Source of the DNA: Bacteroidia bacterium | GTDB taxonomy: Bacteria; Bacteroidota; Bacteroidia; J057 | NCBI GenBank assembly: GCA_033391075.1 | Contig: JAWPMV010000001.1 | Location: 7,006,001-7,070,000 of the forward strand | DNA length: 64,000 nucleotides | Reading direction: 5' to 3' | Shown: positions 1-64,000 of the stretch, piece by piece | How the letters are laid out: every line of letters begins with the position of its first letter | Position numbering within the stretch: position 1 is the stretch's first letter | The notes under the pieces: generated by a model | Database searches by the model: none | What the model was told of the DNA's origin: nothing | Seen by the model: only the letters and a program-made list of their open reading frames with translations | Program-made: the position numbers and the translations under genes

Positions 1-2
1 AT

Positions 3-1118
3 GTAGCTCAGGAATATGATCCCCTGAAGCTGGAAGAACTAAGCAAAGTTAAAGAACAACTTGTTTCCCTCAATTTGATGAATATGCCCGTCGGAGATGA
101 GGTTATACCCACTATATCGCAATTTGCGAATCTGGAAAAATTGAACCTCAATGGGACGAATGTTAGCGGCGCAAAACTTTCGGAGCTAGCAAAGCTTCCC
201 AAACTCAAATCTCTGGCTTTATCCAGCACAGCAGTTGATGTAAGTTCGCTTCAATCAGTTTTACCTCAATTCCAAAAGCTGGAAGAAGTCTTTCTTTGGA
301 ACACTTCTTTTAAAACAGAAGACTTTCAGGGCTTGCAGGAAAGCTATCCGGCTATTGCCTTTTACCAGGGTTTCCTCCCTGACAATACAGAGCGCTTGAA
401 ATTATCCATGCCTTCTTTACTCAATAAAAAGAGTGTATTAGCATCCACCGATAAAGTTCGCTTTAAAAATAGCTTTCCTGGTTCTCAAATGAGATACACA
501 ATAGACGGAAGCGATCCGGATAGTAGTTCGACCTTGTATGAAGGCCCTTTCGGAATCGAAGGAGTTACGGAAGTTCGGGTACGAGAATTTATGGAGAATT
601 GGGAGAGCAGTGATGTGGCCAGCTTTACCTTTTTTCCTCGAGGGAAAATAGCAGATGCCAGCTTTCTGACCTTCGAACCCAATCCCAAATACAAAGGAAA
701 TGGAGCCCAAAATCTTCAGGATGGGGAGAAAGGAGAAGCCGGAAACTTCACAGCCAAAGAATGGCTGGGTTATCAGGACAGTCCTTTCGGTGCTGTATTC
801 AAATTTGATCAGCCGACAGAATTGAGCCGACTTTCACTCAGCTACGCCCTCAATTCCAATGTCTATATCATGGCGCCTACATCGGTAGAGATTTGGGGCG
901 GAAAGGATGAGAATTCACTTCAATTACTCAAGAAGCATAACCTACCTCGCGCCAAAGACTATGAGCCGAATCGCGTAGCCGGAATAGACCTGGCTTTTGA
1001 TCCGGTTTCTTATACGACTTATAAGGTTGTTGCAAAGCCCTTAAATCCCATGCCTTCCTGGCATAGAGGTGCAGGAGATAAAGGATGGGTCTTTGTAGAT
1101 GAGGTGTTTTTGTATTGA
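3..1118 (+). CDS. C-terminal part of a surface LRR / chitobiase-C-like protein (5' end outside window)
   Basis: The reading frame is already open at the first complete codon (position 3), so the start lies upstream of the window. The visible 371 residues begin with two or three leucine-rich repeats (NLEKLNLNGTNVSG, KLKSLALSSTAVD), followed by a short Fn3-associated/chitobiase-C-like module (MRYTIDGSDPDSSSTLYEGPF, 'yTiDGSdP' signature) and a C-terminal beta-rich module resembling F5/8-type or Fn3-associated sheets (LSLSYALNSNVYIMAPTSVE). This combination is common at the C-terminus of large Bacteroidota and Planctomycetes exported proteins, often with an N-terminal c-type cytochrome domain, which would lie outside the window. 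No lipobox or secretion signal can be judged. Function unknown beyond a probable surface or periplasmic location. A 76-bp gap separates it from the nuclease gene. Confidence 0.75.
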   Translation, partial: VAQEYDPLKLEELSKVKEQLVSLNLMNMPVGDEVIPTISQFANLEKLNLNGTNVSGAKLSELAKLPKLKSLALSSTAVDVSSLQSVLPQFQKLEEVFLWNTSFKTEDFQGLQESYPAIAFYQGFLPDNTERLKLSMPSLLNKKSVLASTDKVRFKNSFPGSQMRYTIDGSDPDSSSTLYEGPFGIEGVTEVRVREFMENWESSDVASFTFFPRGKIADASFLTFEPNPKYKGNGAQNLQDGEKGEAGNFTAKEWLGYQDSPFGAVFKFDQPTELSRLSLSYALNSNVYIMAPTSVEIWGGKDENSLQLLKKHNLPRAKDYEPNRVAGIDLAFDPVSYTTYKVVAKPLNPMPSWHRGAGDKGWVFVDEVFLY

Positions 1119-1194
1119 GTAATGAGAATTAACCTCAATCATTCCCTTTTTACTAATTACTTAAGTTTGGCCCTATTTTTTACGGTTATAGGAT

Positions 1195-2181
1195 ATGCCT
1201 AAATCTTGGAATGAATATGAGCTAAGAAAAACTATTCAAGAATATTTCCTGCTGTTAGAAAAGAACCAATCAGGGTTAAGCTTTAATAAAAGTAAAGTAT
1301 ATAGAAAATTGCACGAGGATATACCAACTCGTTCAGTAAAATCTATTGAATACAAATTTCAAAATATTAGTGCTGTTCTGTATGAAGAGAAAATTCCCTA
1401 TCTATCTGGATTAAAACCAAGGTTTAATTACCAAAAATTAATGAGACTAATTGTATTAGAGGAATTAGGTAGTTTAAAAATTAGACCAAAGGAACCTTGG
1501 GAGATTTTAACGGATAAGCTAAAAGAAATCAAAGTGAAGGAGCCATTAAAGGTCTTGATAAAAGGTTCCGGAAGGTTTGGTTTAACGATAGAAAAAGAAC
1601 TAGGCATTTTACAAAATAGTGATAAGAAGGCTGACTTTATGGGAATTGAGTTGAAAACCAAAGCAGGTAAAACTCACCAAACGCTTTTTGCTAGAACTCC
1701 CAGTGAATACTTTGCTGTTAGAAGTAAGAGCGAGTTTTTCGATTCCTTTAGCTATTATGATAAGAAGAATGATAGGAAAGCTTTATATACATCTGTATCA
1801 TCGCTTGGAGATTCCCTGGGTTTCACCTTGGTAGCTTCCAGGAACTGTATAGAAGTTTATAAGGATAATAATTGCTTGATGAAGTATAGCTTAGGGAAAC
1901 TAGAAGAAGCTTTGTTATCAAAACATTCGCAGACGTTTTTTATTACGGTAAAGAGTTTAAGGAAGGATGATATTGAGCGAATGGAAATACAGAAAGTAGT
2001 TTACTGCAAGAAACCTTCTATTGAAAACTTTGTAGAATTGGTTAAAAAAGGGAAGGTTCATCTAGATTTTACTCTATCAGAAAAAAATGGGAAAATAAAA
2101 GATCATGGATTTTTATGGAGAATACATCAAGAAGCTATAGAAGAACTATATCAATCCAGAGATGAAATTCAACTAATTTAA
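1195..2181 (+). CDS. MvaI/BcnI-family restriction endonuclease-like protein with McrA-like N-terminal domain
   Basis: 328 residues. The C-terminal half carries the PD-(D/E)XK core of the MvaI/BcnI family: KGSGRFGLTIEKELGI (about 123-138) followed by D147-x4-E152-x-K154 in ADFMGIELKTK, the same D-x4-E-x-K spacing as MvaI (D50, E55, K57 in that enzyme). MvaI/BcnI enzymes are monomeric nickases/nucleases that cut short C/G-rich sites. The N-terminal 85 residues (SVKSIEYKFQNISAVL, then SGLKPRFNYQ) resemble the small head domain found before HNH or McrA-type nucleases, some of which read modified DNA. No methyltransferase, specificity subunit or Vsr gene is adjacent: uvrB converges 16 bp downstream. 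The gene is visibly richer in A and T than its neighbours, which suggests horizontal acquisition. It could be modification-dependent, or a DNA-repair or orphan nuclease; I infer this from the missing methylase. Confidence 0.72.
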   Translation: MPKSWNEYELRKTIQEYFLLLEKNQSGLSFNKSKVYRKLHEDIPTRSVKSIEYKFQNISAVLYEEKIPYLSGLKPRFNYQKLMRLIVLEELGSLKIRPKEPWEILTDKLKEIKVKEPLKVLIKGSGRFGLTIEKELGILQNSDKKADFMGIELKTKAGKTHQTLFARTPSEYFAVRSKSEFFDSFSYYDKKNDRKALYTSVSSLGDSLGFTLVASRNCIEVYKDNNCLMKYSLGKLEEALLSKHSQTFFITVKSLRKDDIERMEIQKVVYCKKPSIENFVELVKKGKVHLDFTLSEKNGKIKDHGFLWRIHQEAIEELYQSRDEIQLI

Positions 2182-2197
2182 GTCTTCATAGCAATCC

Positions 2198-4222
2198 CTA
2201 AAACCTCTTCTCCTTCAAGAGCGCCTGATAGGCATACATCTCATCCCTGAGTCTCGCAGCTTCCACAAAGTTCAACTCTTTGGCAGCAACTTCCATTTCC
2301 TTTCGGATATTTGAAATCTTCTTTTTGATTTCATCACCGTCCATGTACTCCGCAGCTTCTTCCGCAACCTGACTTACGTTTTGCTCAAACTCTTCATAGC
2401 TGGTGGAGCGATTTCCGAGTGCAGATTGGAAGATGTCTTTTTTAGGGCGAATGACAGTTTTTGGGGTAATGCCGTGTTCTTTATTATAGGCGATCTGTTT
2501 TTCTCTTCGATAATCGGTTTCATCCATGAGTTTTTTCATAGAATCGGTGATCCGATCTGCATACAAAATCACTCGGCCTTCGGCATGACGTGCCGCACGA
2601 CCAGCGGTCTGAATAAGAGCCTGCCCAGATCGTAGAAAGCCTTCTTTATCGGCATCCAAAATGGCGACCAAAGCTACTTCCGGTAAGTCTAGCCCTTCTC
2701 TCAAAAGGTTTACCCCCACTAACACATCAAATTTCCCTTCGCGGAGCTCTCGGAGGATGTCCACCCTTTCCAAAGAATCAATATCCGAATGCAAATAACG
2801 CGTCTTGATATTGAGGTCGAGGAGATATTGGGTGAGTTCTTCCGACATGCGTTTGGTCAGGGTCGTAACCAATACACGGAAACCTTGCTTTACCACTTCA
2901 TCTACCTCTTCCAAAAGATCATCTACCTGGTTACTTGCAGGTCTGACTTCGACCGGTGGATCCAGGAGTCCTGTGGGTCTAACGATTTGTTCTACAACCA
3001 CCCCATCGGCTTTCTCCAACTCATATTCTGAAGGAGTAGCGCTCATGTAGATGGCCTGATTGACGATGGAATTGAATTCCTCAAATTTTTGAGGGCGGTT
3101 ATCCAAAGCGGAAGGCAATCGGAAACCATGTTCTACGAGGCTGAATTTTCTCGATCTATCGCCATGATACATGGCTCTAACCTGGGGAATGGTTACATGA
3201 CTTTCATCTATCACCAGCAAAAAATCCTCCGGGAAATAATCGATTAAACAATGCGGACGGCTGCCTGGCTTCCTTCTGGATAGATATCGAGAGTAGTTCT
3301 CAATTCCCGAACAGTATCCCAACTCGCGCATCATCTCCATATCGAACTCTGTACGTTCTTTGAGTCGATTGGCTTCCAGGAACATTCCCTGAGCTTCGAA
3401 ATGATTGACCTTTTCAACCAAATCTTCCTGAATTTCTACCAAAGCCGTATTAAGTGATTCTCTTCTTGTTACGAAAAGGTTGGCAGGGTAAAGGGTGAAG
3501 TCCCGCATTTCTTCCTTGCTCTTTCCACTTTCCGGATCAAAGCGCTGAATCCTTTCCACTTCATCCCCAAAAAACATGATCCGTATGCCCCAGTCATCAT
3601 AAGCCGGATAAATATCGACCGTATCTCCATTAACCCGAAATTTTCCTGGCTCGAGCTTGGTCTGGGTACGACTATAGAATAATCGCACAATGCGATCGAG
3701 GAATTGATTCTGGCTAACCTGCTGACCGACATTGGTATAATAGATATTTGAGAGGAAATCCTCTGGTGCACCGATGCCATAAATACAGGAGACCGAGGCA
3801 ACAACAATCACATCTCTGCGGCCAGAAGCCAAAGCTGTGGTTGCTCTAAGTCTGAGTTTTTCGATGTCTTGATTGATCGAAAGATCTTTTTCAATATAGG
3901 TATTGGAGGATGCGATATAGGCTTCCGGTTGGTAGTAATCATAGTAGGAAATGAAGTACTCCACCATATTGTCTGGAAAGAACTCCTTAAATTCTCCGTA
4001 CAGCTGAGCTGCCAGGGTTTTGTTATGGCTGATGATGAGGGTAGGGCGGTTGAGTTCTTTGATCACATTGGCAACCGTGAAGGTTTTACCAGAACCGGTT
4101 ACCCCCAGTAATACCTGGTGGCCTTCTCCATTTTCCACTCCTTCGGTAAGTTGGCGGATAGCTTCAGGTTGATCCCCTGCAGGTTTGAAGGGAGATTGTA
4201 AGTCGAAAGTATGTTCAGACAT
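2198..4222 (-). CDS. uvrB: Excinuclease ABC subunit B (UvrB)
   Basis: Damage-verification helicase of nucleotide excision repair; acts with UvrA and UvrC. The ATG at 4222 (MSEHTFDLQSPFKPAGDQP) matches the usual UvrB N-terminus; an in-frame ATG ten codons upstream (4252) is less likely. Visible: Walker A GVTGSGKT (40-47), the beta-hairpin that threads the strand (ISYYDYYQPEAY, 91-102), Walker B DESHVT, motif VI region QTAGRAARH, and the C-terminal UVR motif (KEMEVAAKELNFVEAARLRD) that contacts UvrC. At 674 residues it has the normal length. It stands alone as a single-gene unit, converging on the nuclease gene. No LexA box was recognised upstream. Confidence 0.97.
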   Translation of the reverse strand: MSEHTFDLQSPFKPAGDQPEAIRQLTEGVENGEGHQVLLGVTGSGKTFTVANVIKELNRPTLIISHNKTLAAQLYGEFKEFFPDNMVEYFISYYDYYQPEAYIASSNTYIEKDLSINQDIEKLRLRATTALASGRRDVIVVASVSCIYGIGAPEDFLSNIYYTNVGQQVSQNQFLDRIVRLFYSRTQTKLEPGKFRVNGDTVDIYPAYDDWGIRIMFFGDEVERIQRFDPESGKSKEEMRDFTLYPANLFVTRRESLNTALVEIQEDLVEKVNHFEAQGMFLEANRLKERTEFDMEMMRELGYCSGIENYSRYLSRRKPGSRPHCLIDYFPEDFLLVIDESHVTIPQVRAMYHGDRSRKFSLVEHGFRLPSALDNRPQKFEEFNSIVNQAIYMSATPSEYELEKADGVVVEQIVRPTGLLDPPVEVRPASNQVDDLLEEVDEVVKQGFRVLVTTLTKRMSEELTQYLLDLNIKTRYLHSDIDSLERVDILRELREGKFDVLVGVNLLREGLDLPEVALVAILDADKEGFLRSGQALIQTAGRAARHAEGRVILYADRITDSMKKLMDETDYRREKQIAYNKEHGITPKTVIRPKKDIFQSALGNRSTSYEEFEQNVSQVAEEAAEYMDGDEIKKKISNIRKEMEVAAKELNFVEAARLRDEMYAYQALLKEKRF

Positions 4223-4304
4223 AAAAGAAAGGCTCGCGTGTTTGTTTCCCAAATTTACTGAGAAATACGGACAAATCTGTGCATAAAATAGCCGAGCAAG
4301 CTGG

Positions 4305-4421
4305 GCTGTCTTCCCGGAATATTAACAATGAAATGGGAAAAATATTCGGGATCTCTTGCTCCTGCTAGAGATCCCGGATAAATTTTGTCCGCAAACTCTC
4401 AAAATTTTCCGGGATGACGGC
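4305..4421. repeat. Dispersed palindromic element, family A, copy 1
   Basis: Outer imperfect arms at 4305-4319 (gctgtcttcccggaa) and 4407-4421 (ttccgggatgacggc) enclose an inner hairpin CGGGATCTCT (4348-4357) / AGAGATCCCG (4367-4376). The words CTCTTGCT, GCTAGAGATCCCG and CCGGGATGAC recur in the element at 35669-35760, so these are two members of one family. It lies between two minus-strand genes (uvrB start and the vWA gene stop) and may act as a transcription terminator or mRNA-end structure for one of them, although no T-run follows. Confidence 0.7.
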
Positions 4422-4511
4422 TTTTTGCGTGGATTTTTAGTGTGTTAATTTTGCATCCTTAAGCGGCAATCCTGATCAGCTGTCTAAGATTATTCGATAG
4501 GAAAAATTGGC

Positions 4512-6197
4512 TTATTGCCTTCTCACACTATTCGCCTCCATGATCAGGACGCTCTTGGCATTTTCGGGCTGGACATGGGAGTAATTTCCTCCGCCTCTTC
4601 TTGCGAGTTGAGTCAACTCTTCGGCTACTCTGATATTTTCTAGTTTGTTGAAGAGGAGAACACTAAGGGAAATGGAATTGAGAGATTTCTTGCCTACATA
4701 TTTCAAGAGACCATCATTGACATCAAAGGCTCCGTCTGAGGCCATGATGATACGGTTATTGCCTCCGGCAATGAAATTCCGTTCGGCAACTTTATAGGCT
4801 TCTTTCAGGCCTTGCATGGCCTTGGTTTTGCCTCCGGGACGCATAGACCGGATGGCAGATTTAATTTCTGCTTTGAATAAAGCAGAAGTGGGATTGAGAA
4901 TAACGCGGGCATCTCCTGAGTAAATGATGATAGATACTTCATCTTCCGGGCGCATTTGATCCACGAGGAAGCTGATAGATTCTTTGAGGAGATTGAGTTT
5001 TTCGGGTCGATCCATTGAGGCAGAAACATCAAGGAGGAACACCATATTATTGGAGGCTGCTCCTTGCAGGCTATTAGGGCCTGGAGTTTTCTTTTTCTTA
5101 TCTGCCAGCATCTGGACTTTGTCAGGAGTAATGACTTTAAATAAAGGCACTTCTTCCATTTCTTTCACGAATACACGATTGGCAAATCCGATGAAGCGAT
5201 TGTAATAAGCGGCAATCCCGTATTTGTGGTGGTTAAACACAGCCAGCATGCGCTCATTATAGAAATAGTAGGAATTACCATAGACTTCAAAATCTTCCGG
5301 CATCCAGCCTTTTTTCGTGTATTCATCGGCGCGGAGTTGAATTTGCTCCGCATATTTGATCATGTGGCCATAGCCACTGCTTTCTACATTATAATACAGG
5401 TCTAGTCCCAGGAGATTGGCTCGAGAATTTTCTTTCATACGCTCAGCTACCTCAACAGAGGCTTGCAGCATTCGCGAAAGTTGAGGCAATTTCTTGGGTT
5501 GTTCATCTCTTACAGCAAAGAGAATTTCCCGGCTGTAATTCATGATATTCTGCAAACTCTTCAAGGCTGGAGGAATGGGCTCAGATAATTGCTGACACAG
5601 CCTTTCCATCTGATCTTTTTGAAACTGAATTTCTCCATACAGTTTCTCCATCTCTTTCAGAATCCCATAGACATGTGTGAGTTCCTTATCCACTCGATAT
5701 TGTCTGATCCTCACATATTGACTTAAAGAGTCAGTCAGGCCTAATACCGAAATCAAAGAAAAATATAGTTCATCACGATATTTATTGAGAATACTTCTTT
5801 GAGGCATGGGAATGTAGCCATTGCCTACAGAAGTTTGTTCGTATAGCTCCCTAAGATCTACGGTGATTCCCCCCTCTGCTGGCTTGGTCGCACAGACCGC
5901 TTTCAATTTAGAATTGAAAGCAAAATCACTGACAAACTGACGAGTTTCGAATTTGAGGCTGGAGGATTTTCCCAGCTTATAGAGATTGGCTTCCTTATTG
6001 AATCTTTCAAGCTTAACATGAAGATCCCAAAGTAAATGAATAGTCTCGTTGGTAAACTTGACGTAGGAATTTACTGCCTCGTGCTTCTTGTCTAATCGAG
6101 AATCACGGGTATTTTGCGCATTTCCTACCAGATTTGCCGCCAGAACAATAAATACAACTACCCAAATGCGTCTACACATAGCCTTGCTAAGATTCAA
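4512..6197 (-). CDS. Exported von Willebrand factor A-domain protein
   Basis: 561 residues with a signal peptide (hydrophobic core IWVVVFIVLAANLV, cleavage near NAQ-NT). Residues 40-350 are mostly helical and Tyr/Glu-rich and are not recognised. A vWA domain occupies about 385-555 with an intact metal-ion-dependent adhesion site: D390-V-S392-A-S394 (DVSASMD), the threonine in GGKTKAM and the downstream ASDGAFD. In Bacteroidota such exported vWA proteins mediate metal-dependent protein-protein contacts at the envelope; the partner is unknown. The gene is monocistronic by spacing (314 bp to the next upstream gene start region, 152 bp to the next downstream stop). It is not a BatA/BatB type: there are no C-terminal membrane helices and no MoxR neighbour. 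Confidence 0.8.
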   Translation of the reverse strand: MNLSKAMCRRIWVVVFIVLAANLVGNAQNTRDSRLDKKHEAVNSYVKFTNETIHLLWDLHVKLERFNKEANLYKLGKSSSLKFETRQFVSDFAFNSKLKAVCATKPAEGGITVDLRELYEQTSVGNGYIPMPQRSILNKYRDELYFSLISVLGLTDSLSQYVRIRQYRVDKELTHVYGILKEMEKLYGEIQFQKDQMERLCQQLSEPIPPALKSLQNIMNYSREILFAVRDEQPKKLPQLSRMLQASVEVAERMKENSRANLLGLDLYYNVESSGYGHMIKYAEQIQLRADEYTKKGWMPEDFEVYGNSYYFYNERMLAVFNHHKYGIAAYYNRFIGFANRVFVKEMEEVPLFKVITPDKVQMLADKKKKTPGPNSLQGAASNNMVFLLDVSASMDRPEKLNLLKESISFLVDQMRPEDEVSIIIYSGDARVILNPTSALFKAEIKSAIRSMRPGGKTKAMQGLKEAYKVAERNFIAGGNNRIIMASDGAFDVNDGLLKYVGKKSLNSISLSVLLFNKLENIRVAEELTQLARRGGGNYSHVQPENAKSVLIMEANSVRRQ

Positions 6198-6351
6198 TAA
6201 TAAGCGTTACGTTCAATTTTCTATTGAAAGTGGATAATTGGGGGAAGATTCAGGTTGGCAATATATACAGCTCTACAGGATAAACGCATCAATCCTGTTT
6301 CAATGGTAAATAATAGCCCTTTCCTTTACGATAACATAGTAAGTTTGGTCA

Positions 6352-7326
6352 TTACTCCTTTTGCATATATGTGTATTTTCGTAAGGTCCCAGGTCCCAGA
6401 CTTCCTTCATTTGAAATGTAAAGATTTCCCTCTTCATCAAAGCACATTCCTTCTGGTTGTGGAAATTTCTTAGAAGGGAGATGTTTTGCCTGGGTGATTT
6501 GTTGTAGTCTATTAACTACAAGCAGCATATTACCATTGGAAGCCAGTAAATATATCTCTTTTGTCTTAGGGTGAACAGCGATTGCAGAAGGTCTGAAATG
6601 GGAACTTTTGTCCGGATTAAACTTATCTGCAAACTTCTTTTCACTTTTGGACTTTGAATTTTTCTTGAGGAATTTCTTGATATCATCAAGATCTATAACC
6701 AGGAAAGGATTGGGCCTAAGGCTTCTGGTTTCCGGATCCCATGATACAATTACCTGTTTGTCTTTATACTTGATCCCCATCAATTTATCAGATTCCTTGC
6801 TGGATATAAGGAGCAAGCGAGATTCAGGATCATAGCCCAATCCCTCTGTATCATTTGAGGTAGAAAGGGCCGTCTCATGAGATTCTGTAACGGGAGAATC
6901 CGATCGGTAATTATTTACTTCATACACATCCCCATCACTTCTTAGTACATAGGCCGTTTCTCCCAAAATTTCTATTCCTTCAAAATCTCCTGTACGTCTG
7001 AATCTATGTTTTGAAACAATCTCTTTTGTATCGGTATCCATGATGAAAATCAGGCCCTGCTCATCCTGAACCATAGCTAGTTCTTTCATGCTAATGGAGG
7101 CCAGTCCCGAGACTTCCTGCAGAACGGATGGAAGATCAACGGCCCATTCAGGTTCTGATAAATCATAAGGAAAAGCAGCTGCGGTCAGGACTTTCCTATC
7201 ATCCATACCTCTACTCTTACTTTCTTCTTTTTGAGAGACTTCTTTACCTTTTGATTTCCCTCCCTCCTCACATGCTCCCGTCGATAAGAGAAGAATGCTG
7301 AGAATGCTGCTGATTATGAATTTCAT
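6352..7326 (-). CDS. SdiA-regulated-type beta-propeller lipoprotein
   Basis: 324 residues beginning with a lipoprotein signal (MKFIISSILSILLLSTGAC, lipid-modified Cys19) and a charged low-complexity linker to about residue 45. The rest reads as a six-bladed propeller of the SdiA-regulated/YjiK family: EWAVDLPSVLQEVSGLASI, FRRTGDFEGIEILGETAYVL, DTEGLGYDPESRLLLISSKES and FPQPEGMCFDEEGNLYISNEG are typical blade sequences. The family is thought to bind ligands or act as an esterase-like sensor at the envelope, but no activity is established. It is transcribed leftward behind the Hpt gene and separated from it by a good terminator, so it is probably independently expressed. Confidence 0.75.
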   Translation of the reverse strand: MKFIISSILSILLLSTGACEEGGKSKGKEVSQKEESKSRGMDDRKVLTAAAFPYDLSEPEWAVDLPSVLQEVSGLASISMKELAMVQDEQGLIFIMDTDTKEIVSKHRFRRTGDFEGIEILGETAYVLRSDGDVYEVNNYRSDSPVTESHETALSTSNDTEGLGYDPESRLLLISSKESDKLMGIKYKDKQVIVSWDPETRSLRPNPFLVIDLDDIKKFLKKNSKSKSEKKFADKFNPDKSSHFRPSAIAVHPKTKEIYLLASNGNMLLVVNRLQQITQAKHLPSKKFPQPEGMCFDEEGNLYISNEGSLGPGTLRKYTYMQKE

Positions 7327-7365
7327 AGATTTCCTTTCTATTGGGTTGTTGCAAGTATAAAGTTA

Positions 7366-7405
7366 ATAAAAAAAGGCGCATACCTCCCTAAAGAGATATG
7401 CGTCT
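7366..7405 (-). terminator. Rho-independent terminator of the Hpt gene
   Basis: On the minus strand the stem AGACGCATA (7405-7397) pairs with TATGCGCCT (7381-7373, one G-U pair), followed by seven T residues (7372-7366). It lies about 65 bp after the stop of the Hpt gene at 7470. A second, weaker stem (7441-7461, cctttac/gtaaagg) precedes it. Confidence 0.8.
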
Positions 7406-7469
7406 ATCTTTAAAAGAACGATTTTAAAAGAGCGATAATTCCTTTACGCTAAAAGTAAAGGCTGGATTA

Positions 7470-7853
7470 TTATTGTAAATTCTCTAATTCAACTTTCAAG
7501 GCATTCAAAAGAAGGTCGCAAACTTCTTCAAATTCTCTCACCAAATCCATCAACTTTTCCTTCTCTTCCGAACAGGTAGAAATGTGCTCAATATCCTTCA
7601 TAAGCCTGATAAGATCAGGATTACCTAAAATATTGATGGAAGACTTATACTTATGAGCTGTGGCACCCAAAGGGCCATATTCCCGTGATTGTAGTTGTCC
7701 CTTCATTTCCTGTAAAACATCCGGTGATTGATCAACAATGAGTTCCAGAATTTCTATCATAAACTCATTGTCATCGCCGGTGAGCGATCTTAGGTGTCCG
7801 AAGTCGAGCGAAAATTTTTCTGCCTGCATATCTGAAAAGTGCTGGATTAACAA
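7470..7853 (-). CDS. Stand-alone Hpt histidine phosphotransfer protein
   Basis: 127 residues, all helical, matching a single Hpt domain. The phosphorylatable His is H67 in ATAHKYKSSINILGN, the canonical AHxxK(S/G) context; the remaining helices fit the four-helix bundle. An alternative start nine codons in (MQAEKF, 7829) would remove eight residues with no effect on the domain. It is divergent from the sigma-54-type response regulator at 8138, with 284 bp between them. Inference: it may pass phosphate between one of the hybrid kinases of the 20-26 kb operon, which lacks a functional Hpt His, and that regulator. Confidence 0.85.
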   Translation of the reverse strand: MLIQHFSDMQAEKFSLDFGHLRSLTGDDNEFMIEILELIVDQSPDVLQEMKGQLQSREYGPLGATAHKYKSSINILGNPDLIRLMKDIEHISTCSEEKEKLMDLVREFEEVCDLLLNALKVELENLQ

Positions 7854-8137
7854 ATCCCCTGGGGGAGCAATACTATTTTTGTCTGGCTCAGAAGTTCTTA
7901 TTCAGAGCTTCCCAAATATTGGATGTGTTTTGAAATAAAACAAAATAAAAATATTGGATATTTTACATGATAAAATAATTGATATACAGAAGCAATCGCA
8001 TTGAAATAAGAGGGCTTGGTTAAAGAGGAAATTATTTTCTGCACTGTAATATTTGCTGTATATAAGACTTTGTTTTGCGAAATAGCTCGGATAGATTGCA
8101 CACTCATTTAAAAAGAAGACCAATAAGGAAACTTCCC

Positions 8138-9325
8138 ATGCAAAGAAAATTTCTCAATAAAGTATTTGTTATTGAAGACGATATGATCTTTGGTAAAATC
8201 TTGCAGAGGGCTCTAATGCAAGAAGATAATTACGATGTTCATGTCTTTCAAAATGGACAAGACTTCTTTGATAATATCCATCTCAACCCGGATATCGTGA
8301 GTATAGATTATAATCTTCCCGATATGAATGGTCTGGATATTCTCAAACAGGTTAAAAGATACAATGAAGATATAGCAACCGTAATCCTTTCCGGACAGGA
8401 TAAAGTTGAAGTTGTGGTTGAAGCCTATACAAATGGTGCAAATAACTACATCATTAAAAATGAAAATGCAGTCGTGGAACTCACCAATGTGGTCAAGAAT
8501 CTCGGGAAGAATGTGAGTTTGAGGAAAGAGGTAGAGGTGCTTCGCGAGGAGATCATTGACAGAAATAAATACAACAAGATCGTAGGAGAAAGTCAGGGAG
8601 TATTGAAGGTCTTGAAGATGATACAGAAGGTGGAGAAGAGCAATATCCTTGTATTGATTACAGGGGAAAGTGGAACCGGAAAAGAGGTTATTGCCAATAC
8701 GATTCATTATAGTTCTCCCATGGCTCGCAAGCCGTTTGTTCCTGTCAATGTAGCAGCTATTCCCGCCGATCTAATTGAGAGTGAATTATTTGGGCATGAA
8801 AAAGGAGCTTTTACCGGAGCCACCGGTCGTAGAATTGGGAAGTTTGAGGAGGCAAATGGAGGAACAATCTTTTTGGATGAAATTGGGGAAATGGAGTTAG
8901 GGCTTCAGACAAAATTGCTGCGGGTATTGCAGGAAGGAAAGATCACAAGATTGGGATCCAATAAGGAAATACCCCTTCAGGTAAGGGTCCTGGCTGCGAC
9001 GAATAAAAATCTGGGAAAAAGGGTGCGTGAAGGATATTTTAGAGAGGATCTTTATTATCGTCTGCAGGGATTCCTGATTCATCTCCCTCCTTTGAGAGAA
9101 AGAGGAAATGACATTGTGATTCTGGCCAAGCATTTTCTGGAAAACTTCTGTAAGCAGAATCGCATGCAGACAAAGGTGATCACCAAAGAGGCTTTGGAGT
9201 CTATGATGGCACACAGCTGGCCTGGGAATGTGAGAGAATTAAAGGCTTTGGTCGAAAGGGCAGTCCTGATCTCTGACAACAATCAAATTGATGTAGATGA
9301 TCTGATTTATTCAGACACGATATAA
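8138..9325 (+). CDS. NtrC-type sigma-54 response regulator lacking the C-terminal DNA-binding domain
   Basis: 395 residues from the ATG at 8138, chosen because the receiver begins at once (MQRKFLNKVFVIEDDM) and an aaggaa sequence lies seven bases upstream; an earlier in-frame ATG at 8075 would add 21 atypical residues. Receiver 8-120 with D57 as phospho-acceptor (SIDYNLPDMNG); AAA+ domain about 147-370 with Walker A GESGTGKE (176-183), sigma-54 contact loop GAFTGA (223-228) and Walker B TIFLDEIGE. The protein ends right after WPGNVRELKALVERAV and a short tail; the Fis-type helix-turn-helix expected at about 400-460 is absent. The stop is followed by a strong terminator and no frame resumes the HTH. 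Such HTH-less activators (for example FlgR of epsilonproteobacteria) can activate sigma-54 holoenzyme from solution. Hpt divergent. Confidence 0.93.
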   Translation: MQRKFLNKVFVIEDDMIFGKILQRALMQEDNYDVHVFQNGQDFFDNIHLNPDIVSIDYNLPDMNGLDILKQVKRYNEDIATVILSGQDKVEVVVEAYTNGANNYIIKNENAVVELTNVVKNLGKNVSLRKEVEVLREEIIDRNKYNKIVGESQGVLKVLKMIQKVEKSNILVLITGESGTGKEVIANTIHYSSPMARKPFVPVNVAAIPADLIESELFGHEKGAFTGATGRRIGKFEEANGGTIFLDEIGEMELGLQTKLLRVLQEGKITRLGSNKEIPLQVRVLAATNKNLGKRVREGYFREDLYYRLQGFLIHLPPLRERGNDIVILAKHFLENFCKQNRMQTKVITKEALESMMAHSWPGNVRELKALVERAVLISDNNQIDVDDLIYSDTI

Positions 9326-9350
9326 TAATGACTCGGAAAATAGTAGATGA

Positions 9351-9374
9351 AGGGACCTTTAGGTCCCTTTTTTT
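9351..9374 (+). terminator. Rho-independent terminator of the sigma-54 regulator
   Basis: Perfect stem AGGGACC-TTTA-GGTCCCT (9351-9368) followed by a T-run to 9374, 25 bp after the stop codon. The remaining sequence to 9576 (about 200 bp) shows no gene; short open frames there read into the antisense of the helicase gene. Confidence 0.9.
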
Positions 9375-9576
9375 GTGGAAAGAGTAATTAAGAACAAGGA
9401 TTAACAAAGACCTTCGGTCTCATTACAAGGGGACGGAAACAGCCCTTCCCTTCACCATTTCTTGCTCTTACTTTCTGATAAAAAGGTATATGCCTTCGAG
9501 GGTGTTTGCATGTTTAGAGTTGAAGTCTCAGATGATCCCCTCAGAAGTACAAGAACACGAGAACACTCTTTTCTTT

Positions 9577-11502
9577 CTACTCCATCCATTCCCAGGCACT
9601 GTGGTAGGCATTTATTTCCTCAACATAATCGAGAAAGGCCTGGTAAAAGCCATGCTTACCCAGAGTGGCACTATCACCTATCACCACCAATCTTTTTCTG
9701 GCTCGTGTAAGAGCCACATTCATCCTACGAATATCCTTGAGAAAGCCAATCTCTCCTTTAGCATTTGATCTAACGAGGCTGATATAGATAATATCTCTTT
9801 CCTGTCCCTGGAAACCATCGACGGTATTTACATTGATGTATTGCTGAAAAGAGCTCAGCATCGGGCTGCTTTGCAGTTGATTTTTTAGCGTTTGGACCTG
9901 GGCTTTGTAGGGGGAAATGATGCCTATAGAGAAAGCTTTTTCAAAAGTCTCCGGTACTTCTTCATGGAGTTGGTTGAAAGTAAGAGCCAAATGCTTGAGG
10001 AGCAATTGGGCTTCTTCCGGATTAAAGGTGCTTCGGCTATTACTATTGACTTTCTCATCAAAGCCACAGCCAGCTGTATCGATGAAACTAAGCGCAGGGA
10101 AGCTAGATCCCAGGAGTCGATATTTTACACTTGGATCTGCTTTCAGTTCTCCATGATAAAACTGGCGTGCAGAAAATTCCATGATCTGCTCATTCATACG
10201 GTACTGTTGATCGAGCATGACATCGACTTCCTTACTTTCAATCACATGCTGAAAGAGGCTGATCCCCAATCCCTGTTTTTCTGCTTCGAAACTCTTGACA
10301 GTAGGAGGGAGCTGTTGATGATCTCCAGCCATGATGACACGACCCACTTTCTGAATAGGAATCCAGGTAGCAGGAGCCAAAGCCTGTCCCGCTTCATCTA
10401 TCAAGACTGTATGGAATTTTTTCTTTTGTAGCTGGTTGCTAGCTGCTCCACTGAGGGTAGCCGTGATTACAGGTGTTCGATTGATTACCTGATGAAGGAT
10501 ATAGCCTTCCAGTTTTTTTGCATGTTGTTTGAGTTCCCGGGCTTCCTGCCGGAGTTCCTGCCTTCTCCTTCTTTGTTCCGAACCGAAATTCCGTTTGAAC
10601 TTCAAGGCCGTTTTTCTGACTGCTTCAGCCTCTTTTCGCATTTTGCGAAGCGCAGGATAATCCGGATGCTCACTGATGGCCCCATCGAGGGTATGTTTTT
10701 GAAGGGCTTCATCTACCCGGGCCGGATTTCCCAGACGTACTACATCCATTCCCATCTCAATACACTTCAAAGTCAGGAGATCAACGGCCGTATTGCTGGG
10801 GGCACAAACGAGAACCTGATGTTCATGCCTCAGAATTTCTTCAAGAGCATAGATCAAAGTCGTGGTTTTTCCAGTTCCGGGAGGGCCATGGATAATCGCG
10901 ACATCCTTGGCTTCCAATACCTTTTGAACCGCTCGGTTTTGAGAGGCGTTGAGTTGGGGATGCTTAAAGGTAATTTCCCATTTATGAAATTCGGCTTTTC
11001 GACTTCCTAATAAAGTCTCGCGGAGCTCTCGGAGTCTTTGGTTGTCCCCGGGTTTTTGGAGATTGTCTAAAGCCGCTCGCATTTGCTGATAGGTTTTGTC
11101 ATCAAATTCGAGGTCCATCCCCAATTTTGCTGCATGCAGCCAGTCCGGAATACTCTCACTGCTGAGGGCAATCTTTAATCGCTTTTTCCCCAATAAAGAA
11201 ATAACTCCGGTAAGTCTGCCTACTTCCTCATCAGCTACGGTCCCAAAAACGGATACAACACTCCCTGATTGAAAATGTCCTCTGGGTTTGGCCTTATCTT
11301 CGGGAAGGTCAATCTCGAGGCTATATCGTTCTCCCAAACCCAGCATGATATGCTTGAGATGTAGCGGATACCAGCTTATTCCTTTCTGGATACGTTCTTT
11401 GAGAGATCGATCAAGAACCAAAGACTTATACAGCTTCAGGTCTTCTTCCTTTTCTATTTGGAGAAGTTTTAATTGATGGGCAATACTTTCTTTGCTATCC
11501 AT
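9577..11502 (-). CDS. UPF1/IGHMBP2-like superfamily 1B DNA/RNA helicase
   Basis: 641 residues from ATG at 11502. Motifs in order: N-terminal OB-like barrel region with SGSVVSVFGTV (about 75-115), Walker A HGPPGTGKTTT (about 207-217), motif Ia CAPSNTAVD, a charged helical insertion typical of UPF1-like 1B subdomain (EAEAVRKTALKFKRNF to about 330), motif II IDEAGQA, motif III AGDHQQLPPT, motif IV QQYRMNEQIM, motif V VDGFQGQERD and motif VI NVALTRARKRL. This matches the bacterial IGHMBP2/SMUBP2-like AAA family; substrate in bacteria is not established. The ATG overlaps the dnaJ stop by one base (TGATG), so it is translationally coupled to dnaJ and expressed from the grpE promoter, suggesting a stress-associated role (inference). 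Confidence 0.9.
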   Translation of the reverse strand: MDSKESIAHQLKLLQIEKEEDLKLYKSLVLDRSLKERIQKGISWYPLHLKHIMLGLGERYSLEIDLPEDKAKPRGHFQSGSVVSVFGTVADEEVGRLTGVISLLGKKRLKIALSSESIPDWLHAAKLGMDLEFDDKTYQQMRAALDNLQKPGDNQRLRELRETLLGSRKAEFHKWEITFKHPQLNASQNRAVQKVLEAKDVAIIHGPPGTGKTTTLIYALEEILRHEHQVLVCAPSNTAVDLLTLKCIEMGMDVVRLGNPARVDEALQKHTLDGAISEHPDYPALRKMRKEAEAVRKTALKFKRNFGSEQRRRRQELRQEARELKQHAKKLEGYILHQVINRTPVITATLSGAASNQLQKKKFHTVLIDEAGQALAPATWIPIQKVGRVIMAGDHQQLPPTVKSFEAEKQGLGISLFQHVIESKEVDVMLDQQYRMNEQIMEFSARQFYHGELKADPSVKYRLLGSSFPALSFIDTAGCGFDEKVNSNSRSTFNPEEAQLLLKHLALTFNQLHEEVPETFEKAFSIGIISPYKAQVQTLKNQLQSSPMLSSFQQYINVNTVDGFQGQERDIIYISLVRSNAKGEIGFLKDIRRMNVALTRARKRLVVIGDSATLGKHGFYQAFLDYVEEINAYHSAWEWME

Positions 11503-12635
11503 CAATTGCTAAAGAATTCACGGATTTTGGCAAACAGCCCTTTTTGTTCGGAAGTAGGTTTCGGCACAAAATTGTCCGAGTTTGCGAGCTTTTGGATAAT
11601 CTTTTTCTCTTCGGAGCTCAGATTTTGCGGAGTCCAAACATTGATATGTACCAGCAAATTACCTACCCCATAGTTGTTGATATTGGGTAAACCTTTGCCT
11701 CTTAAACTTACCACCTTGCCTGCATGTGTACCGGGATGGATTTTGATGCGAACTTTTCCATCAAGGGTGGGTACTTCAACTTGTGTACCCAGTGTTGCTT
11801 CAGGAAAGCTAATAAACAGCTCATGCAGAAGGTTATCTCCATCTCTTTCAAAGTGATCATGGGCTTTTTCCATAATCTGTACAATGAGATCTCCGGGACT
11901 TCCTCCTTTCAAACCTGCGTTTCCTTTTCCTCTGACACTAAGGCTCATACCTTCCTGCACACCCGCGGGGATTTTTACACTCACTACGGACTCTTCCTGA
12001 ATACGGGCTTTCCCCTCACAGGTACTACATGCCTTGGAAACGATTTTCCCATCTCCCTGGCAAGTAGGGCAGGTTGAAACCACGATCTGCTGGAAGAAGC
12101 CTCCTCCCGCTTGCTGGCGTATTTCTCCTGCACCCTGACAAGTGGGACAGGTATTAAATGCGCTACCCTGATCTGCTCCGGTACCGGAACAGCTATTACA
12201 GGCATTGTAGCGATTGAGTTTTATTGTTTTTTCTACTCCCTTGGCAATCTGTTCCAGGGTGAGGGTGAGTTTTATGCGAATGTCAGAGCCTCTCTGTCCT
12301 CTTCTCCTTCTCGATCTTCCTCCGCCACCAAAGAAATCACCGAAGGGGCTATTGCCGAAAATATCACTGAAGATATCTTCAAATCCCTGTCCGCTGAATC
12401 CTCCTCCGGCACCACTTACTCCCGCATGACCAAATCGGTCATATTGCGAACGCTTTTGGTCGTCGCTCAATACCTCATATGCCTCCGCAGCTTCCTTGAA
12501 CTTCTCAGCGGCACTTTCTTCGGGGTTGATATCCGGGTGGTATTTCTGGGCCAGTTTGCGATAAGCTTTTTTCATCTCATCTTTGCTCGCCCCTTTGTTT
12601 ACACCCAGGACCTCATAATAATCTCTTTTAGCCAT
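11502..12635 (-). CDS. dnaJ: Chaperone DnaJ (Hsp40)
   Basis: 377 residues. J domain 1-70 with the HPD motif (KYHPDIN) that stimulates DnaK ATPase; Gly/Phe-rich linker including [16 protein letters not shown] and an Arg/Gly stretch; four zinc-finger repeats [32 protein letters not shown] (eight Cys, two zinc ions); C-terminal substrate domains to [13 protein letters not shown]. Length and order are normal for a class I DnaJ. It follows grpE by 5 bp and overlaps the helicase by one base, forming grpE-dnaJ-helicase. dnaK is not in the window. Confidence 0.98.
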
Positions 12636-12640
12636 GAGGA

Positions 12641-13291
12641 TTATTCGCCAACTATTACTTTAGAAAATCTAATGATGCGGTCTTTAAACTTATATCCTTT
12701 TTCAACCTCGTCAACCACTGCTCCTTTTTTCTCTTCTTCTTCTACGGGAATGCTAGTGATTGCCTCGTGTATTTCCGAATCAAAGTCTTTACCTATACTA
12801 TCGATAGGCTCAACTCCTATTTTTGAAAACTGTTTTCTGAAATTGGAAGAAACCAGTTCGATTCCTTCTTTTATAGCTGTCAGATTGTCAGTTCCTTCTA
12901 TTGCTTTCAGGGTCCTGTCAAAATTGTCGAGGATGGGAAGCAATTGAAGAATCAAATCCTGATTGGCGAAACGGATGCCATCTGCAAGCTCTTTGGTTTT
13001 TCTCTTACGAAAATTGTCAAAGTCTGCCTGCAAGCGCAATACACGTTCGCTTAGCTGTTTTTTCTCTTCTTCTGACTCCCGTAATTTTAGTTTAAGCTGC
13101 GCTATCACTTCAATCGCCTCATCAACACTGGCTATATCTTCTACTTCTTCAGCCTTATTATCCGCCTTCTCTTTTCTCCCTTCAGCTTTTTGCTCCTGAC
13201 TTTCTTCCTGGAGCTTAGCTGACTGTTCGATTTCCTCTTCTTTTTTGGATTTTTTAGCCGACTTTTTACTCGCTTTGGTCTTATTTTTCAT
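12641..13291 (-). CDS. grpE: GrpE nucleotide exchange factor
   Basis: 216 residues. A highly charged Lys/Glu tail (1-55) and long coiled coil ([22 protein letters not shown]) precede the typical head: [29 protein letters not shown], then a beta-wing with [19 protein letters not shown] and the C-terminal [18 protein letters not shown] signature. GrpE dimers open the DnaK nucleotide pocket. First gene of the operon; a palindrome and paired TGTCA words lie 55-100 bp upstream (see separate entry), and a purine-rich aaaaaggaaaa sequence is just 5' of the ATG. Confidence 0.97.
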
Positions 13292-13348
13292 AATGCCTTA
13301 GGCTTTTTCCTTTTTAAAGCTTTTCGCTTGCTAATTTAACACAATTTA

Positions 13349-13389
13349 TGCCAATGACATATTGGCAAATATTTCTGTCAGTCTTGTCA
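13349..13389 (-). promoter_or_regulatory. Palindrome and TGTCA repeats upstream of grpE, possible heat-shock operator
   Basis: A perfect 7-bp inverted repeat TGCCAAT-GACAT-ATTGGCA occupies 13349-13367, and on the plus strand two TGTCA words four bases apart follow (ctgtcagtcttgtca, 13375-13389), reading TGACA twice on the coding strand. The cluster lies 58-98 bp upstream of the grpE ATG, where an operator or promoter would be expected. I do not recognise a CIRCE element or a clear -33/-7 Bacteroidota promoter, so the regulator is unknown. Confidence 0.4.
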
Positions 13390-13419
13390 TGCCTTAGATT
13401 TTGCCAATTTTTTAATGCA

Positions 13420-13453
13420 GAAAAGATCAAGTAGAAGTATACTTGATCTTTTT
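13420..13453 (-). terminator. Hairpin terminator after the thioredoxin-fold gene
   Basis: Arms AGATCAAGTA (13424-13433) and TACTTGATCT (13440-13449) with a six-base loop; A-run on the left and T-run on the right make it bidirectional in form. On the minus strand it follows the stop at 13476 by about 25 bp and insulates that gene from the grpE promoter. Confidence 0.85.
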
Positions 13454-13475
13454 CTGTGATTTTATGTAAAAGCGC

Positions 13476-14033
13476 TTAGCTGCTTTTATAATTCTTTTGA
13501 AATTGTTGCCAGGTCTGATTGAGATATGCATCTTCTCCCAGGAAATTGAGAATCATAAGCATCTCATCTGGTTTATGATAACCCGGGACATTGGTAATCA
13601 GTTTCGAATTGGAATCCAGAAATGAGGTAGTCGGATAAGAAGGTCTTCCCTGCATAAGAGTTACCGCCCACTCATGAATACCGTTTCTGCCTATCTCCGG
13701 GCGATGCTTATAGGTTTGCCCATTGATGGTGAACGTGGTGGTGGTTTTCTCTGCATCAAACTTTACCGCATGAAAATTGGCATTGATGTATTTGATCACT
13801 TCCCCTTTAGAATAGGTTTCGCGATCCATTACTTTACACCATCTGCACCATACAGTTGTAAAATCTACCAGGATTTTCTTTCCATCCTTTTTTGCCAGTT
13901 GAACTGCCTCCTCCATACTCAACCAGGTGATACTTTCCGGCTCATTCTCTTCTACCGGCTGAGCATTGAAACCGGAAAATAACATCCAGGATGCTATCGC
14001 GATTCCAGCAAGTATTATAGATAATTTTTTCAT
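13476..14033 (-). CDS. Exported thioredoxin-fold protein (DsbD-gamma/DUF255-like)
   Basis: 185 residues with a signal peptide (LSIILAGIAIASWMLFSGFNAQP, cleavage near residue 25). The core KKILVDFTTVWCRWCKVMDRETY (about 54-75) is a thioredoxin active site with C-x-x-C as WCRWC; the Lys-Val-Met-Asp-Arg continuation is typical of the thioredoxin_7/DUF255-like group. A downstream segment GRPSYPTTSFLDSNSKLI holds the cis-Pro region. Likely a periplasmic thiol reductase; substrate unknown. Monocistronic by spacing, with terminator to the left and murA upstream on the same strand 166 bp away. Confidence 0.82.
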   Translation of the reverse strand: MKKLSIILAGIAIASWMLFSGFNAQPVEENEPESITWLSMEEAVQLAKKDGKKILVDFTTVWCRWCKVMDRETYSKGEVIKYINANFHAVKFDAEKTTTTFTINGQTYKHRPEIGRNGIHEWAVTLMQGRPSYPTTSFLDSNSKLITNVPGYHKPDEMLMILNFLGEDAYLNQTWQQFQKNYKSS

Positions 14034-14199
14034 GAGAGTATTTTTATTCAGCTACCAGAATTTAGCTTAATAGTAAGACAGGGGAAAGACATTTTTCCCG
14101 CATGTTAAACACAAAATTCGAAATAGCTTTGTATGTAATCCCTTGCTAAACAAAGATACGAGATTTTTGGAAATGGGATTTGTCGGCCAGTTAGCAAGC

Positions 14200-15510
14200 T
14201 TATGCTTTGCGCTTAATGTGTGCCCCAAGTGCCTGAAGTCTTCCTTCAATGTTCTGGTATCCTCGATCGATCTGCTCAATATTGTAGATGTTTGAGGTTC
14301 CCTGCGCAGACATGGCTGCAATAAGCAGAGAAACTCCTGCACGGATATCCGGACTAGACATCGATATTGCACGTAGTCTTTGCTTTCTTTCCAAACCAAT
14401 CACGGTAGCTCTATGGGGATCACAAAGGATGATCTTGGCTCCCATGTCGATGAGCTTATCAACAAAGAAAAGGCGACTTTCAAACATCTTCTGATGAATC
14501 AATACTGATCCGCGACATTGAGTAGCAAGTACCAGGACGATACTCAATAAGTCTGGAGTAAATCCAGGCCAGGGGTGGTCTGAGATCGTCATGATGCTTC
14601 CATCAATGAAAGTCTCGATCTCACAAACCTCTTGTTCTTCGACCACGATATCATCTCCCTCAATCTTCAATTTGACGCCCATGCGTTTAAACATCTCCGG
14701 AATGATACCCAGAGAATCTACGCTGGCATTTTTGATACGGATACCACTTTGGGTCATGGCTGCCATTCCAATAAAACTTCCTACCTCAATCATATCGGAA
14801 AGCATCCGATGCTCGGTGCCACCCAGTTTTTCTACTCCTTCTATGGTCAGAAGATTGCTTCCTACGCCACTGATTTTTGCTCCCATGCGATTGAGCATCT
14901 TGGCGAGTTGTTGTAAATAAGGCTCGCAGGCGGCATGGTAAATGGTGGTTTTTCCCTCAGCCAGAGACGCTGCCATGAGGAGGTTTGCCGTACCGGTAAC
15001 TGAAGCTTCATCCAGCAACATATAAGTGCCTCTTAGTCGATCTTCTCGACTAACACGAAAGACTCCACTTTCTTCTTTGTATTCAAATTGGGCTCCCAAT
15101 TGCTGGAATCCCCAAAAATGGGTGTCCAGTCTTCTTCGACCAATTTTATCTCCACCAGGACGGGAAATAAAGGCTTTGCCAAAACGGGCAAGCATTGGAC
15201 CTACCAACATGATAGAACCTCTAAGGCGGCTGGCACTTTGGTGAAATTCTTTGCTTTCTAAATAATCGAGGTCAACATCATCCGCCTGAAAGGTATAGCT
15301 ATCAGGACCGTTTTTTGTAACCTTTACTCCAATATCTCTGAGGATTTGAATGAGTCTGTTGACATCTACAATATCCGGTATATTGTCAATTTTTACTGGC
15401 TCGGCAGTAAGAAGGGTAGCACAAAGGATTTGCAGGGCTTCATTTTTAGCGCCCTGAGGGATGATGCTTCCAGAGAGCTTATGCCCACCTTCCACTTCGA
15501 AATAAGCCAT
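14200..15510 (-). CDS. murA: UDP-N-acetylglucosamine 1-carboxyvinyltransferase (MurA), Asp at the fosfomycin Cys
   Basis: 436 residues; transfers enolpyruvate from PEP to UDP-GlcNAc, the first committed step of peptidoglycan synthesis. N-terminal GSIIPQGAKNEALQ (Lys-Asn pair that binds PEP/substrate) is typical. The active-site loop reads SRPGGDKIGRRRLDTH, with D121 at the position of E. coli Cys115, which is the residue alkylated by fosfomycin. Asp at this position keeps activity and gives intrinsic resistance in other MurA enzymes (Mycobacterium, Chlamydia). I believe the PGGD form is common in Bacteroidota MurA but cannot verify that here. Downstream of the DUF4290 gene by 62 bp on the same strand, probably one operon. 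Confidence 0.97.
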   Translation of the reverse strand: MAYFEVEGGHKLSGSIIPQGAKNEALQILCATLLTAEPVKIDNIPDIVDVNRLIQILRDIGVKVTKNGPDSYTFQADDVDLDYLESKEFHQSASRLRGSIMLVGPMLARFGKAFISRPGGDKIGRRRLDTHFWGFQQLGAQFEYKEESGVFRVSREDRLRGTYMLLDEASVTGTANLLMAASLAEGKTTIYHAACEPYLQQLAKMLNRMGAKISGVGSNLLTIEGVEKLGGTEHRMLSDMIEVGSFIGMAAMTQSGIRIKNASVDSLGIIPEMFKRMGVKLKIEGDDIVVEEQEVCEIETFIDGSIMTISDHPWPGFTPDLLSIVLVLATQCRGSVLIHQKMFESRLFFVDKLIDMGAKIILCDPHRATVIGLERKQRLRAISMSSPDIRAGVSLLIAAMSAQGTSNIYNIEQIDRGYQNIEGRLQALGAHIKRKA

Positions 15511-15572
15511 GTTTATCTAGCTTTCTGAGATGAATTATGAATGTTTACCTGAGAATAACGTAGGCAAAGAGA

Positions 15573-16214
15573 TTAATAGTTTCTTCTATGTCTCTTATTC
15601 TTGCGATTTCTTTTGTTGTTATTGCGGTTATTCTTCTGGTTTTTCTGTTGGTGATGATGATGAGAAGGAGGTGCTTTGTATATAATGAGCTCTTCTCCTC
15701 TTACTTCCAGTTTGCCATCAGATAGGTCTCTGATGTGCTCTGCCAGTACAGATTCTGGAGTACTTTCGCGATCCATATTCCGCAGGAACATTTTCATGGT
15801 ATTCGCGATGATGTTTATATATTCTTTCTTGATAGGGCCATCTTCCATTTTGGTGGCCTCATCAATCATGAGTTGTACATTCCAACCATATCTACGATAT
15901 CTGGGTTTGCCTTTAGGATATCCCAAACGCTGCATCCTTTTTTCTTCAGGATCAGGTTTCTCTGGCATATTAAAAGAGGTCTCAACATCCAGATCGTATT
16001 CTGCGATCATATATATATGGTCCCAAAGCTTTTGCTTGTAATCAGGTATTTCTCGCAGACTCGGATTGAGGTTGCTCATAATACGCACGATCTCATGGGC
16101 AGTTTCTGTCCTGAGTTCTCTATCCTCAATGGTTTTCATGTACTCAACCAGAGACTGAATATTTCTTCCATATTCACGCAAGCGCAAAGGTGCTTCGGAA
16201 ATCGAATACTTCAT
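15573..16214 (-). CDS. DUF4290 family protein with basic C-terminal tail
   Basis: 213 residues from the ATG at 16214 (MKYSISEAPLRLREYGRNIQ); an upstream ATG at 16253 would add 13 non-conserved residues. The helical body (REYGRNIQSLVEYMKTIEDRELR, NPSLREIPDYKQKLWDHIYMI, RYRRYGWNVQLMIDEATKMEDG) matches DUF4290, a Bacteroidota-restricted family commonly found immediately upstream of murA. From about residue 180 the protein becomes a His/Gln/Asn then Arg/Lys low-complexity tail (PSHHHHQQKNQKNNR onward), which suggests nucleic-acid or membrane-surface contact. Function not established. Same strand as murA, 62 bp upstream of its start. Confidence 0.85.
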   Translation of the reverse strand: MKYSISEAPLRLREYGRNIQSLVEYMKTIEDRELRTETAHEIVRIMSNLNPSLREIPDYKQKLWDHIYMIAEYDLDVETSFNMPEKPDPEEKRMQRLGYPKGKPRYRRYGWNVQLMIDEATKMEDGPIKKEYINIIANTMKMFLRNMDRESTPESVLAEHIRDLSDGKLEVRGEELIIYKAPPSHHHHQQKNQKNNRNNNKRNRKNKRHRRNY

Positions 16215-16497
16215 GTTAATTGTTAAGTGTAAACGGAGAAGTGCAAACTGCAAAAAAACGCTGTGGGGTAGGTATTTTCCTCTTCCTTGTCTTTCTCCGG
16301 TCGCAAATTGCTAAAAAAAGGGCACACTTCAAAAAGCCATTGCCCCGATTCTCATTACTCTCATACGACAAGGAGCAATTTTAGATTCAATTTAATAGAA
16401 AGTAACACAGCTGTATATGATTAAATTTCATAAATTATCCGAAGGCCCAAAATAAGGCTGAATATTTGCTCAGCCAGTGTAAAATCCGGATTTGCTT

Positions 16498-19185
16498 ATG
16501 TATGAAAACCCTGTTCAGGAAGCCCAAAGAAGAATTGATATATGCAGAAAGAAAAAGTCTGTCAGATTAGATTTGGCTGGCCTGGACCTGGAGAGCATTC
16601 CCGATGAGGTTTGGGAACTGGATTGGTTGGTGCAGTTAAATGCTGGACAGGCAGCAGTAGAAGAAGATGGACGAAAGACTTACTATAAGAACAGGATCAA
16701 AGATCTTTCACCCAAAATATCCCAACTCAAAAATCTACGATTCCTGGACCTGGGAAATAACCGCCTGCAAAGCTTGCCTGAAAGTATAGGCGAATTGACA
16801 GAACTTGAAGGCTTATATCTGGAATACAATCAGCTGATCGCGATTCCCGAATCTATAGGGAACTTATTGAAAATGCGGAGATTAGATCTTCGTTTCAATC
16901 AACTCTACCAAATTCCTTATAGCCTGGTTCAGCTTCAATTTCTGGAGAAACGAAAAAAAGGAAGAAAGAGAACCGGACTGGGATTATTTGGAAATCGCTT
17001 TGGTCTTCCGGATGAAATTTTCAGTTACAATCCGCCTGAACTCATTTATTATCTTCTGGAAGTACAGGTAGCCCTAAAGAAAAGACAAGCAAAGCCTTTG
17101 CATGAAGCAAAACTGATCTTTATCGGATCAGGAGAAGTAGGGAAAACCTCTTTGATCAAAAGATTGCTAGGAAAGCCTTTTGATGAGGATGAAAAGATGA
17201 CAGAAGGAATCGTGATTTATCCCTGGCAGGCCAAAAAGGGAAGGCATAATATCAAACTCAATATCTGGGATTTTGGAGGTCAGGAAATCATGCATGCCAC
17301 GCATAGATTTTTCATGACCCGTCGATCCATTTATGTATTGGTCGCCAATCCGAGGATGGAAGATAAATATGGCGATACCGAACTGGAGTATTGGCTCAAA
17401 CTGATCCATTCTTATGCCGGTTCGGAAATCCCGATCATTGTCTGCATCAATAAGTGCGACATCCATAAGATGGATTTTGGAAAAGGAAGTATCAAAGACA
17501 AATATCCCAATATTGTGGGCTTTGTTGAGACCTCAGCCAAAAAGGACATCGGGATCGATCGCCTGGCACGTTTGGTGGGCCTGGCGCTCAAACAAAAATA
17601 TATGCGGCATGTAGATGATATCATGCTAAAAGGAGATTTGGCCATCAAAAACAAGCTGGAAACGGAGAACCGGGATTATATGGCCTATCCGGACTATGAA
17701 GCCTTATGCAAAGAACTTTTCCCCAAAATGCAGGCCTTCCAAAAAGAAAGGCTCTTGCGCCTGCTTCACGATCTGGGAATCATGCTCAATTTTCGAGATG
17801 ACGAAAAACAGGCATTGGCGGATACGCAGGTATTGAATCCAGAATGGGTAACCAAAGGCGTATATAGCATCATTACTTCTCCCAGACTTATCGAGTGGAA
17901 AGGGATACTCAATCTCAAGCAGGTAGGGGAGTTGTTGGATAAAAGGAGTTATCCCGGTCGAAAAGAATGGCAATTCATTGTGGATATCATGGAGAAGTTT
18001 GAACTAAGTTTCAGTCTTCCTCATGCCCGGGGCAAATATTTTATTCCCGGAGCCTTTCCAAAAGATCGTCCACGTCGAATGGTCTGGAAACATCCCATTC
18101 CCAAGCTTCTTCGCTTCCAATATCATTATGATGTATTGCCGGATGTCATTATTTCTCGTTTCATTTCCAATGTCCACAACCTGGTCAAGGAGCGGAACTT
18201 CTGGAGAAATGGGGTGATGATTTCGGAAGAAGGAAAAGAGGCGCTGATTCGTTCTGATCCGGCCGACCGCAGGATTTATATTGCAGTAGGAGGGGAGGGG
18301 AATAAAAGAAGTCTCTTAGCAATCGTCAGAAGTGTCTTTAAGCAGATTCATGAAAACCTGGAAGGGATACAGGTGAAGGAATTTATTCCCCTGGATGAGG
18401 AGGGCAAAGCCCTGGCGGATTATGAGGCCTTATTGGCACATGAGGAATTGAAAGAGGAATACTACCTGAGTCCGGTTTTGAAAAAGCGCTTTAATGTAAG
18501 CCTTCTGCTGGATGGCTATGAATCTCGGGAAAGTAGGGAAGATCGCAGAAAGCGGATAGATGAAGAAAGACAGCACAGCATGACGGAGGAATTGAAAGCC
18601 CTCTTTATATCAAAAGCCGAGGAGAACCCTAAGAATAAAATCCTCTTTCTGGCCGCGCATCCCACGGATGAAGGGCGCAATCGCATGGATGAAGAGCATA
18701 GAGAAATTCAGGAGAGTTTGCTTCGATCAAATCGGAGACAGGATTTTAGTTTCAGCAGTCGATTTGCCTTGGATAGGAGAGGATTGAGTCGAGCTATTTT
18801 GGATGAAAAGCCACAGATCGTTCATTTTTCCGGGGGAGGTGAAAAAGGAAAAGGTATTCTGATGCAGGACAAAAGGGGGAATTTAAAGCCTTTGGGGAAA
18901 ATTGCGCTGGCCGCTTTGTTTGAACTCTTTGAAGGGGAAATCGAATGTGTCCTCCTCAATGCCTGCTTTAGTCAGAATCAGGCACAAGAAATCTCAAAAT
19001 ACGTTCCTTTTGTAATTGGTATGTCAGCCAGCATTTCGGATGAAGCTGCCATTTTATTTGCCAGTGCTTTTTATGATGCGATAGGAAATGGAAGGGATAT
19101 TCCCTTTGCTTTTCGCTTTGCGCGAAATAGTCTCGATTTGGAAGACATGCCAGAATCGGCTTTGCCCATCATGATAGAAGGATAA
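16498..19185 (+). CDS. LRR-Roco GTPase-CHAT protein with substituted catalytic His (pseudo-CHAT)
   Basis: 895 residues from ATG at 16498 (a TTG two codons earlier is also open). Domains: leucine-rich repeats about 25-165 (NLRFLDLGNNRLQSLPESIG, LEGLYLEYNQLIAIPESIG, RRLDLRFNQLYQIPYSL); Roc GTPase about 203-390 with GSGEVGKTS (210-218), DFGGQE (258-263) and NKCD (318-321); a COR-like region about 420-640; charged linker; CHAT caspase-like domain about 705-893. The CHAT Cys is present (C823 in LLNACFS), but the His motif normally written HFSGHG reads HFSGGG (residues 776-781), with Gly780 at the His position. Codon gga versus cat/cac needs three base changes, so this is not a simple error. Roco-CHAT proteins are predicted conflict or programmed-death sensors. 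Followed by a strong terminator. Confidence 0.9.
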   Translation: MYENPVQEAQRRIDICRKKKSVRLDLAGLDLESIPDEVWELDWLVQLNAGQAAVEEDGRKTYYKNRIKDLSPKISQLKNLRFLDLGNNRLQSLPESIGELTELEGLYLEYNQLIAIPESIGNLLKMRRLDLRFNQLYQIPYSLVQLQFLEKRKKGRKRTGLGLFGNRFGLPDEIFSYNPPELIYYLLEVQVALKKRQAKPLHEAKLIFIGSGEVGKTSLIKRLLGKPFDEDEKMTEGIVIYPWQAKKGRHNIKLNIWDFGGQEIMHATHRFFMTRRSIYVLVANPRMEDKYGDTELEYWLKLIHSYAGSEIPIIVCINKCDIHKMDFGKGSIKDKYPNIVGFVETSAKKDIGIDRLARLVGLALKQKYMRHVDDIMLKGDLAIKNKLETENRDYMAYPDYEALCKELFPKMQAFQKERLLRLLHDLGIMLNFRDDEKQALADTQVLNPEWVTKGVYSIITSPRLIEWKGILNLKQVGELLDKRSYPGRKEWQFIVDIMEKFELSFSLPHARGKYFIPGAFPKDRPRRMVWKHPIPKLLRFQYHYDVLPDVIISRFISNVHNLVKERNFWRNGVMISEEGKEALIRSDPADRRIYIAVGGEGNKRSLLAIVRSVFKQIHENLEGIQVKEFIPLDEEGKALADYEALLAHEELKEEYYLSPVLKKRFNVSLLLDGYESRESREDRRKRIDEERQHSMTEELKALFISKAEENPKNKILFLAAHPTDEGRNRMDEEHREIQESLLRSNRRQDFSFSSRFALDRRGLSRAILDEKPQIVHFSGGGEKGKGILMQDKRGNLKPLGKIALAALFELFEGEIECVLLNACFSQNQAQEISKYVPFVIGMSASISDEAAILFASAFYDAIGNGRDIPFAFRFARNSLDLEDMPESALPIMIEG

Positions 19186-19216
19186 AAAAAGGCTGCGAAA
19201 TGATCGCAGCCTTTTT
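19184..19216. terminator. Bidirectional terminator between the Roco gene and sod
   Basis: Perfect stem GGCTGCGA-(ccc-free loop aatga)-TCGCAGCC (arms 19191-19198 and 19204-19211), preceded by an A-run (19184-19190) and followed by TTTTT. It serves both converging genes, ending at 19185 and 19238. Confidence 0.92.
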
Positions 19217-19237
19217 ATTTGCATATTCCGAACAGGA

Positions 19238-19840
19238 TTATCCTGCGAATTTTTCAGCAACTTTGTCCCAGTTGATGACATTGAAAAATGCAGCAACATA
19301 GTCAGGACGACGGTTTTGGTAATTGAGGTAGTATGCATGTTCCCATACATCTATTCCCAATAGAGGAGTACCTTTTTCATCAGCAACATCCATCAAAGGA
19401 TTGTCCTGATTTGGGGTAGAGGTAACTGCGACCGAACCATCAGCTTTTTTGATAAGCCAGGCCCAACCGGATCCAAAACGAGTGCCAGCAGCGGAAGCAA
19501 AAGCCGCTTTGAAATCATCAAAGGAACCAAAAGCAGCATTGATAGCATCAGCCAAAGCACCTGTAGGCGCTCCACCTCCATTTGGGCTCATTACTTCCCA
19601 GAATAGGCAGTGGTTGTAATATCCTCCTCCATTGTTTCTTACTCCAGTAGAAGCAGAAGAAACATTAGCAAGAATATCTTCGATGCTTTTTCCAGCCAGG
19701 TCTGTGCCCTCGATGGCAGCATTCAATTTATTTGTATATCCGTTATGGTGTTTTCCGTGATGGATCGTCATGGTGCGGGCGTCGATATGTGGCTCAAGCG
19801 CATCATGTGCATAAGGAAGTTCGGGGAGTGTAAAAGCCAT
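19238..19840 (-). CDS. sodA: Superoxide dismutase, Mn-type by second-shell residues
   Basis: 200 residues from ATG at 19840 ([20 protein letters not shown]), the standard SOD N-terminus; the open frame continues 24 codons upstream without a conserved sequence. Metal ligands: His in TIHHGKHH, His in [11 protein letters not shown], Asp and His in [11 protein letters not shown]. The GGG..NH stretch and the Gln of NQDNPLM (the position of the hydrogen-bonding Gln from the C-terminal domain) are the Mn-SOD pattern, as opposed to Fe-SOD where Gln comes from the N-terminal domain. The usual His before the NH (GGHxNH) is Tyr here. Manganese or cambialistic use is therefore inferred. Cytoplasmic; no signal peptide. 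Downstream of the 23-residue-repeat gene on the same strand. Confidence 0.95.
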
Positions 19841-19886
19841 TGTATTTATATTTATAAATGTTTGAACTTGAATTGAGTTAGCGAAA

Positions 19887-20276
19887 TTAATTTTTTTGTT
19901 TAAACGCAACAAATTCCTCGTGCATGAGCAGAATAATAACCGCTGCTACGGCTCCACCCATCACATCTGCCGGGTCTACGGTTGCAATTTCATCTTCGAA
20001 CCAACCTTTATCCCCTTTGAACACTTTTTCTCCTTCAATTGTTGCAAGAGGTTCCTCTAAAAATTCTTTGCTTCCTTTATAGACCTTATTGCCTTTTACA
20101 GTTGCAAAAGGATCTTCAAACCAGGATTTCTTTCCCAGATAAATTTTATCGTCTTTAATGCTTAGAAATGGCTCTTCAAACCAGCCTTTCTCCCCCCAGA
20201 AGACTTCATTATCAACCAAAGTGGCAAAAGGTTTTTCCCGCCAGTTCTTTTCGCCTTCGTACATTTTGATTTCCAT
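19887..20276 (-). CDS. Small protein with five 22-24-residue internal repeats and a C-terminal hydrophobic segment
   Basis: 129 residues, not recognised with certainty. Five tandem repeats share the pattern (V/I)(Y/F)xGxxxWFE(D/E)PFATVxGx[95 protein letters not shown]. Short beta-strands alternate with Gly/Asp turns, so a small beta-propeller or beta-flower is likely; it recalls the 4-fold beta flower proteins, a comparison I could not check. The tail [14 protein letters not shown] may be a membrane anchor. It lies 46 bp upstream of the sod start on the same strand, perhaps co-transcribed. No signal peptide, so the N-terminal repeats would be cytosolic. Confidence 0.75.
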
Positions 20277-20352
20277 GAGGGGAATCTACGAAAAGCTGAG
20301 CGGATTTTGCATGAAAAATCCGGAGAATAGATAGAATTGTTGAGAACTATGC

Positions 20353-22680
20353 TTAGCCTTCGGTAAGCTGATTCTCTTCCAATATAGATTGGAATTTTCG
20401 GATCATGGCCTGAACCATTTCTTTCAGAAGGAGCACCAGGTCTTTCAAATGCTGATGATCTGCCTTTTCCTCATAGATGGCATCGATCTTATGAATGATT
20501 TCCTTGGCACTTTGATAATCGATATAAATGAAGTCCTGCTTAAGTTTTTCTATGGCTTTATTCAGGCCATTTATTGAGCCCTTTGTGCAGGCATCTTCTA
20601 TCAGTTCCAGAGATTTTGGTGCTTGAGAGATAAAGGTTTGTAGGTATTGGATAACGAATTGCTGACTTCCTCCGGACAGATTGCGTAAGTATTCGAGGTC
20701 AATGCGGTCAATTTCATCCCGATTATCATTAAAAAGCTCTGGTCTACCAGATTCGATCAGTCGCTTCATACATTCGAAGAGTTGTATAGGATCAAAGGGT
20801 TTACTTTGAATAGCATCCATACCTGCATCTCTGGATTTATCGATGACGCTTGCCATGACATTTGCCGTTAGTGCGATAATGGGGGTTTCCTGATTTTTAT
20901 TTTCCTGATCTGCCCGAATCATTCGACTTGCTTGGTATCCATCCACATTTGGCATTTGAATGTCCATGAGAATGAGGTCGTATTTCTTCTCCTGGCATTT
21001 ATTGAAGGCATCCTGGCCGTCTTCTGCCAACTCCAATTCGATCTGCCAGCGTTTTAGGGTCTTTTTGCCTACCATTCGATTGATTTTATTATCATCAACC
21101 AGAAGGATCTGTTTCCCTTCAAGACCGGATAATTCAAATGGATTTTTATTTTCAGCTTCATCCTGCAAGGTTTTATTGCTGAATTTGCAACCCAGGGTAA
21201 AAATAAAGCTACTCCCTTTTCCAACTTCACTTTCTGCCCATATATTTCCTCTATGCAACTCAACCAGTTTTTTTGAAATGGTTAGGCCAAGGCCTGTGCC
21301 TCCAAACTTGCGACTGGTGTCGCTACTCGCTTGCGCAAAACTTTCAAAAATGCTTTTCAACTTTTCCTGAGGAATCCCAATTCCCGTATCCTGAACAGCT
21401 ATCTTTAATGTAATATCTCCATCTTTCCCTTTTTCGATCTGCGCCAGGACCTTTACTTCTCCCTGAGAAGTAAATTTGATGGCATTGCCAATCAAATTGA
21501 TAAGAATCTGATTGAGTCTGTGAGGATCTCCAATCAGGAATTCCGGAACATTACTAACTATTTCGAAGTATAATTTCAGGTTCTTTTCCTCCGCCTTTGT
21601 CTGCAGCAGGCTTACCACAGTTTGCAGAACTTTTTTCAACTGGAAGTCAATCATTTCCAGAGAAAACTTGCCGGATTCTATTTTGGATAAATCGAGGATG
21701 TCATTGATGATTTTGAGCAAAGATTGGGAGGATTGCAAAATGAGATCAACGGTCTCTTTTTGTTCTTCTTCCAGTTGAGACTCTTTCAAAAGCCTTGAAA
21801 GGCCCAGAATTCCATTCATCGGAGTCCTTATTTCATGGCTCATATTTGCCAGAAATTCTTCCTTGGCAACCTTTTCTGCTTCAGCTTGTTGTTTGGCCTT
21901 GACGATTTCCTGGACGAAATGCCTGCTTGCAGATACATCCCGCGCATTGACAAATAGGAAACCATATTTATGGACTGTCTGGACATTCAGCCAGATATAA
22001 TCATGCCGGGTATTTCTAAAACGACTCTCAAAATTTATATGCTGATCTCCCTGATCAAAGAAGGTCTTCAAGAGGCTCTTTATGCCATCCAATTCTTCTG
22101 GATGCATCAGGTCAAAGAGGCTCAGTCCGATGAGATTTTTCGGTTCGTAGCCGAGAATCTCTGATACTACCGGATTGATCTCTTCTATTTTCATGGTATC
22201 GACCGATACCATAGCATTTATATCTCCTGCATTGTCGATACGCAAGGCATAATTTTCCAGTTTTTTATTTTGAGAAAGTAGCCGCTGTCTTTGTCTGTAC
22301 AACTCGAGGTAGGTATCCAGTTTTGCATTGGTTACCATTGGGTCGAGGGGTTTATAGAGGTAATCAATTGCTCCTGCTTGCAAACCCTTAACGGCATATC
22401 TGCTTTCTTTACTGATAGCTGTGACAAAGATGCAGATAATCTCCCGGGTCTTGGTATTGGATTTGAGAAGTTGAACCAGCTCAAACCCATCCATTTCCGG
22501 CATTTGCACATCAATGAGAGCTATTGCGAAGGGGATTTCCCAGGCTAACTTGAGGGCTTCATTGCCGGAAGAGGCGGTATAAATTTTAGTTTCTTCTCGC
22601 TCAATAACGGCTTCCAGTGCCACAAGATTTGCGGGAATATCATCAACCAGGAGGATATTGATTTTTTCTGAAAAAGACAT
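20353..22680 (-). CDS. Hybrid sensor kinase REC-PAS-HisKA-HATPase-REC with degenerate Hpt
   Basis: 775 residues, soluble (no membrane helix). N-terminal receiver 7-125 with D57 (ALIDVQMPEMDG); PAS about 145-255; coiled linker; HisKA with H282 (FLANMSHEIRTPMNG); HATPase with GDPHRLNQILINLIGNAIKF (N box), DTGIGIP and GGTGLGL; second receiver about 545-660 with ILMDIQMPNVDG; C-terminal four-helix region 675-775 that resembles Hpt but has E711 (AIEKLKQD) where the phosphorylated His is expected. It therefore probably cannot complete a phosphorelay by itself; a separate Hpt protein is encoded at 7470-7853. Last gene of the operon, one base after the CheR-type stop. Confidence 0.93.
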   Translation of the reverse strand: MSFSEKINILLVDDIPANLVALEAVIEREETKIYTASSGNEALKLAWEIPFAIALIDVQMPEMDGFELVQLLKSNTKTREIICIFVTAISKESRYAVKGLQAGAIDYLYKPLDPMVTNAKLDTYLELYRQRQRLLSQNKKLENYALRIDNAGDINAMVSVDTMKIEEINPVVSEILGYEPKNLIGLSLFDLMHPEELDGIKSLLKTFFDQGDQHINFESRFRNTRHDYIWLNVQTVHKYGFLFVNARDVSASRHFVQEIVKAKQQAEAEKVAKEEFLANMSHEIRTPMNGILGLSRLLKESQLEEEQKETVDLILQSSQSLLKIINDILDLSKIESGKFSLEMIDFQLKKVLQTVVSLLQTKAEEKNLKLYFEIVSNVPEFLIGDPHRLNQILINLIGNAIKFTSQGEVKVLAQIEKGKDGDITLKIAVQDTGIGIPQEKLKSIFESFAQASSDTSRKFGGTGLGLTISKKLVELHRGNIWAESEVGKGSSFIFTLGCKFSNKTLQDEAENKNPFELSGLEGKQILLVDDNKINRMVGKKTLKRWQIELELAEDGQDAFNKCQEKKYDLILMDIQMPNVDGYQASRMIRADQENKNQETPIIALTANVMASVIDKSRDAGMDAIQSKPFDPIQLFECMKRLIESGRPELFNDNRDEIDRIDLEYLRNLSGGSQQFVIQYLQTFISQAPKSLELIEDACTKGSINGLNKAIEKLKQDFIYIDYQSAKEIIHKIDAIYEEKADHQHLKDLVLLLKEMVQAMIRKFQSILEENQLTEG

Positions 22681-22681
22681 A

Positions 22682-23377
22682 TCAGAAACTTGTTTTTTGA
22701 TAAATGGAATAAGCCTTTCGCAGGATTTTCAGATGCTTTTTCAGGGGAGAAAATCGGAGATCCTCAACTCGACCCAAAACCAGAAATCCCATAGGACTCA
22801 GGCTGTCGAGCAGTTTTTCCAGGATTTGCAATTGCTTTTCAGGAGGATAGTAGAAGAGTACATTCCGGCAAAAAATACAGGAAAAGGTATTGGGACTGGC
22901 TCCCTGTATGATATCGTGTCGGAAAAAATTGAGCTTTTGAAGAATGTCTGCTTTTAGCTCCAGGTATCCAGGACCCGTGGTGAAATAGTCCTCAAATGTC
23001 CCTTTTACTCCACTTTCTTTGAAATTGCGCTGATATTGCTCCCGCATCCTTATTCCCAGGCGCCCATTTTTTGCCTGTATCAAACGATGCTGGTAGGTAT
23101 CTGTGGCGAGGATATCAGTCTTGTTCAGGAGGGCCGCTTCTTGTAAAAGAATGGCCATAGAAAATACTTCTTCCCCAGTCGAACAACCGACATGCCAGAT
23201 CCTGGGATGAGAAAATGTTTCCAGATAAGGTATGATTTCCTGTCTGATGAGATGGAAGTATGTCGGATCTCTAAACAGTTCGGTCAAACCGGAGATAAGC
23301 CCTGACTGCGAATTAATTTCCGGAGAGGTATGGACCGCTCTTTGTGTACTTCCTATGCTTTGTGTTTGTGTCATCAT
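22682..23377 (-). CDS. CheR-type SAM-dependent protein-glutamate methyltransferase, no N-terminal domain
   Basis: 231 residues. Catalytic domain of the CheR family: ELFRDPTYFHLIRQEIIPYL, IWHVGCSTGEEVFSMAILL (SAM loop GxSxGEE), ILATDTYQHRLIQAKNGRLG, and CIFCRNVLFYYPPEKQ (cRNvliYf signature). The small N-terminal alpha domain of classical CheR is missing and the usual MCP-pentapeptide-binding beta subdomain is reduced. Classical CheR methylates chemoreceptor glutamates; here there is no CheB, CheA, CheW or receptor nearby. Sandwiched between two hybrid kinases: 4-bp ATGA overlap with the upstream kinase, 1-bp gap to the downstream one. Likely target is a component of that kinase system (inference). 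Confidence 0.87.
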   Translation of the reverse strand: MMTQTQSIGSTQRAVHTSPEINSQSGLISGLTELFRDPTYFHLIRQEIIPYLETFSHPRIWHVGCSTGEEVFSMAILLQEAALLNKTDILATDTYQHRLIQAKNGRLGIRMREQYQRNFKESGVKGTFEDYFTTGPGYLELKADILQKLNFFRHDIIQGASPNTFSCIFCRNVLFYYPPEKQLQILEKLLDSLSPMGFLVLGRVEDLRFSPLKKHLKILRKAYSIYQKTSF

Positions 23378-26300
23378 GATTTTTTAAGTAGTTCTTTCAT
23401 TCGTTCCAATAGCAGCACTGTATCCAGAGGTTTGGACAGGTATTCATCCGCGCCTGCGTCGAGGCAATTTTGTCGATCCTCCGTCATAGCTTTAGCGGTA
23501 ATAGCGATGATGGGAATCGATTTAAATTCCTCCATTTTTCGGATCCTTTGGATTGCTTCAAAGCCATCCATTTCCGGCATCATTATATCCATGAGGATGA
23601 TGTCTGGATGGAGTCCCTTTTCCAGTTTCTCTAATGCTTCTTTCCCATTTAGTGCTGTTTCTACTGCGATGCTATTGCTCTCCATGATGGCTGAGATGGC
23701 AAAAATATTTCTCATATCATCATCTACCAGAAAGACATTTTTCTCTTTCAATATGCCCGGATCTGTGGAGGGCGTATCAACTTTTTTAGCTTTGGAAATC
23801 TTAGGCTTTGCAGCTTTGACGTTTTTCCTGGGTTTGGCTTTCTTTTCAATGACTTCTACTTCCTCCTGCTCATATCCCAATTGGAGATTTATCTCATCTA
23901 TCAATCTGCGAGAAGATTGAGTAGCTTTCGAGATAATGGTTCGGGTGTACTGGTTGATTTCCTGTTGGATATCTAAGCTGAGATCTTCTGCCGTATGGAT
24001 GATAACAGGGATCTGCTGAAAGCCTTCCATTTGGCGAATCTCTTTCAAGACATCCAATCCGGTCATGTCGGGAAGGTTGTAGTCAAGGATGACACAGTTT
24101 ACTGTTTTTTCATCAGCCAAAAGAGTCAGGGTATCCTGCCCATTGAAGGTTTGGCTATAGTGATAATTATGGCGATTCAGCAATTGGCCAAGGGCCTTGT
24201 TTTGCAATTCCTGATCTTCAACGATTAGAATATTTGAATTGCTTCTGTCAGTGTTTTTGGATTTGGGGATCACAGGCTTGAAAAGAGATTCCTCATCTCT
24301 CGGATTTTGCTCCCCACTAACTGCATTCAAGGGCAGGTAAAGACTAAAGGTACTGCCTTTATGCTCTTCACTTTCCAACTGAACTTCTCCTCCCAATAAA
24401 TGACTTAACTGGACACAAATCGAAAGCCCTAGGCCCGTTCCTCCGTATTTGCGACTGGTCGAACCATCTGCCTGGCTAAAGGCTTCGAATATTTTGGCTT
24501 GTTTTTCTTTAGGGATTCCAATACCGGTATCGGATACCGCAAATGAAACAATGCGATCTGTATTTCTGAGACTTTCGTTTTTATAATTAGCAGAACTGTC
24601 GGCCAACTGGATTCCCAACTTTACCGTGCCCTCCTTATTTGTGAACTTGCAGGCGTTTGAGAGTAGATTTTTGATGATTTGTTCCAGTCTTACCCTGTCA
24701 CTTTCAAAATGATTGGGCAACTTCTCATCTATCTCAATTTCAAAATTGATTCCTTTTTTATCCGCGACATGCTCAAACATCATTTCCATGTCTTTTGCCA
24801 CCTCTTCAAATCCAACCGCTTCCATCAAAAGGTCCAGTTTCCCGGCTTCAATTTTGGAAAGGTCGAGGATGTCATTGATGAGGGTAAGCAAATCACTTCC
24901 TGCCTTGTGAATCACCTGAGCATGCTCGACATCCTTGTCATTGAGACGCTCGCCTTTATTGTCCGCAAGTATGTTGGCAAGAATGAGAATGCTATTAAGC
25001 GGGGTCCGCAATTCATGGGACATATTGGCCAGGAATTCAGACTTATAGGTATTGCTGGCTTCTAGTTCCTCTGCTTTTTGGGTCAGTTCTGCTTTCGCGG
25101 ATTCAATTTCTTCATTCTGCTCGATCAGCGCCTTTTTCTGAACCTCTAACTCCTGCGTTTGAGCTTCAAGTTCGGTATTGGCTTCCAGTAAATTTTCCTG
25201 TTGTTGTCTGAGGGCTTGCTCTGACTCTTTTAGCTGATCTGCCTGTGCCTCCAATTTCTGGTTGTTTTCTTCCAGGCTTACTTTCAAGGCGACTGACTCT
25301 TCCAGCAATCTCCGGGTTTTTTCCTGAGCTTCTGCATTGGCGAGTGTACTGGCTATTCTAAATGAAGCTTCTTCGAGGAAGTTGAAATGCTTTTCTTCAA
25401 AGCCTTCAAAACTGGCAAATTCAACCACTCCTACCAGCTTTTGATCAGCGATCAGTGGCCAGGCCAGTACTTCTTTAGGATGTGCACTACCCAGACTTGA
25501 AGAAATGAGGAAATACTCATCTGGAAGATCTTTTACAATAATATATTTCTGTTCCAAAGCTACCTGACCGATAAGGCCTTCTCCAAAGGGTATCTTATTC
25601 TTGATGAATTTTCTCTTTTCATATGCGTATCCGGCCAAAAGTTGAAGCATAGGCTCCTCCTCTTTTTCAGTCAGCATGAAAAAGGTGCCCTGCCTGGCAT
25701 TTAAATGCGTGGAAAGAAGATTGAGAATCTTTTCAATGTATTTCTCCCAACCAATTTCCTGTCCCAGGGTATTTATATCAGCTAATAGACGACTCACTTG
25801 CGCAACTCCCTGACTGGAATATTTTTCGGCGGCCTCACGCTCTACATTTTCTTTGAGGAACTGTCGCATTTCCAGCAAGGCTTCGCTCAGAGGGTCCTGG
25901 CTGTTTATCAAAATTTCCGAATCAAAATCTCCTTCTTTGATGGTATGAGCGATCTTGAGATTTTCGGATAAAACAAACTCAGCTCTTAAGGCTCTGATTC
26001 CATCATGGATGATCTTTTTCTCAGAAAAGTATCCCCACAATCCACAAATGGAAATGATCAATCCTGCCAAACCTGCATGTATAATGAAGGTGGTCAGATC
26101 CATATAGGGGAGCTGGGTGAAGTAAATCCCGTCAACCCCTGCGAATTGCATATAGGCAAAAGCCGCATGATGAACGACAATGATTACAAATAGCGGCAAT
26201 TGTAGCCGCCAGTTGGAATAGGTAATCATCAGGGTACAGGCTACAAATGCGAAAAAGTGCATTTCAAAAAGCCCATGCATCTGATAGATATATTGAGCCA

Positions 26301-26562
26301 TAAAAATGGCCAGGACGGCTGAACCTACGTATTGGTATAAATTTGATTCTGGAAGTAATTTTTTCGTGCCAAAGTAGGCTATTAGAGACATGCTTCCGAC
26401 TGCTATGGCTACCAACCAGGTGTCATAGACAAAGGCCATTAGTATCCCCAATACAAAACTCCCCAGCAAAAATTTCTGAAGGATGTTGTCTGAGCGTTCA
26501 TTGGTTGATACAAAGAGCGCCTTTTTTTGTTCGGCGCTTAATGTGAATTGTTCACGTTCCAT
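23374..26562 (-). CDS. Membrane hybrid sensor kinase: 6TM-GAF-coiled coil-HisKA-HATPase-REC-REC
   Basis: 1062 residues. About six transmembrane helices in 28-180, containing the ExHFF motif (E100, H102) and a His-His pair (131-132) that recur in five/six-helix receptor modules of some chemoreceptors and may bind metal or a small ligand. GAF about 265-410; long Glu/Gln coiled coil 412-505; HisKA H516 (FLANMSHELRTPLNS), HATPase with DRVRLEQIIKNLLSNACKF, DTGIGIP and GGTGLGL; two C-terminal receivers (VILDYNLPDMTGLD and ILMDIMMPEMDGFE). No Hpt, so phosphate must move through another protein. Start overlaps the DUF6436-type gene by 25 bp and its stop overlaps the CheR-type start, so the three genes are one transcript. 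Confidence 0.94.
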   Translation of the reverse strand: MEREQFTLSAEQKKALFVSTNERSDNILQKFLLGSFVLGILMAFVYDTWLVAIAVGSMSLIAYFGTKKLLPESNLYQYVGSAVLAIFMAQYIYQMHGLFEMHFFAFVACTLMITYSNWRLQLPLFVIIVVHHAAFAYMQFAGVDGIYFTQLPYMDLTTFIIHAGLAGLIISICGLWGYFSEKKIIHDGIRALRAEFVLSENLKIAHTIKEGDFDSEILINSQDPLSEALLEMRQFLKENVEREAAEKYSSQGVAQVSRLLADINTLGQEIGWEKYIEKILNLLSTHLNARQGTFFMLTEKEEEPMLQLLAGYAYEKRKFIKNKIPFGEGLIGQVALEQKYIIVKDLPDEYFLISSSLGSAHPKEVLAWPLIADQKLVGVVEFASFEGFEEKHFNFLEEASFRIASTLANAEAQEKTRRLLEESVALKVSLEENNQKLEAQADQLKESEQALRQQQENLLEANTELEAQTQELEVQKKALIEQNEEIESAKAELTQKAEELEASNTYKSEFLANMSHELRTPLNSILILANILADNKGERLNDKDVEHAQVIHKAGSDLLTLINDILDLSKIEAGKLDLLMEAVGFEEVAKDMEMMFEHVADKKGINFEIEIDEKLPNHFESDRVRLEQIIKNLLSNACKFTNKEGTVKLGIQLADSSANYKNESLRNTDRIVSFAVSDTGIGIPKEKQAKIFEAFSQADGSTSRKYGGTGLGLSICVQLSHLLGGEVQLESEEHKGSTFSLYLPLNAVSGEQNPRDEESLFKPVIPKSKNTDRSNSNILIVEDQELQNKALGQLLNRHNYHYSQTFNGQDTLTLLADEKTVNCVILDYNLPDMTGLDVLKEIRQMEGFQQIPVIIHTAEDLSLDIQQEINQYTRTIISKATQSSRRLIDEINLQLGYEQEEVEVIEKKAKPRKNVKAAKPKISKAKKVDTPSTDPGILKEKNVFLVDDDMRNIFAISAIMESNSIAVETALNGKEALEKLEKGLHPDIILMDIMMPEMDGFEAIQRIRKMEEFKSIPIIAITAKAMTEDRQNCLDAGADEYLSKPLDTVLLLERMKELLKKS

Positions 26563-27212
26563 AAAGAAGGAATTGTGTGTTCATTGTTAGACCAGAAAAA
26601 AAGCGATGATAGCGGGTCATTTACCTCTGGCAATTGACAACCGTAGGCCCGACTTGCATAAAAGTCCCAGACGGGAGCCTCATTTCCTCTCAGGAGAAGA
26701 TTTATGCTGATCTCGGCATAATTGCTACCCGGAAAGGTGCAGAATCTGGCTTTGTTGTAATTGCCCCGATAGTAAAGGGCCTGATTCGCATCGATGATAA
26801 CTGCCTGAGGGGAAGCATAAACTCCGGTTAGCAATGACCACTTTCCCTCTGTATCCTGGTGAACAGGAATATTTTTGCTCAATAATTTTCGTGTTCTTTC
26901 TTCCGAAGCTCCCTCCGGAATGATGATTCTGAAATCCAGTTCTTCTCCGAAGTTTTTTAACAAATACTTGAAGTGATTTGCATTGAAGCGAGAGCAGGGA
27001 CAATCGGGATTGAAAAAATGAAGAAACTGTGCTTTCTCTGGATTCCACTGGCTGCTAGATAAGGGCAGTTCTATACAACTACCTATAGCAACCTCTTCAT
27101 AATCATCAGGAATGGGAGTTGGCAGGCTATAACGTAACTCTTCCTGCCAGAATATGTAGATAATCCCAGTGAAGAGTAAAGCAAGCATCCCAAGTACGAA
27201 ACCTTTTCGCAT
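26538..27212 (-). CDS. Membrane-anchored thioredoxin-fold protein, DUF6436-like
   Basis: 224 residues. N-terminal membrane anchor (GFVLGMLALLFTGIIYIFW). The core AQFLHFFNPDCPCSRFNANHFKYLL matches the active site of DUF6436-type thioredoxin-fold proteins, where the motif is CxCS in place of CxxC; SPQAVIIDANQALYYRGNY is the cis-Pro and strand region, and a third Cys occurs in RFCTFPGSNYAEISINLLLRG. Exposed to the periplasm by the positive-inside rule (Arg-Lys before the helix). First gene of the signalling operon and overlapping the membrane kinase by 25 bp. It could supply a redox or thiol input to that kinase (inference from linkage). Confidence 0.72.
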   Translation of the reverse strand: MRKGFVLGMLALLFTGIIYIFWQEELRYSLPTPIPDDYEEVAIGSCIELPLSSSQWNPEKAQFLHFFNPDCPCSRFNANHFKYLLKNFGEELDFRIIIPEGASEERTRKLLSKNIPVHQDTEGKWSLLTGVYASPQAVIIDANQALYYRGNYNKARFCTFPGSNYAEISINLLLRGNEAPVWDFYASRAYGCQLPEVNDPLSSLFFWSNNEHTIPSLWNVNNSH

Positions 27213-27391
27213 GTATTACGCGGTTTGCAATAATACAATATGAGTAATATGCACCTCATAAATTGTACAAGCTGTGTTCCGATGTAACACGCGTAAGTTC
27301 TGTTAGCAAATTGCAAGCTTAGTAGTTCTGAATAGGAGATAGCTGTTGAAACTTCATTTGGCTCTAAGCGAAAGCCTGTATATTTTTAGTT

Positions 27392-30300
27392 ATGAAATCC
27401 GGGAACCTACTACACTACTTTTTCTTATGCTCCCTTATCGGTTTTACGCTAGGGTGTGAGTCTAAGAAGGAAAATAAATTTCCACTCTTTACCTATGCGG
27501 ATTCCCTGGATTTTCAGAATACCCAGAGTATGGAGCCTAAATTGATGGAAGGCTTTGAAGTTTCCTTATGGGCTCCGGAAAAACTATTGGCAGGTCCGGT
27601 CGGAATATCGATAGATCATGATGGAAGCGTTTACCTCTCTGAAACAGCAAGGCGAAAAAGTTCAGACATTGACATCCGGGCCCATCGGGATTGGATGACG
27701 GATGATCTGGGTTTATACAATATAGAAGCAACTCGCGACTTTCACCTAAACAAACTTGCCACCGAACTGAGTGATCAAAACGGCTGGCAGGAAGATTTGA
27801 ATCAGGATAGCATCCACGATTTTCGGGATTTAGAAGTGGAAAGCGAAAGGATTCGGGTGATACGAGACGAAGATGAAGATGGAAAAGCAGATGTGTCTCA
27901 TGTATTTGCTGAAGAATTCAGAGATATGCTGACTGGAGTAGCGGGAAGTGTCTTGGTACATGATGGAAAAGTCTACCTCACAGCTGCTCCCGATATGTGG
28001 CAATTAGAGGATACTGATGGAGACGGAGATTTTGACAAAAAACAATCGCTGAGTCATGGATATGGGATTCATATTGCTTTTGCCGGACACGATATGTCGG
28101 GCTTGACCCTGGGTCCCGATGGTAAGATCTATTGGTCTATAGGAGATATTGGGGTGAATACGAGTGATGCAAATGGAAAAAATTGGCCATATCCTCATGA
28201 GGGTGCAGTTATGCGAATCAATCCTGATGGGACAGAGTTTGAGGTATTTGCACATGGTCTCCGAAATCCCCAGGAACTGGCTTTCGACAAATACGGTAAT
28301 CTTATATCGGTTGATAATGATGGAGATCATCGGGGCGAAAGAGAGCGCTATGTTCATATACTGGAGGGCTCCGATACCGGCTGGCGTATTCACTGGCAAT
28401 TTGGCAAGTACAATGATCCCCAGAATGCTTACAAGATCTGGATGGATGAGAAACTCTATTTGCCTCAATTCCCCGGAAGACCTGCCTACGCATTACCACC
28501 ATTAGGACTTTCTCCAAATGGGCCTGCAGGATTGGCCTACAATCCCGGTACGGCCCTCAATGAAGACTGGGAGGGTTACTTTTTTGCCTCTTATTTCACC
28601 GGTTCTATAGCCAATTCCAAAATTGAAGCCTTTAAACTCAGTCCCAAAGGTGCCTCCTTCCAATTAGAGGATGAGAAATTTGTTATGAATGGTATACAAT
28701 CCACCGGAGTTAATTTTGGACCAGACGGGACTTTGTATATGGCTGATTGGCTGGAAGGCTATGCGAAAAAAGATATAGGTAGGGTATGGAAACTGGATAC
28801 AGAAAATAAGCATGCATTGCGTCAGCAAACCCAGGAAATTCTTGCCAAAGGTTTCGGCAAATTAGAACTAGAGGAGTTGGAAAAACTCATGGCACATCCG
28901 GATATGCGTATTCGTATGGAGGCTCAGTTTGAATTGGTAAAAAGGAAAGAGTCGACGACTTTGCATAAACTTCTGGATTCCCACGAAAACCAACTGGCTC
29001 GCATTCATGCCATTTGGGGCATTGGGCAGTTGGCCAGAAGAAATATTTCAGAGGCTGAGCCTCTGCTTTCCTACCTTGATGATGAAGATGCAGAAGTTCG
29101 GGCTCAGCTAGCTAAAGTTATCGGAGATGCCCGTTATACAGCTGCTTTCGATCCCTTACTTGAGCAGTTAAAAGATTCTTCTGCAAGGGCTCAATATTTT
29201 GCGGCTGAAGCTTTGGGGAAAATTGGGAAAGCCGAAGCTTTTCAAGGACTGATAGATTTATTGGGCCAAACCGGAGAAAATGATCCCCATTTGCGTCATG
29301 GAATTGTGTATGCGCTCTCTCGCATAGGCGTAGAGAAACAATTGGGAGAGCTTTCCTCTCATCCTTCTGAGGCAGTACGAGTAGGAGCAGTTGTCGCCTT
29401 ACGGGAAATGCGCTCTCCTCAATTGAGTCAATTCCTGAAAGATGATTCCTGGATGGTTATGAATGAAACTGCTCGAGCCATTTATGATGATCGATCTGTT
29501 GAGGAATCTCTTGAGGATTTAGCGGCGACTTTAGGGAAAAGTCCGGTCAAAACGGAAGCTTATGTCCGCAGAGCAATCAATGCAAACCTCAGGCTAGGAG
29601 GACTTGAGGCTGCCAATCGACTTCGAAACTTTATAGATGATAAAAGTAATGCTGATATACTCAGGGCAGATGCTGTTTGGGCCCTGGCATATTGGACAGA
29701 TATTCCGGTCTTGGATAGATTGGAAGGTATCTACCGAGAAACGGCTTCTCATTCCCCCAGTGAAATTCTGGCTGCTACGGAAGGATTAGCTGAAATGCTG
29801 ATGAAGGAAAAAGGAGATATGAAAATTGCTGGAATTGAAATGACAGGAAGGCTGGGAATGACGGAAAAGGATGCAATCTTATTTACGATAGGGACAGATA
29901 AGAAAGAAAGCAATGAAGTCAGGGGAGCAAGCTTGCGTTCCCTGATTCGGATGAAAAGTCCCCGAGCAGAATCAGCGATAGAAATGGCTTTGGCTGATAG
30001 AGAGGAAAGTCTGAGAAAAGAGGCTCAAAGCCTGATCAATGAATTGGAAATCAAAGAGTCAGAGAAACTGGCGCTTCTGGCGAAAGCACTGGAGTTTGGT
30101 AGTACAGGCGAAAGACAAACCATTTTTAAGGGCCTCGGTAAAATTCATACAGAGGATGCCCTGCAATTAATTGCCAGTTGGATGGATAAATTGGAGGCAG
30201 GAGAAGTTGCGGATGAAATTCAATTGGATGTCCTGGATGCAGCTATTGCGCAGGAAAATAAGGAATTGGGCCAAAGGGTTAAAACATATTATGAAAGCCT

Positions 30301-30631
30301 GAATGCGCAGGATGATTTGGGCGAATTTCGGGTGAGTTTAAAAGGAGGCAATGCTCGGAATGGGGGCCGTATTTTCTACATCCACGAAAGCGCCCAATGT
30401 ATGCGTTGCCATCAATTGGAAGGGGATGCTGTATTGGCAGGACCGGGTTTAGGAGGGATTGCTTCTAAACTCAATCGCCAGCAATTGCTGGAAGCTTTGG
30501 TCCTCCCCAGCAAGAGAATTTCTCCCGGCTATGGAAAAGAAGGTCTGCCATCCGCGATGATTCCCATGCAAAATTTCCTCAATAAAAATGAGATCCGTGA
30601 TGTGGTCGAATTTTTAAATAGCCTGAAATAA
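27392..30631 (+). CDS. PVC-type beta-propeller / HEAT / cytochrome c lipoprotein
   Basis: 1079 residues. Lipoprotein signal with Cys22 (IGFTLGC). A PQQ/SGDH-like beta-propeller spans about 45-460 (GFEVSLWAPEKLLAGPVGISIDHDGSVYLSE; GLRNPQELAFDKYGNLISVDNDGD; STGVNFGPDGTLYMADW). HEAT/armadillo repeats follow from about 485 to 930 (PDMRIRMEAQFELVKR; DEDAEVRAQLAKVIGDAR). A C-terminal monoheme c-type cytochrome domain carries CMRCH (C1003, C1006, H1007). This is the architecture of Pirellula/Verrucomicrobium-type putative membrane-bound dehydrogenases, thought to oxidise sugars or alcohols at the envelope and pass electrons to cytochromes. Substrate unknown. The heme attachment places it in the periplasm or on the outer membrane. 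Divergent from the signalling operon, 179 bp apart. Confidence 0.85.
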   Translation: MKSGNLLHYFFLCSLIGFTLGCESKKENKFPLFTYADSLDFQNTQSMEPKLMEGFEVSLWAPEKLLAGPVGISIDHDGSVYLSETARRKSSDIDIRAHRDWMTDDLGLYNIEATRDFHLNKLATELSDQNGWQEDLNQDSIHDFRDLEVESERIRVIRDEDEDGKADVSHVFAEEFRDMLTGVAGSVLVHDGKVYLTAAPDMWQLEDTDGDGDFDKKQSLSHGYGIHIAFAGHDMSGLTLGPDGKIYWSIGDIGVNTSDANGKNWPYPHEGAVMRINPDGTEFEVFAHGLRNPQELAFDKYGNLISVDNDGDHRGERERYVHILEGSDTGWRIHWQFGKYNDPQNAYKIWMDEKLYLPQFPGRPAYALPPLGLSPNGPAGLAYNPGTALNEDWEGYFFASYFTGSIANSKIEAFKLSPKGASFQLEDEKFVMNGIQSTGVNFGPDGTLYMADWLEGYAKKDIGRVWKLDTENKHALRQQTQEILAKGFGKLELEELEKLMAHPDMRIRMEAQFELVKRKESTTLHKLLDSHENQLARIHAIWGIGQLARRNISEAEPLLSYLDDEDAEVRAQLAKVIGDARYTAAFDPLLEQLKDSSARAQYFAAEALGKIGKAEAFQGLIDLLGQTGENDPHLRHGIVYALSRIGVEKQLGELSSHPSEAVRVGAVVALREMRSPQLSQFLKDDSWMVMNETARAIYDDRSVEESLEDLAATLGKSPVKTEAYVRRAINANLRLGGLEAANRLRNFIDDKSNADILRADAVWALAYWTDIPVLDRLEGIYRETASHSPSEILAATEGLAEMLMKEKGDMKIAGIEMTGRLGMTEKDAILFTIGTDKKESNEVRGASLRSLIRMKSPRAESAIEMALADREESLRKEAQSLINELEIKESEKLALLAKALEFGSTGERQTIFKGLGKIHTEDALQLIASWMDKLEAGEVADEIQLDVLDAAIAQENKELGQRVKTYYESLNAQDDLGEFRVSLKGGNARNGGRIFYIHESAQCMRCHQLEGDAVLAGPGLGGIASKLNRQQLLEALVLPSKRISPGYGKEGLPSAMIPMQNFLNKNEIRDVVEFLNSLK

Positions 30632-30729
30632 ATATTAGCTACTGGTCGATTGCCAAAATATCCCTAATTTTGCCCTCCTTCATGGCCGGAAAATTGGGAA
30701 ATGCATCCATGAAAAACCTGGGAAATAAT

Positions 30730-31521
30730 ATGTTTAAAATCCTGCTCATACTTTTTGTCCTTTATGGACTCCTGGTCGCATTATCCTATCTTTTTCAGGA
30801 CAAAATGGTCTTTCTCCCCACCAAATTGAAAGCCCAATATGCATTTAGCTTTGAAGAAAATTTTGAAGAAATCGTCCTGGATAGATCCGGCGAAAAATTA
30901 AGTGGCGTTTACTTTACCCAGCCTGATACCAGCCGAGGATTGATCCTGTATTTTCATGGAAATGCAGATGATCTCCAGCGATGGGGAAATTATGCGGTAG
31001 ATTTTACCCGTTTGGGATACGAAGTAATGATGATCGACTATCCGGGCTATGGGAAAAGTGAGGGTAAGCCTACGGAGGAAAATTTCTATGAAAGTGCCGT
31101 CATTGCCTATGAGTGGGCACATGCCAAATATGCCCCTGAAGATATCATCATTTATGGACGGTCCATTGGTTCAGGGCCGGCAAGCTATCTTGCTAGTCAG
31201 AAAGATGCAGGATTACTGATCCTGGAAACTCCTTTCTTTAGCATGAGAGATGTGATCAATCGACGCTTTCGGCTATTCTTCCCTTATCAATTAAAATATC
31301 ACTTCCCGGTTTTTGAGTACCTGCAAAAGCGAAAAATGGAAGAAGCCCATATTTTCCAGGGAACTGATGATGAAACGGTTCCATATGCCTCTGCAATTAA
31401 GCTCCGACCTTTTCTGCCCGATAATTCCCATTTTATTACCATAGAAGGAGGAAGGCATAAAAATCTGGCCGAATTTGAGGAGTTTCATCTGGGACTTCGG
31501 AAAATATTGCTTAAGGAATAA
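30730..31521 (+). CDS. Membrane-anchored alpha/beta hydrolase (Bem46/ABHD-like), copy 1
   Basis: 263 residues from the ATG at 30730, chosen because the paralogue at 31569 aligns there; ATGs at 30709 and 30682 and a TTG at 30670 are open upstream. N-terminal membrane helix (KILLILFVLYGLLVALSYLF), then the hydrolase fold: oxyanion loop LYFHGN, MIDYPGYGKSEGKP, nucleophile elbow GRSIGSG, Asp in GTDDETVP and His in GGRHKNL complete the triad. Probable serine esterase or lipase of the inner membrane; substrate unknown. Starts 98 bp after the PVC-type gene and 47 bp before its paralogue. Confidence 0.83.
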   Translation: MFKILLILFVLYGLLVALSYLFQDKMVFLPTKLKAQYAFSFEENFEEIVLDRSGEKLSGVYFTQPDTSRGLILYFHGNADDLQRWGNYAVDFTRLGYEVMMIDYPGYGKSEGKPTEENFYESAVIAYEWAHAKYAPEDIIIYGRSIGSGPASYLASQKDAGLLILETPFFSMRDVINRRFRLFFPYQLKYHFPVFEYLQKRKMEEAHIFQGTDDETVPYASAIKLRPFLPDNSHFITIEGGRHKNLAEFEEFHLGLRKILLKE

Positions 31522-31568
31522 AGCTCTTATCCCTATTTTTCCTAAATTCATTGGAGATATAAAGAAGC

Positions 31569-32399
31569 ATGGACTGGATAATGACTACTCTACTTATTAT
31601 AGGAGGTATTTACCTTCTGCTCTGTGCTTTCTTTTATTTCTTCCAACATCTCTTTTTCTTCCGTCCTGAAATTCTTCCCAGCGGCTTTTCCTATAAATAT
31701 CCCTTCGATTTTGAAGAACATACTTTCGACATGGAGGATGGGGGAAGCGTCAATAGCATTTATTTTAAAGTGCCTAATAGTCGAGGGGTTGTTTATTATT
31801 TAAAAGGCAATTCCAAGAGCATCAAAGGCTGGGGAAAATTCGCCAAGGATTTTCTGGGCAATGGATTTGATTTTTTTATGTTGGATTACAGAGGATTCGG
31901 AAAGAGTAGGGGAAAGCGTTCAGAACGGATACTATTCAATGATGCCCAGCATTTATATAAGTGGCTGACTGAACATTATAGAGAAGATCAGATCATTGTC
32001 TATGGTCGGTCTCTGGGGAGTGGAATAGGAGCAAGGGTTGCCTCATGGAATCGCCCCAATATGCTGATCCTGGATTCTCCCTATTACAATTTTATCCATA
32101 ATATGAGTCGCTATGGATTTTATCTGCCTTTAAAGTGGATTCTGAGATACCGACTCCGTACGGACCAATTTATCAAATCCATGAAGTGCCCCGTGCATAT
32201 CATTCATGGAACGAAAGATTGGCTCATTCCCATTTCCAATAGCAAAAAGCTTCAGGCTTTGGACCCGGAAAAAGTCAGCCTATACGAAGTGGAAGGAGCC
32301 GGCCATAATAATCTTCCTGACTTTGGAGAGTACCATCAATTGCTCTACGACCTGATGGATAAGGCTTTCAAAGGCGAAAAAGTTACCTATAATAATTAA
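31569..32399 (+). CDS. Membrane-anchored alpha/beta hydrolase (Bem46/ABHD-like), copy 2
   Basis: 276 residues, tandem paralogue of the preceding gene (same helix-then-hydrolase layout, shared blocks FFQHLFFFRP versus LFQDKMVFLP and WGKFAKDFLGNGFDFFMLDY versus WGNYAVDFTRLGYEVMMIDY). N-terminal helix MTTLLIIGGIYLLLCAFFYF. Nucleophile GRSLGSG, Asp in GTKDWLIP and His in GAGHNNL are kept, but the oxyanion HGN of copy 1 reads KGN (YYLKGN). This should alter or abolish hydrolysis, so copy 2 may have a different role. Followed after 20 bp by the acyl-CoA synthetase, with which it is probably co-transcribed. Confidence 0.83.
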   Translation: MDWIMTTLLIIGGIYLLLCAFFYFFQHLFFFRPEILPSGFSYKYPFDFEEHTFDMEDGGSVNSIYFKVPNSRGVVYYLKGNSKSIKGWGKFAKDFLGNGFDFFMLDYRGFGKSRGKRSERILFNDAQHLYKWLTEHYREDQIIVYGRSLGSGIGARVASWNRPNMLILDSPYYNFIHNMSRYGFYLPLKWILRYRLRTDQFIKSMKCPVHIIHGTKDWLIPISNSKKLQALDPEKVSLYEVEGAGHNNLPDFGEYHQLLYDLMDKAFKGEKVTYNN

Positions 32400-32419
32400 C
32401 CTCACTTAAGCTAGCTGCT

Positions 32420-34195
32420 TTGAACTGGACCCGCACATTTGAAGTACTTTCTTTTCAATCCACCCACTGCCCAAATTCGCAGGCTTTATTGTCACGGAAA
32501 AAGAAAGGCAAGTGGAAAGCCTTAAGTACGGAGGAGTGTTTGAAGAAAAGAGATCGATACAGTGCAGCTCTTTTGGGCCTGGGATTGAAGAAAGGAGATC
32601 GGATGATCATTGTGCCGGAATTGGCTAGTGTAAAATGGGTATTGCTCGATATGGCTGCCCAACAAATAGGCGTGATCGTAGTTCCTGTGCATGTAACCTT
32701 CACTCCAGATCAGTTTGATCATGTCGCTCAGGAAACGGAAGCCAAGGTTGCTTTTTTTTCCCATGAAGAAGATCGGAAAAGATTGCTGGGAGAAAATGGG
32801 AGGAAGATGAAAAGTTATGTAGCACATGGCAAAAAGTCTCAGGAAAATAGCCTGGCTTTTCTTGCTTCTATTGCGGAGGATATAGAGGAAGAGCTGTTAG
32901 AAGAACTTCGCGCAGAAATAGAAAAAGATGACCTTTCCTGCATCCTCTACACTTCAGGCACAACCGGAGTTCCCAAAGGCGTCATGTTGACCCACGACAA
33001 TATTGTTTCCAATGTCAAGGCTGCATTGACGCTTCTTCCAATAGCACATTTAAAAAGATGCCTGAGTTTCCTTCCTTATAGTCATATTTTCGAACGAACT
33101 ACCATCTATGGATATATAGCCTCAGGTGCGACTTTGTATCTCCCTGCAGATCGGGACGCACTTTTATTTGCCTTTAAAGAAGCGAGGCCTCACTATTTTA
33201 CAGCTGTTCCCCGAATTTTAGAGAAAATGGTCGAAACCATCCAGGTTTGGAAAGCTGAGCAAAATGTCCTGATCCGAAAGACTGTGGACTGGGCTATTGA
33301 GATTGGAAAAAATTATAAAGAAGGAGCGCGCGTCAGGCCGTTTTTCTGGATGCAAAGGCAATTGGCCAAGCTTTTGGTTTTTCGAAGATTTCGGCATGTG
33401 AGTGGAGGGCATGTAGAAGCCATATTTACAGGTGCTGCTTATCTTCAACCGGATATAAGCCGGATTTATTCTGCTGCCGGAATAAAGGTTCGTGAAGGCT
33501 ATGGAATGACCGAAGCTTCTCCCATCATTACTATGAATCGTTTCAGTCCGGGCATGTTTAAATTGGGAACCGTAGGGCTGCCTATTCCCGGAGTAGAAGT
33601 TAAAATTGATGATCCGGATGAGGAAGGAGAAGGAGAGATTTTGGTGAAAGGCCCCAATGTGATGAAGGGCTACTATAAACGACCGGAAGAAACGGCACGT
33701 GTCCTTTCAGAGGATGGATGGCTTAGAACCGGAGATGTAGGCAAAATTGTCAAAAGAGGCTTCCTCAAAATTACAGACAGGCGCAAGGATATATTCAAAA
33801 CTTCGGCGGGCAAATACATTGCTCCTCTGGTACTGGAAAATCATATACAGCGATCCGATTTTATTGAGCAAAGCATGATCGTGGGTTTTCAACGCCCTTT
33901 TCTTACGGCATTGATAAAACCCAATTTCGAAATGCTACGTTATTGGGCTTCTGAGCACCAGATCCACTGGACCAGCCCTGAGTATATGGTCCTCAATATA
34001 AAGATCAAGGGAAAGATTCAGGAAGAGGTCGATAGGCTCAATGAGAATCTTCCCAATTTCCAGAAGATCAGAAAATTTCACCTCTTTCATCAGGAACTTA
34101 CGCCTGAATCCGGTCTCCTCACCAATACCCTCAAGTTGATGCGACAAAGGATTATAGATCGTTTTGGCAAGGACATCGATGGGATGTACAAGTAA
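32420..34195 (+). CDS. AMP-forming long-chain acyl-CoA synthetase (FadD-like), TTG start
   Basis: 591 residues. Adenylate-forming enzyme: P-loop SCILYTSGTTGVPKGVMLTH, substrate motif GYGMTEASP, GWLRTGDVG and hinge/catalytic region KDIFKTSAGKYIAPL containing the C-terminal lysine. Activates fatty acids to acyl-CoA via acyl-adenylate. The start is TTG at 32420: the preceding in-frame codons hold no ATG, and the first residues (NWTRTFEVLSFQSTHCPNSQALL) match the conserved N-terminus of the Bacteroidota FadD-like group. Follows the hydrolase by 20 bp. Together with two lipase-like hydrolases this suggests a lipid-uptake unit (inference). Confidence 0.9.
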   Translation: MNWTRTFEVLSFQSTHCPNSQALLSRKKKGKWKALSTEECLKKRDRYSAALLGLGLKKGDRMIIVPELASVKWVLLDMAAQQIGVIVVPVHVTFTPDQFDHVAQETEAKVAFFSHEEDRKRLLGENGRKMKSYVAHGKKSQENSLAFLASIAEDIEEELLEELRAEIEKDDLSCILYTSGTTGVPKGVMLTHDNIVSNVKAALTLLPIAHLKRCLSFLPYSHIFERTTIYGYIASGATLYLPADRDALLFAFKEARPHYFTAVPRILEKMVETIQVWKAEQNVLIRKTVDWAIEIGKNYKEGARVRPFFWMQRQLAKLLVFRRFRHVSGGHVEAIFTGAAYLQPDISRIYSAAGIKVREGYGMTEASPIITMNRFSPGMFKLGTVGLPIPGVEVKIDDPDEEGEGEILVKGPNVMKGYYKRPEETARVLSEDGWLRTGDVGKIVKRGFLKITDRRKDIFKTSAGKYIAPLVLENHIQRSDFIEQSMIVGFQRPFLTALIKPNFEMLRYWASEHQIHWTSPEYMVLNIKIKGKIQEEVDRLNENLPNFQKIRKFHLFHQELTPESGLLTNTLKLMRQRIIDRFGKDIDGMYK

Positions 34196-34346
34196 AGCGG
34201 GAAATTGCTAGTTTGGGATTGAGTTGGAAAGGAATGAAGAACAAGAACCGAGAATTGGAAAATTGAGCTGGAATAATCCGGATAAAAGGCTTGATTTATC
34301 CTTGTTAATGCTAGCCTTTCCATCCCTACATTTAATTTACCTAAAC

Positions 34347-35657
34347 ATGATTGCTAATATTTATCGCTATCGAAAGCTAATGCTTCTGGGACTTATTTCC
34401 CTTTTTACCTTAAATCTATCTGCACAAAAACTGGACAAGAAAGAGAAGAAAATGGTTCAGTATGTCGATGAACATATGGATGAAGCCATCGACTTTTTAG
34501 AAAAAGCTGTCAACATCAATAGCGGTACCCTTCATAAAGAAGGAGTCCAGGAAGTTGGGCGATTATTCAGGCCTGAATTGGAGGCATTGGGGATGGAGGT
34601 GACATGGGTAGATATGCCCGAAGAGGTGAACCGAGGCGGACATATGATTGCCGAGCACAAAGGGAGCAAAGGAAAGCGAGTGCTGATGATCGGGCATTTT
34701 GATACGGTTTTTGAAAAAGATAGTCCCTTTCAGAAATGGGAGAAGGTGAGTGATAAAAAAGCCAAGGGACCAGGTGCCAATGATATGAAAGGAGGAGACG
34801 TAGTGCTCTTATATGCCCTGAAAGCTTTGCATGCAGCAGGTGCTATGGATAATACCCAAATCATCGTCGTATATACCGGCGATGAGGAAAAGCCAGGCTC
34901 TCCGCAGACGATCAGCCGAAAAGACTTGATCGAAGCTGGAAAAAGAAGCGATATCGCTTTGGGCTTTGAAGGAGGAAAAGCAGGAAGAGCAGTGGTAGCG
35001 AGAAGAGGTTCAAGTGGATGGCAGTTGAGTGTAAAAGGGACCCGCTGGCATTCCTCTCAGATATTTAGCGAGCAGGTGGGAAGTGGTGCGATTTTCGAAA
35101 TGTCGCGTATTCTGAATGCTTTCCATGAAAAAGTAAAAGGAGAAGAATACCTTACCTTCAATCCCGGAGTAGTATTGGGTGGAACAGGGGTGAATTTTGA
35201 TAAGGCCAATTCCAAAGGAACGGCTTTCGGCAAAACCAATGTAGTTGCCCAGAGAGTAGTGGTAGATGGAGGAATCCGGACGATCTCTCAGGACCAATTG
35301 GACAGAGCTAAAGCCAAAATGAAAGAGATAGTAGAAAATGGAAATCATCCCGGTACTTCTGCAAGCATAGAGTTTTTCGAAGGCTATCCCGCCATGTATC
35401 CCAATGAAGAGAATTATGAATTGCTGAAAGTCTATGATAAGATTAGCCAGGACTTAGGCTTTGAAGCCATTGAGCCCTATGATCCGGGAGCTAGAGGAGC
35501 AGCTGATATTGCCTTTGTTTCCTTCATTCCTGCTTTAGGAGGATTAGGCTCTTATGGAGCTGGAGGGCATACTTTCAATGAAACCGTCGAACTGGATACT
35601 TTTCATATTGCCGTGAAGAGAGCGGCACTATTGCTGTATCGTTTGACACGAGAATAA
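34347..35657 (+). CDS. Exported M20-family metallopeptidase
   Basis: 436 residues from ATG at 34347 (MIANIYRYRKLMLLGLISLF, signal peptide ending near LSAQ); the longer open frame upstream starts with TTG and has no conserved sequence. Metal ligands in the M20 order: His in MIGHFDTVF, Asp in GANDMKGGDVVL, catalytic Glu and Glu ligand in TGDEEKPG, Asp/Glu in FEGG; the lid/dimerisation segment SVKGTRWHSSQIF and C-terminal GAGGHTFNETVE (metal-binding His) follow. Likely a periplasmic carboxypeptidase or dipeptidase. Starts 151 bp after the acyl-CoA synthetase and is followed by a palindromic element. Confidence 0.9.
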   Translation: MIANIYRYRKLMLLGLISLFTLNLSAQKLDKKEKKMVQYVDEHMDEAIDFLEKAVNINSGTLHKEGVQEVGRLFRPELEALGMEVTWVDMPEEVNRGGHMIAEHKGSKGKRVLMIGHFDTVFEKDSPFQKWEKVSDKKAKGPGANDMKGGDVVLLYALKALHAAGAMDNTQIIVVYTGDEEKPGSPQTISRKDLIEAGKRSDIALGFEGGKAGRAVVARRGSSGWQLSVKGTRWHSSQIFSEQVGSGAIFEMSRILNAFHEKVKGEEYLTFNPGVVLGGTGVNFDKANSKGTAFGKTNVVAQRVVVDGGIRTISQDQLDRAKAKMKEIVENGNHPGTSASIEFFEGYPAMYPNEENYELLKVYDKISQDLGFEAIEPYDPGARGAADIAFVSFIPALGGLGSYGAGGHTFNETVELDTFHIAVKRAALLLYRLTRE

Positions 35658-35668
35658 AACAAAAAACC

Positions 35669-35760
35669 CTGTCATCCCGGAATCTATCAGATGTCCGGAA
35701 CCTCTTGCTAATAGATTTTGGCTAGAGATCCCGACCCTTAGATTAAGGCCGGGATGACAG
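35669..35760. repeat. Dispersed palindromic element, family A, copy 2
   Basis: Perfect 12-bp outer inverted repeat CTGTCATCCCGG (35669-35680) / CCGGGATGACAG (35749-35760), enclosing CTCTTGCTA and GCTAGAGATCCCG words shared with the element at 4305-4421. It starts 12 bp after the stop of the M20 peptidase gene and probably ends that transcript or stabilises its 3' end. Confidence 0.78.
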
Positions 35761-35926
35761 ATTTATTTTGATACTTGTATCGCCCTGTCTGAAGCAGGAG
35801 CTCATTCTTCTCTTAGGTACATTCCTGAATTTTTACTTAGGATTTACATCATTTTACAATGATCAGCTCCTAAAGTGAAAAATCTCTGATAACTTATTGT
35901 TCCCAAATCTTTAAACCCACACTCCT

Positions 35927-37510
35927 ATGAACCGCTTTCTGAAATCTCTTCTGCTTCTGACCTCTCTGGCTTTGGTTATTTCAACTTCCTTCGCTCAAAC
36001 CAATGCGACCTTCATCAAGGCTGGTAAAGTCTTTGATTCGGAGAAAGGGGAAATGCTTTCAGACTATATCATCAAGATCGAACGGGCCAGGATTTCAGCA
36101 TTTGGACAGGATATAGAAATCCCGGAACATGCGAAAGTTATAGATCTCTCTGATTATACCTTGATGCCTGGCCTCATCGATGGCCATACTCATCTGATGA
36201 CCCTTGACAACCTCAAGGACGAAAATCCGATGGCAGATAAACTCTTGTTCGAAGGAGATGCCCTGCGAGTATTGAGAGGAGCCAAACGAGCCAAGTCCTG
36301 GTTGGAGAATGGATTTACCAGCGTAAGAGATTTGGGAGATTCCGGACCTTTCCTGGATGTCGCATTGAAAAGAGCGATCAATGAAGGAACAACAGTTGGA
36401 CCTCGCATGTATGTTTCCGGGCCTATCATTGCTTCTGAAGGAGGGCAGGTGAGAGGTTTGATGAAAAGTCACAGGGATGTGATCGCGGATGAATATACCA
36501 TCGTAAGAAGTGTGGATGATGCCATCAATGCCGTGCGTGTTCATCTGAATTATGGGGCTGACCTCATCAAGATTTGTGCAAACAATACCCCCAATAATAC
36601 CAGCCTGACTATAGAGGAAATGAAAGCCATCGTTAAAATGGCCCATCGCTATGGCAAAAAAGTTACAGCCCATGCGACCAATGATCTGGCCATTTGGGAA
36701 GCAGTGACTGCAGGCGTGGATGGTATCGAACATGGCTATTCGATTTCAGATACAACCCTGGAATTGATGGCTGAGAAAGGAGTGGTTTTGGTCCCGACAG
36801 ATATTTCCATTCCTCTTTACCATAAACTTTATGACATCATTGATTTCAAATGGAATCGAGAAAAACAGATCGAAAGAGCGAAAAAGAATCTAAGCGACCG
36901 TTTGCAAAGAGCGATCAAAGCCGGAGTTACGATTGTGACGGGTTCGGACAATTACCTGGATTTTGAAATGCCTCAGGGAGAAGCTGCCAAAAATATACTG
37001 TTGGCTTATCTGGAAGAAGGGATGGAACCCCTGGACATCCTTCGTTCTTCTACCTATCTGTCTGCAAAATTTATGGGAAAAGAAGATCAGCTGGGAGTCA
37101 TAAAAGAGGGTGCCTTTGCGGATTTGATTGCTGTAAAAGGAGATGTGGAAACAGACTTTGAGCATGCTATGTTTAATCTGGTTTTTGTCATGAAAGGGGG
37201 AGAGATTTATGTAGATACGGAGGCATTTGTTGAGGAAATAAAGGTAACCAAGGAAATGCTTGAAGCCTATGTAGGGAGATATGAGCTTTCTGAGGATTTG
37301 GTGATTATCGTTTCTAAAGCAGGTATGCAGTTGAAAGCAAAGGCAGAAGGACGAGAAGAATATGACTTTACACCTAAATCCTCAAAGGTCTTTTATGCCG
37401 AAGCCGCAAACATTCAAATCACCTTTAATACCAATGAAGAAGGAAAAGTAATAGGCCTGACTTTATTGGCCGGTGGAGAAGAAACTACAGGACCGAAAGT
37501 GGAGGAATAG
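35927..37510 (+). CDS. Exported amidohydrolase (imidazolonepropionase-like) with C-terminal DUF3471-like domain
   Basis: 527 residues with signal peptide (FLKSLLLLTSLALVISTSFAQ). Amidohydrolase fold: first metal site H87-x-H89 (PGLIDGHTHL), AHATND, GIEHG and the Asp in VTGSDNY. These are the metal ligands of the imidazolonepropionase/adenine-deaminase-like group. From about 435 to the end is a beta-rich domain (YVGRYELSEDLVIIVSKAGMQ) like DUF3471, often fused to serine hydrolases and here to an amidohydrolase. Predicted periplasmic hydrolysis of a cyclic or peptide amide; substrate unknown. A 269-bp gap to the M20 gene holds the repeat. Confidence 0.87.
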   Translation: MNRFLKSLLLLTSLALVISTSFAQTNATFIKAGKVFDSEKGEMLSDYIIKIERARISAFGQDIEIPEHAKVIDLSDYTLMPGLIDGHTHLMTLDNLKDENPMADKLLFEGDALRVLRGAKRAKSWLENGFTSVRDLGDSGPFLDVALKRAINEGTTVGPRMYVSGPIIASEGGQVRGLMKSHRDVIADEYTIVRSVDDAINAVRVHLNYGADLIKICANNTPNNTSLTIEEMKAIVKMAHRYGKKVTAHATNDLAIWEAVTAGVDGIEHGYSISDTTLELMAEKGVVLVPTDISIPLYHKLYDIIDFKWNREKQIERAKKNLSDRLQRAIKAGVTIVTGSDNYLDFEMPQGEAAKNILLAYLEEGMEPLDILRSSTYLSAKFMGKEDQLGVIKEGAFADLIAVKGDVETDFEHAMFNLVFVMKGGEIYVDTEAFVEEIKVTKEMLEAYVGRYELSEDLVIIVSKAGMQLKAKAEGREEYDFTPKSSKVFYAEAANIQITFNTNEEGKVIGLTLLAGGEETTGPKVEE

Positions 37511-37546
37511 GAGAAGTGTAAGTATCAAATTCTCAGGTATATCCAT

Positions 37547-37615
37547 ACTGTCATCTCGAAGTTTGCAAGTGTATCGGCGCACCTGTCCCTCGCTTTCCCG
37601 CTTCGAAATGACGGT
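37547..37615. repeat. Palindromic element, family B (TGTCATCTCGAAG type)
   Basis: Arms ACTGTCATCTCGAAG (37547-37561) and CTTCGAAATGACGGT (37601-37615) are inverted repeats with three mismatches around a 39-base centre. The word TCATTTCGAA/TTCGAAATGA recurs in Bacteroidota intergenic repeats. It lies 37 bp after the amidohydrolase stop; likely a terminator or a REP-like element. Confidence 0.65.
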
Positions 37616-37725
37616 ATTTTTAGACGAAAATCCTTGAATTTGATATGCTCCTAAAGACGATCTAAGCCCAGCATATTAAATATCTAGAGGATAGCGGTTT
37701 TAGTATAGGCAAAGACTAAAAACAA

Positions 37726-37762
37726 AAATCCCGAAACCTGCCTTAGACAGATCCCGGGATTT
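37726..37762 (-). terminator. Terminator hairpin after sprA
   Basis: Arms AAATCCCG (37726-37733) and CGGGATTT (37755-37762) with A-rich left flank (T-rich on the minus strand, read after the sprA stop at 37780). It ends the sprA transcript and faces the family B element. Confidence 0.75.
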
Positions 37763-37779
37763 CATTTCTTATGTTTTTC

Positions 37780-40700
37780 CTATTGTGCCAGGGTAAATCT
37801 CAACTGGAAACCTCCGCTTGCGAAGGAAGTCCGGAAGGAGTTACTGACATAAGGATTGTTGACGTTTCTTTCGAAGAAAAGCTTCACATTCAATCGGCTA
37901 TTAACTACATAATCGATAGAAGGTGAGAGGATAAAATTGAAAGCTCCCCGTGTTGTCTCAGGATTCCTTGCAGAAGCCAATTCATCAACTGTGCCCGAAG
38001 GTGTCAGGAAGCGATTGGTTTCACGCGTATCTCTCAGGGTCGCACGGAAGCTTATGTTCAAGCTATTGTTCAAACTCACGGGCTTACCTCCCAGGGTAAA
38101 GTTCCAGTTCAGCTTATCCTTTCTCCAACCAAAGAGAACCGCTATATCCTGATTTTGCAATTCCGTCAATACCAGGTTACCTACATTGAAGCTGATCTGC
38201 CTTCCTTTTTTATAGTCAATAGAAGCAGTCGCTCCATTTTTGAAAGTCATGGTAAGACCCAATAGAGGAGAGAATTGCTCCTGAATCTGCACGATTCGAT
38301 AGTTATCCAATGCATAAAAGTTGGATACATTTCCGAAGTCATCCGGCTCCAAATCGTCGAAGGCTGAAGAATATCCAAATCCACCGGGATCGAGCGATTT
38401 CAGGTTGTTGTTGAAGGTACCGATCGAATAGGTCGCTCGATAGGTATGTTTAAGCGCAATTGCATTAAAGGTATTTTTCAGATCAGGGAAACCGGTCAAT
38501 ACATTATAGTTCAAACTCCAGTTGGGCAAGGGAATCCTCGGTAAGCTGGATAAGGAAATTTTATCTGCTTCATACACCCCATAAGCCGCAAGCAAAGAAG
38601 GAATCAATACGTCCTGATTCGTTCCGGGATATCCATTTGCAAAGCCTCCTTTGAGAGGTTCATTTCCGGCCCGGGGATCAAGCTGCCCGATATAAGGGTT
38701 CTCTGCTGCCAATCGCTGTGAAATGGCAACCCGATTTTGGGAGAACTCATCAAAGGCCAGCGATTTTTCTCCACCTGTTGTGAATAGTCCTTCCTTAAAG
38801 GCTGTACCGATAAAGATATAGGACATAGAAAAACTACCGTTTCTCAGTGGATCAAAATTATCGTAGTTCTGACTGATCGGATCCCAGCGGAAATACTCAC
38901 TTCCATTTTGCGTGATGCTTCTATTCGCAGTAACATCTATTCTGAAACCGGGGAAGAGTTCTATAGAAGCTCTACCCGTCAGATTGTCCTGCTGATTTTG
39001 CATATACAGAGAAGTCAGATTGGTATCCTGGGTGATCCAGAAATTCTCCGCTGCTATCGTTCGAATATCGGCCTGACTACCGAGTATAAAGCCTGCCGTT
39101 GGCGCGAGAATGGAACCCCGTTGGCCCGTTACGGGATTGATATAATCCCAGTCGATCCCAAAGTTATCAGTTTGAGGAAGATAACCCGGCAGGATGGTAC
39201 CATTGTTACTGGCATAGGTGAGGTCTACATTTTTGACACTCAGAGCCAACTTGACAATCTCTTTACCAATAACTTTCAGGAATTTCAGCGGATCTTTTTT
39301 GACCGTATCCTCTTCTGCAGCAATATCTGCTTCTGGAGCTTTGGGTTCTTCTCTTTGACCCGGACGTTGCCTTTGCGGAAGATTTCTTCCCTGATTTTTA
39401 TTCTTACTTTCCTCTAATATGGTCTTGATGGGTTTAAATTTCTTGTAAAAACCATCCAGATTTATTCGAGCATTGGCCTGTACATTTTGAGAGTTACCAA
39501 TGGTATTTCCCAGTTCCGGATTGGTTTCCGGAGCCTGTTGCCAATTATAAGTACCACTATAATTTACCGTACCATTCAACCAGTCTAAGGGCCGTATTTG
39601 ACTAAAGGGTAATTGATAGGCAATATTGAAGTTATGGGTAAAATTGGTGGTTCGACCCATATTAATGAGGTTGTTATGCCCTCTCGCTCTATCTCTACCT
39701 AAATGGATCAGATTATCGATCAGGGTACCTACCGAATCCCTTTCTCTTTGGGAAGCTGTTTCCCAAAATCCTCTTACCTCATCTACCCTTGATACATTAT
39801 TGGCTGAGTAGGTGAATTGGAGGTTTCGGGTGAAATTCCATACCAGATTATAGGTCCTGTTGAGGCGGAAGTTTTTGGCGAAAGTTGTATCCACAAATCC
39901 TCCGAAAAGAGAGGTCGGACGCATTTGTCGTGCTTCAAACTGCCTGTCTCCTGCAATACTCACAGAAACCGAGGTAGGCACCGGACTGAAGTTGATGAAA
40001 TGCAGGAATTTAAGTTTATCAAAATTCTTGAAGGGCTGTACCTGTACCTGGGGGAAATTGTATCGATAATTGATCATTCCCCGGTGTTGGGTATTCAATC
40101 TCGACTGGATCACCGAGTTTCGAGAGAATTGCTCATTGAAAGCATAAGTGAAGTCAAAGTTTGAAATATCCCAGGGCCAGCTTTTTGGGGGCTTGGCCGG
40201 TTTTCCGGTTTCTCCGGGCCTTCCCTGTGATTTTCCTTTTCTCCAGTTATTGAAAGAAATGGATCGGGTCCGGGTGTAGTCCTGAATCTCCTGCAATTTG
40301 GCTCGGGCTGATTCCTGGTCTAGTGCCTCGATCAATTTATCGGTTCGTACATCCGCTTCCTGTGGGTTGAACTGGGGATTGATAAAGTGCTCTCCATAGG
40401 TAGCATATACCGGAAGGCTGAGTCCCCATTTCTTCGGGAAGAATTTATCCAGGGTAATATTAGCGGAAAGGTCATAGCGATAATTATCCTCCAGTGGACG
40501 ATTGGAAATCTTTTGTCCCAATGGGCCAAAGCCGGAAGTCTTGAATGCACCTGATGCACTGATAGAGCCCAGATCTGCCAATTGAATGGTTGTATTCAAA
40601 TTCGCCGCATATCCTTTTTCCCGATCAAAATTTGTCAACCGCAATTCATTCACCCAAACCTCTAAACAAATCCGTTCACCAGTAGGATCTTCCGGATTTC

Positions 40701-43700
40701 TCACACCGATCATGATATTACGAACATCACTAAGTTTGGGCGTACCTTTTACGTAAATCTTATGCCCTTCTTCCATGGTTGAGTCTCGATACTCATGTCG
40801 ATAAATCAAGCCGGTTTGGGCGAGATTTCGGTCATTTTTTGCTACAGCAAATTGAGAAAGGGCAAAGTCAAACTCATTCTGCAACAACCATATATTGTCC
40901 CGGGTTTGAACACCATCGATGGAAGGCGTCAAAGGGATTTCGTATTCATAATAGTTGAAATCATTATCCAGCCCCAGTCGAATAAAGGCTACCGCATCTC
41001 CTCGATCATTGAAGTTGGACGGTCGTACCCCATCTTCGACAGGCTCGGCATGCATAAAGAGCCGGAGTCGGTCATATTGTCGCATGTCATAGGTGACCGT
41101 TTTAAACATGGCGCGACCATCTCCATCTTCGAGATCGCAAATATTCAGGGTTAGTGAGCGTTCGTCCTGAAGGAAACCCTGATTGGTATTTCCATTGAGG
41201 CTCTGTTGCTCGATACCCGGAGGCAGTACATAGTTGAAGGGCTGCTTGGAAGAGTTCTCTTCCACTGAAACTGTACCGATGTCAAAGCTTGCAAAAGGAG
41301 GCTCTGCTGGAGGAGGGGCAATTCCATCTCCTCTTAAATCTCCGGCAAAACGACGCCACTGAGCCGCGATCAATTGGAACTCTGTCATCCGCAGGATCAC
41401 ATCTTCCTCGAAATCGGTCAAATACATACGCATGAAATTGATCGATTTGAAATCTGCGATATCATTTACAGCTCTACCTGTACTGATGGGAATTCTAAAC
41501 TGGTACCAGGTAACCGGAACCGGACCATTAGGTGTATTTGCATCAGAGTCGATACGGTCCACAATGAAGTTTTGTCCGGGGACCATAGAGCCGGGGCGTA
41601 GCTGGATTTTGTATTCCCAGTATTGCTCGGCAAAGTTTAAACTCCCGTTTTCATTCAAGTCTTCTGAATCCGGTTGCTGAGTTGCCTGGGTAACGAAATT
41701 GGTTCTTTGTTCCTGAACGGGGGAGTTGTTCTCCATCCCGTTGAACTCAGAATATCTTTCGAGAATACCGGCAGATCTATTTTCATATTCCTCATTTCTA
41801 AAGTGGAGGAAGTCATCCGAACTGGGGTCAGTCTGTAGCTCCGAGAAAGCGGCGGGACTCAGGTAGTTTCTCAATGGCCCCAGAAAATTGTCCTGGAAAA
41901 AGGTGTCCTCTGATACAGAATTCAACCCATCCAATCCAATATCCTGTGCCTGTCTTTTATCGGGATCATTATCGAAGGCATTTGTAGAGGGGTTACCGAT
42001 TGAGACCAAACCATAAGGAGTAGGCGTTACATTCGGATTGTCATTGGGTCCGGGAAGACCATTTTCTCTACTCAGGTTTTGATCTGGTAGAACGTCTTCA
42101 TCTATTAGTCCCAGGTTGAAGTAAAACTCACCTCCCGCATGATTGGGATTTTCCATGAAAGGGTCCATCAACCAGAACTCCACAAATTCTACATTGGTAG
42201 CTTCGAAGTCATTGTTAACGTCAATTTCTCTCATTACCCCTGCCCAGTTTTCTGTTGGGCTGGTAAAATCTCCACTATTGGCATCCAGTTTTTGCTGGTC
42301 TTTTTGATAGTTGTAAGGTCCCCTTTCTGTCGGCTTATAGTTGAGGTCAAAAGTCAACTGTAAATTTTGTCCGAACGGTCGGGTGGAGGTAGGGAACAAT
42401 TCAATAGGATCTACCTGACGCGTATAGTTATTGCTTCTATCTTCATCCGGAATTTCTATCCCAAATCCCTGATAAAAGGTTTGGTCAATCTGATACCAGG
42501 CAAGTTTCGCCCGGGTATAGTTCTCGGCCAAACTATCTCCCATATAGATTTCTGCTGGATTTCTCAAGGTTTCATTTCCGTCAGGGAAAGAAGCGAGTTT
42601 CCATCTTTGTTGTCCTTGCAAACTGAAAGGAGTCGCAGCAGCCTCAAAGTCTTCCAGATAGACAACTCCTCTATCTTGCGAATTTCGGATGGCCTTTGGA
42701 ACACCGGGAATAAATTGAGCCCCTTCAAAGGCAAAATCTATGTTTGATTTTTCTTTGGTAGTGATGAGGGGAAGTCGGTCTATAGCTTTGGTCAAAAAGT
42801 CAGATTCTCCGCTATAGGTTGCATCCAATCCCCAGAGGGTATTATTGGTAGGTTCATCACCCAGGGTCAGCTTTTGGTTGAAAGGCTGCTCCCTCAGGTT
42901 CATGGCAGTCAGCCCGAAATTTATGCGATCATTGGGCGCATATTCTGCTCTTGCTCCCAGCAGGGTTTTGGTTTGAACCTGGTATAAAGAAGAACTTTCG
43001 TAGTCAACTTTGATTTCCCTTCCAGAAGTCAGGATGGATTGATTGATGATGGTCACCTTTCCACCAAAATAGTCTACCTGATAATCGACATTTTCTGTCA
43101 GTCTTTGTCCACCGGCTGTAACGGTCACACTTCCTTCGGCGAGGTTGAATGTATTTAGCGGAATTTCGGCCCCTCCCGCAGAACGATAATATCCTTCCAG
43201 GGTGAAGCGGTTAAGCTCTGGAAAATTCTGAATGGCATTGGCCTGGGTTTCATCATACAATTGCTGGAAAACATATTTGGTAACCTCATTCTGATCATTT
43301 TCCAGCTGATTCGCCAAATGCGAACCAAAGGGTTCGAGTTTGGGGAAGATGACAAGGCCTCGATCTGAACGAACGGTAACTCCTTCTATATAGTCGAAGA
43401 AGTTATCCGGATTGGGTGCAGTATTGTTTGTCAAACGGTCAACCCCCATTACCTGGATCAACTGGCGGTTGGCCACAGCACCAGTTGGGAGGAAGTTGAT
43501 CTTACCTGCACTGGTTCCTGATTCATATCGGATGTCCAGGAAAAAGTTTTCTGACTTTAGTCCATAGCCAATGTTATAGATATTTTTCATCATCAGGTCC
43601 CAGGCCGGATAAGGACTGACCCGTAGGACTGATGGTCTCAACATCTTCACAAAGATCACATCCGAATTGGTCGGATTGGCTGGGACATCATCTCCAAATT

Positions 43701-45183
43701 CCCCCACCTGAAAGTTTTGACCATTCAGGGTATAGTCAAATGCTACGAAGAGCACCTGACCATTGGGGACAGGAGAATTTAGTGAGATATACCCGAGCTG
43801 CGAATTTAACTGATACTCGGTCTGATCCAGTCTCCGCATATTACCCAGGATCTCAAAATCCTCGGTATTCCTCATCTGTACTCCTAATGATTCGATAGCT
43901 GATTTCGCAGAGCTTTGTTGGCGTGCTGCAGGAGAGTTAGTTAGAAGGTCAAACAGATTATTGGATTCGTTGTCCGGAAGTCTGACGGAGGTGCTTTGAA
44001 CAAGGTCTTCATTATAGACCCTACCCTGACCACCGGCTACCGGATTATCATTTTCACCAAGGTCAACAAAACCTACGGCATTTCTTTGGTTTCTGGTTGC
44101 TCCCTGCTGCTGTACCCAGACTTCTACCCGGTTGATACGAAGGGTAGAGGAGATGACAGGGAGAGTTCTGAGTGCATCCTCATATCGCGAACGGAAATAA
44201 TGAGAGAGGAAGAAGTGTCGGTTGGCATCATAGTCTGCAGCTTCCTTTTCAAAAGGAGTTTCGACTGCTCCACCTCCTGCTACTGCAATACTTTCAACTT
44301 TGCCTCGCTCCGTAGAAGCAATGGCTGTAACGTAAACAGGCCCAAAGCGCAAACGCGTTTTTAATCCAAAAAGATTTTGGCGCCCCTGGATAAGAGAGTT
44401 GCCCAATTGCATGTTTACATTACCCGCTTCAATATCTTGAAGAATCTGATCTTCTGTTCCCTGATGCGCTAGCTTCAATTCGTTTTCAAAATCGAAAGTA
44501 GCCTGGGTATCGAAGTTTACATTCAGTTTGAGTTTTTCTCCTATCTGCCCAATTACCCCTAGCTGGATCTGCTGATCGAAATTAAAGGTAGTGGTACTTT
44601 GTTGACGGAGTGGAATAGACGGATTCTCTGTCTTATTATTATCAATTGAGAAATCAAGAGTGGCATAACCGGTCGGTCTGATTGAGATCGTTCCGCCTCC
44701 AAATACATCAGATAGTTCGTCGATGTTGATATCCAGAGAAAGTCCCCCGCGATTTTCTTCATTTGAGGATGATGCTTGTTCCCGGAAATAGTCTGTTACT
44801 CCTTTTTTTCTTCTGTACTCAAGGTAATCTTCAAATGAGATGGTAGAAGGTGGACGGAAATTGATCTTTCCGATCTTCTCATAGATATTATACCCGCCCT
44901 CTTCATTGAGTTCGAATGTCTGCTGGAAGTTTCTGGGATTCTTAAGGTAAAGAGGCGTAACACGATCCTGACGTGTAGGATCCCCAACTCTGTTATTAGG
45001 GTTTTTTTTCTTCTTTTTGGAAGTATCCTCTACTGCGATTTGGTCCGGGGACCAAAGCTCCAAAGAAGCCTCTTCATGATAGGCAAGGGGCAACTCTTCT
45101 TCACGCTGCTCTTGAGTACCGTCTGGATTATAGAAAATAGATCCTATAGCCCAGAGCAGCACAGTGATGCTGATCTTAGACAA
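37780..45183 (-). CDS. sprA: SprA, outer-membrane translocon of the type IX secretion / gliding system
   Basis: 2467 residues, the usual SprA size. SprA forms the very large outer-membrane barrel through which T9SS cargo leaves the cell in Bacteroidota. The N-terminal region (EKIGKINFRPPSTISFEDYLEYRRK) and repeated blocks such as ISIRPTGYATLDFSI, QIQLGVIGQIGEKLKLNVNFDTQATFDFENELKL and later DLSSRGNA-type barrel strands are characteristic. The frame opens with TTG at 45183 just after an in-frame TAA; no ATG occurs until well inside the protein, so TTG (or a nearby non-ATG codon) must be used. The first 20 residues hold a weak signal (ISITVLLWAIGSIFY). A terminator follows and ruvA lies upstream by 334 bp. 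The window's large surface protein at 59196 is a likely cargo. Confidence 0.95.
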   Translation of the reverse strand: MSKISITVLLWAIGSIFYNPDGTQEQREEELPLAYHEEASLELWSPDQIAVEDTSKKKKKNPNNRVGDPTRQDRVTPLYLKNPRNFQQTFELNEEGGYNIYEKIGKINFRPPSTISFEDYLEYRRKKGVTDYFREQASSSNEENRGGLSLDINIDELSDVFGGGTISIRPTGYATLDFSIDNNKTENPSIPLRQQSTTTFNFDQQIQLGVIGQIGEKLKLNVNFDTQATFDFENELKLAHQGTEDQILQDIEAGNVNMQLGNSLIQGRQNLFGLKTRLRFGPVYVTAIASTERGKVESIAVAGGGAVETPFEKEAADYDANRHFFLSHYFRSRYEDALRTLPVISSTLRINRVEVWVQQQGATRNQRNAVGFVDLGENDNPVAGGQGRVYNEDLVQSTSVRLPDNESNNLFDLLTNSPAARQQSSAKSAIESLGVQMRNTEDFEILGNMRRLDQTEYQLNSQLGYISLNSPVPNGQVLFVAFDYTLNGQNFQVGEFGDDVPANPTNSDVIFVKMLRPSVLRVSPYPAWDLMMKNIYNIGYGLKSENFFLDIRYESGTSAGKINFLPTGAVANRQLIQVMGVDRLTNNTAPNPDNFFDYIEGVTVRSDRGLVIFPKLEPFGSHLANQLENDQNEVTKYVFQQLYDETQANAIQNFPELNRFTLEGYYRSAGGAEIPLNTFNLAEGSVTVTAGGQRLTENVDYQVDYFGGKVTIINQSILTSGREIKVDYESSSLYQVQTKTLLGARAEYAPNDRINFGLTAMNLREQPFNQKLTLGDEPTNNTLWGLDATYSGESDFLTKAIDRLPLITTKEKSNIDFAFEGAQFIPGVPKAIRNSQDRGVVYLEDFEAAATPFSLQGQQRWKLASFPDGNETLRNPAEIYMGDSLAENYTRAKLAWYQIDQTFYQGFGIEIPDEDRSNNYTRQVDPIELFPTSTRPFGQNLQLTFDLNYKPTERGPYNYQKDQQKLDANSGDFTSPTENWAGVMREIDVNNDFEATNVEFVEFWLMDPFMENPNHAGGEFYFNLGLIDEDVLPDQNLSRENGLPGPNDNPNVTPTPYGLVSIGNPSTNAFDNDPDKRQAQDIGLDGLNSVSEDTFFQDNFLGPLRNYLSPAAFSELQTDPSSDDFLHFRNEEYENRSAGILERYSEFNGMENNSPVQEQRTNFVTQATQQPDSEDLNENGSLNFAEQYWEYKIQLRPGSMVPGQNFIVDRIDSDANTPNGPVPVTWYQFRIPISTGRAVNDIADFKSINFMRMYLTDFEEDVILRMTEFQLIAAQWRRFAGDLRGDGIAPPPAEPPFASFDIGTVSVEENSSKQPFNYVLPPGIEQQSLNGNTNQGFLQDERSLTLNICDLEDGDGRAMFKTVTYDMRQYDRLRLFMHAEPVEDGVRPSNFNDRGDAVAFIRLGLDNDFNYYEYEIPLTPSIDGVQTRDNIWLLQNEFDFALSQFAVAKNDRNLAQTGLIYRHEYRDSTMEEGHKIYVKGTPKLSDVRNIMIGVRNPEDPTGERICLEVWVNELRLTNFDREKGYAANLNTTIQLADLGSISASGAFKTSGFGPLGQKISNRPLEDNYRYDLSANITLDKFFPKKWGLSLPVYATYGEHFINPQFNPQEADVRTDKLIEALDQESARAKLQEIQDYTRTRSISFNNWRKGKSQGRPGETGKPAKPPKSWPWDISNFDFTYAFNEQFSRNSVIQSRLNTQHRGMINYRYNFPQVQVQPFKNFDKLKFLHFINFSPVPTSVSVSIAGDRQFEARQMRPTSLFGGFVDTTFAKNFRLNRTYNLVWNFTRNLQFTYSANNVSRVDEVRGFWETASQRERDSVGTLIDNLIHLGRDRARGHNNLINMGRTTNFTHNFNIAYQLPFSQIRPLDWLNGTVNYSGTYNWQQAPETNPELGNTIGNSQNVQANARINLDGFYKKFKPIKTILEESKNKNQGRNLPQRQRPGQREEPKAPEADIAAEEDTVKKDPLKFLKVIGKEIVKLALSVKNVDLTYASNNGTILPGYLPQTDNFGIDWDYINPVTGQRGSILAPTAGFILGSQADIRTIAAENFWITQDTNLTSLYMQNQQDNLTGRASIELFPGFRIDVTANRSITQNGSEYFRWDPISQNYDNFDPLRNGSFSMSYIFIGTAFKEGLFTTGGEKSLAFDEFSQNRVAISQRLAAENPYIGQLDPRAGNEPLKGGFANGYPGTNQDVLIPSLLAAYGVYEADKISLSSLPRIPLPNWSLNYNVLTGFPDLKNTFNAIALKHTYRATYSIGTFNNNLKSLDPGGFGYSSAFDDLEPDDFGNVSNFYALDNYRIVQIQEQFSPLLGLTMTFKNGATASIDYKKGRQISFNVGNLVLTELQNQDIAVLFGWRKDKLNWNFTLGGKPVSLNNSLNISFRATLRDTRETNRFLTPSGTVDELASARNPETTRGAFNFILSPSIDYVVNSRLNVKLFFERNVNNPYVSNSFRTSFASGGFQLRFTLAQ

Positions 45184-45517
45184 AGCGATTACCGATTAAG
45201 TTCAGAACTAATTCTTATTTCTTAATAAAATTTCAGGTAAAGCTATGCTTCATAGGCCGCAGTGTGGGAGAGTTGGTTCTTGAATGATATGGGCAAAACT
45301 AAAAAATAACCCGTATAAATAAAGGGTAAATCCATTACTCTTGAAATAATTGAGATTGAAAATGAAAATAGATCCCTAAATCCCCAAAGCTATTTCGTTT
45401 TGAATATTACAGCGAAGGTAAGTAAAAACTTTCTTTGGACAAGTAAAAGCTTACTATACAGTAAATTAATTCGTTTTTGGTGAAAGTTCGTGTTTTGCGA
45501 ATACCATTCATGAATGG
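45184..45517 (-). promoter_or_regulatory. Noncoding sprA leader region with a possible -7 box
   Basis: 334 bp between ruvA and sprA, AT-rich, with no gene seen. On the minus strand TAGTTTTG at 45301-45294 matches the Bacteroidota -7 consensus TAnnTTTG; 19 bases upstream the -33 word is CTTT, a poor match for TTTG. Transcription would begin near 45288, giving a leader of about 100 bases before the TTG start. Weak support. Confidence 0.35.
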
Positions 45518-46111
45518 TCAAGGATTGCGTAATGCCTGTTTAATGATTTGTTCTACAGACAAATCTCCTCCGGCTTCTGAAAGGATTTTATCGATGCGTT
45601 TACTCATCTGATTTTTGGGCAAACCGAGGTTAGCAAGCGCAGTCAAAGCTTCCTGTTTTTTGCTGCTTTCTGCCAGCTTTTGTCCTACGCCCGGACTTAC
45701 GATTTCTCCGTCTAGTTTGATCTTATCCTTGAGTTCCAATACAATACGTCCTGCAGTTTTAGCTCCGATTCCTTTTACCCGTTTTAGTGCCATTGTATCT
45801 TCTGACTGAATGGCCATGTACAATTCTTCAGGCGAAATGCTGGAAAGAATCATGATTGCTGTATTTCCGCCAACTCCGGATATGCCGATCAATTGCTCAA
45901 AGAGAACTTTCTCCCGGGCATTGCTAAAGCCATATAATACCTGTGCATCTTCTCTAACCTGAAAGTAGGTGAGGAGTTTTACCTTCTCTTTTTCTTTTAT
46001 CTGGCTAAAGGTATTGAGGGATATTTTTACCAAATAGCCAATGCCATTACATTCAATAATGGCAAAAGAAGGATCGATCTGTGCGAGTTTTCCGTCCAGG
46101 TAAGCGATCAT
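45518..46111 (-). CDS. ruvA: Holliday junction branch migration complex subunit RuvA
   Basis: 197 residues. N-terminal OB fold (MIAYLDGKLAQIDPSFAIIECNGIGY), helix-hairpin-helix region (LIGISGVGGNTAIMILSS and KRVKGIGAKTAGRIVLELKDK), acidic/flexible linker and small C-terminal domain III (EALTALANLGLPKNQMSKRIDKI) that contacts RuvB. RuvA tetramers recognise Holliday junctions. Starts 26 bp after the PorT-like gene stop, and ruvA followed by sprA is an order seen in other Bacteroidota. Confidence 0.97.
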   Translation of the reverse strand: MIAYLDGKLAQIDPSFAIIECNGIGYLVKISLNTFSQIKEKEKVKLLTYFQVREDAQVLYGFSNAREKVLFEQLIGISGVGGNTAIMILSSISPEELYMAIQSEDTMALKRVKGIGAKTAGRIVLELKDKIKLDGEIVSPGVGQKLAESSKKQEALTALANLGLPKNQMSKRIDKILSEAGGDLSVEQIIKQALRNP

Positions 46112-46137
46112 ACTTCTGTATTGTTAAAGCTTTTGGC

Positions 46138-46893
46138 TTAGTAGTAGCCGCCTATGGTAAAGGTAATTCCAACCATCAATCCTACACTGAGGGCATTGGT
46201 TTCTGCTCTCGAACTGGACCAGAAGGGAACAGTAGTCGTAGAGCCATTTTCTGTAAGCTGGTAACTTACGTCTTTATCTTCGACATCATTGAGGCTGTAA
46301 TCCAGGCGAAGGTGAAGATTCATAACCGCTTCAGGAGTCAAATATATATCTACTCCCAAATCACCAACTACACTATAATTGATGTCATCGTAGGTACTGA
46401 AAGTCGAAGGGAAATTGCTGAAATTATCAGGAATGCCAGGATCAAATTCGGGATTGTCATTATAAGCAAGTCCACGAGAAAGGAAAGAAATCTGAGGACC
46501 TGCATACAGGCTTAGCATAACCTTATTATTGAAAGGGTCGGCATTGTAACCAATCATGATAGGAATCTTTACATACTCCAGGCGAGTTACGTATTCATTT
46601 CTGAAGAAGTCATCTCTTTTGTCCGTATATCTTCCCCCTTCCTGCGAATACATCACATTGGCACGTATCCCGAAATTGTCATTGAAATTGTAGCCCACGA
46701 TAGCACCAGCAGCTACTCCACCTAGTACTTCTGTTTGATAAATATCTTCAGCCAAATCCATATCATCCTGATTTAACAGTAGAGATCCTTGTGGCATAAA
46801 GAAGCCTCCCAATTTAAAGCCTTCCTGTGCAAAGCTAAATTGAAAAGAAAAGAACAGAATTGTAGTTAAAATAAAAGTCAGCTGCTTGTTCAT
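46138..46893 (-). CDS. PorT-family outer-membrane beta-barrel protein
   Basis: 251 residues: signal peptide (LTFILTTILFFSFQFSFAQ), then alternating amphipathic strands (VAAGAIVGYNFNDNFGIRANVMYSQEG, RLEYVKIPIMIGYNAD, LHLRLDYSLND) and C-terminal LMVGITFTIGGYY ending in aromatic Tyr-Tyr, typical for insertion by BAM. Matches the outer-membrane beta-barrel 2 (PorT-like) family, eight to ten strands. Function not known; the link to T9SS is suggested by sprA two genes away but is not proof. Precedes ruvA on the same strand; divergent from anmK. Confidence 0.85.
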   Translation of the reverse strand: MNKQLTFILTTILFFSFQFSFAQEGFKLGGFFMPQGSLLLNQDDMDLAEDIYQTEVLGGVAAGAIVGYNFNDNFGIRANVMYSQEGGRYTDKRDDFFRNEYVTRLEYVKIPIMIGYNADPFNNKVMLSLYAGPQISFLSRGLAYNDNPEFDPGIPDNFSNFPSTFSTYDDINYSVVGDLGVDIYLTPEAVMNLHLRLDYSLNDVEDKDVSYQLTENGSTTTVPFWSSSRAETNALSVGLMVGITFTIGGYY

Positions 46894-46958
46894 AGGTCAT
46901 AGTTTAGTACTTCCAAAAATAGAATTATTTTGACTCGGATCAAAGGGGAGAGGGGAGA

Positions 46959-47036
46959 GTGTTAGTGTGTTATAGTGCCAGGGTGTTGTAGTTTTCTTTT
47001 CAAGAAAATTACTACAACACTAAAACACAACAACAC
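46959..47036. repeat. Long imperfect inverted repeat between the PorT-like gene and anmK
   Basis: The left arm (AGTGTTAGTGTGTTATAGTG, from 46959, then GTGTTGTAG and TTTTCTT up to 46998) pairs with the right arm (AAGAAAA from 47002, CTACAACAC, TAAAACACAACAACACT to 47036) over almost forty bases around a 3-base loop, with a few small gaps. A T-run follows (47037-47043). As it lies between two divergent gene starts it is not a normal terminator of either; it may be a solo repeat, an attenuator in the anmK leader (about 56 bp before its ATG), or a REP-like element. Confidence 0.7.
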
Positions 47037-47091
47037 TTTTTTTATCTCACTTTCAGCCATAACTTAAGCTGTTCAATTAAAAGAGGAAACT

Positions 47092-48195
47092 ATGTCAAAC
47101 TCCTACCAGGGCATTGGTCTCATGTCGGGCACATCTATGGACGGTTTGGATATCGCCTGTTGCACCTTTATTGAAGAAGGAGATAGCTATAGCTTTAGCC
47201 TGGATGCTGTGAGGCAGGTGGATTTTGGAGAAACCTGGACGACTCGACTCTTGTGTTTGATGGACCAAAGTGCAGAGGTCTATGCGAAGACAAATGTCTA
47301 TTTCGGACATTGGATGGGAGAGCAGATTCGGGACTTTATTAAAGACTTTAAGTTAAAGCCCGATTTCGTAGCGACACATGGGCAAACCATTTTTCATCAA
47401 CCCCATAAGAATTTCACCGCCCAGATTGGAGATGGCGAAAGCATTGTCTCTTATTTGCCCTGTCCCCTGGTGAGCAATTTTCGAAATAAGGACGTTGCAC
47501 TGGGAGGAGAGGGAGCGCCTCTGATTCCTTTAGTAGAAAAATATCTCTTTCCCCAATACAAACTCTTTCTCAATCTCGGCGGCTTTTCCAATATGACCTT
47601 TGGAAAGCTTGCCTTTGATGTTTCACCCTGTAATATTGTTCTGAATCACTTGTATAGAGAATATGCACCGGAAGCGGAAACAGATTATGATCCCGAAGGA
47701 GAGACGGCCCGTTCTGGTCAATTGATTCCTGATTTGCTGGAGCAATTGAATGCCCATGCTTATTTCGCCCAAGAAGCCCCAAAATCTCTCGGATGGGAAT
47801 GGGTCTTGGGTGAAGTCATGCCTGTACTTGCGACTAGAGAAGAGCCAAAAGCCGACCTTATGCATACCTATGCTTTGCATGCCGCACAACAAATCGCGAA
47901 AGCTGTGGAAGCATTGGGCGCAAAAGATGAAAAAATCCTGATCACCGGAGGGGGAAGACACAATACATTTCTGATGGAATTGATCGAATCAGAACTAAAG
48001 CGTCACCAAATCGAGGTAGATGCATCTATTTCTACTGAGATCATTGATTATAAAGAAGCAATTGGTTTTGCTTTTTTAGGGTTAAGAACCCTCAGAGCCA
48101 AACCTACAGTCATGGCATCGGTAACAGGAGCAAAAATTGAGGCAAGCTGTGGTTCGATCCATCTACCCCCAAGCGGAGCAAGGGCTTTTCTGTAA
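47092..48195 (+). CDS. anmK: Anhydro-N-acetylmuramic acid kinase
   Basis: 367 residues. ASKHA-fold kinase that cleaves and phosphorylates 1,6-anhydro-MurNAc to MurNAc-6-P in peptidoglycan recycling. N-terminal GIGLMSGTSMDGLDIACC is the AnmK signature; ATHGQTIFH, GEGAPLIPLVE, LFLNLGGFSN and ITGGGRHNTFLM follow in order, with the C-terminal SIHLPPSGARAF region normal. Monocistronic or leading a transcript that reads on into DUF547 100 bp later. Confidence 0.96.
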   Translation: MSNSYQGIGLMSGTSMDGLDIACCTFIEEGDSYSFSLDAVRQVDFGETWTTRLLCLMDQSAEVYAKTNVYFGHWMGEQIRDFIKDFKLKPDFVATHGQTIFHQPHKNFTAQIGDGESIVSYLPCPLVSNFRNKDVALGGEGAPLIPLVEKYLFPQYKLFLNLGGFSNMTFGKLAFDVSPCNIVLNHLYREYAPEAETDYDPEGETARSGQLIPDLLEQLNAHAYFAQEAPKSLGWEWVLGEVMPVLATREEPKADLMHTYALHAAQQIAKAVEALGAKDEKILITGGGRHNTFLMELIESELKRHQIEVDASISTEIIDYKEAIGFAFLGLRTLRAKPTVMASVTGAKIEASCGSIHLPPSGARAFL

Positions 48196-48295
48196 TTATG
48201 TAAAGCCTGCGACATAATAGAGCAGGGCTTGGGTAAGTTGGCCGACATTCGGAACCTGATCGGGATTCTACTTTTACCGACATAATCACTTCACG

Positions 48296-49084
48296 ATGAA
48301 AAAAGTTGTATGGATACTGGCCGGGATGGGAGCTCTTTTGGGCATCCTGTACTATATGGCGTTTCCATCTTACGGCTCCGCACCTATGGGTAATAAAAAC
48401 AGCAAAGCGCCCGATCACCAGATTTGGGATCAATTATTAAAAGCACATATAAAAGCTGATGGTCTGGTAGACTATCGAGGATTTCAGGCAGACAATGCCC
48501 AGCTCGAAACTTACCTGGATCAACTTAGCAATAATGCTCCCACCGATGCCTGGACAGAAGCGGAGAAACTGGCCTACTGGATCAATGCCTATAATGCTTT
48601 TACGGTAAAAGTCATTGCCGATAATTATCCGCTCGAAAGCATACGAGAACTTCATCGAGTACCAGGAGTGGCAACTGTCTGGCATGAAGAATTTTTTAAA
48701 ATTGGAGGCCAGGCGACCAGTTTAAATCAAATTGAACATGGAATCTTGAGAAAGGATTTTGTTGAGCCTCGTATTCATTTTGCCATCAATTGCGCTTCTA
48801 TGTCTTGTCCGGTTTTGCGTCCGGAGGCATATACAGTAGAAAAACTCGAAGCTCAACTGACAGAACAAGCCCGACTCTTTTTACAACAAGAAATAAGAAA
48901 TCAGATCAGTCCTGAGGTGGCGAATCTATCCAGCATATTTTCCTGGTTTAAAGGAGACTTTACCAGAGAAGGAAGTTTAGTCGATTATATCAACCAATAT
49001 TTGGATGAAAAACTTCCGCAAGACGTTGAAATTCAATTTCTTGAATATGATTGGTCGATCAATGCTCATGACCTATCTTTATAA
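48296..49084 (+). CDS. DUF547 family exported protein
   Basis: 262 residues with one N-terminal membrane segment or signal (VVWILAGMGALLGILYYMAF). The DUF547 core is clear: LVDYRGFQADNAQLETYLDQL, EKLAYWINAYNAFTVKVIADNYP, SLNQIEHGILR, RIHFAINCASMSCPVLRPEAY. The His and Cys of CASMSCP are the strictly conserved residues and recall a transglutaminase/papain-like site, but no activity has been shown. It is the first of three closely spaced rightward genes with the FAD oxidoreductase (45-bp gap) and the 4Fe-4S protein. Confidence 0.88.
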   Translation: MKKVVWILAGMGALLGILYYMAFPSYGSAPMGNKNSKAPDHQIWDQLLKAHIKADGLVDYRGFQADNAQLETYLDQLSNNAPTDAWTEAEKLAYWINAYNAFTVKVIADNYPLESIRELHRVPGVATVWHEEFFKIGGQATSLNQIEHGILRKDFVEPRIHFAINCASMSCPVLRPEAYTVEKLEAQLTEQARLFLQQEIRNQISPEVANLSSIFSWFKGDFTREGSLVDYINQYLDEKLPQDVEIQFLEYDWSINAHDLSL

Positions 49085-49129
49085 AAGACGAAATATTCGC
49101 AAAACAATTGAACCACGCCTAATACGATT

Positions 49130-50638
49130 ATGCACATTGTTATCATTGGAAATGGAATTGCCGGAATCAGTGTGGCAAGACATGTCCGAAAGCTGAGTGA
49201 TGACGAAATCACGGTTATCTCGGCAGAGACCGATTACTTCTGGTCCCGGACCGCACTCATGTACATTTACATGGGGCACATGAAATTTGAACATACCCAA
49301 CCTTATGAACCCTGGTTTTGGGAGAAAAACCGCATCAATCTGCTTCGCAACAAAGTTGACAAACTCGAGCCAGATAGTAAGAAACTCTTTTTCGAAGATG
49401 GGACAGAATTGAGCTATGATAAACTGGTCCTGGCCACCGGTTCAGAGCCCAATAAATTTGGTTGGCCGGGTCAGGATCTTGAGGGGGTACAAGGAATGTA
49501 CAGCAAGCAGGACCTGGATAATATGGAGAAATATTCTGAAGGCCTGGAGAGAGCAGTGATTGTAGGAGGAGGATTGATTGGGATCGAAATGGCGGAGATG
49601 TTTCATTCTCGTCACATACCGGTAACCTTTCTGGTGCGGGAAAAAAGCTTTTGGAATGGCGTGATGCCCCCTGAAGAGTCCGCGATGATCAATGAAGAGA
49701 TCAATGATGCACATGGGATCGATCTTCAGTTGCAGACAGAATTGAAAGAAATTCTCAGCGATGAAAATGGTCGGGCAAGGGCAGTCATCACATCCAAAGG
49801 AGAGGAGATTCCCTGTCAGTTTGTAGGCCTGACCGCCGGAGTGCATGCGCGGACAGAATTAGCCGAAGGAACTGGCATAGAGAAGGGAAGGGCATTTTTG
49901 GTGGATGAATACCTCGAAACGAGTGTAAAAGACATATATGCGGTTGGGGATTGTGCAGAACTCCGGAATCCTGCACCGGGAAGAAGGGGAGTGGAGGCCG
50001 TTTGGTACACAGGCAAATTGATGGGTCCTGTGATTGCCAAAACCCTGACGGGAAATCCTACGGTCTATACGCAGCATGAGTGGTTCAACTCTGCCAAGTT
50101 CATGGATATGGAGTACCAGGTCTATGGAACGGTGAGAAATCATGTGCAGGAAGGTGAAAGACATTTATTCTGGAAACATCCGGAACTTAATAAAGCGATT
50201 CGTATCAATTTCGATGCGGAGCAAGGAAACGTTTTGGGATTCAATCTTATGGGTATTCGCTTCCGTCAGGATGTGTGCCTGGATTGGATTGAGCGGAAAG
50301 TCCATGTAGAGGAAGTCTTATCGGAACTTTTTCGCGCCAACTTTGATCCTGAATTCTTTGAGCAATACGAGGATGAGCTCATCCGAACATATAATGAGCT
50401 TTTCCCCAGTAAAAATGTAGTGCGAAAGAAGCAATCCCTCAGGCCAATCAGCAAAAGCATAGTGGTCCTGGCTGTCGTGGCGGTAGTGCTCTTTTTAGTT
50501 TCTCTGATTTTTGCTCAACCCACAGCGGGGATAGTCAGAGGGCTGGCCAGTTTCTTCCTGATGGTAGGCCTGATAAGGACGATAGAGTTGCTGTATACCG
50601 GTTATTCGAGGGGCTTTGAAAATGTGAGGTTCACCTAA
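49130..50638 (+). CDS. NAD(P)/FAD-dependent oxidoreductase with C-terminal membrane anchor
   Basis: 502 residues. Two Rossmann motifs: GNGIAGISVARH (about 7-18) for FAD, and VIVGGGLIGIEMAEMF (about 145) for NAD(P)H; KLVLATGSEP and the flavin-binding DIYAVGDCAEL complete the rubredoxin/nitrite-reductase-like flavoprotein fold. Redox disulfide motifs are absent. The C-terminal 60 residues form two transmembrane helices (IVVLAVVAVVLFLVSLIF and GLASFFLMVGLIRTIELL), unusual for this family, so it is membrane-bound. The next gene encodes a polytopic Fe-S protein 35 bp away, so electrons probably pass from NAD(P)H through FAD to the Fe-S clusters (inference). Confidence 0.88.
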   Translation: MHIVIIGNGIAGISVARHVRKLSDDEITVISAETDYFWSRTALMYIYMGHMKFEHTQPYEPWFWEKNRINLLRNKVDKLEPDSKKLFFEDGTELSYDKLVLATGSEPNKFGWPGQDLEGVQGMYSKQDLDNMEKYSEGLERAVIVGGGLIGIEMAEMFHSRHIPVTFLVREKSFWNGVMPPEESAMINEEINDAHGIDLQLQTELKEILSDENGRARAVITSKGEEIPCQFVGLTAGVHARTELAEGTGIEKGRAFLVDEYLETSVKDIYAVGDCAELRNPAPGRRGVEAVWYTGKLMGPVIAKTLTGNPTVYTQHEWFNSAKFMDMEYQVYGTVRNHVQEGERHLFWKHPELNKAIRINFDAEQGNVLGFNLMGIRFRQDVCLDWIERKVHVEEVLSELFRANFDPEFFEQYEDELIRTYNELFPSKNVVRKKQSLRPISKSIVVLAVVAVVLFLVSLIFAQPTAGIVRGLASFFLMVGLIRTIELLYTGYSRGFENVRFT

Positions 50639-50673
50639 TTCTTCTTTCAACAAAAAAATACTTGCAAATAGAT

Positions 50674-52632
50674 ATGCATACTATCAAAAAAATAGGACTG
50701 GGTCTTTTTCTTTTGGCGATGGGGCTCTTTGTGCTGCAGCTCTTCCTGACCGGCTATAAGATCAATGATGAGACCTTGCCAAAAGTGGAAGCGGCCTTGG
50801 GTGAAAAAGAATATACGCCTTATGTCGTTCAGTCTCTGGCCCAATGGAAAGACAAAGCTTTAGGAGGAAAATTCTCCTATTTGCCCACCATAAGCGAAGC
50901 TTTGCAAAATGCGAACTACGAGATCGCACAGGTATATGGAATTCCTGCTGATCAAATTCCCAATCTGGTCAGTAGCCTGACGAAGGAAGAAAATGGAAAG
51001 TTTAAGGTTACGGCCGAAAGTCATGCAGCCCTGAAAGCTCTGCTTCCCGCTGAAGTGGGTGAGTACGTAAGTGGAGGCACGACTTGGCTGATTGATCGTG
51101 AGTACGATGACAAAGCGGCATTCACCCAAACCCTTACAGATGAACTATCTAAAAAAGGGAATGAGTTTGCCGCCAACTACCAGGTTTCAGAAGGCTCAAT
51201 TAAGGACATAAAATTTGAGATCATAAAAGCGACTTCCGGAGGATTCTTTTGGAACAATCGATGGATCTTTTTCCTTCTGATCATCGTTGGGGGTACGATT
51301 GGCGCCCTGATGTACATATATCCGGCCTTCTTTGACGGAAATCCAGGTATCAAGCATAACCACATTTATTTCAATTCTGCTACCAATCAGGGATTGATTG
51401 GAATAATTGCAGCTGTGTTCCTGATCACTTTTTACATTCTGCTCTATTTCAATCATTTCTGGATAGCGGAATGGATCAGTCTGGCAGATCCGATCGCCAA
51501 ATTGATCAAAGGACAGCCTGCAGATCGTTGGTTTATGTATGGCTTCCTCTATACCCTGGCTATTTGGGTAATGGGTATTCGGATGTTTGCCAAATATCGC
51601 CATAGTCGCTACCATCAAGTGCGTACGGCTTCAATCATGTTCTTCCAAACGGCTTTTGCATTCATTATTCCTGAAATTCTGGTCCTCTTGAATCAGCCCT
51701 ATATGGACTTGAAAAATGCCTGGCCGCTGAATTACAATTTCTTTTTCGACTACAATATTGACAATCATATCACCGCTGGAAATTTTGGAATCTGGATGCT
51801 GGGTTGGGGAATAGCGCTCTTCGCTATTGGGGTGCCACTCTTTACTTATTTCTATGGAAAAAGGTGGTATTGTAGTTGGGTTTGTGGATGTGGAGGATTG
51901 GCCGAAACATTGGGAGATCCTTATAGACAGCTATCGGATAAGACTACTGAAGCCTGGCAGATCGAGCGCTTTATCATTCATGGAGTATTGGCTTTTGCGA
52001 TAATTATGACAAGCCTCGTTTTGTATAGTTATTTCAGTGAAAGTGGAGTCAATTTAAGTTTCAATAAATGGTCTCTACTAGCACTGGTTTGGGCAGTTGG
52101 AGCAGGACTCTATGCCTTGCACAGAAGAAAATTCCCTCACATGAGTGGAAGAAAGGTATTGACCGTTGTCCTCGTTTTTGCAGGAGCATTTACCTTGGGA
52201 GTATTTACCAATTTCTTCCCCGTCAGCGGAAACAATATCACCTTCAATAGCTTTGATGTGAGAAGTGTATATGGATTTGCGATTGGGTCGATTTTCGCAG
52301 GAGTAGTTGGAACGGGTTTCTATCCGGTCATGGGTAATAGAGTATGGTGTCGTTTTGGATGTCCATTAGCGGCTTACCTCGGTTTGGTCCAGAGATTCAA
52401 ATCTCGTTTCCGTATTACCACCAATGGCGGACAGTGTATCTCTTGTGGTAACTGTTCTACCTATTGTGAAATGGGAATTGATGTGAGGGCTTATGCACAG
52501 AAAGGACAGAATATCGTTCGTTCTTCTTGCGTAGGTTGCGGTGTATGTGCGGCTGTTTGTCCCAGAGGCGTACTTTCTTTGGAAAACGACGACAATACGG
52601 ATACTAGCAGAATGAGTGATGTGAGATACTAA
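50674..52632 (+). CDS. Polytopic 4Fe-4S electron-transfer membrane protein (NapH/RdxA/NosR-like)
   Basis: 652 residues from ATG at 50674 (a TTG four codons earlier is open). One N-terminal helix, a soluble segment of about 170 residues on the outer side, then about nine more helices. Cys motifs: CSWVCGCGG (NapH-type CxxxC-P/G signature), CRFGCPL, and two C-terminal 4Fe-4S ferredoxin motifs CISCGNCSTYCEMG and CVGCGVCAAVCPRG. Such proteins move electrons across the membrane to periplasmic reductases. The N-terminal extra-cytosolic domain is not recognised and is larger than the FMN-binding domain of NosR. Last gene of the DUF547-FAD-FeS set; a terminator follows. Confidence 0.87.
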   Translation: MHTIKKIGLGLFLLAMGLFVLQLFLTGYKINDETLPKVEAALGEKEYTPYVVQSLAQWKDKALGGKFSYLPTISEALQNANYEIAQVYGIPADQIPNLVSSLTKEENGKFKVTAESHAALKALLPAEVGEYVSGGTTWLIDREYDDKAAFTQTLTDELSKKGNEFAANYQVSEGSIKDIKFEIIKATSGGFFWNNRWIFFLLIIVGGTIGALMYIYPAFFDGNPGIKHNHIYFNSATNQGLIGIIAAVFLITFYILLYFNHFWIAEWISLADPIAKLIKGQPADRWFMYGFLYTLAIWVMGIRMFAKYRHSRYHQVRTASIMFFQTAFAFIIPEILVLLNQPYMDLKNAWPLNYNFFFDYNIDNHITAGNFGIWMLGWGIALFAIGVPLFTYFYGKRWYCSWVCGCGGLAETLGDPYRQLSDKTTEAWQIERFIIHGVLAFAIIMTSLVLYSYFSESGVNLSFNKWSLLALVWAVGAGLYALHRRKFPHMSGRKVLTVVLVFAGAFTLGVFTNFFPVSGNNITFNSFDVRSVYGFAIGSIFAGVVGTGFYPVMGNRVWCRFGCPLAAYLGLVQRFKSRFRITTNGGQCISCGNCSTYCEMGIDVRAYAQKGQNIVRSSCVGCGVCAAVCPRGVLSLENDDNTDTSRMSDVRY

Positions 52633-52653
52633 GCTAAGCTTTAACATATATCA

Positions 52654-52687
52654 GGCTGGCAGCGATGAGTTGTCAGCCTTTCTCTTT
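52654..52687 (+). terminator. Terminator of the DUF547-FAD-FeS operon
   Basis: Arms GGCTGGCA (52654-52661) and TGTCAGCC (52671-52678), one G-U pair, followed by the T-rich tctcttt. It is 22 bp past the stop. Confidence 0.7.
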
Positions 52688-52688
52688 G

Positions 52689-52923
52689 CCACTTTTTTAC
52701 GGAAAAAAGTGGCGCAAAAACCGGCAAGATTTTAAAGCAGCCCGCATACCGCCCCGACCACCATATCTTACGGGCCCTCACGCTTGTGTAGGTGCTGGGT
52801 AGGGTACAAAAAAACAAACATCCAGGCGCGTTGGAGATGGAACGAGAATTTAGGGGATGGAATGTGCGTAGGCTGGCTCTTCTCGTTCCGACTTTTTGCT
52901 CCACTTTTTGAGAGAAAAAGTGG
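52689..52923. repeat. About 235-bp noncoding element bounded by two hairpins
   Basis: Left hairpin CCACTTTTTT-acgg-AAAAAAGTGG (52689-52712) and right hairpin CCACTTTTT-gagag-AAAAAGTGG (52901-52923) are copies of the same terminal sequence and bracket a GC-richer core (cgcataccgccccgaccacc, ggcgcgttggag). It fills most of the 321-bp space between the FeS gene and the DUF2461 gene. Only a spurious 87-codon frame runs through it. The bounded layout suggests a non-autonomous mobile or structured repeat; I see no other copy in the window. Confidence 0.5.
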
Positions 52924-52953
52924 AAAGAAACTCAAAATGAGAAATCAAAAAAA

Positions 52954-53637
52954 CTAAACGATTCTATTCCCATTTCCATCAGTCGTCAGCACTTCACTCA
53001 TATGGTCAAGGAAGGGATGCATAGCGAGAAAAGTATCTCGAATCTTCTCAGCGAAATCGGGAGCTAATACTTCTTCATCACTGAAGTCTCTGTGTAAGAG
53101 AAATTGCTTGTGTCTAAGGAGGTCAATCGCAGGATGATCTTTAGAATAGCCTTTGGGCGCAGTTTTAACTTTGTCCCCCGTCAATCTGCCAAATATGTCT
53201 TGAAACTGCGACTTGGCAAAAATCCTGCGGTAAGGTTTATCATCTGCAGCGATGTCTTCCCGGATACGTCTCATATCTTCCGAATTGGGACCAAAGAAGC
53301 CTCCGGCGGCATAGCTGTTGCCGGGTTTGATATGGAAATAGAATCCACCCCTGAGCAGAGCAGTAGCTCTTTTGAAACGACCACTCCAATGAGATTTATA
53401 GGGGGATTTATCCTTGGCAAATCTAACGTCCCGATAAATTCTGAATAAGACTTTTTTACCCGACATAGGGACCAAATTGTCTTCTTCTATCATAAGGTCG
53501 TACAAGTCTTCGGCAAAAGCGACCATTTCCTTATGGCTGGACTCATATCTATCCTTATGTTTGGTGAACCATTCACGATTATTGTTTTCCTCCAGGTCAT
53601 TGAGAAAGTCAAAGGTCGCGGAAGTGATTTGGGACAT
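52954..53637 (-). CDS. DUF2461 family protein, copy 1
   Basis: 227 residues. Matches DUF2461 (TIGR02453-like): FDFLNDLEENNNREWFTKHKDRY at the N-terminus, KVLFRIYRDVRFAKDKSPYKSHW in the middle and a FYFHIKPGNSYAAGGFF strand pair. A second copy at 58256-58924 shares NNHKEWFHANKKLYE and ILRINRDIRFSKDKTPYKTH, so they are paralogues with about the same length and orientation. The family has no assigned function. The two copies flank the accessory segment of 53.8-58.2 kb. Confidence 0.88.
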   Translation of the reverse strand: MSQITSATFDFLNDLEENNNREWFTKHKDRYESSHKEMVAFAEDLYDLMIEEDNLVPMSGKKVLFRIYRDVRFAKDKSPYKSHWSGRFKRATALLRGGFYFHIKPGNSYAAGGFFGPNSEDMRRIREDIAADDKPYRRIFAKSQFQDIFGRLTGDKVKTAPKGYSKDHPAIDLLRHKQFLLHRDFSDEEVLAPDFAEKIRDTFLAMHPFLDHMSEVLTTDGNGNRIV

Positions 53638-53752
53638 GAATATTTATACTTAGATCTTTTTTTGTCTGAAAATATTGGGCAAATATCAACAATCTATTTG
53701 ATTTAATAATAATTGGGTTTGTATGAGATTGCAATCAGGAAGACTTTCATAA

Positions 53753-53813
53753 AAAAAGAGAAGAAATTCTCGATAACTCTATTTGGGTTTAGAGCAAGGG
53801 AGAGAATTTCTTC
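53753..53813 (-). terminator. Long two-part hairpin terminator after the 122-residue gene
   Basis: Outer arms GAAGAAATTCTC (53760-53771) and GAGAATTTCTTC (53802-53813), inner stem CTCTA/TAGAG; on the minus strand it is followed by seven T. It lies 46 bp after the stop at 53859. Confidence 0.78.
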
Positions 53814-53858
53814 ATTAGTGTGAATAGTGTGCTCGAATTGCTGTAGAAGGGTAGAGTT

Positions 53859-54227
53859 TTAGATATCAAACTTTACACGGAGCCATGCCTTTAATCTATA
53901 ATACCCATCTGAGCCTATAGCTCGGCCGACGAGGAGGGCCAAATCAATCCGATAGAATTTGTATTGTGAGCTATGATTGCCAAATCTAACTACAGGAAAA
54001 TATCGATGATAATCAGCTTCTGATTGATGTAAAGAAAGGAGAATTTTAGGGATCAGGTACTCCACCTTTTTTTCCGGCACACCATATACCATACTTAGCT
54101 GGCATTTTGCTAACCACACTTGTTCATCATATAGAGGGAATTCAAGAGGGTATTTCAAATTTTTTTGATAATAAGACTCAAAGGGGCCATCCCTGAGTCT
54201 GATGCGGATAAATTGTCTATTATACAT
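53859..54227 (-). CDS. Orphan small basic protein
   Basis: 122 residues, no family recognised. Rich in Tyr, Arg and Leu (YYQKNLKYPLEFPLYDEQVWLAKCQL; HQSEADYHRYFPVVRFGNH; RIDLALLVGRAIGSDGYYRLKAWLRV); no signal peptide and no membrane segment. A single terminator lies after it and its ATG faces the 762-residue gene 230 bp away, across an AT-rich region. The gene is AT-rich like its neighbours. Could be an accessory or immunity-like partner of the adjacent large protein; unproven. Confidence 0.5.
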   Translation of the reverse strand: MYNRQFIRIRLRDGPFESYYQKNLKYPLEFPLYDEQVWLAKCQLSMVYGVPEKKVEYLIPKILLSLHQSEADYHRYFPVVRFGNHSSQYKFYRIDLALLVGRAIGSDGYYRLKAWLRVKFDI

Positions 54228-54457
54228 ATGGATTTAGATTTACACGAGAGAAATATTAAGAGTTTTTCCCTCAACCTAAATGTAGTAGTTGTGCTTTGCT
54301 AATGGTAATTATAACCATTAGTTAAATGAATAGTTAAATCTCAGGAATTTCGCAAAAGCTATTATTGTTTTTAGCTAAATGAGTTTTTTTCGCTAAATTC
54401 TCTATATAGCTTTTCCCTGACAACAAATTGCCCTTTGTTGATAACTTGCTCGTGCAC

Positions 54458-56746
54458 ATGAAAAAGACCATTTTTTTGAAGGAGGAAAATTTCGTTAGAC
54501 TCAGACAGGGATTGAACGAAAAGCTTAAAAATCACTCTGACAATAAAAATTTAGGAAAATCTGATAAGTTGGCCTATGAAGGGATGGCAACTTATATCAG
54601 AGAGGAACTAACTTTATTATTGAAATCTCCGGAATATAATCGGCTTCGAACCCATGAATCCCAAATAAGTTATCATAGTCTATGGACTATACTCTATCAA
54701 ACGGAAAAGGATCCATCCAAGAGGAAAAGAATGAACAGGATGGTAGTTATGCTTCTTATTCTTTTTGTATTTAAAAGAATTCCCGAGGACATGTTAATTG
54801 AAAAAGAAGAGAAGCTAAAGCAGACGGAAAGGAACTATTTCGGCAAAGCTACACTTACTAGTGAGGGATTTCGATATTATGAGGAATTCTCCTTAAAAAA
54901 ACTGAGGTCGTCTATCCGAAAAGCAAGAGGAGAAATTAAGATTATAGATACTTTTCTGGATAATTGGCGAAAATTAAGAGCTGCTTTAAAGGAAGCAAAT
55001 AAACAAGGGTGCAGAATCAGAATATTACTTAATGATCCCGGATTTTCTCCCATAGTAGCTAGAAGCATTAGGATTTCTGATATAGGAGGTGGAGAAAAAT
55101 CCTTAGAATCATCTCTTCAAAAAATCAGAAATGAAATCAAAGATTGGGAAAATCCTGATTTAGTGGAAATTTCTTTACATGATAGTTTGCCTGGATTTAA
55201 TTTGTTTGGGGTTGACGATATTTATTATATAGGCCTGTTCTGGCATAATACAGAAGCTACTGAAGGACCATTTATGATGGTGAGTAACGCTCAATTTAAA
55301 ACGAATGTAAATACTCATTTTGAAGATTTATGGGAATATGCAGGCAGGCGAGGAGCAAATACCAAAGGTGGACAAGGTAAAAAGCTAAATCAAAAACTAT
55401 CTCCTTATGTTGGAAACTGGTTGTTGTACTGTAATAAAGTAGGCAAAGATGAAGAAAGCTTTAATCTTCGCAATATGGAGCATGGGAAGGTTGTCGAAAA
55501 CTTGTTGAATGTTACTGAAATAAATGGTGAACTATCAGTTAGTTTTGTTTCATATTCTAATGGAGTTTTTAGAGGAAAAGCTTATTTGTGTGAGAGTAAT
55601 GATTCTTTTTTGGAGATACGGTTAATATCTAAACAAAATGAAGATACACTGCATTTTTTGTTTCATATCGGAAATGGTTTGGAAAATCATCTAATCGGGA
55701 TTTATAATCATATGTATGTCAAAGCGCCAGTATTAGGCACCGGATTGACGGCTATAGTAAAAATAAATCCCTTTAGAGATCAGGTAGAAGATCTTGGCTC
55801 ATGGAAGCCTCAAGATGTGGAGGAAATACAGGATCAGAATGTCCAAAAACTACTGCGGTATTTAAGATTCCCTTCTGGGGCAAGATTGGAAACTTTGCAG
55901 TCATTTGAGCATCTTCAGAATTTTAAACGATTCAATCTGCCTTCCTTGTTTTCGGGAGTTTATAAGATTTATTCTTACCAGGGAAGTGAAAGTAATCCAT
56001 ATCACCGCTTTATTTCAGAATCCTTAATCAAGATAGACGATTCGCATCAGGTCTTTCACAAAAGGTGTGCGAGTAAATATTCTGAAACAAATGAATACTC
56101 CCATTCTGTAGGTCGTGTGCAAGCCTCGAAAGGTGATTCGCTAATTATTAGCATGAAGAGTAAAGATCATGGAAGAATGGGATTTTTTGTAATTAACATC
56201 GGTGATTATAAACCCCAAAGTAGAACCTATTATACAGGGGTATTTACGGGAGTAGCTTTAAGAAACCGAAGAGTAGCTATTGGCAGTCGTGTTATCTTGG
56301 AATTTCTTGGAAATGATTTATCACTCTATGATCAGAATTCTATTAAAAGATATTCCATATACAAAGATGAAATACAAAGTATACCTGCCGAAGTGAGGGA
56401 AAATTTAATGGGGAGGGTGAATAATCTGGTAGGTTTTTTAAAAACACATGGAGCAAGTTCTAAAAAGGCTTTGCTTAAAGAGTCACATGAAGGAGTTGAT
56501 ATGAAACAGGTGTTTTTTGATTCCGCCTGTCAAAGAGCCTTAAGTGATGATGTAAATCAGATAGGAATCGCTGCTAAAATGTATGAAAGAGCTGTCCTTC
56601 ATGGCTTTAGGCCTATCCATTCTTTTGAAGAAAAATTAGAAGAGTATGAACAGGAAGGTTGGATCAATCAGACTATAAAAAATGGAATTCTTTCAAATAA
56701 TACTTACAAAAATCTTATGAAAGCTTACAAAGATATGTCTAACTAA
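54458..56746 (+). CDS. Multi-domain protein: helical/HTH-like head, PLD-like module without HKD, two tandem beta-barrel modules, helical tail
   Basis: 762 residues from ATG at 54458 (TTG at 54428 is open upstream). Head 1-130 is helical, with an HTH-like stretch (ISYHSLWTILYQTEKDPSKRKRMNRMV, about 70-96). Residues 155-295 have the pattern of inactive PLD-like modules of bacterial conflict proteins: GEIKIIDTFLDNW, GCRIRILLNDPGFSP, LVEISLHDSLPGFNLFGVDDIYYIGLFW. HKD motifs are missing. Two repeats follow, 317-435 and 498-618, sharing the plan G-x-(W/Y)-x-x-Y ... RFI/RNM ... FxG(V/K) ... L.G(I/V); each reads as a ligand-binding beta-barrel (YVGNWLLYCNK; FSGVYKIYSYQ). A helical tail (640-762) closes it. 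AT-rich, no homologue recognised. Function unknown; a sensor or regulator is inferred. Confidence 0.6.
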   Translation: MKKTIFLKEENFVRLRQGLNEKLKNHSDNKNLGKSDKLAYEGMATYIREELTLLLKSPEYNRLRTHESQISYHSLWTILYQTEKDPSKRKRMNRMVVMLLILFVFKRIPEDMLIEKEEKLKQTERNYFGKATLTSEGFRYYEEFSLKKLRSSIRKARGEIKIIDTFLDNWRKLRAALKEANKQGCRIRILLNDPGFSPIVARSIRISDIGGGEKSLESSLQKIRNEIKDWENPDLVEISLHDSLPGFNLFGVDDIYYIGLFWHNTEATEGPFMMVSNAQFKTNVNTHFEDLWEYAGRRGANTKGGQGKKLNQKLSPYVGNWLLYCNKVGKDEESFNLRNMEHGKVVENLLNVTEINGELSVSFVSYSNGVFRGKAYLCESNDSFLEIRLISKQNEDTLHFLFHIGNGLENHLIGIYNHMYVKAPVLGTGLTAIVKINPFRDQVEDLGSWKPQDVEEIQDQNVQKLLRYLRFPSGARLETLQSFEHLQNFKRFNLPSLFSGVYKIYSYQGSESNPYHRFISESLIKIDDSHQVFHKRCASKYSETNEYSHSVGRVQASKGDSLIISMKSKDHGRMGFFVINIGDYKPQSRTYYTGVFTGVALRNRRVAIGSRVILEFLGNDLSLYDQNSIKRYSIYKDEIQSIPAEVRENLMGRVNNLVGFLKTHGASSKKALLKESHEGVDMKQVFFDSACQRALSDDVNQIGIAAKMYERAVLHGFRPIHSFEEKLEEYEQEGWINQTIKNGILSNNTYKNLMKAYKDMSN

Positions 56747-57048
56747 TAATGCAGATTGGAGCATTTTTTCTAGGCTAGAAAATATGATTTTGTTTCAAAA
56801 ACCCTCCAGATTTGAAGTATTTAAATTAATTATTTAAATGTTCTAGTATTTCTTTCATGTGGAATGTACTGCTTATACGAGAATTATGTCTGATGACCAA
56901 CAATACTAGATTATAAGCTGTTATTTAGCATATTTTAGACTAAATATAAAAATAAGTCTATATGAACTTAGCTTACATGTATTTCGGTGGAGGGGCCGAT
57001 TAAGAAAGGTAAAGTGGAATTGATGAATTACCCCTCTGTTCGATTCTA
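56747..57048. other. Convergent AT-rich intergenic region, no gene seen
   Basis: 302 bp between the stops of the 762-residue gene and the TIR-like gene. AT-rich, with a short palindrome aaattaattatttaaat near 56822-56838; no open frame with protein-like character and no clear terminator hairpin. Confidence 0.5.
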
Positions 57049-58206
57049 CTATACCTTCTTGCTCGCTAATTTATATTTCCAAAAAACTTGAGTTTCCATT
57101 ACTGCAGAACCAAACTCTTCTAGTCTATAACTATATCTTTTAAAGTCTCCTTCGACCGCTTCGTCAAGCAATTTTATAGAAGCTACTTTTTTTGATGGAA
57201 CACCATCCCTTCTTTTTTCTTTTACACTGACAAGAAGTAGATCCCAGGCTTTTGGCAATATTAAGTCAAATCGGATTTTCTTAGCAGTATTCTTTAAAGT
57301 AAAATGTGATTTCTTTTTGGGAAACATACCTTCCCAATGACAAGTGTAGGTATAGGTTAATTTTTCACCTTTAGAAAGCTGGTTTCTGAAAAATATTTTA
57401 AAATCTTTTTGATTAGGAGCATCATATATGATGTCTGTTGCTAATTCTTTATTGTATTTATCCCAAGCTTTTAGCTTGAGTGCTTCATATGAACTGGTTG
57501 AGGTATCGCTAAATATTCTATGTTCCCTCGAACCTACATTATCATGTTTTGCTTCTAATTGTATCATACGGGTTATACTACCATCTCCATCTTGATTTTC
57601 TATTTTGATTATGTAATGGGTAAATAAATCAACAATTCCCTCTGGATCTTTACGAAAAAGTGATTTTTCGCGAATTCCCATTTGATTTATTTTACGACCC
57701 ATTTTGTTTGAAAGTACGCGGAACGATTTTTTTAGCTCAGTAATATTTAAATTAAGTGGTACAGTATCTAGTGTCTTCAGTTCGGAAAACAAACCCAGCT
57801 CCTCATCTTTAGGTTTGGCAAGTATGACCCTCTCTATTGAAAGAATTCCAATTATTAAACCTAATGCAAAAAGTAATTTGGGATTTGCATGTGAATTTAA
57901 TTTGTCTATATCCTCATTTCTAACAATGAAAATGCAAAAGTCTAATTCTTTGGCCTTAGATAAAAAAAAGTCTATCTGAAAAGTATTGTCGAGAAATAAA
58001 TGGAATTCATTAATACTTGGTTGTAAATCCTGAGATTCCAAAAGGGAAGCAATCGTCTGGGTAAACTTACCTGTCGTATCAGAACTAATGATTGCAATTT
58101 TTGGAAATTGAGCAGATGAGGGCATATGTATGGGAGGAGCCGTTAGATTACATTTGACTAATATTTGAGATAAGATATGAATATTATTCAAGAGCTTGAA
58201 TAACAT
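57049..58206 (-). CDS. TIR-like (CAP12/PF10137-like) protein with Ala at the helix Glu and a C-terminal beta domain
   Basis: 385 residues from ATG at 58206; the recognisable fold begins after the ATG at 58125 (MPSSAQFPKIAIISSD), so a 358-residue form is possible. Using the shorter numbering, residues 8-125 follow the CAP12/TIR-like outline: strand FPKIAIISS, acidic ELDFCIFIVRNED, then NPKLLFALGLIIGILSIERVILAKPKD, matching the family pattern N-V-x-F-E-L-G-x-x-x-G-x-L-x-x-x-R-x-x-x-L. The conserved Glu is Ala87 here. Residues 150-358 are beta-rich with a WEGMFPKKK motif and FDLILPKAWDLL; no family seen. The family includes NADase effectors of CBASS-like systems; with the Glu lost, a non-catalytic binding or scaffold role is likely (inference). 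Starts 49 bp after the DUF2461 copy 2 stop. Confidence 0.58.
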   Translation of the reverse strand: MLFKLLNNIHILSQILVKCNLTAPPIHMPSSAQFPKIAIISSDTTGKFTQTIASLLESQDLQPSINEFHLFLDNTFQIDFFLSKAKELDFCIFIVRNEDIDKLNSHANPKLLFALGLIIGILSIERVILAKPKDEELGLFSELKTLDTVPLNLNITELKKSFRVLSNKMGRKINQMGIREKSLFRKDPEGIVDLFTHYIIKIENQDGDGSITRMIQLEAKHDNVGSREHRIFSDTSTSSYEALKLKAWDKYNKELATDIIYDAPNQKDFKIFFRNQLSKGEKLTYTYTCHWEGMFPKKKSHFTLKNTAKKIRFDLILPKAWDLLLVSVKEKRRDGVPSKKVASIKLLDEAVEGDFKRYSYRLEEFGSAVMETQVFWKYKLASKKV

Positions 58207-58255
58207 TTATGCTTTTCTTTCTATATAAGAAAATTGCTTGTCAAAGAAGATAAAG

Positions 58256-58924
58256 CTATCCCCCCAGCACGCGATCCAGAAAAGCATTCATGTCGTCAGC
58301 TACTGCAAACTTCTTCAGCATGGCTTCAATCAGATCATCTTTCAGTAAGGTCTTTTCATCCATTTCAAAACCATAGTAAAATCCTTTGTGAAAAATCAAG
58401 GGCTGTTTCTCAGCTGCTTCCCTAAATTCTTTATCAATCCGCTTGTGCTTATCTCCCAGAATTTCCCCATAAACAGAAAGGAATTTTTTGTCGGTCGTCA
58501 ACTTTTCGAACTCCTCCATATTGTTCACTATTTCGGTACGGACCCGATGGAGGTTTTCCTTCTCCAGCATATAACTGCCCGTATACAGTTTTAGACCTTT
58601 GTGATTGACCTGTAGAAAAATGCCAGGGCGGGTGTATTCCTTCTTGCCATAAGCAGAGATCATGGCTTCAAGGTGAGTTTTGTAGGGCGTTTTGTCCTTG
58701 CTAAATCGGATATCCCGATTGATTCGCAAAATGAAATCTTTGGCATCATAAGGTATGCTTCCCCATTTATCCTCGAGGGTATTGATGAGGGCTGCTACAA
58801 ATTCGCGGAAAGGGATTTTTACTTTTTTCTCGTAGAGTTTCTTATTCGCATGAAACCATTCTTTATGGTTGTTTTGCTCAAGCTCGCTGAAAAATCGGAT
58901 GAAGTCCTGGTCGAAGTAGGCCAT
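58256..58924 (-). CDS. DUF2461 family protein, copy 2
   Basis: 222 residues, paralogue of the gene at 52954-53637 (shared blocks NNHKEWFHANKKLYE, DFILRINRDIRFSKDKTPYKTH, PGIFLQVNHKGLKLYTGSYM). No signal peptide. Same orientation as copy 1; the TIR-like gene follows 49 bp downstream, so read-through is possible. Function unknown. Confidence 0.88.
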   Translation of the reverse strand: MAYFDQDFIRFFSELEQNNHKEWFHANKKLYEKKVKIPFREFVAALINTLEDKWGSIPYDAKDFILRINRDIRFSKDKTPYKTHLEAMISAYGKKEYTRPGIFLQVNHKGLKLYTGSYMLEKENLHRVRTEIVNNMEEFEKLTTDKKFLSVYGEILGDKHKRIDKEFREAAEKQPLIFHKGFYYGFEMDEKTLLKDDLIEAMLKKFAVADDMNAFLDRVLGG

Positions 58925-59195
58925 GTGTCTGAATTTATGTTGTAAATGATGTTACTAATCTACTAAAAATGAGTAGTAAAGGCATGTGTTTGTGCTATTT
59001 GATTTAGCTTTTTTGCTCATTTTTCTTTCATAATGGGGAAAGCGCATTTTCTAAATGGATAGAGATAATCTGATTTTTTCATTAAAAAAGAGTTAGTAAA
59101 AACCGTAATTCGGATTTTCCATTTCATGTATTATTTGAATATTGTTTGTAGGCTTAGTGCCGCCAGTGAGGTTCAATCCCGAACAAAATCAAATA

Positions 59196-62100
59196 ATGAT
59201 TCGCGACAAATCATGGAAACTTGCTCTCATCTTTACTTTTTATGTATTCAGCCTGTCTGATAGCCTTTGGTCACAAATGACCTATCCCGGCGATGTCCAA
59301 TTGCTGGGCTCTGAGGAGATCGTTTTTGACTGGACTACAGATGCTTGTGAACAGGAAAATATCCCGGATGCTCCTGCAAGAGCTTTTCGGGATGCTGCTG
59401 GAAATGTCAACCTGAGCATTTCCCATTACCACAATTATCGCATGCTTGGGGCTGACTTCAATAGTCTGGTTCCGGATTGTAGTCCGACCATGATTTCAGA
59501 TTTCGACTCCATTCCTCAAAATTTTAATGATTACGAATGGATCGTAAGTACCTACACCCATGACGGCATCAATGTCATGGCGGTGGTACACAATGAACAT
59601 CACGGCTGGGAATATGCCGGACAGTGCAATGATAATTCCAGTAGCTCCAATTTGAATTGCTGGTATAATACCATGACTTATGCACTTTCGACCGATTCCG
59701 GGAAGACCTTCACCCAGGCAGCTGCACCGGATCATTTCCTCTTCGGGGCTCCTTATAAACAGGATACGACGGGTTCCGGAGCGCACGGAATTTTCGAAGG
59801 AAGTAACATCATCAAAAGTCCCAAAGACGGTTTCTATTATCGCCTGGTAAAGACAGAGTCTATCGGCCTGCAAGGGGAAGGAACTTCTATAGTCAGAACG
59901 GACGATCCCTTTGATCCTCAAAGTTGGAGAGGTTGGGATGGCGAGGGCTTCAATGTAGAATTCGTCAATGCCTATGAACATCCGGAAAGAGATCCTGCAG
60001 ATCATGTGCTGGCCAGAATAGGGCAGGGCTTTATAGAAAAAATGAATCTCTCAATCTCCTGGAATACTTATTTCAACAAATTCGTTCTGGTAGGGGCCGC
60101 ACAGAAAAGCAATGTTTGGGGGATTTATTATGCCTTATCTGATGACCTCATTCACTGGACTGCTCGAAAGCGGATCATGCAGGGCAATATGATCATCGAC
60201 CCAAACCGAAGCAATACAGAAGATATTTTGGGCTATCCCTCTCTCATCGACCATACAGATACAACACGAAACTTTGAAGTGAGTGGACAAGAGGCTCACC
60301 TCTATTTTACGCGCTGGCGCCAAAGCAATGGATTGTATGACAGAGATTTGGTACGCATTCCGATCCGCTTCAGTAAACTGGAAGTAAGTGGCTGGACCAT
60401 CAATGGCACAGGCCAATTTTATGATGCGAATCCCGGTGATGGAATTTGTGCTACTTCTGCAGGGAAATGTAATCTGAATGCGGCCTTTCAGGAATCGAAT
60501 AGCCGCCTGCCGGGTGATTCAACATTTGTAGCGCAGCTGGACTTTAATACAACAGCTCCCAACATCAAAGCCCAGGATCAACTCTTTGGTTTGACTTATC
60601 CCCTGGTGCTGGACGCTACAGATCTGGCAGCATATTCAGCAAATACTACTGATGTTGGACAAGCGATGGATTTGACTCCGGGAGTTACCATCAATTTGAA
60701 TGGAAATGGAGGAATCGCTTTCGGAGGAAAAAATAGTGGAATACGAGGAATTGCCTTAAGGAATATGTCAGGAGCTGCCGTTTATTTCTCTGCAGATTCT
60801 GGTTTTGTAGAAGCTTGTGTGCTTGGATCGTATGCGGCTGGTACAACGGATGAAGTAAGCGCAACGGATGGAAAAGGAGTAAAAATTGAAAATGCTTCTT
60901 ATGTGCGAATCGGAGGACCTGATCCCGAGGACAGAAATATGATATTGGGAGGAGTTCAAATTATCGGTTCCTCTGCTAGCCACAACAAAGTCGAGGGGAA
61001 TTACATCGGGACGGACATTCAGGGAGATTCTGTTTTTTATGTGAATTCCAATGGCGTGAGCGTAGAGGATGGAGCCAGTTATACGACTATAGGAGGAAAT
61101 GATGCAAACAGAGGAAATGTAATTTCCGGACATACCGCTCCTGGGATCGCTCTAAATGGAGCTACTTATACCGATATCATCAATAACCTTATTGGAACAG
61201 ATGCGAGTGGGACCAAAGATCGGGGAAATCAACGAGCAGGTATCTCTCTGGGAGATAATAGCGAACACATAAATATCATCGGAAATGTAATTGCCAATAA
61301 TTCTGGAGATGAAGCCGGTATTTGGGCAGTAGCAAATATTGCGAATGTTAGTATAGAAGGAAATTTTATCGGTACAGATCGAAGTGGAATGCTTGATCTC
61401 GGAAATGGAGATACTGTGAGCTATGGAGCGGGAATTACTTTTGGAAGTGGTGCACATAATGTGCGAATAGGAGGAACGAATTCCGGGCAGGGCAATGTGA
61501 TTGCCTACAATCGGGGCCATGGCATCTGGATGTATGGAAATACCGGTAATGCCATCAGTATTTTGGGGAATAGCATCCACAGCAATGGAAGACTAGGCAT
61601 CGAATTGCCAGAAGTATATTTCCACGATCCCATAGATGACCTGGATGCGGATGGTGGAGCCAATGATTCTCAGAATTTCCCGGAAATACATTCGGCTAGC
61701 TTACAGGATACAACGAATGATCTGACCCTCATAGGAGAATTCCACAGTGAAGCGAATAAGACCTTTCACCTGGAATTTTTCCTTAATGCGACTTGTGATG
61801 ATTATTCTGCAAATGATGGCGGTTTTGGAGAAGGGGAGGAATTGCTGGGAACGGCTTCGGTCACAACAGATGCTAATGGAGACGCAAGCTTCCATTTGAG
61901 TTTTGATGGAAGTAATGCTGCGGGGAAAGTAGTTACGGCAACAGCGACCAGTCCGGATCAGAGTACTTCTGAATTCTCACAATGCGTAGCCGTCGCTGCT
62001 CCGGAAGCAGAAATGGAGCTATCGACCCATGCATTCCTGGAGACTGTAGCCATGGGAAGTACGGGGACTGATACGCTCATTATTTATAGCATAGGGACAG

Positions 62101-64000
62101 ATGAATTGGATTGGTCCATGCAAGGAACTCAATCCTGGCTCAGTACCCAGCCCTCGAGTGGTAGCATCGCAGGAGGCGACTCTACTTTGGTACTCATTCA
62201 ATACGATGCAGCCAATCTAACTGATGGAAGCTATAATGATACCCTTTCCCTGCTCAGCAATGATCCCAATCAGCAATTGGTGGAATTGCCGGTGGAAATT
62301 TATGCCCAGGCTCAACCGGATATTTATTTTGCCTTTGATACCATAGAGGTTTCCATTCCTAAAGGAGGATCTTTATCCAAATACTATGAGCTGGAAAACA
62401 GAGGCTCCGACCCTTTGAGCTGGCAATTGGCAACTCAGGCAGGCATTAGCTGGCTGCATCAGCTTCAGCCCAATTCGGGAAGCATTGATGGGAATTCGAC
62501 TGGCCAATTTGGATTGAAATATCAGGATACTTCTTTGGTCGCAGGAGTTTATTATGGTGCGGCATGGATTAGCTCTAATGATCCGGATGAAAGCCAAACC
62601 CTTTTTACTATCGAACTGACAGTTACAGAAGATTCTACTGCTGGGAGTGGAGGAAATGACGATAAATTTCCAGATGTGCAGATCAATGTGGATACGCTTT
62701 TTGCAGTGCTTCCTCAGGGAGGCAGCCAAAGTCTATCCTTCGATATTTTGAACCAGGGCGATACAACTTTGGATTGGAGCCTTCAAGCCAATGCAAATAT
62801 TTTTTGGATCAATCTTTTGCCCCCAACAAGTGGCTCTATCCCGGCAGGCGGACAAGCAAATGTTCAGCTACAGCTAAATGCTGCCAATGTTACCCCTGGA
62901 AACTATTATGCTTCCCTTTTCATCAATACCAATGATCCCGCTGAACCACAAGTTGGGCTAGTAGTGAAAATGAAAGTGGAAGACAATGGAGGAGGAAACG
63001 GAGGCAATCCGGAGCTTTTATTTTCTTTAGGAAAAAGCGGATTCTGTCCGGGTGAGCAAATACAGATCAATTATCAGATCAAAAATGCCAGCCCTGGTCC
63101 GAATAATCAATATCAGCTCTTTGCTTCGGCTCCTGACGGAGATTTTAGCGAGCCCTTTATGCTGGCTAATATCACATCGCTGGATAGCCTGGGAAGTTTT
63201 CAGCTTATGATTCCAGAAGATGCGCCTCAAGGCTCAGCCTATAAGTTGAGATTGCATAGTACCCAACCCGCTTTGATATCACAAGAAGTAGGCGGTATCT
63301 CCATTTACAGTTTGCCTTCTGTAAGCCTGGCAGGTTTCGAGGACGTTTGCCAAAACCTAGCCGCCTTCCCATTGACTCAGGGACAACCTGCAGGAGGAGA
63401 GTATCTGGGTAGTGGAATAAGCAATGGAGTATTTGATCCTTCGCAGGTGCAGCCAGGTGTTTACACGGTTATGTATAAGTATATAAACAATGAGGGATGT
63501 GCCGCAGAAAAGGAAGAACTCTTGAAAGTTGTCGCTGCACCTGAAGTGGACTTTCCCCTGAATAATGAAATCATCTGTGATAATCAGGATCCTATTTTAT
63601 TAGATATGGCCAGTCCAGCAGGAGGATTTTATAGTGGAAATGGAGTCGAAAACGATATCATAAATCCTGCATTAGCAGGTGTAGGAAGTCATCCGATTCG
63701 CTATACCGTAGTACAAAACGGCTGTAGAGATAGTGCAGAAGTAATCCTTACGATTAGCGGAGCACCCAGTGTCTCTTTGGCTCCTTTGGAAAACCTTTGT
63801 TATACAGATAATGAAATCAGCCTGCAGGGCAGCCCGGCAGGAGGAACTTATACAGGACCCGGAATCAATAATTCCACTTTCAATCCTATCCTTTCAAATC
63901 CCGGCATTCAAATTCTCAGCTACGAATACTCTGACGGAAGTTGTAGTAATACGGCCAGTATTGAAGTGAATGTAGTGGAAAATCCGGCTATTCCCCGCAT
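59196..64000 (+). CDS. Giant modular surface protein, 3' end outside the window
   Basis: No stop to the window end: at least 1601 residues. Signal peptide MIRDKSWKLALIFTFYVFSL...WSQ. About 30-400: Asp-box/GH43-like propeller pieces (YALSTDSGKTF, YYALSDDLIHW). About 430-830: right-handed beta-helix of the NosD/polygalacturonase-like kind (many IxGNxIGTDxSG... units, NVISGHTAPGIAL). Three BACON-like modules of about 105 residues start near 62004, 62319 and 62670 (LNQGDTTLDWSLQANANIFWINLLPP type; LSTQPSSGSI, LQPNSGSI, LPPTSGSI). From about 63300 three PKD-like repeats of about 75 residues with (G)YxxxY(K/E)Y..GC (GEYLGSGISNGVFDPS, GFYSGNGVENDIINPA, GTYTGPGINNSTFNPI). A T9SS C-terminal domain would lie beyond the window. 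Probably a cell-surface adhesin or enzyme, secreted through SprA. Confidence 0.88.
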   Translation, partial: MIRDKSWKLALIFTFYVFSLSDSLWSQMTYPGDVQLLGSEEIVFDWTTDACEQENIPDAPARAFRDAAGNVNLSISHYHNYRMLGADFNSLVPDCSPTMISDFDSIPQNFNDYEWIVSTYTHDGINVMAVVHNEHHGWEYAGQCNDNSSSSNLNCWYNTMTYALSTDSGKTFTQAAAPDHFLFGAPYKQDTTGSGAHGIFEGSNIIKSPKDGFYYRLVKTESIGLQGEGTSIVRTDDPFDPQSWRGWDGEGFNVEFVNAYEHPERDPADHVLARIGQGFIEKMNLSISWNTYFNKFVLVGAAQKSNVWGIYYALSDDLIHWTARKRIMQGNMIIDPNRSNTEDILGYPSLIDHTDTTRNFEVSGQEAHLYFTRWRQSNGLYDRDLVRIPIRFSKLEVSGWTINGTGQFYDANPGDGICATSAGKCNLNAAFQESNSRLPGDSTFVAQLDFNTTAPNIKAQDQLFGLTYPLVLDATDLAAYSANTTDVGQAMDLTPGVTINLNGNGGIAFGGKNSGIRGIALRNMSGAAVYFSADSGFVEACVLGSYAAGTTDEVSATDGKGVKIENASYVRIGGPDPEDRNMILGGVQIIGSSASHNKVEGNYIGTDIQGDSVFYVNSNGVSVEDGASYTTIGGNDANRGNVISGHTAPGIALNGATYTDIINNLIGTDASGTKDRGNQRAGISLGDNSEHINIIGNVIANNSGDEAGIWAVANIANVSIEGNFIGTDRSGMLDLGNGDTVSYGAGITFGSGAHNVRIGGTNSGQGNVIAYNRGHGIWMYGNTGNAISILGNSIHSNGRLGIELPEVYFHDPIDDLDADGGANDSQNFPEIHSASLQDTTNDLTLIGEFHSEANKTFHLEFFLNATCDDYSANDGGFGEGEELLGTASVTTDANGDASFHLSFDGSNAAGKVVTATATSPDQSTSEFSQCVAVAAPEAEMELSTHAFLETVAMGSTGTDTLIIYSIGTDELDWSMQGTQSWLSTQPSSGSIAGGDSTLVLIQYDAANLTDGSYNDTLSLLSNDPNQQLVELPVEIYAQAQPDIYFAFDTIEVSIPKGGSLSKYYELENRGSDPLSWQLATQAGISWLHQLQPNSGSIDGNSTGQFGLKYQDTSLVAGVYYGAAWISSNDPDESQTLFTIELTVTEDSTAGSGGNDDKFPDVQINVDTLFAVLPQGGSQSLSFDILNQGDTTLDWSLQANANIFWINLLPPTSGSIPAGGQANVQLQLNAANVTPGNYYASLFINTNDPAEPQVGLVVKMKVEDNGGGNGGNPELLFSLGKSGFCPGEQIQINYQIKNASPGPNNQYQLFASAPDGDFSEPFMLANITSLDSLGSFQLMIPEDAPQGSAYKLRLHSTQPALISQEVGGISIYSLPSVSLAGFEDVCQNLAAFPLTQGQPAGGEYLGSGISNGVFDPSQVQPGVYTVMYKYINNEGCAAEKEELLKVVAAPEVDFPLNNEIICDNQDPILLDMASPAGGFYSGNGVENDIINPALAGVGSHPIRYTVVQNGCRDSAEVILTISGAPSVSLAPLENLCYTDNEISLQGSPAGGTYTGPGINNSTFNPILSNPGIQILSYEYSDGSCSNTASIEVNVVENPAIPR

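Follow-up and report, generated by a model that had tools for sequence, protein, structure and literature searches.

Loss of the catalytic histidine from the C-terminal CHAT domain of a bacterial LRR-Roco GTPase suggests a pseudoprotease

Results

An LRR-Roc-COR-CHAT gene

The window analysed here (the whole stretch of 64,000 nucleotides, from a Bacteroidia bacterium) encodes on its forward strand a protein in which leucine-rich repeats, a Roco GTPase core and a CHAT domain follow one another, with the features listed below.

16498-19185, + strand: LRR-Roc-COR-CHAT gene, 895 amino acids, ATG at 16498, frame open (ORF list and Pfam)
16687..16950, + strand: leucine-rich repeats, amino acids 64-151 (PF12799, PF23598, PF13855)
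17110..17460, + strand: Roc GTPase domain, amino acids 205-321 (PF08477, 3.1e-28, 98.9 bits)
17641..18048, + strand: COR-A, amino acids 382-517 (PF16095, 7e-29, 101 bits)
18109..18516, + strand: COR-B, amino acids 538-673 (PF25497, 2.3e-25, 89.5 bits)
18634..19182, + strand: CHAT domain, amino acids 713-895 (PF12770 plus predicted caspase-like fold)
18658..18660, + strand: CHAT position 9, in the loop after strand 1; CAT, His for Asn (Asn in 91/98 intact relatives)
18679..18681, + strand: CHAT position 16, at the start of helix 1; Asn for Leu (Leu in 93/98 intact relatives)
18835..18837, + strand: position of the catalytic His (CHAT 68); Gly codon GGA
18964..18966, + strand: position of the catalytic Cys (CHAT 111); TGC, retained

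An in-frame TTG lies at 16492, six bases upstream of the ATG. The protein is a member of the Roco family, with a Roc domain followed by COR-A and COR-B, each scoring above its Pfam cut-off, and with the GTP-binding motifs of Roc intact (P-loop GSGEVGKTS, WDFGGQE and NKCD); its top sequence matches in the PDB include the Roco structures 8r4b, 6hlu and 3dpu (E about 1e-68 to 4e-62). Its leucine-rich region is short, and far more repeats are found in its two fused paralogues (see below).

Profile match and predicted caspase-like fold together identify the C-terminal domain as CHAT. The match to PF12770 (amino acids 706-879) is barely above threshold, scoring 24.4 bits where 24 are required. An AlphaFold2 model of the domain, made with 51 locus-derived sequences (mean pLDDT 90.1, pTM 0.88), places strand 1 in residues 2-7, with helix 1 spanning 12-31; its top match among solved folds is the SAVED-CHAT filament 8tl0 (Z 22.7, 180 residues, rmsd 2.5), followed by gingipain, DdvA (8rot, Z 13.9), separases and caspases, at Z of about 12-14.5. 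Confidence is lower for a model of the whole protein (pTM 0.52, eight sequences), and we draw no inter-domain claim from it. A search with hmmscan up to E 1, which listed CHAT, gave no match to the caspase p20 domain (Peptidase_C14), so that by Pfam the domain does not belong with the p20-type pseudo-orthocaspases.

The earlier note had placed the protein in a predicted conflict- or death-related family. It is the domain company that points to such a role, which is thus a guess, since the neighbouring genes serve housekeeping and signalling: an EPSP-synthase-type (murA-like) gene, a DUF4290 gene, a SOD gene and a histidine kinase gene. The gene has no defence gene beside it, and EAD, TIR, STAND or MoxR-vWA partners are present neither in it nor adjoining it. 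Unlike the components of bacterial conflict/EAD systems, the window protein itself has no EAD in a Pfam search, whereas a relative from the same family (G207) carries EAD11. Elsewhere in the window, on the minus strand at 37780-45183, lies the gene for a 2467-amino-acid SprA-like gliding/secretion protein (PF14349).

Glycine at the catalytic histidine position

The DNA at 18823-18840 reads CAT TTT TCC GGG GGA GGT, giving HFSGGG at the CHAT His motif, whilst the Cys motif LLNACFS is intact, as the earlier note had it; its count of three base changes between GGA and a His codon (CAT or CAC) is likewise right. Alignment with 84 relatives (79 CHAT domains from public genomes plus own-genome and family relatives, the four Roco-linked CHATs of the genome being excluded) confirms that this Gly falls in the His column, which holds His in 83/84 and Tyr in 1/84, and that Cys111 falls in a column that is Cys in all 84. 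The window domain thus has the Cys expected at the end of strand 4 but lacks the His expected at the end of strand 3; besides the dyad, it keeps 23/23 of the columns conserved at 95% or more. The sole Tyr among the 84 belongs to a cyanobacterial CHAT (L130, Anabaena catenula FACHB-362), which reads HFSGYG with its Cys intact and has Arg in place of Leu16.

All Roco genes of the genome are associated with a His-less CHAT

The 9.49-Mb genome holds 36 PF12770 matches and, by a COR-A search, exactly four Roco genes, every one of which is fused to, or followed by, a CHAT without its His. Those other than the window gene are as follows.

C5:5026-8559, - strand: LRR-Roco-CHAT paralogue, 1177 amino acids (HFTSSG / LNACYT)
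C1, L070:4506-8333, - strand: LRR-Roco-CHAT paralogue, 1275 amino acids (HFSGSG / LNACYS)
L070:8589-12583, - strand: split fourth Roco; a 902-amino-acid LRR-Roco without CHAT, overlapping the next ORF of 437 amino acids

The His is therefore lost, and the Cys kept, in all three fused copies (codons GGA, TCT and AGT), and because Ser stands in the very same column of two paralogues that share this architecture at other sites in the genome, the missing His is neither chance nor a sequencing slip. In the split pair, the C-terminus of the 437-amino-acid ORF is CHAT-like with both catalytic residues gone (HFCQGS / FNINY); the C-terminus of the 902-amino-acid Roco and the N-terminus of the 437-amino-acid ORF resemble, by eye only, TIR/SLOG-like folds.

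The two nearest non-Roco CHATs of the genome, an EAD11-CHAT protein (317 amino acids) and a 361-amino-acid protein, keep HFSGHG and NAC; the pair maps to the loci C1:5731274 and C1:792934. With all four Rocos His-less and these neighbours in sequence intact, the loss tracks the Roco genes of this genome. A CHAT tree did not separate one from several His losses among the three fused copies. The residue at the site varies, and the presence there of two Ser codon families (TCT and AGT) as well as Gly (GGA) suggests that no particular residue is required.

The intact EAD11-CHAT gene and a SIR2-EAD11 gene are divergently arranged, and an nSTAND1-OmpA gene comes after the SIR2-EAD11 gene (L071:4248-8925), in what is likely a conflict cluster with an intact CHAT. 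The genome also encodes a TPR-type CHAT apparently without either catalytic residue (L013, G000:C1:4193050-4193922; EMAGYV / LPNHA).

CHAT relatives in other genomes

The 79 CHAT loci from public genomes were found by a scan with the CHAT alignment and ranked by similarity to the window domain, using the search patterns [IV][EK]CVxLNAC and F[AS]x[GAS]FY[DK]A[LIV][GC]; because these lie away from the His, the set was not selected for that residue, and for the Cys only in part. The His is kept in 78/79. None of the 79 loci has a Roc-COR domain by blastp, no relative of the full-length window protein was found among public genome contigs, and no plasmid record covered 80% of it. In scans of the class, phylum and order, clear Roco-CHAT proteins were seen only within the same bacterial family (the genus being represented in the comparison set by one genome).

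Three genomes of that family have Roco-CHATs with the Roc-COR-CHAT order of the window protein (LRR-Roco-CHAT in G306 and G001, EAD11-Roco-CHAT in G207) that, unlike it, keep both the His (HxxGHG) and the Cys; the loss is therefore not a property of all Roco-CHATs. In an enlarged set of 106 CHAT domains, both catalytic residues are present in 98.

Judging by their motifs, dead or part-dead CHATs recur on other signalling parts in the same bacterial family. In the related genome G085, a minus-strand gene (L186:6405-7424) that lies downstream of two TPR-histidine kinases encodes a response regulator; its receiver domain is N-terminal, and its C-terminal CHAT-like domain retains neither the His (HFSGVA) nor the Cys (NANH). 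The CHAT fold apparently serves here as the output domain of a two-component system. At L186:12476-13336 is an EAD11-CHAT with Ser for His. In G347, another related genome, a CHAT with Arg for His (HISGRN) and its Cys kept is fused to iSTAND (L187:997-5998), the gene being followed by an AAA ATPase ORF (MoxR-like in look) and a large ORF; this locus resembles published iSTAND ternary systems.

Selectivity of the loss

Intact domains conserve 39 CHAT columns at the 90% level or above; in 29 of these, Cys111 included, no fused copy departs from the conserved residue. Just three positions, 9, 16 and 68, are lost in every fused copy: Asn9 has become His, Arg and Ser, Leu16 Asn, Gln and Thr, and His68 Gly, Ser and Ser. 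As far as the alignment tells, then, the loss is targeted: it takes the His together with positions 9 and 16 and largely spares the rest, the Cys among it. Retention at the conserved columns is far above the average identity in each fused copy (p about 1e-6 to 7e-6 each), with the caveat that such columns may be slowest to change on other grounds.

Of the His-bearing CHATs 93/98 have Leu16, and of the His-less ones 0/8 (Fisher p 4e-9, relatedness ignored). On well-supported tree branches the link comes down to two independent pairs, which almost always agree with it but are too few for significance, and we regard the evidence that Leu16 loss accompanies His loss as suggestive. A structural comparison of clan CD enzymes derives S1 specificity from helix 1/L1, L4 and L5, and has the His and Cys end strands 3 and 4 (PMC4357240). 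The analogy with this clan is our ground for linking the substrate pocket to positions 9 and 16, and it suggests that catalysis was relaxed along with part of the pocket.

Discussion

We propose that the window gene encodes a Roco GTPase whose C-terminal CHAT is probably a pseudoprotease. The earlier note had offered this among its readings, and it has gained support: the His is gone in 3/3 fused paralogues, positions 9 and 16 are lost with it and the predicted fold is retained. Since all four Roco genes show the loss of the His, the CHAT is probably a binding module that does not cut.

The main rival is that the CHAT is in early decay, the LRR-Roc-COR part functioning alone and the CHAT being a relic that has lost catalysis and is itself to be lost; this we consider unlikely. 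In its favour, the CHAT identity among the three fused copies (45-50%) is below that of Roc (66-75%) and COR-A (65-68%; 55-75% for Roc-COR overall), the residue at the His site wanders, and the CHAT of the split copy has lost many other residues besides its catalytic pair. The retention of conserved columns described above argues the other way, as does the freedom of three diverged copies from stops and frameshifts; moreover, the window CHAT is about equally near to the intact EAD11-CHAT of the same genome (51% identity) and to its dead paralogues (46-50%).

We think it less likely still that the CHAT cuts with a base other than His68, whether His9, the conserved His64, the substrate or a partner. 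Such a reading would make sense of the intact Cys111 and LNAC loop in all three copies, and position 9 of the window copy has indeed gained a His, close to the presumed pocket if the clan CD analogy holds. Arg and Ser stand at that position in the other two copies, however, so His9 is no solution for the family, and self-rescue by it, in the window copy alone, shares the low standing of the other bases. His64 is no replacement either, being present in 83/84 other CHATs and thus ancestral, and the loss of position 16 also counts against continued cutting. A further point against it is that the dyad double mutant of Csx29, H615A/C658A, does not cleave (PMC10028731), although that experiment does not isolate the effect of the His. 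A compensating His common to the three fused paralogues was sought in the alignment and not found, and the suggestion of the earlier note that a His is borrowed from a partner finds no support, there being no new shared His and no obvious partner gene adjoining the window gene.

The full retention of Cys111 and the LNAC motif does count against a pure binding domain, which would not obviously need them. They might instead form a Cys-only site (a covalent trap, a redox switch or a half-site completed in trans), switched by GTP turnover in these lineage-specific Rocos, although we give this little credence. As for a sequencing or assembly error at the His codon, it would take three in-frame substitutions and, with the same column changed in two unlinked paralogues, is rejected as practically inconceivable.

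Returning to the pseudoprotease reading, we put forward a speculative model for how such a protein might work. A ligand sensed by the leucine-rich repeats would change the nucleotide state of Roc and the COR-mediated dimer, and this change would expose or hide a CHAT fold that no longer cuts proteins. The CHAT fold might then bind a peptide, or an active CHAT protease that it would recruit, activate or restrain in the manner of cFLIP and caspase-8. Candidate partners within the same genome are the intact EAD11-CHAT (317 amino acids) and the 361-amino-acid CHAT protein; both the partner and the direction of control (activator, decoy or brake) are guesses.

If true, the protein would be a bacterial cousin of the Parkinson's-linked LRRK2 with a pseudoprotease as its output domain, and close CHATs with both catalytic residues are at hand in the same genome for comparison. 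It would make testable both the effect of the Roco switch on a C-terminal effector and the idea that pseudo-caspases of bacteria are cFLIP-like regulators. In addition, Leu16, missing in every His-less CHAT that we have seen, offers a second diagnostic that could help to annotate dead CHATs. Our literature searches returned no paper joining the CHAT domain with pseudoproteases, and none joining Roco, CHAT, leucine-rich and bacteria, although such absence is no proof.

Comparison with known systems

The LRR-Roc-COR core is common to the window protein and to prokaryotic Rocos such as CtRoco of Chlorobium tepidum, which undergoes a large conformational change as its compact dimer gives way to a GTP-bound monomer (PMC11052575). 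Unlike proteins of that type, the window protein has a CHAT fused after COR-B; a 2019 review placed all the prokaryotic Rocos identified in the group with LRR and RocCOR only (PMC6337361). The closest solved CHAT, in the SAVED-CHAT protease 8tl0 (sequence E 4e-9), differs in having both residues of the dyad (HFIGHG and LNACC) and in being controlled via a SAVED domain, whereas the window CHAT sits on a GTPase. Another parallel is Csx29, in which a pseudo-caspase CHAT1 lies beside an active CHAT2 (PMC10028731): CHAT1 has the CHAT fold without catalysis, as we read the window domain, although Csx29 has an active CHAT in the same chain and the window protein has none.

Pseudo-orthocaspases and inactive caspase effectors, too, are bacterial clan CD domains that are catalytically dead (PMC6426788, PMC7159879). 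They are of p20 type, commonly with Tyr-Ser at the dyad and an acidic specificity pocket that is kept, whereas the window domain belongs to the CHAT family, pairs Gly with Cys (Ser with Cys in its paralogues) and has lost conserved loop and helix-1 positions. The likeness to human cFLIP-L, a pseudo-caspase that is the dimerization partner of an active caspase (as cited in PMC6426788), is one of function only, the architecture being different. Kaur et al. (2020) described about 70% of the caspase effector domains in MoxR-vWA ternary systems as inactive, and suggested that these act as dominant negatives, decoys or peptide binders (PMC7159879). Since inactive caspase effectors have thus already been reported from bacterial conflict systems, our finding extends a known theme, and it is the extension to Roco GTPases that is new.
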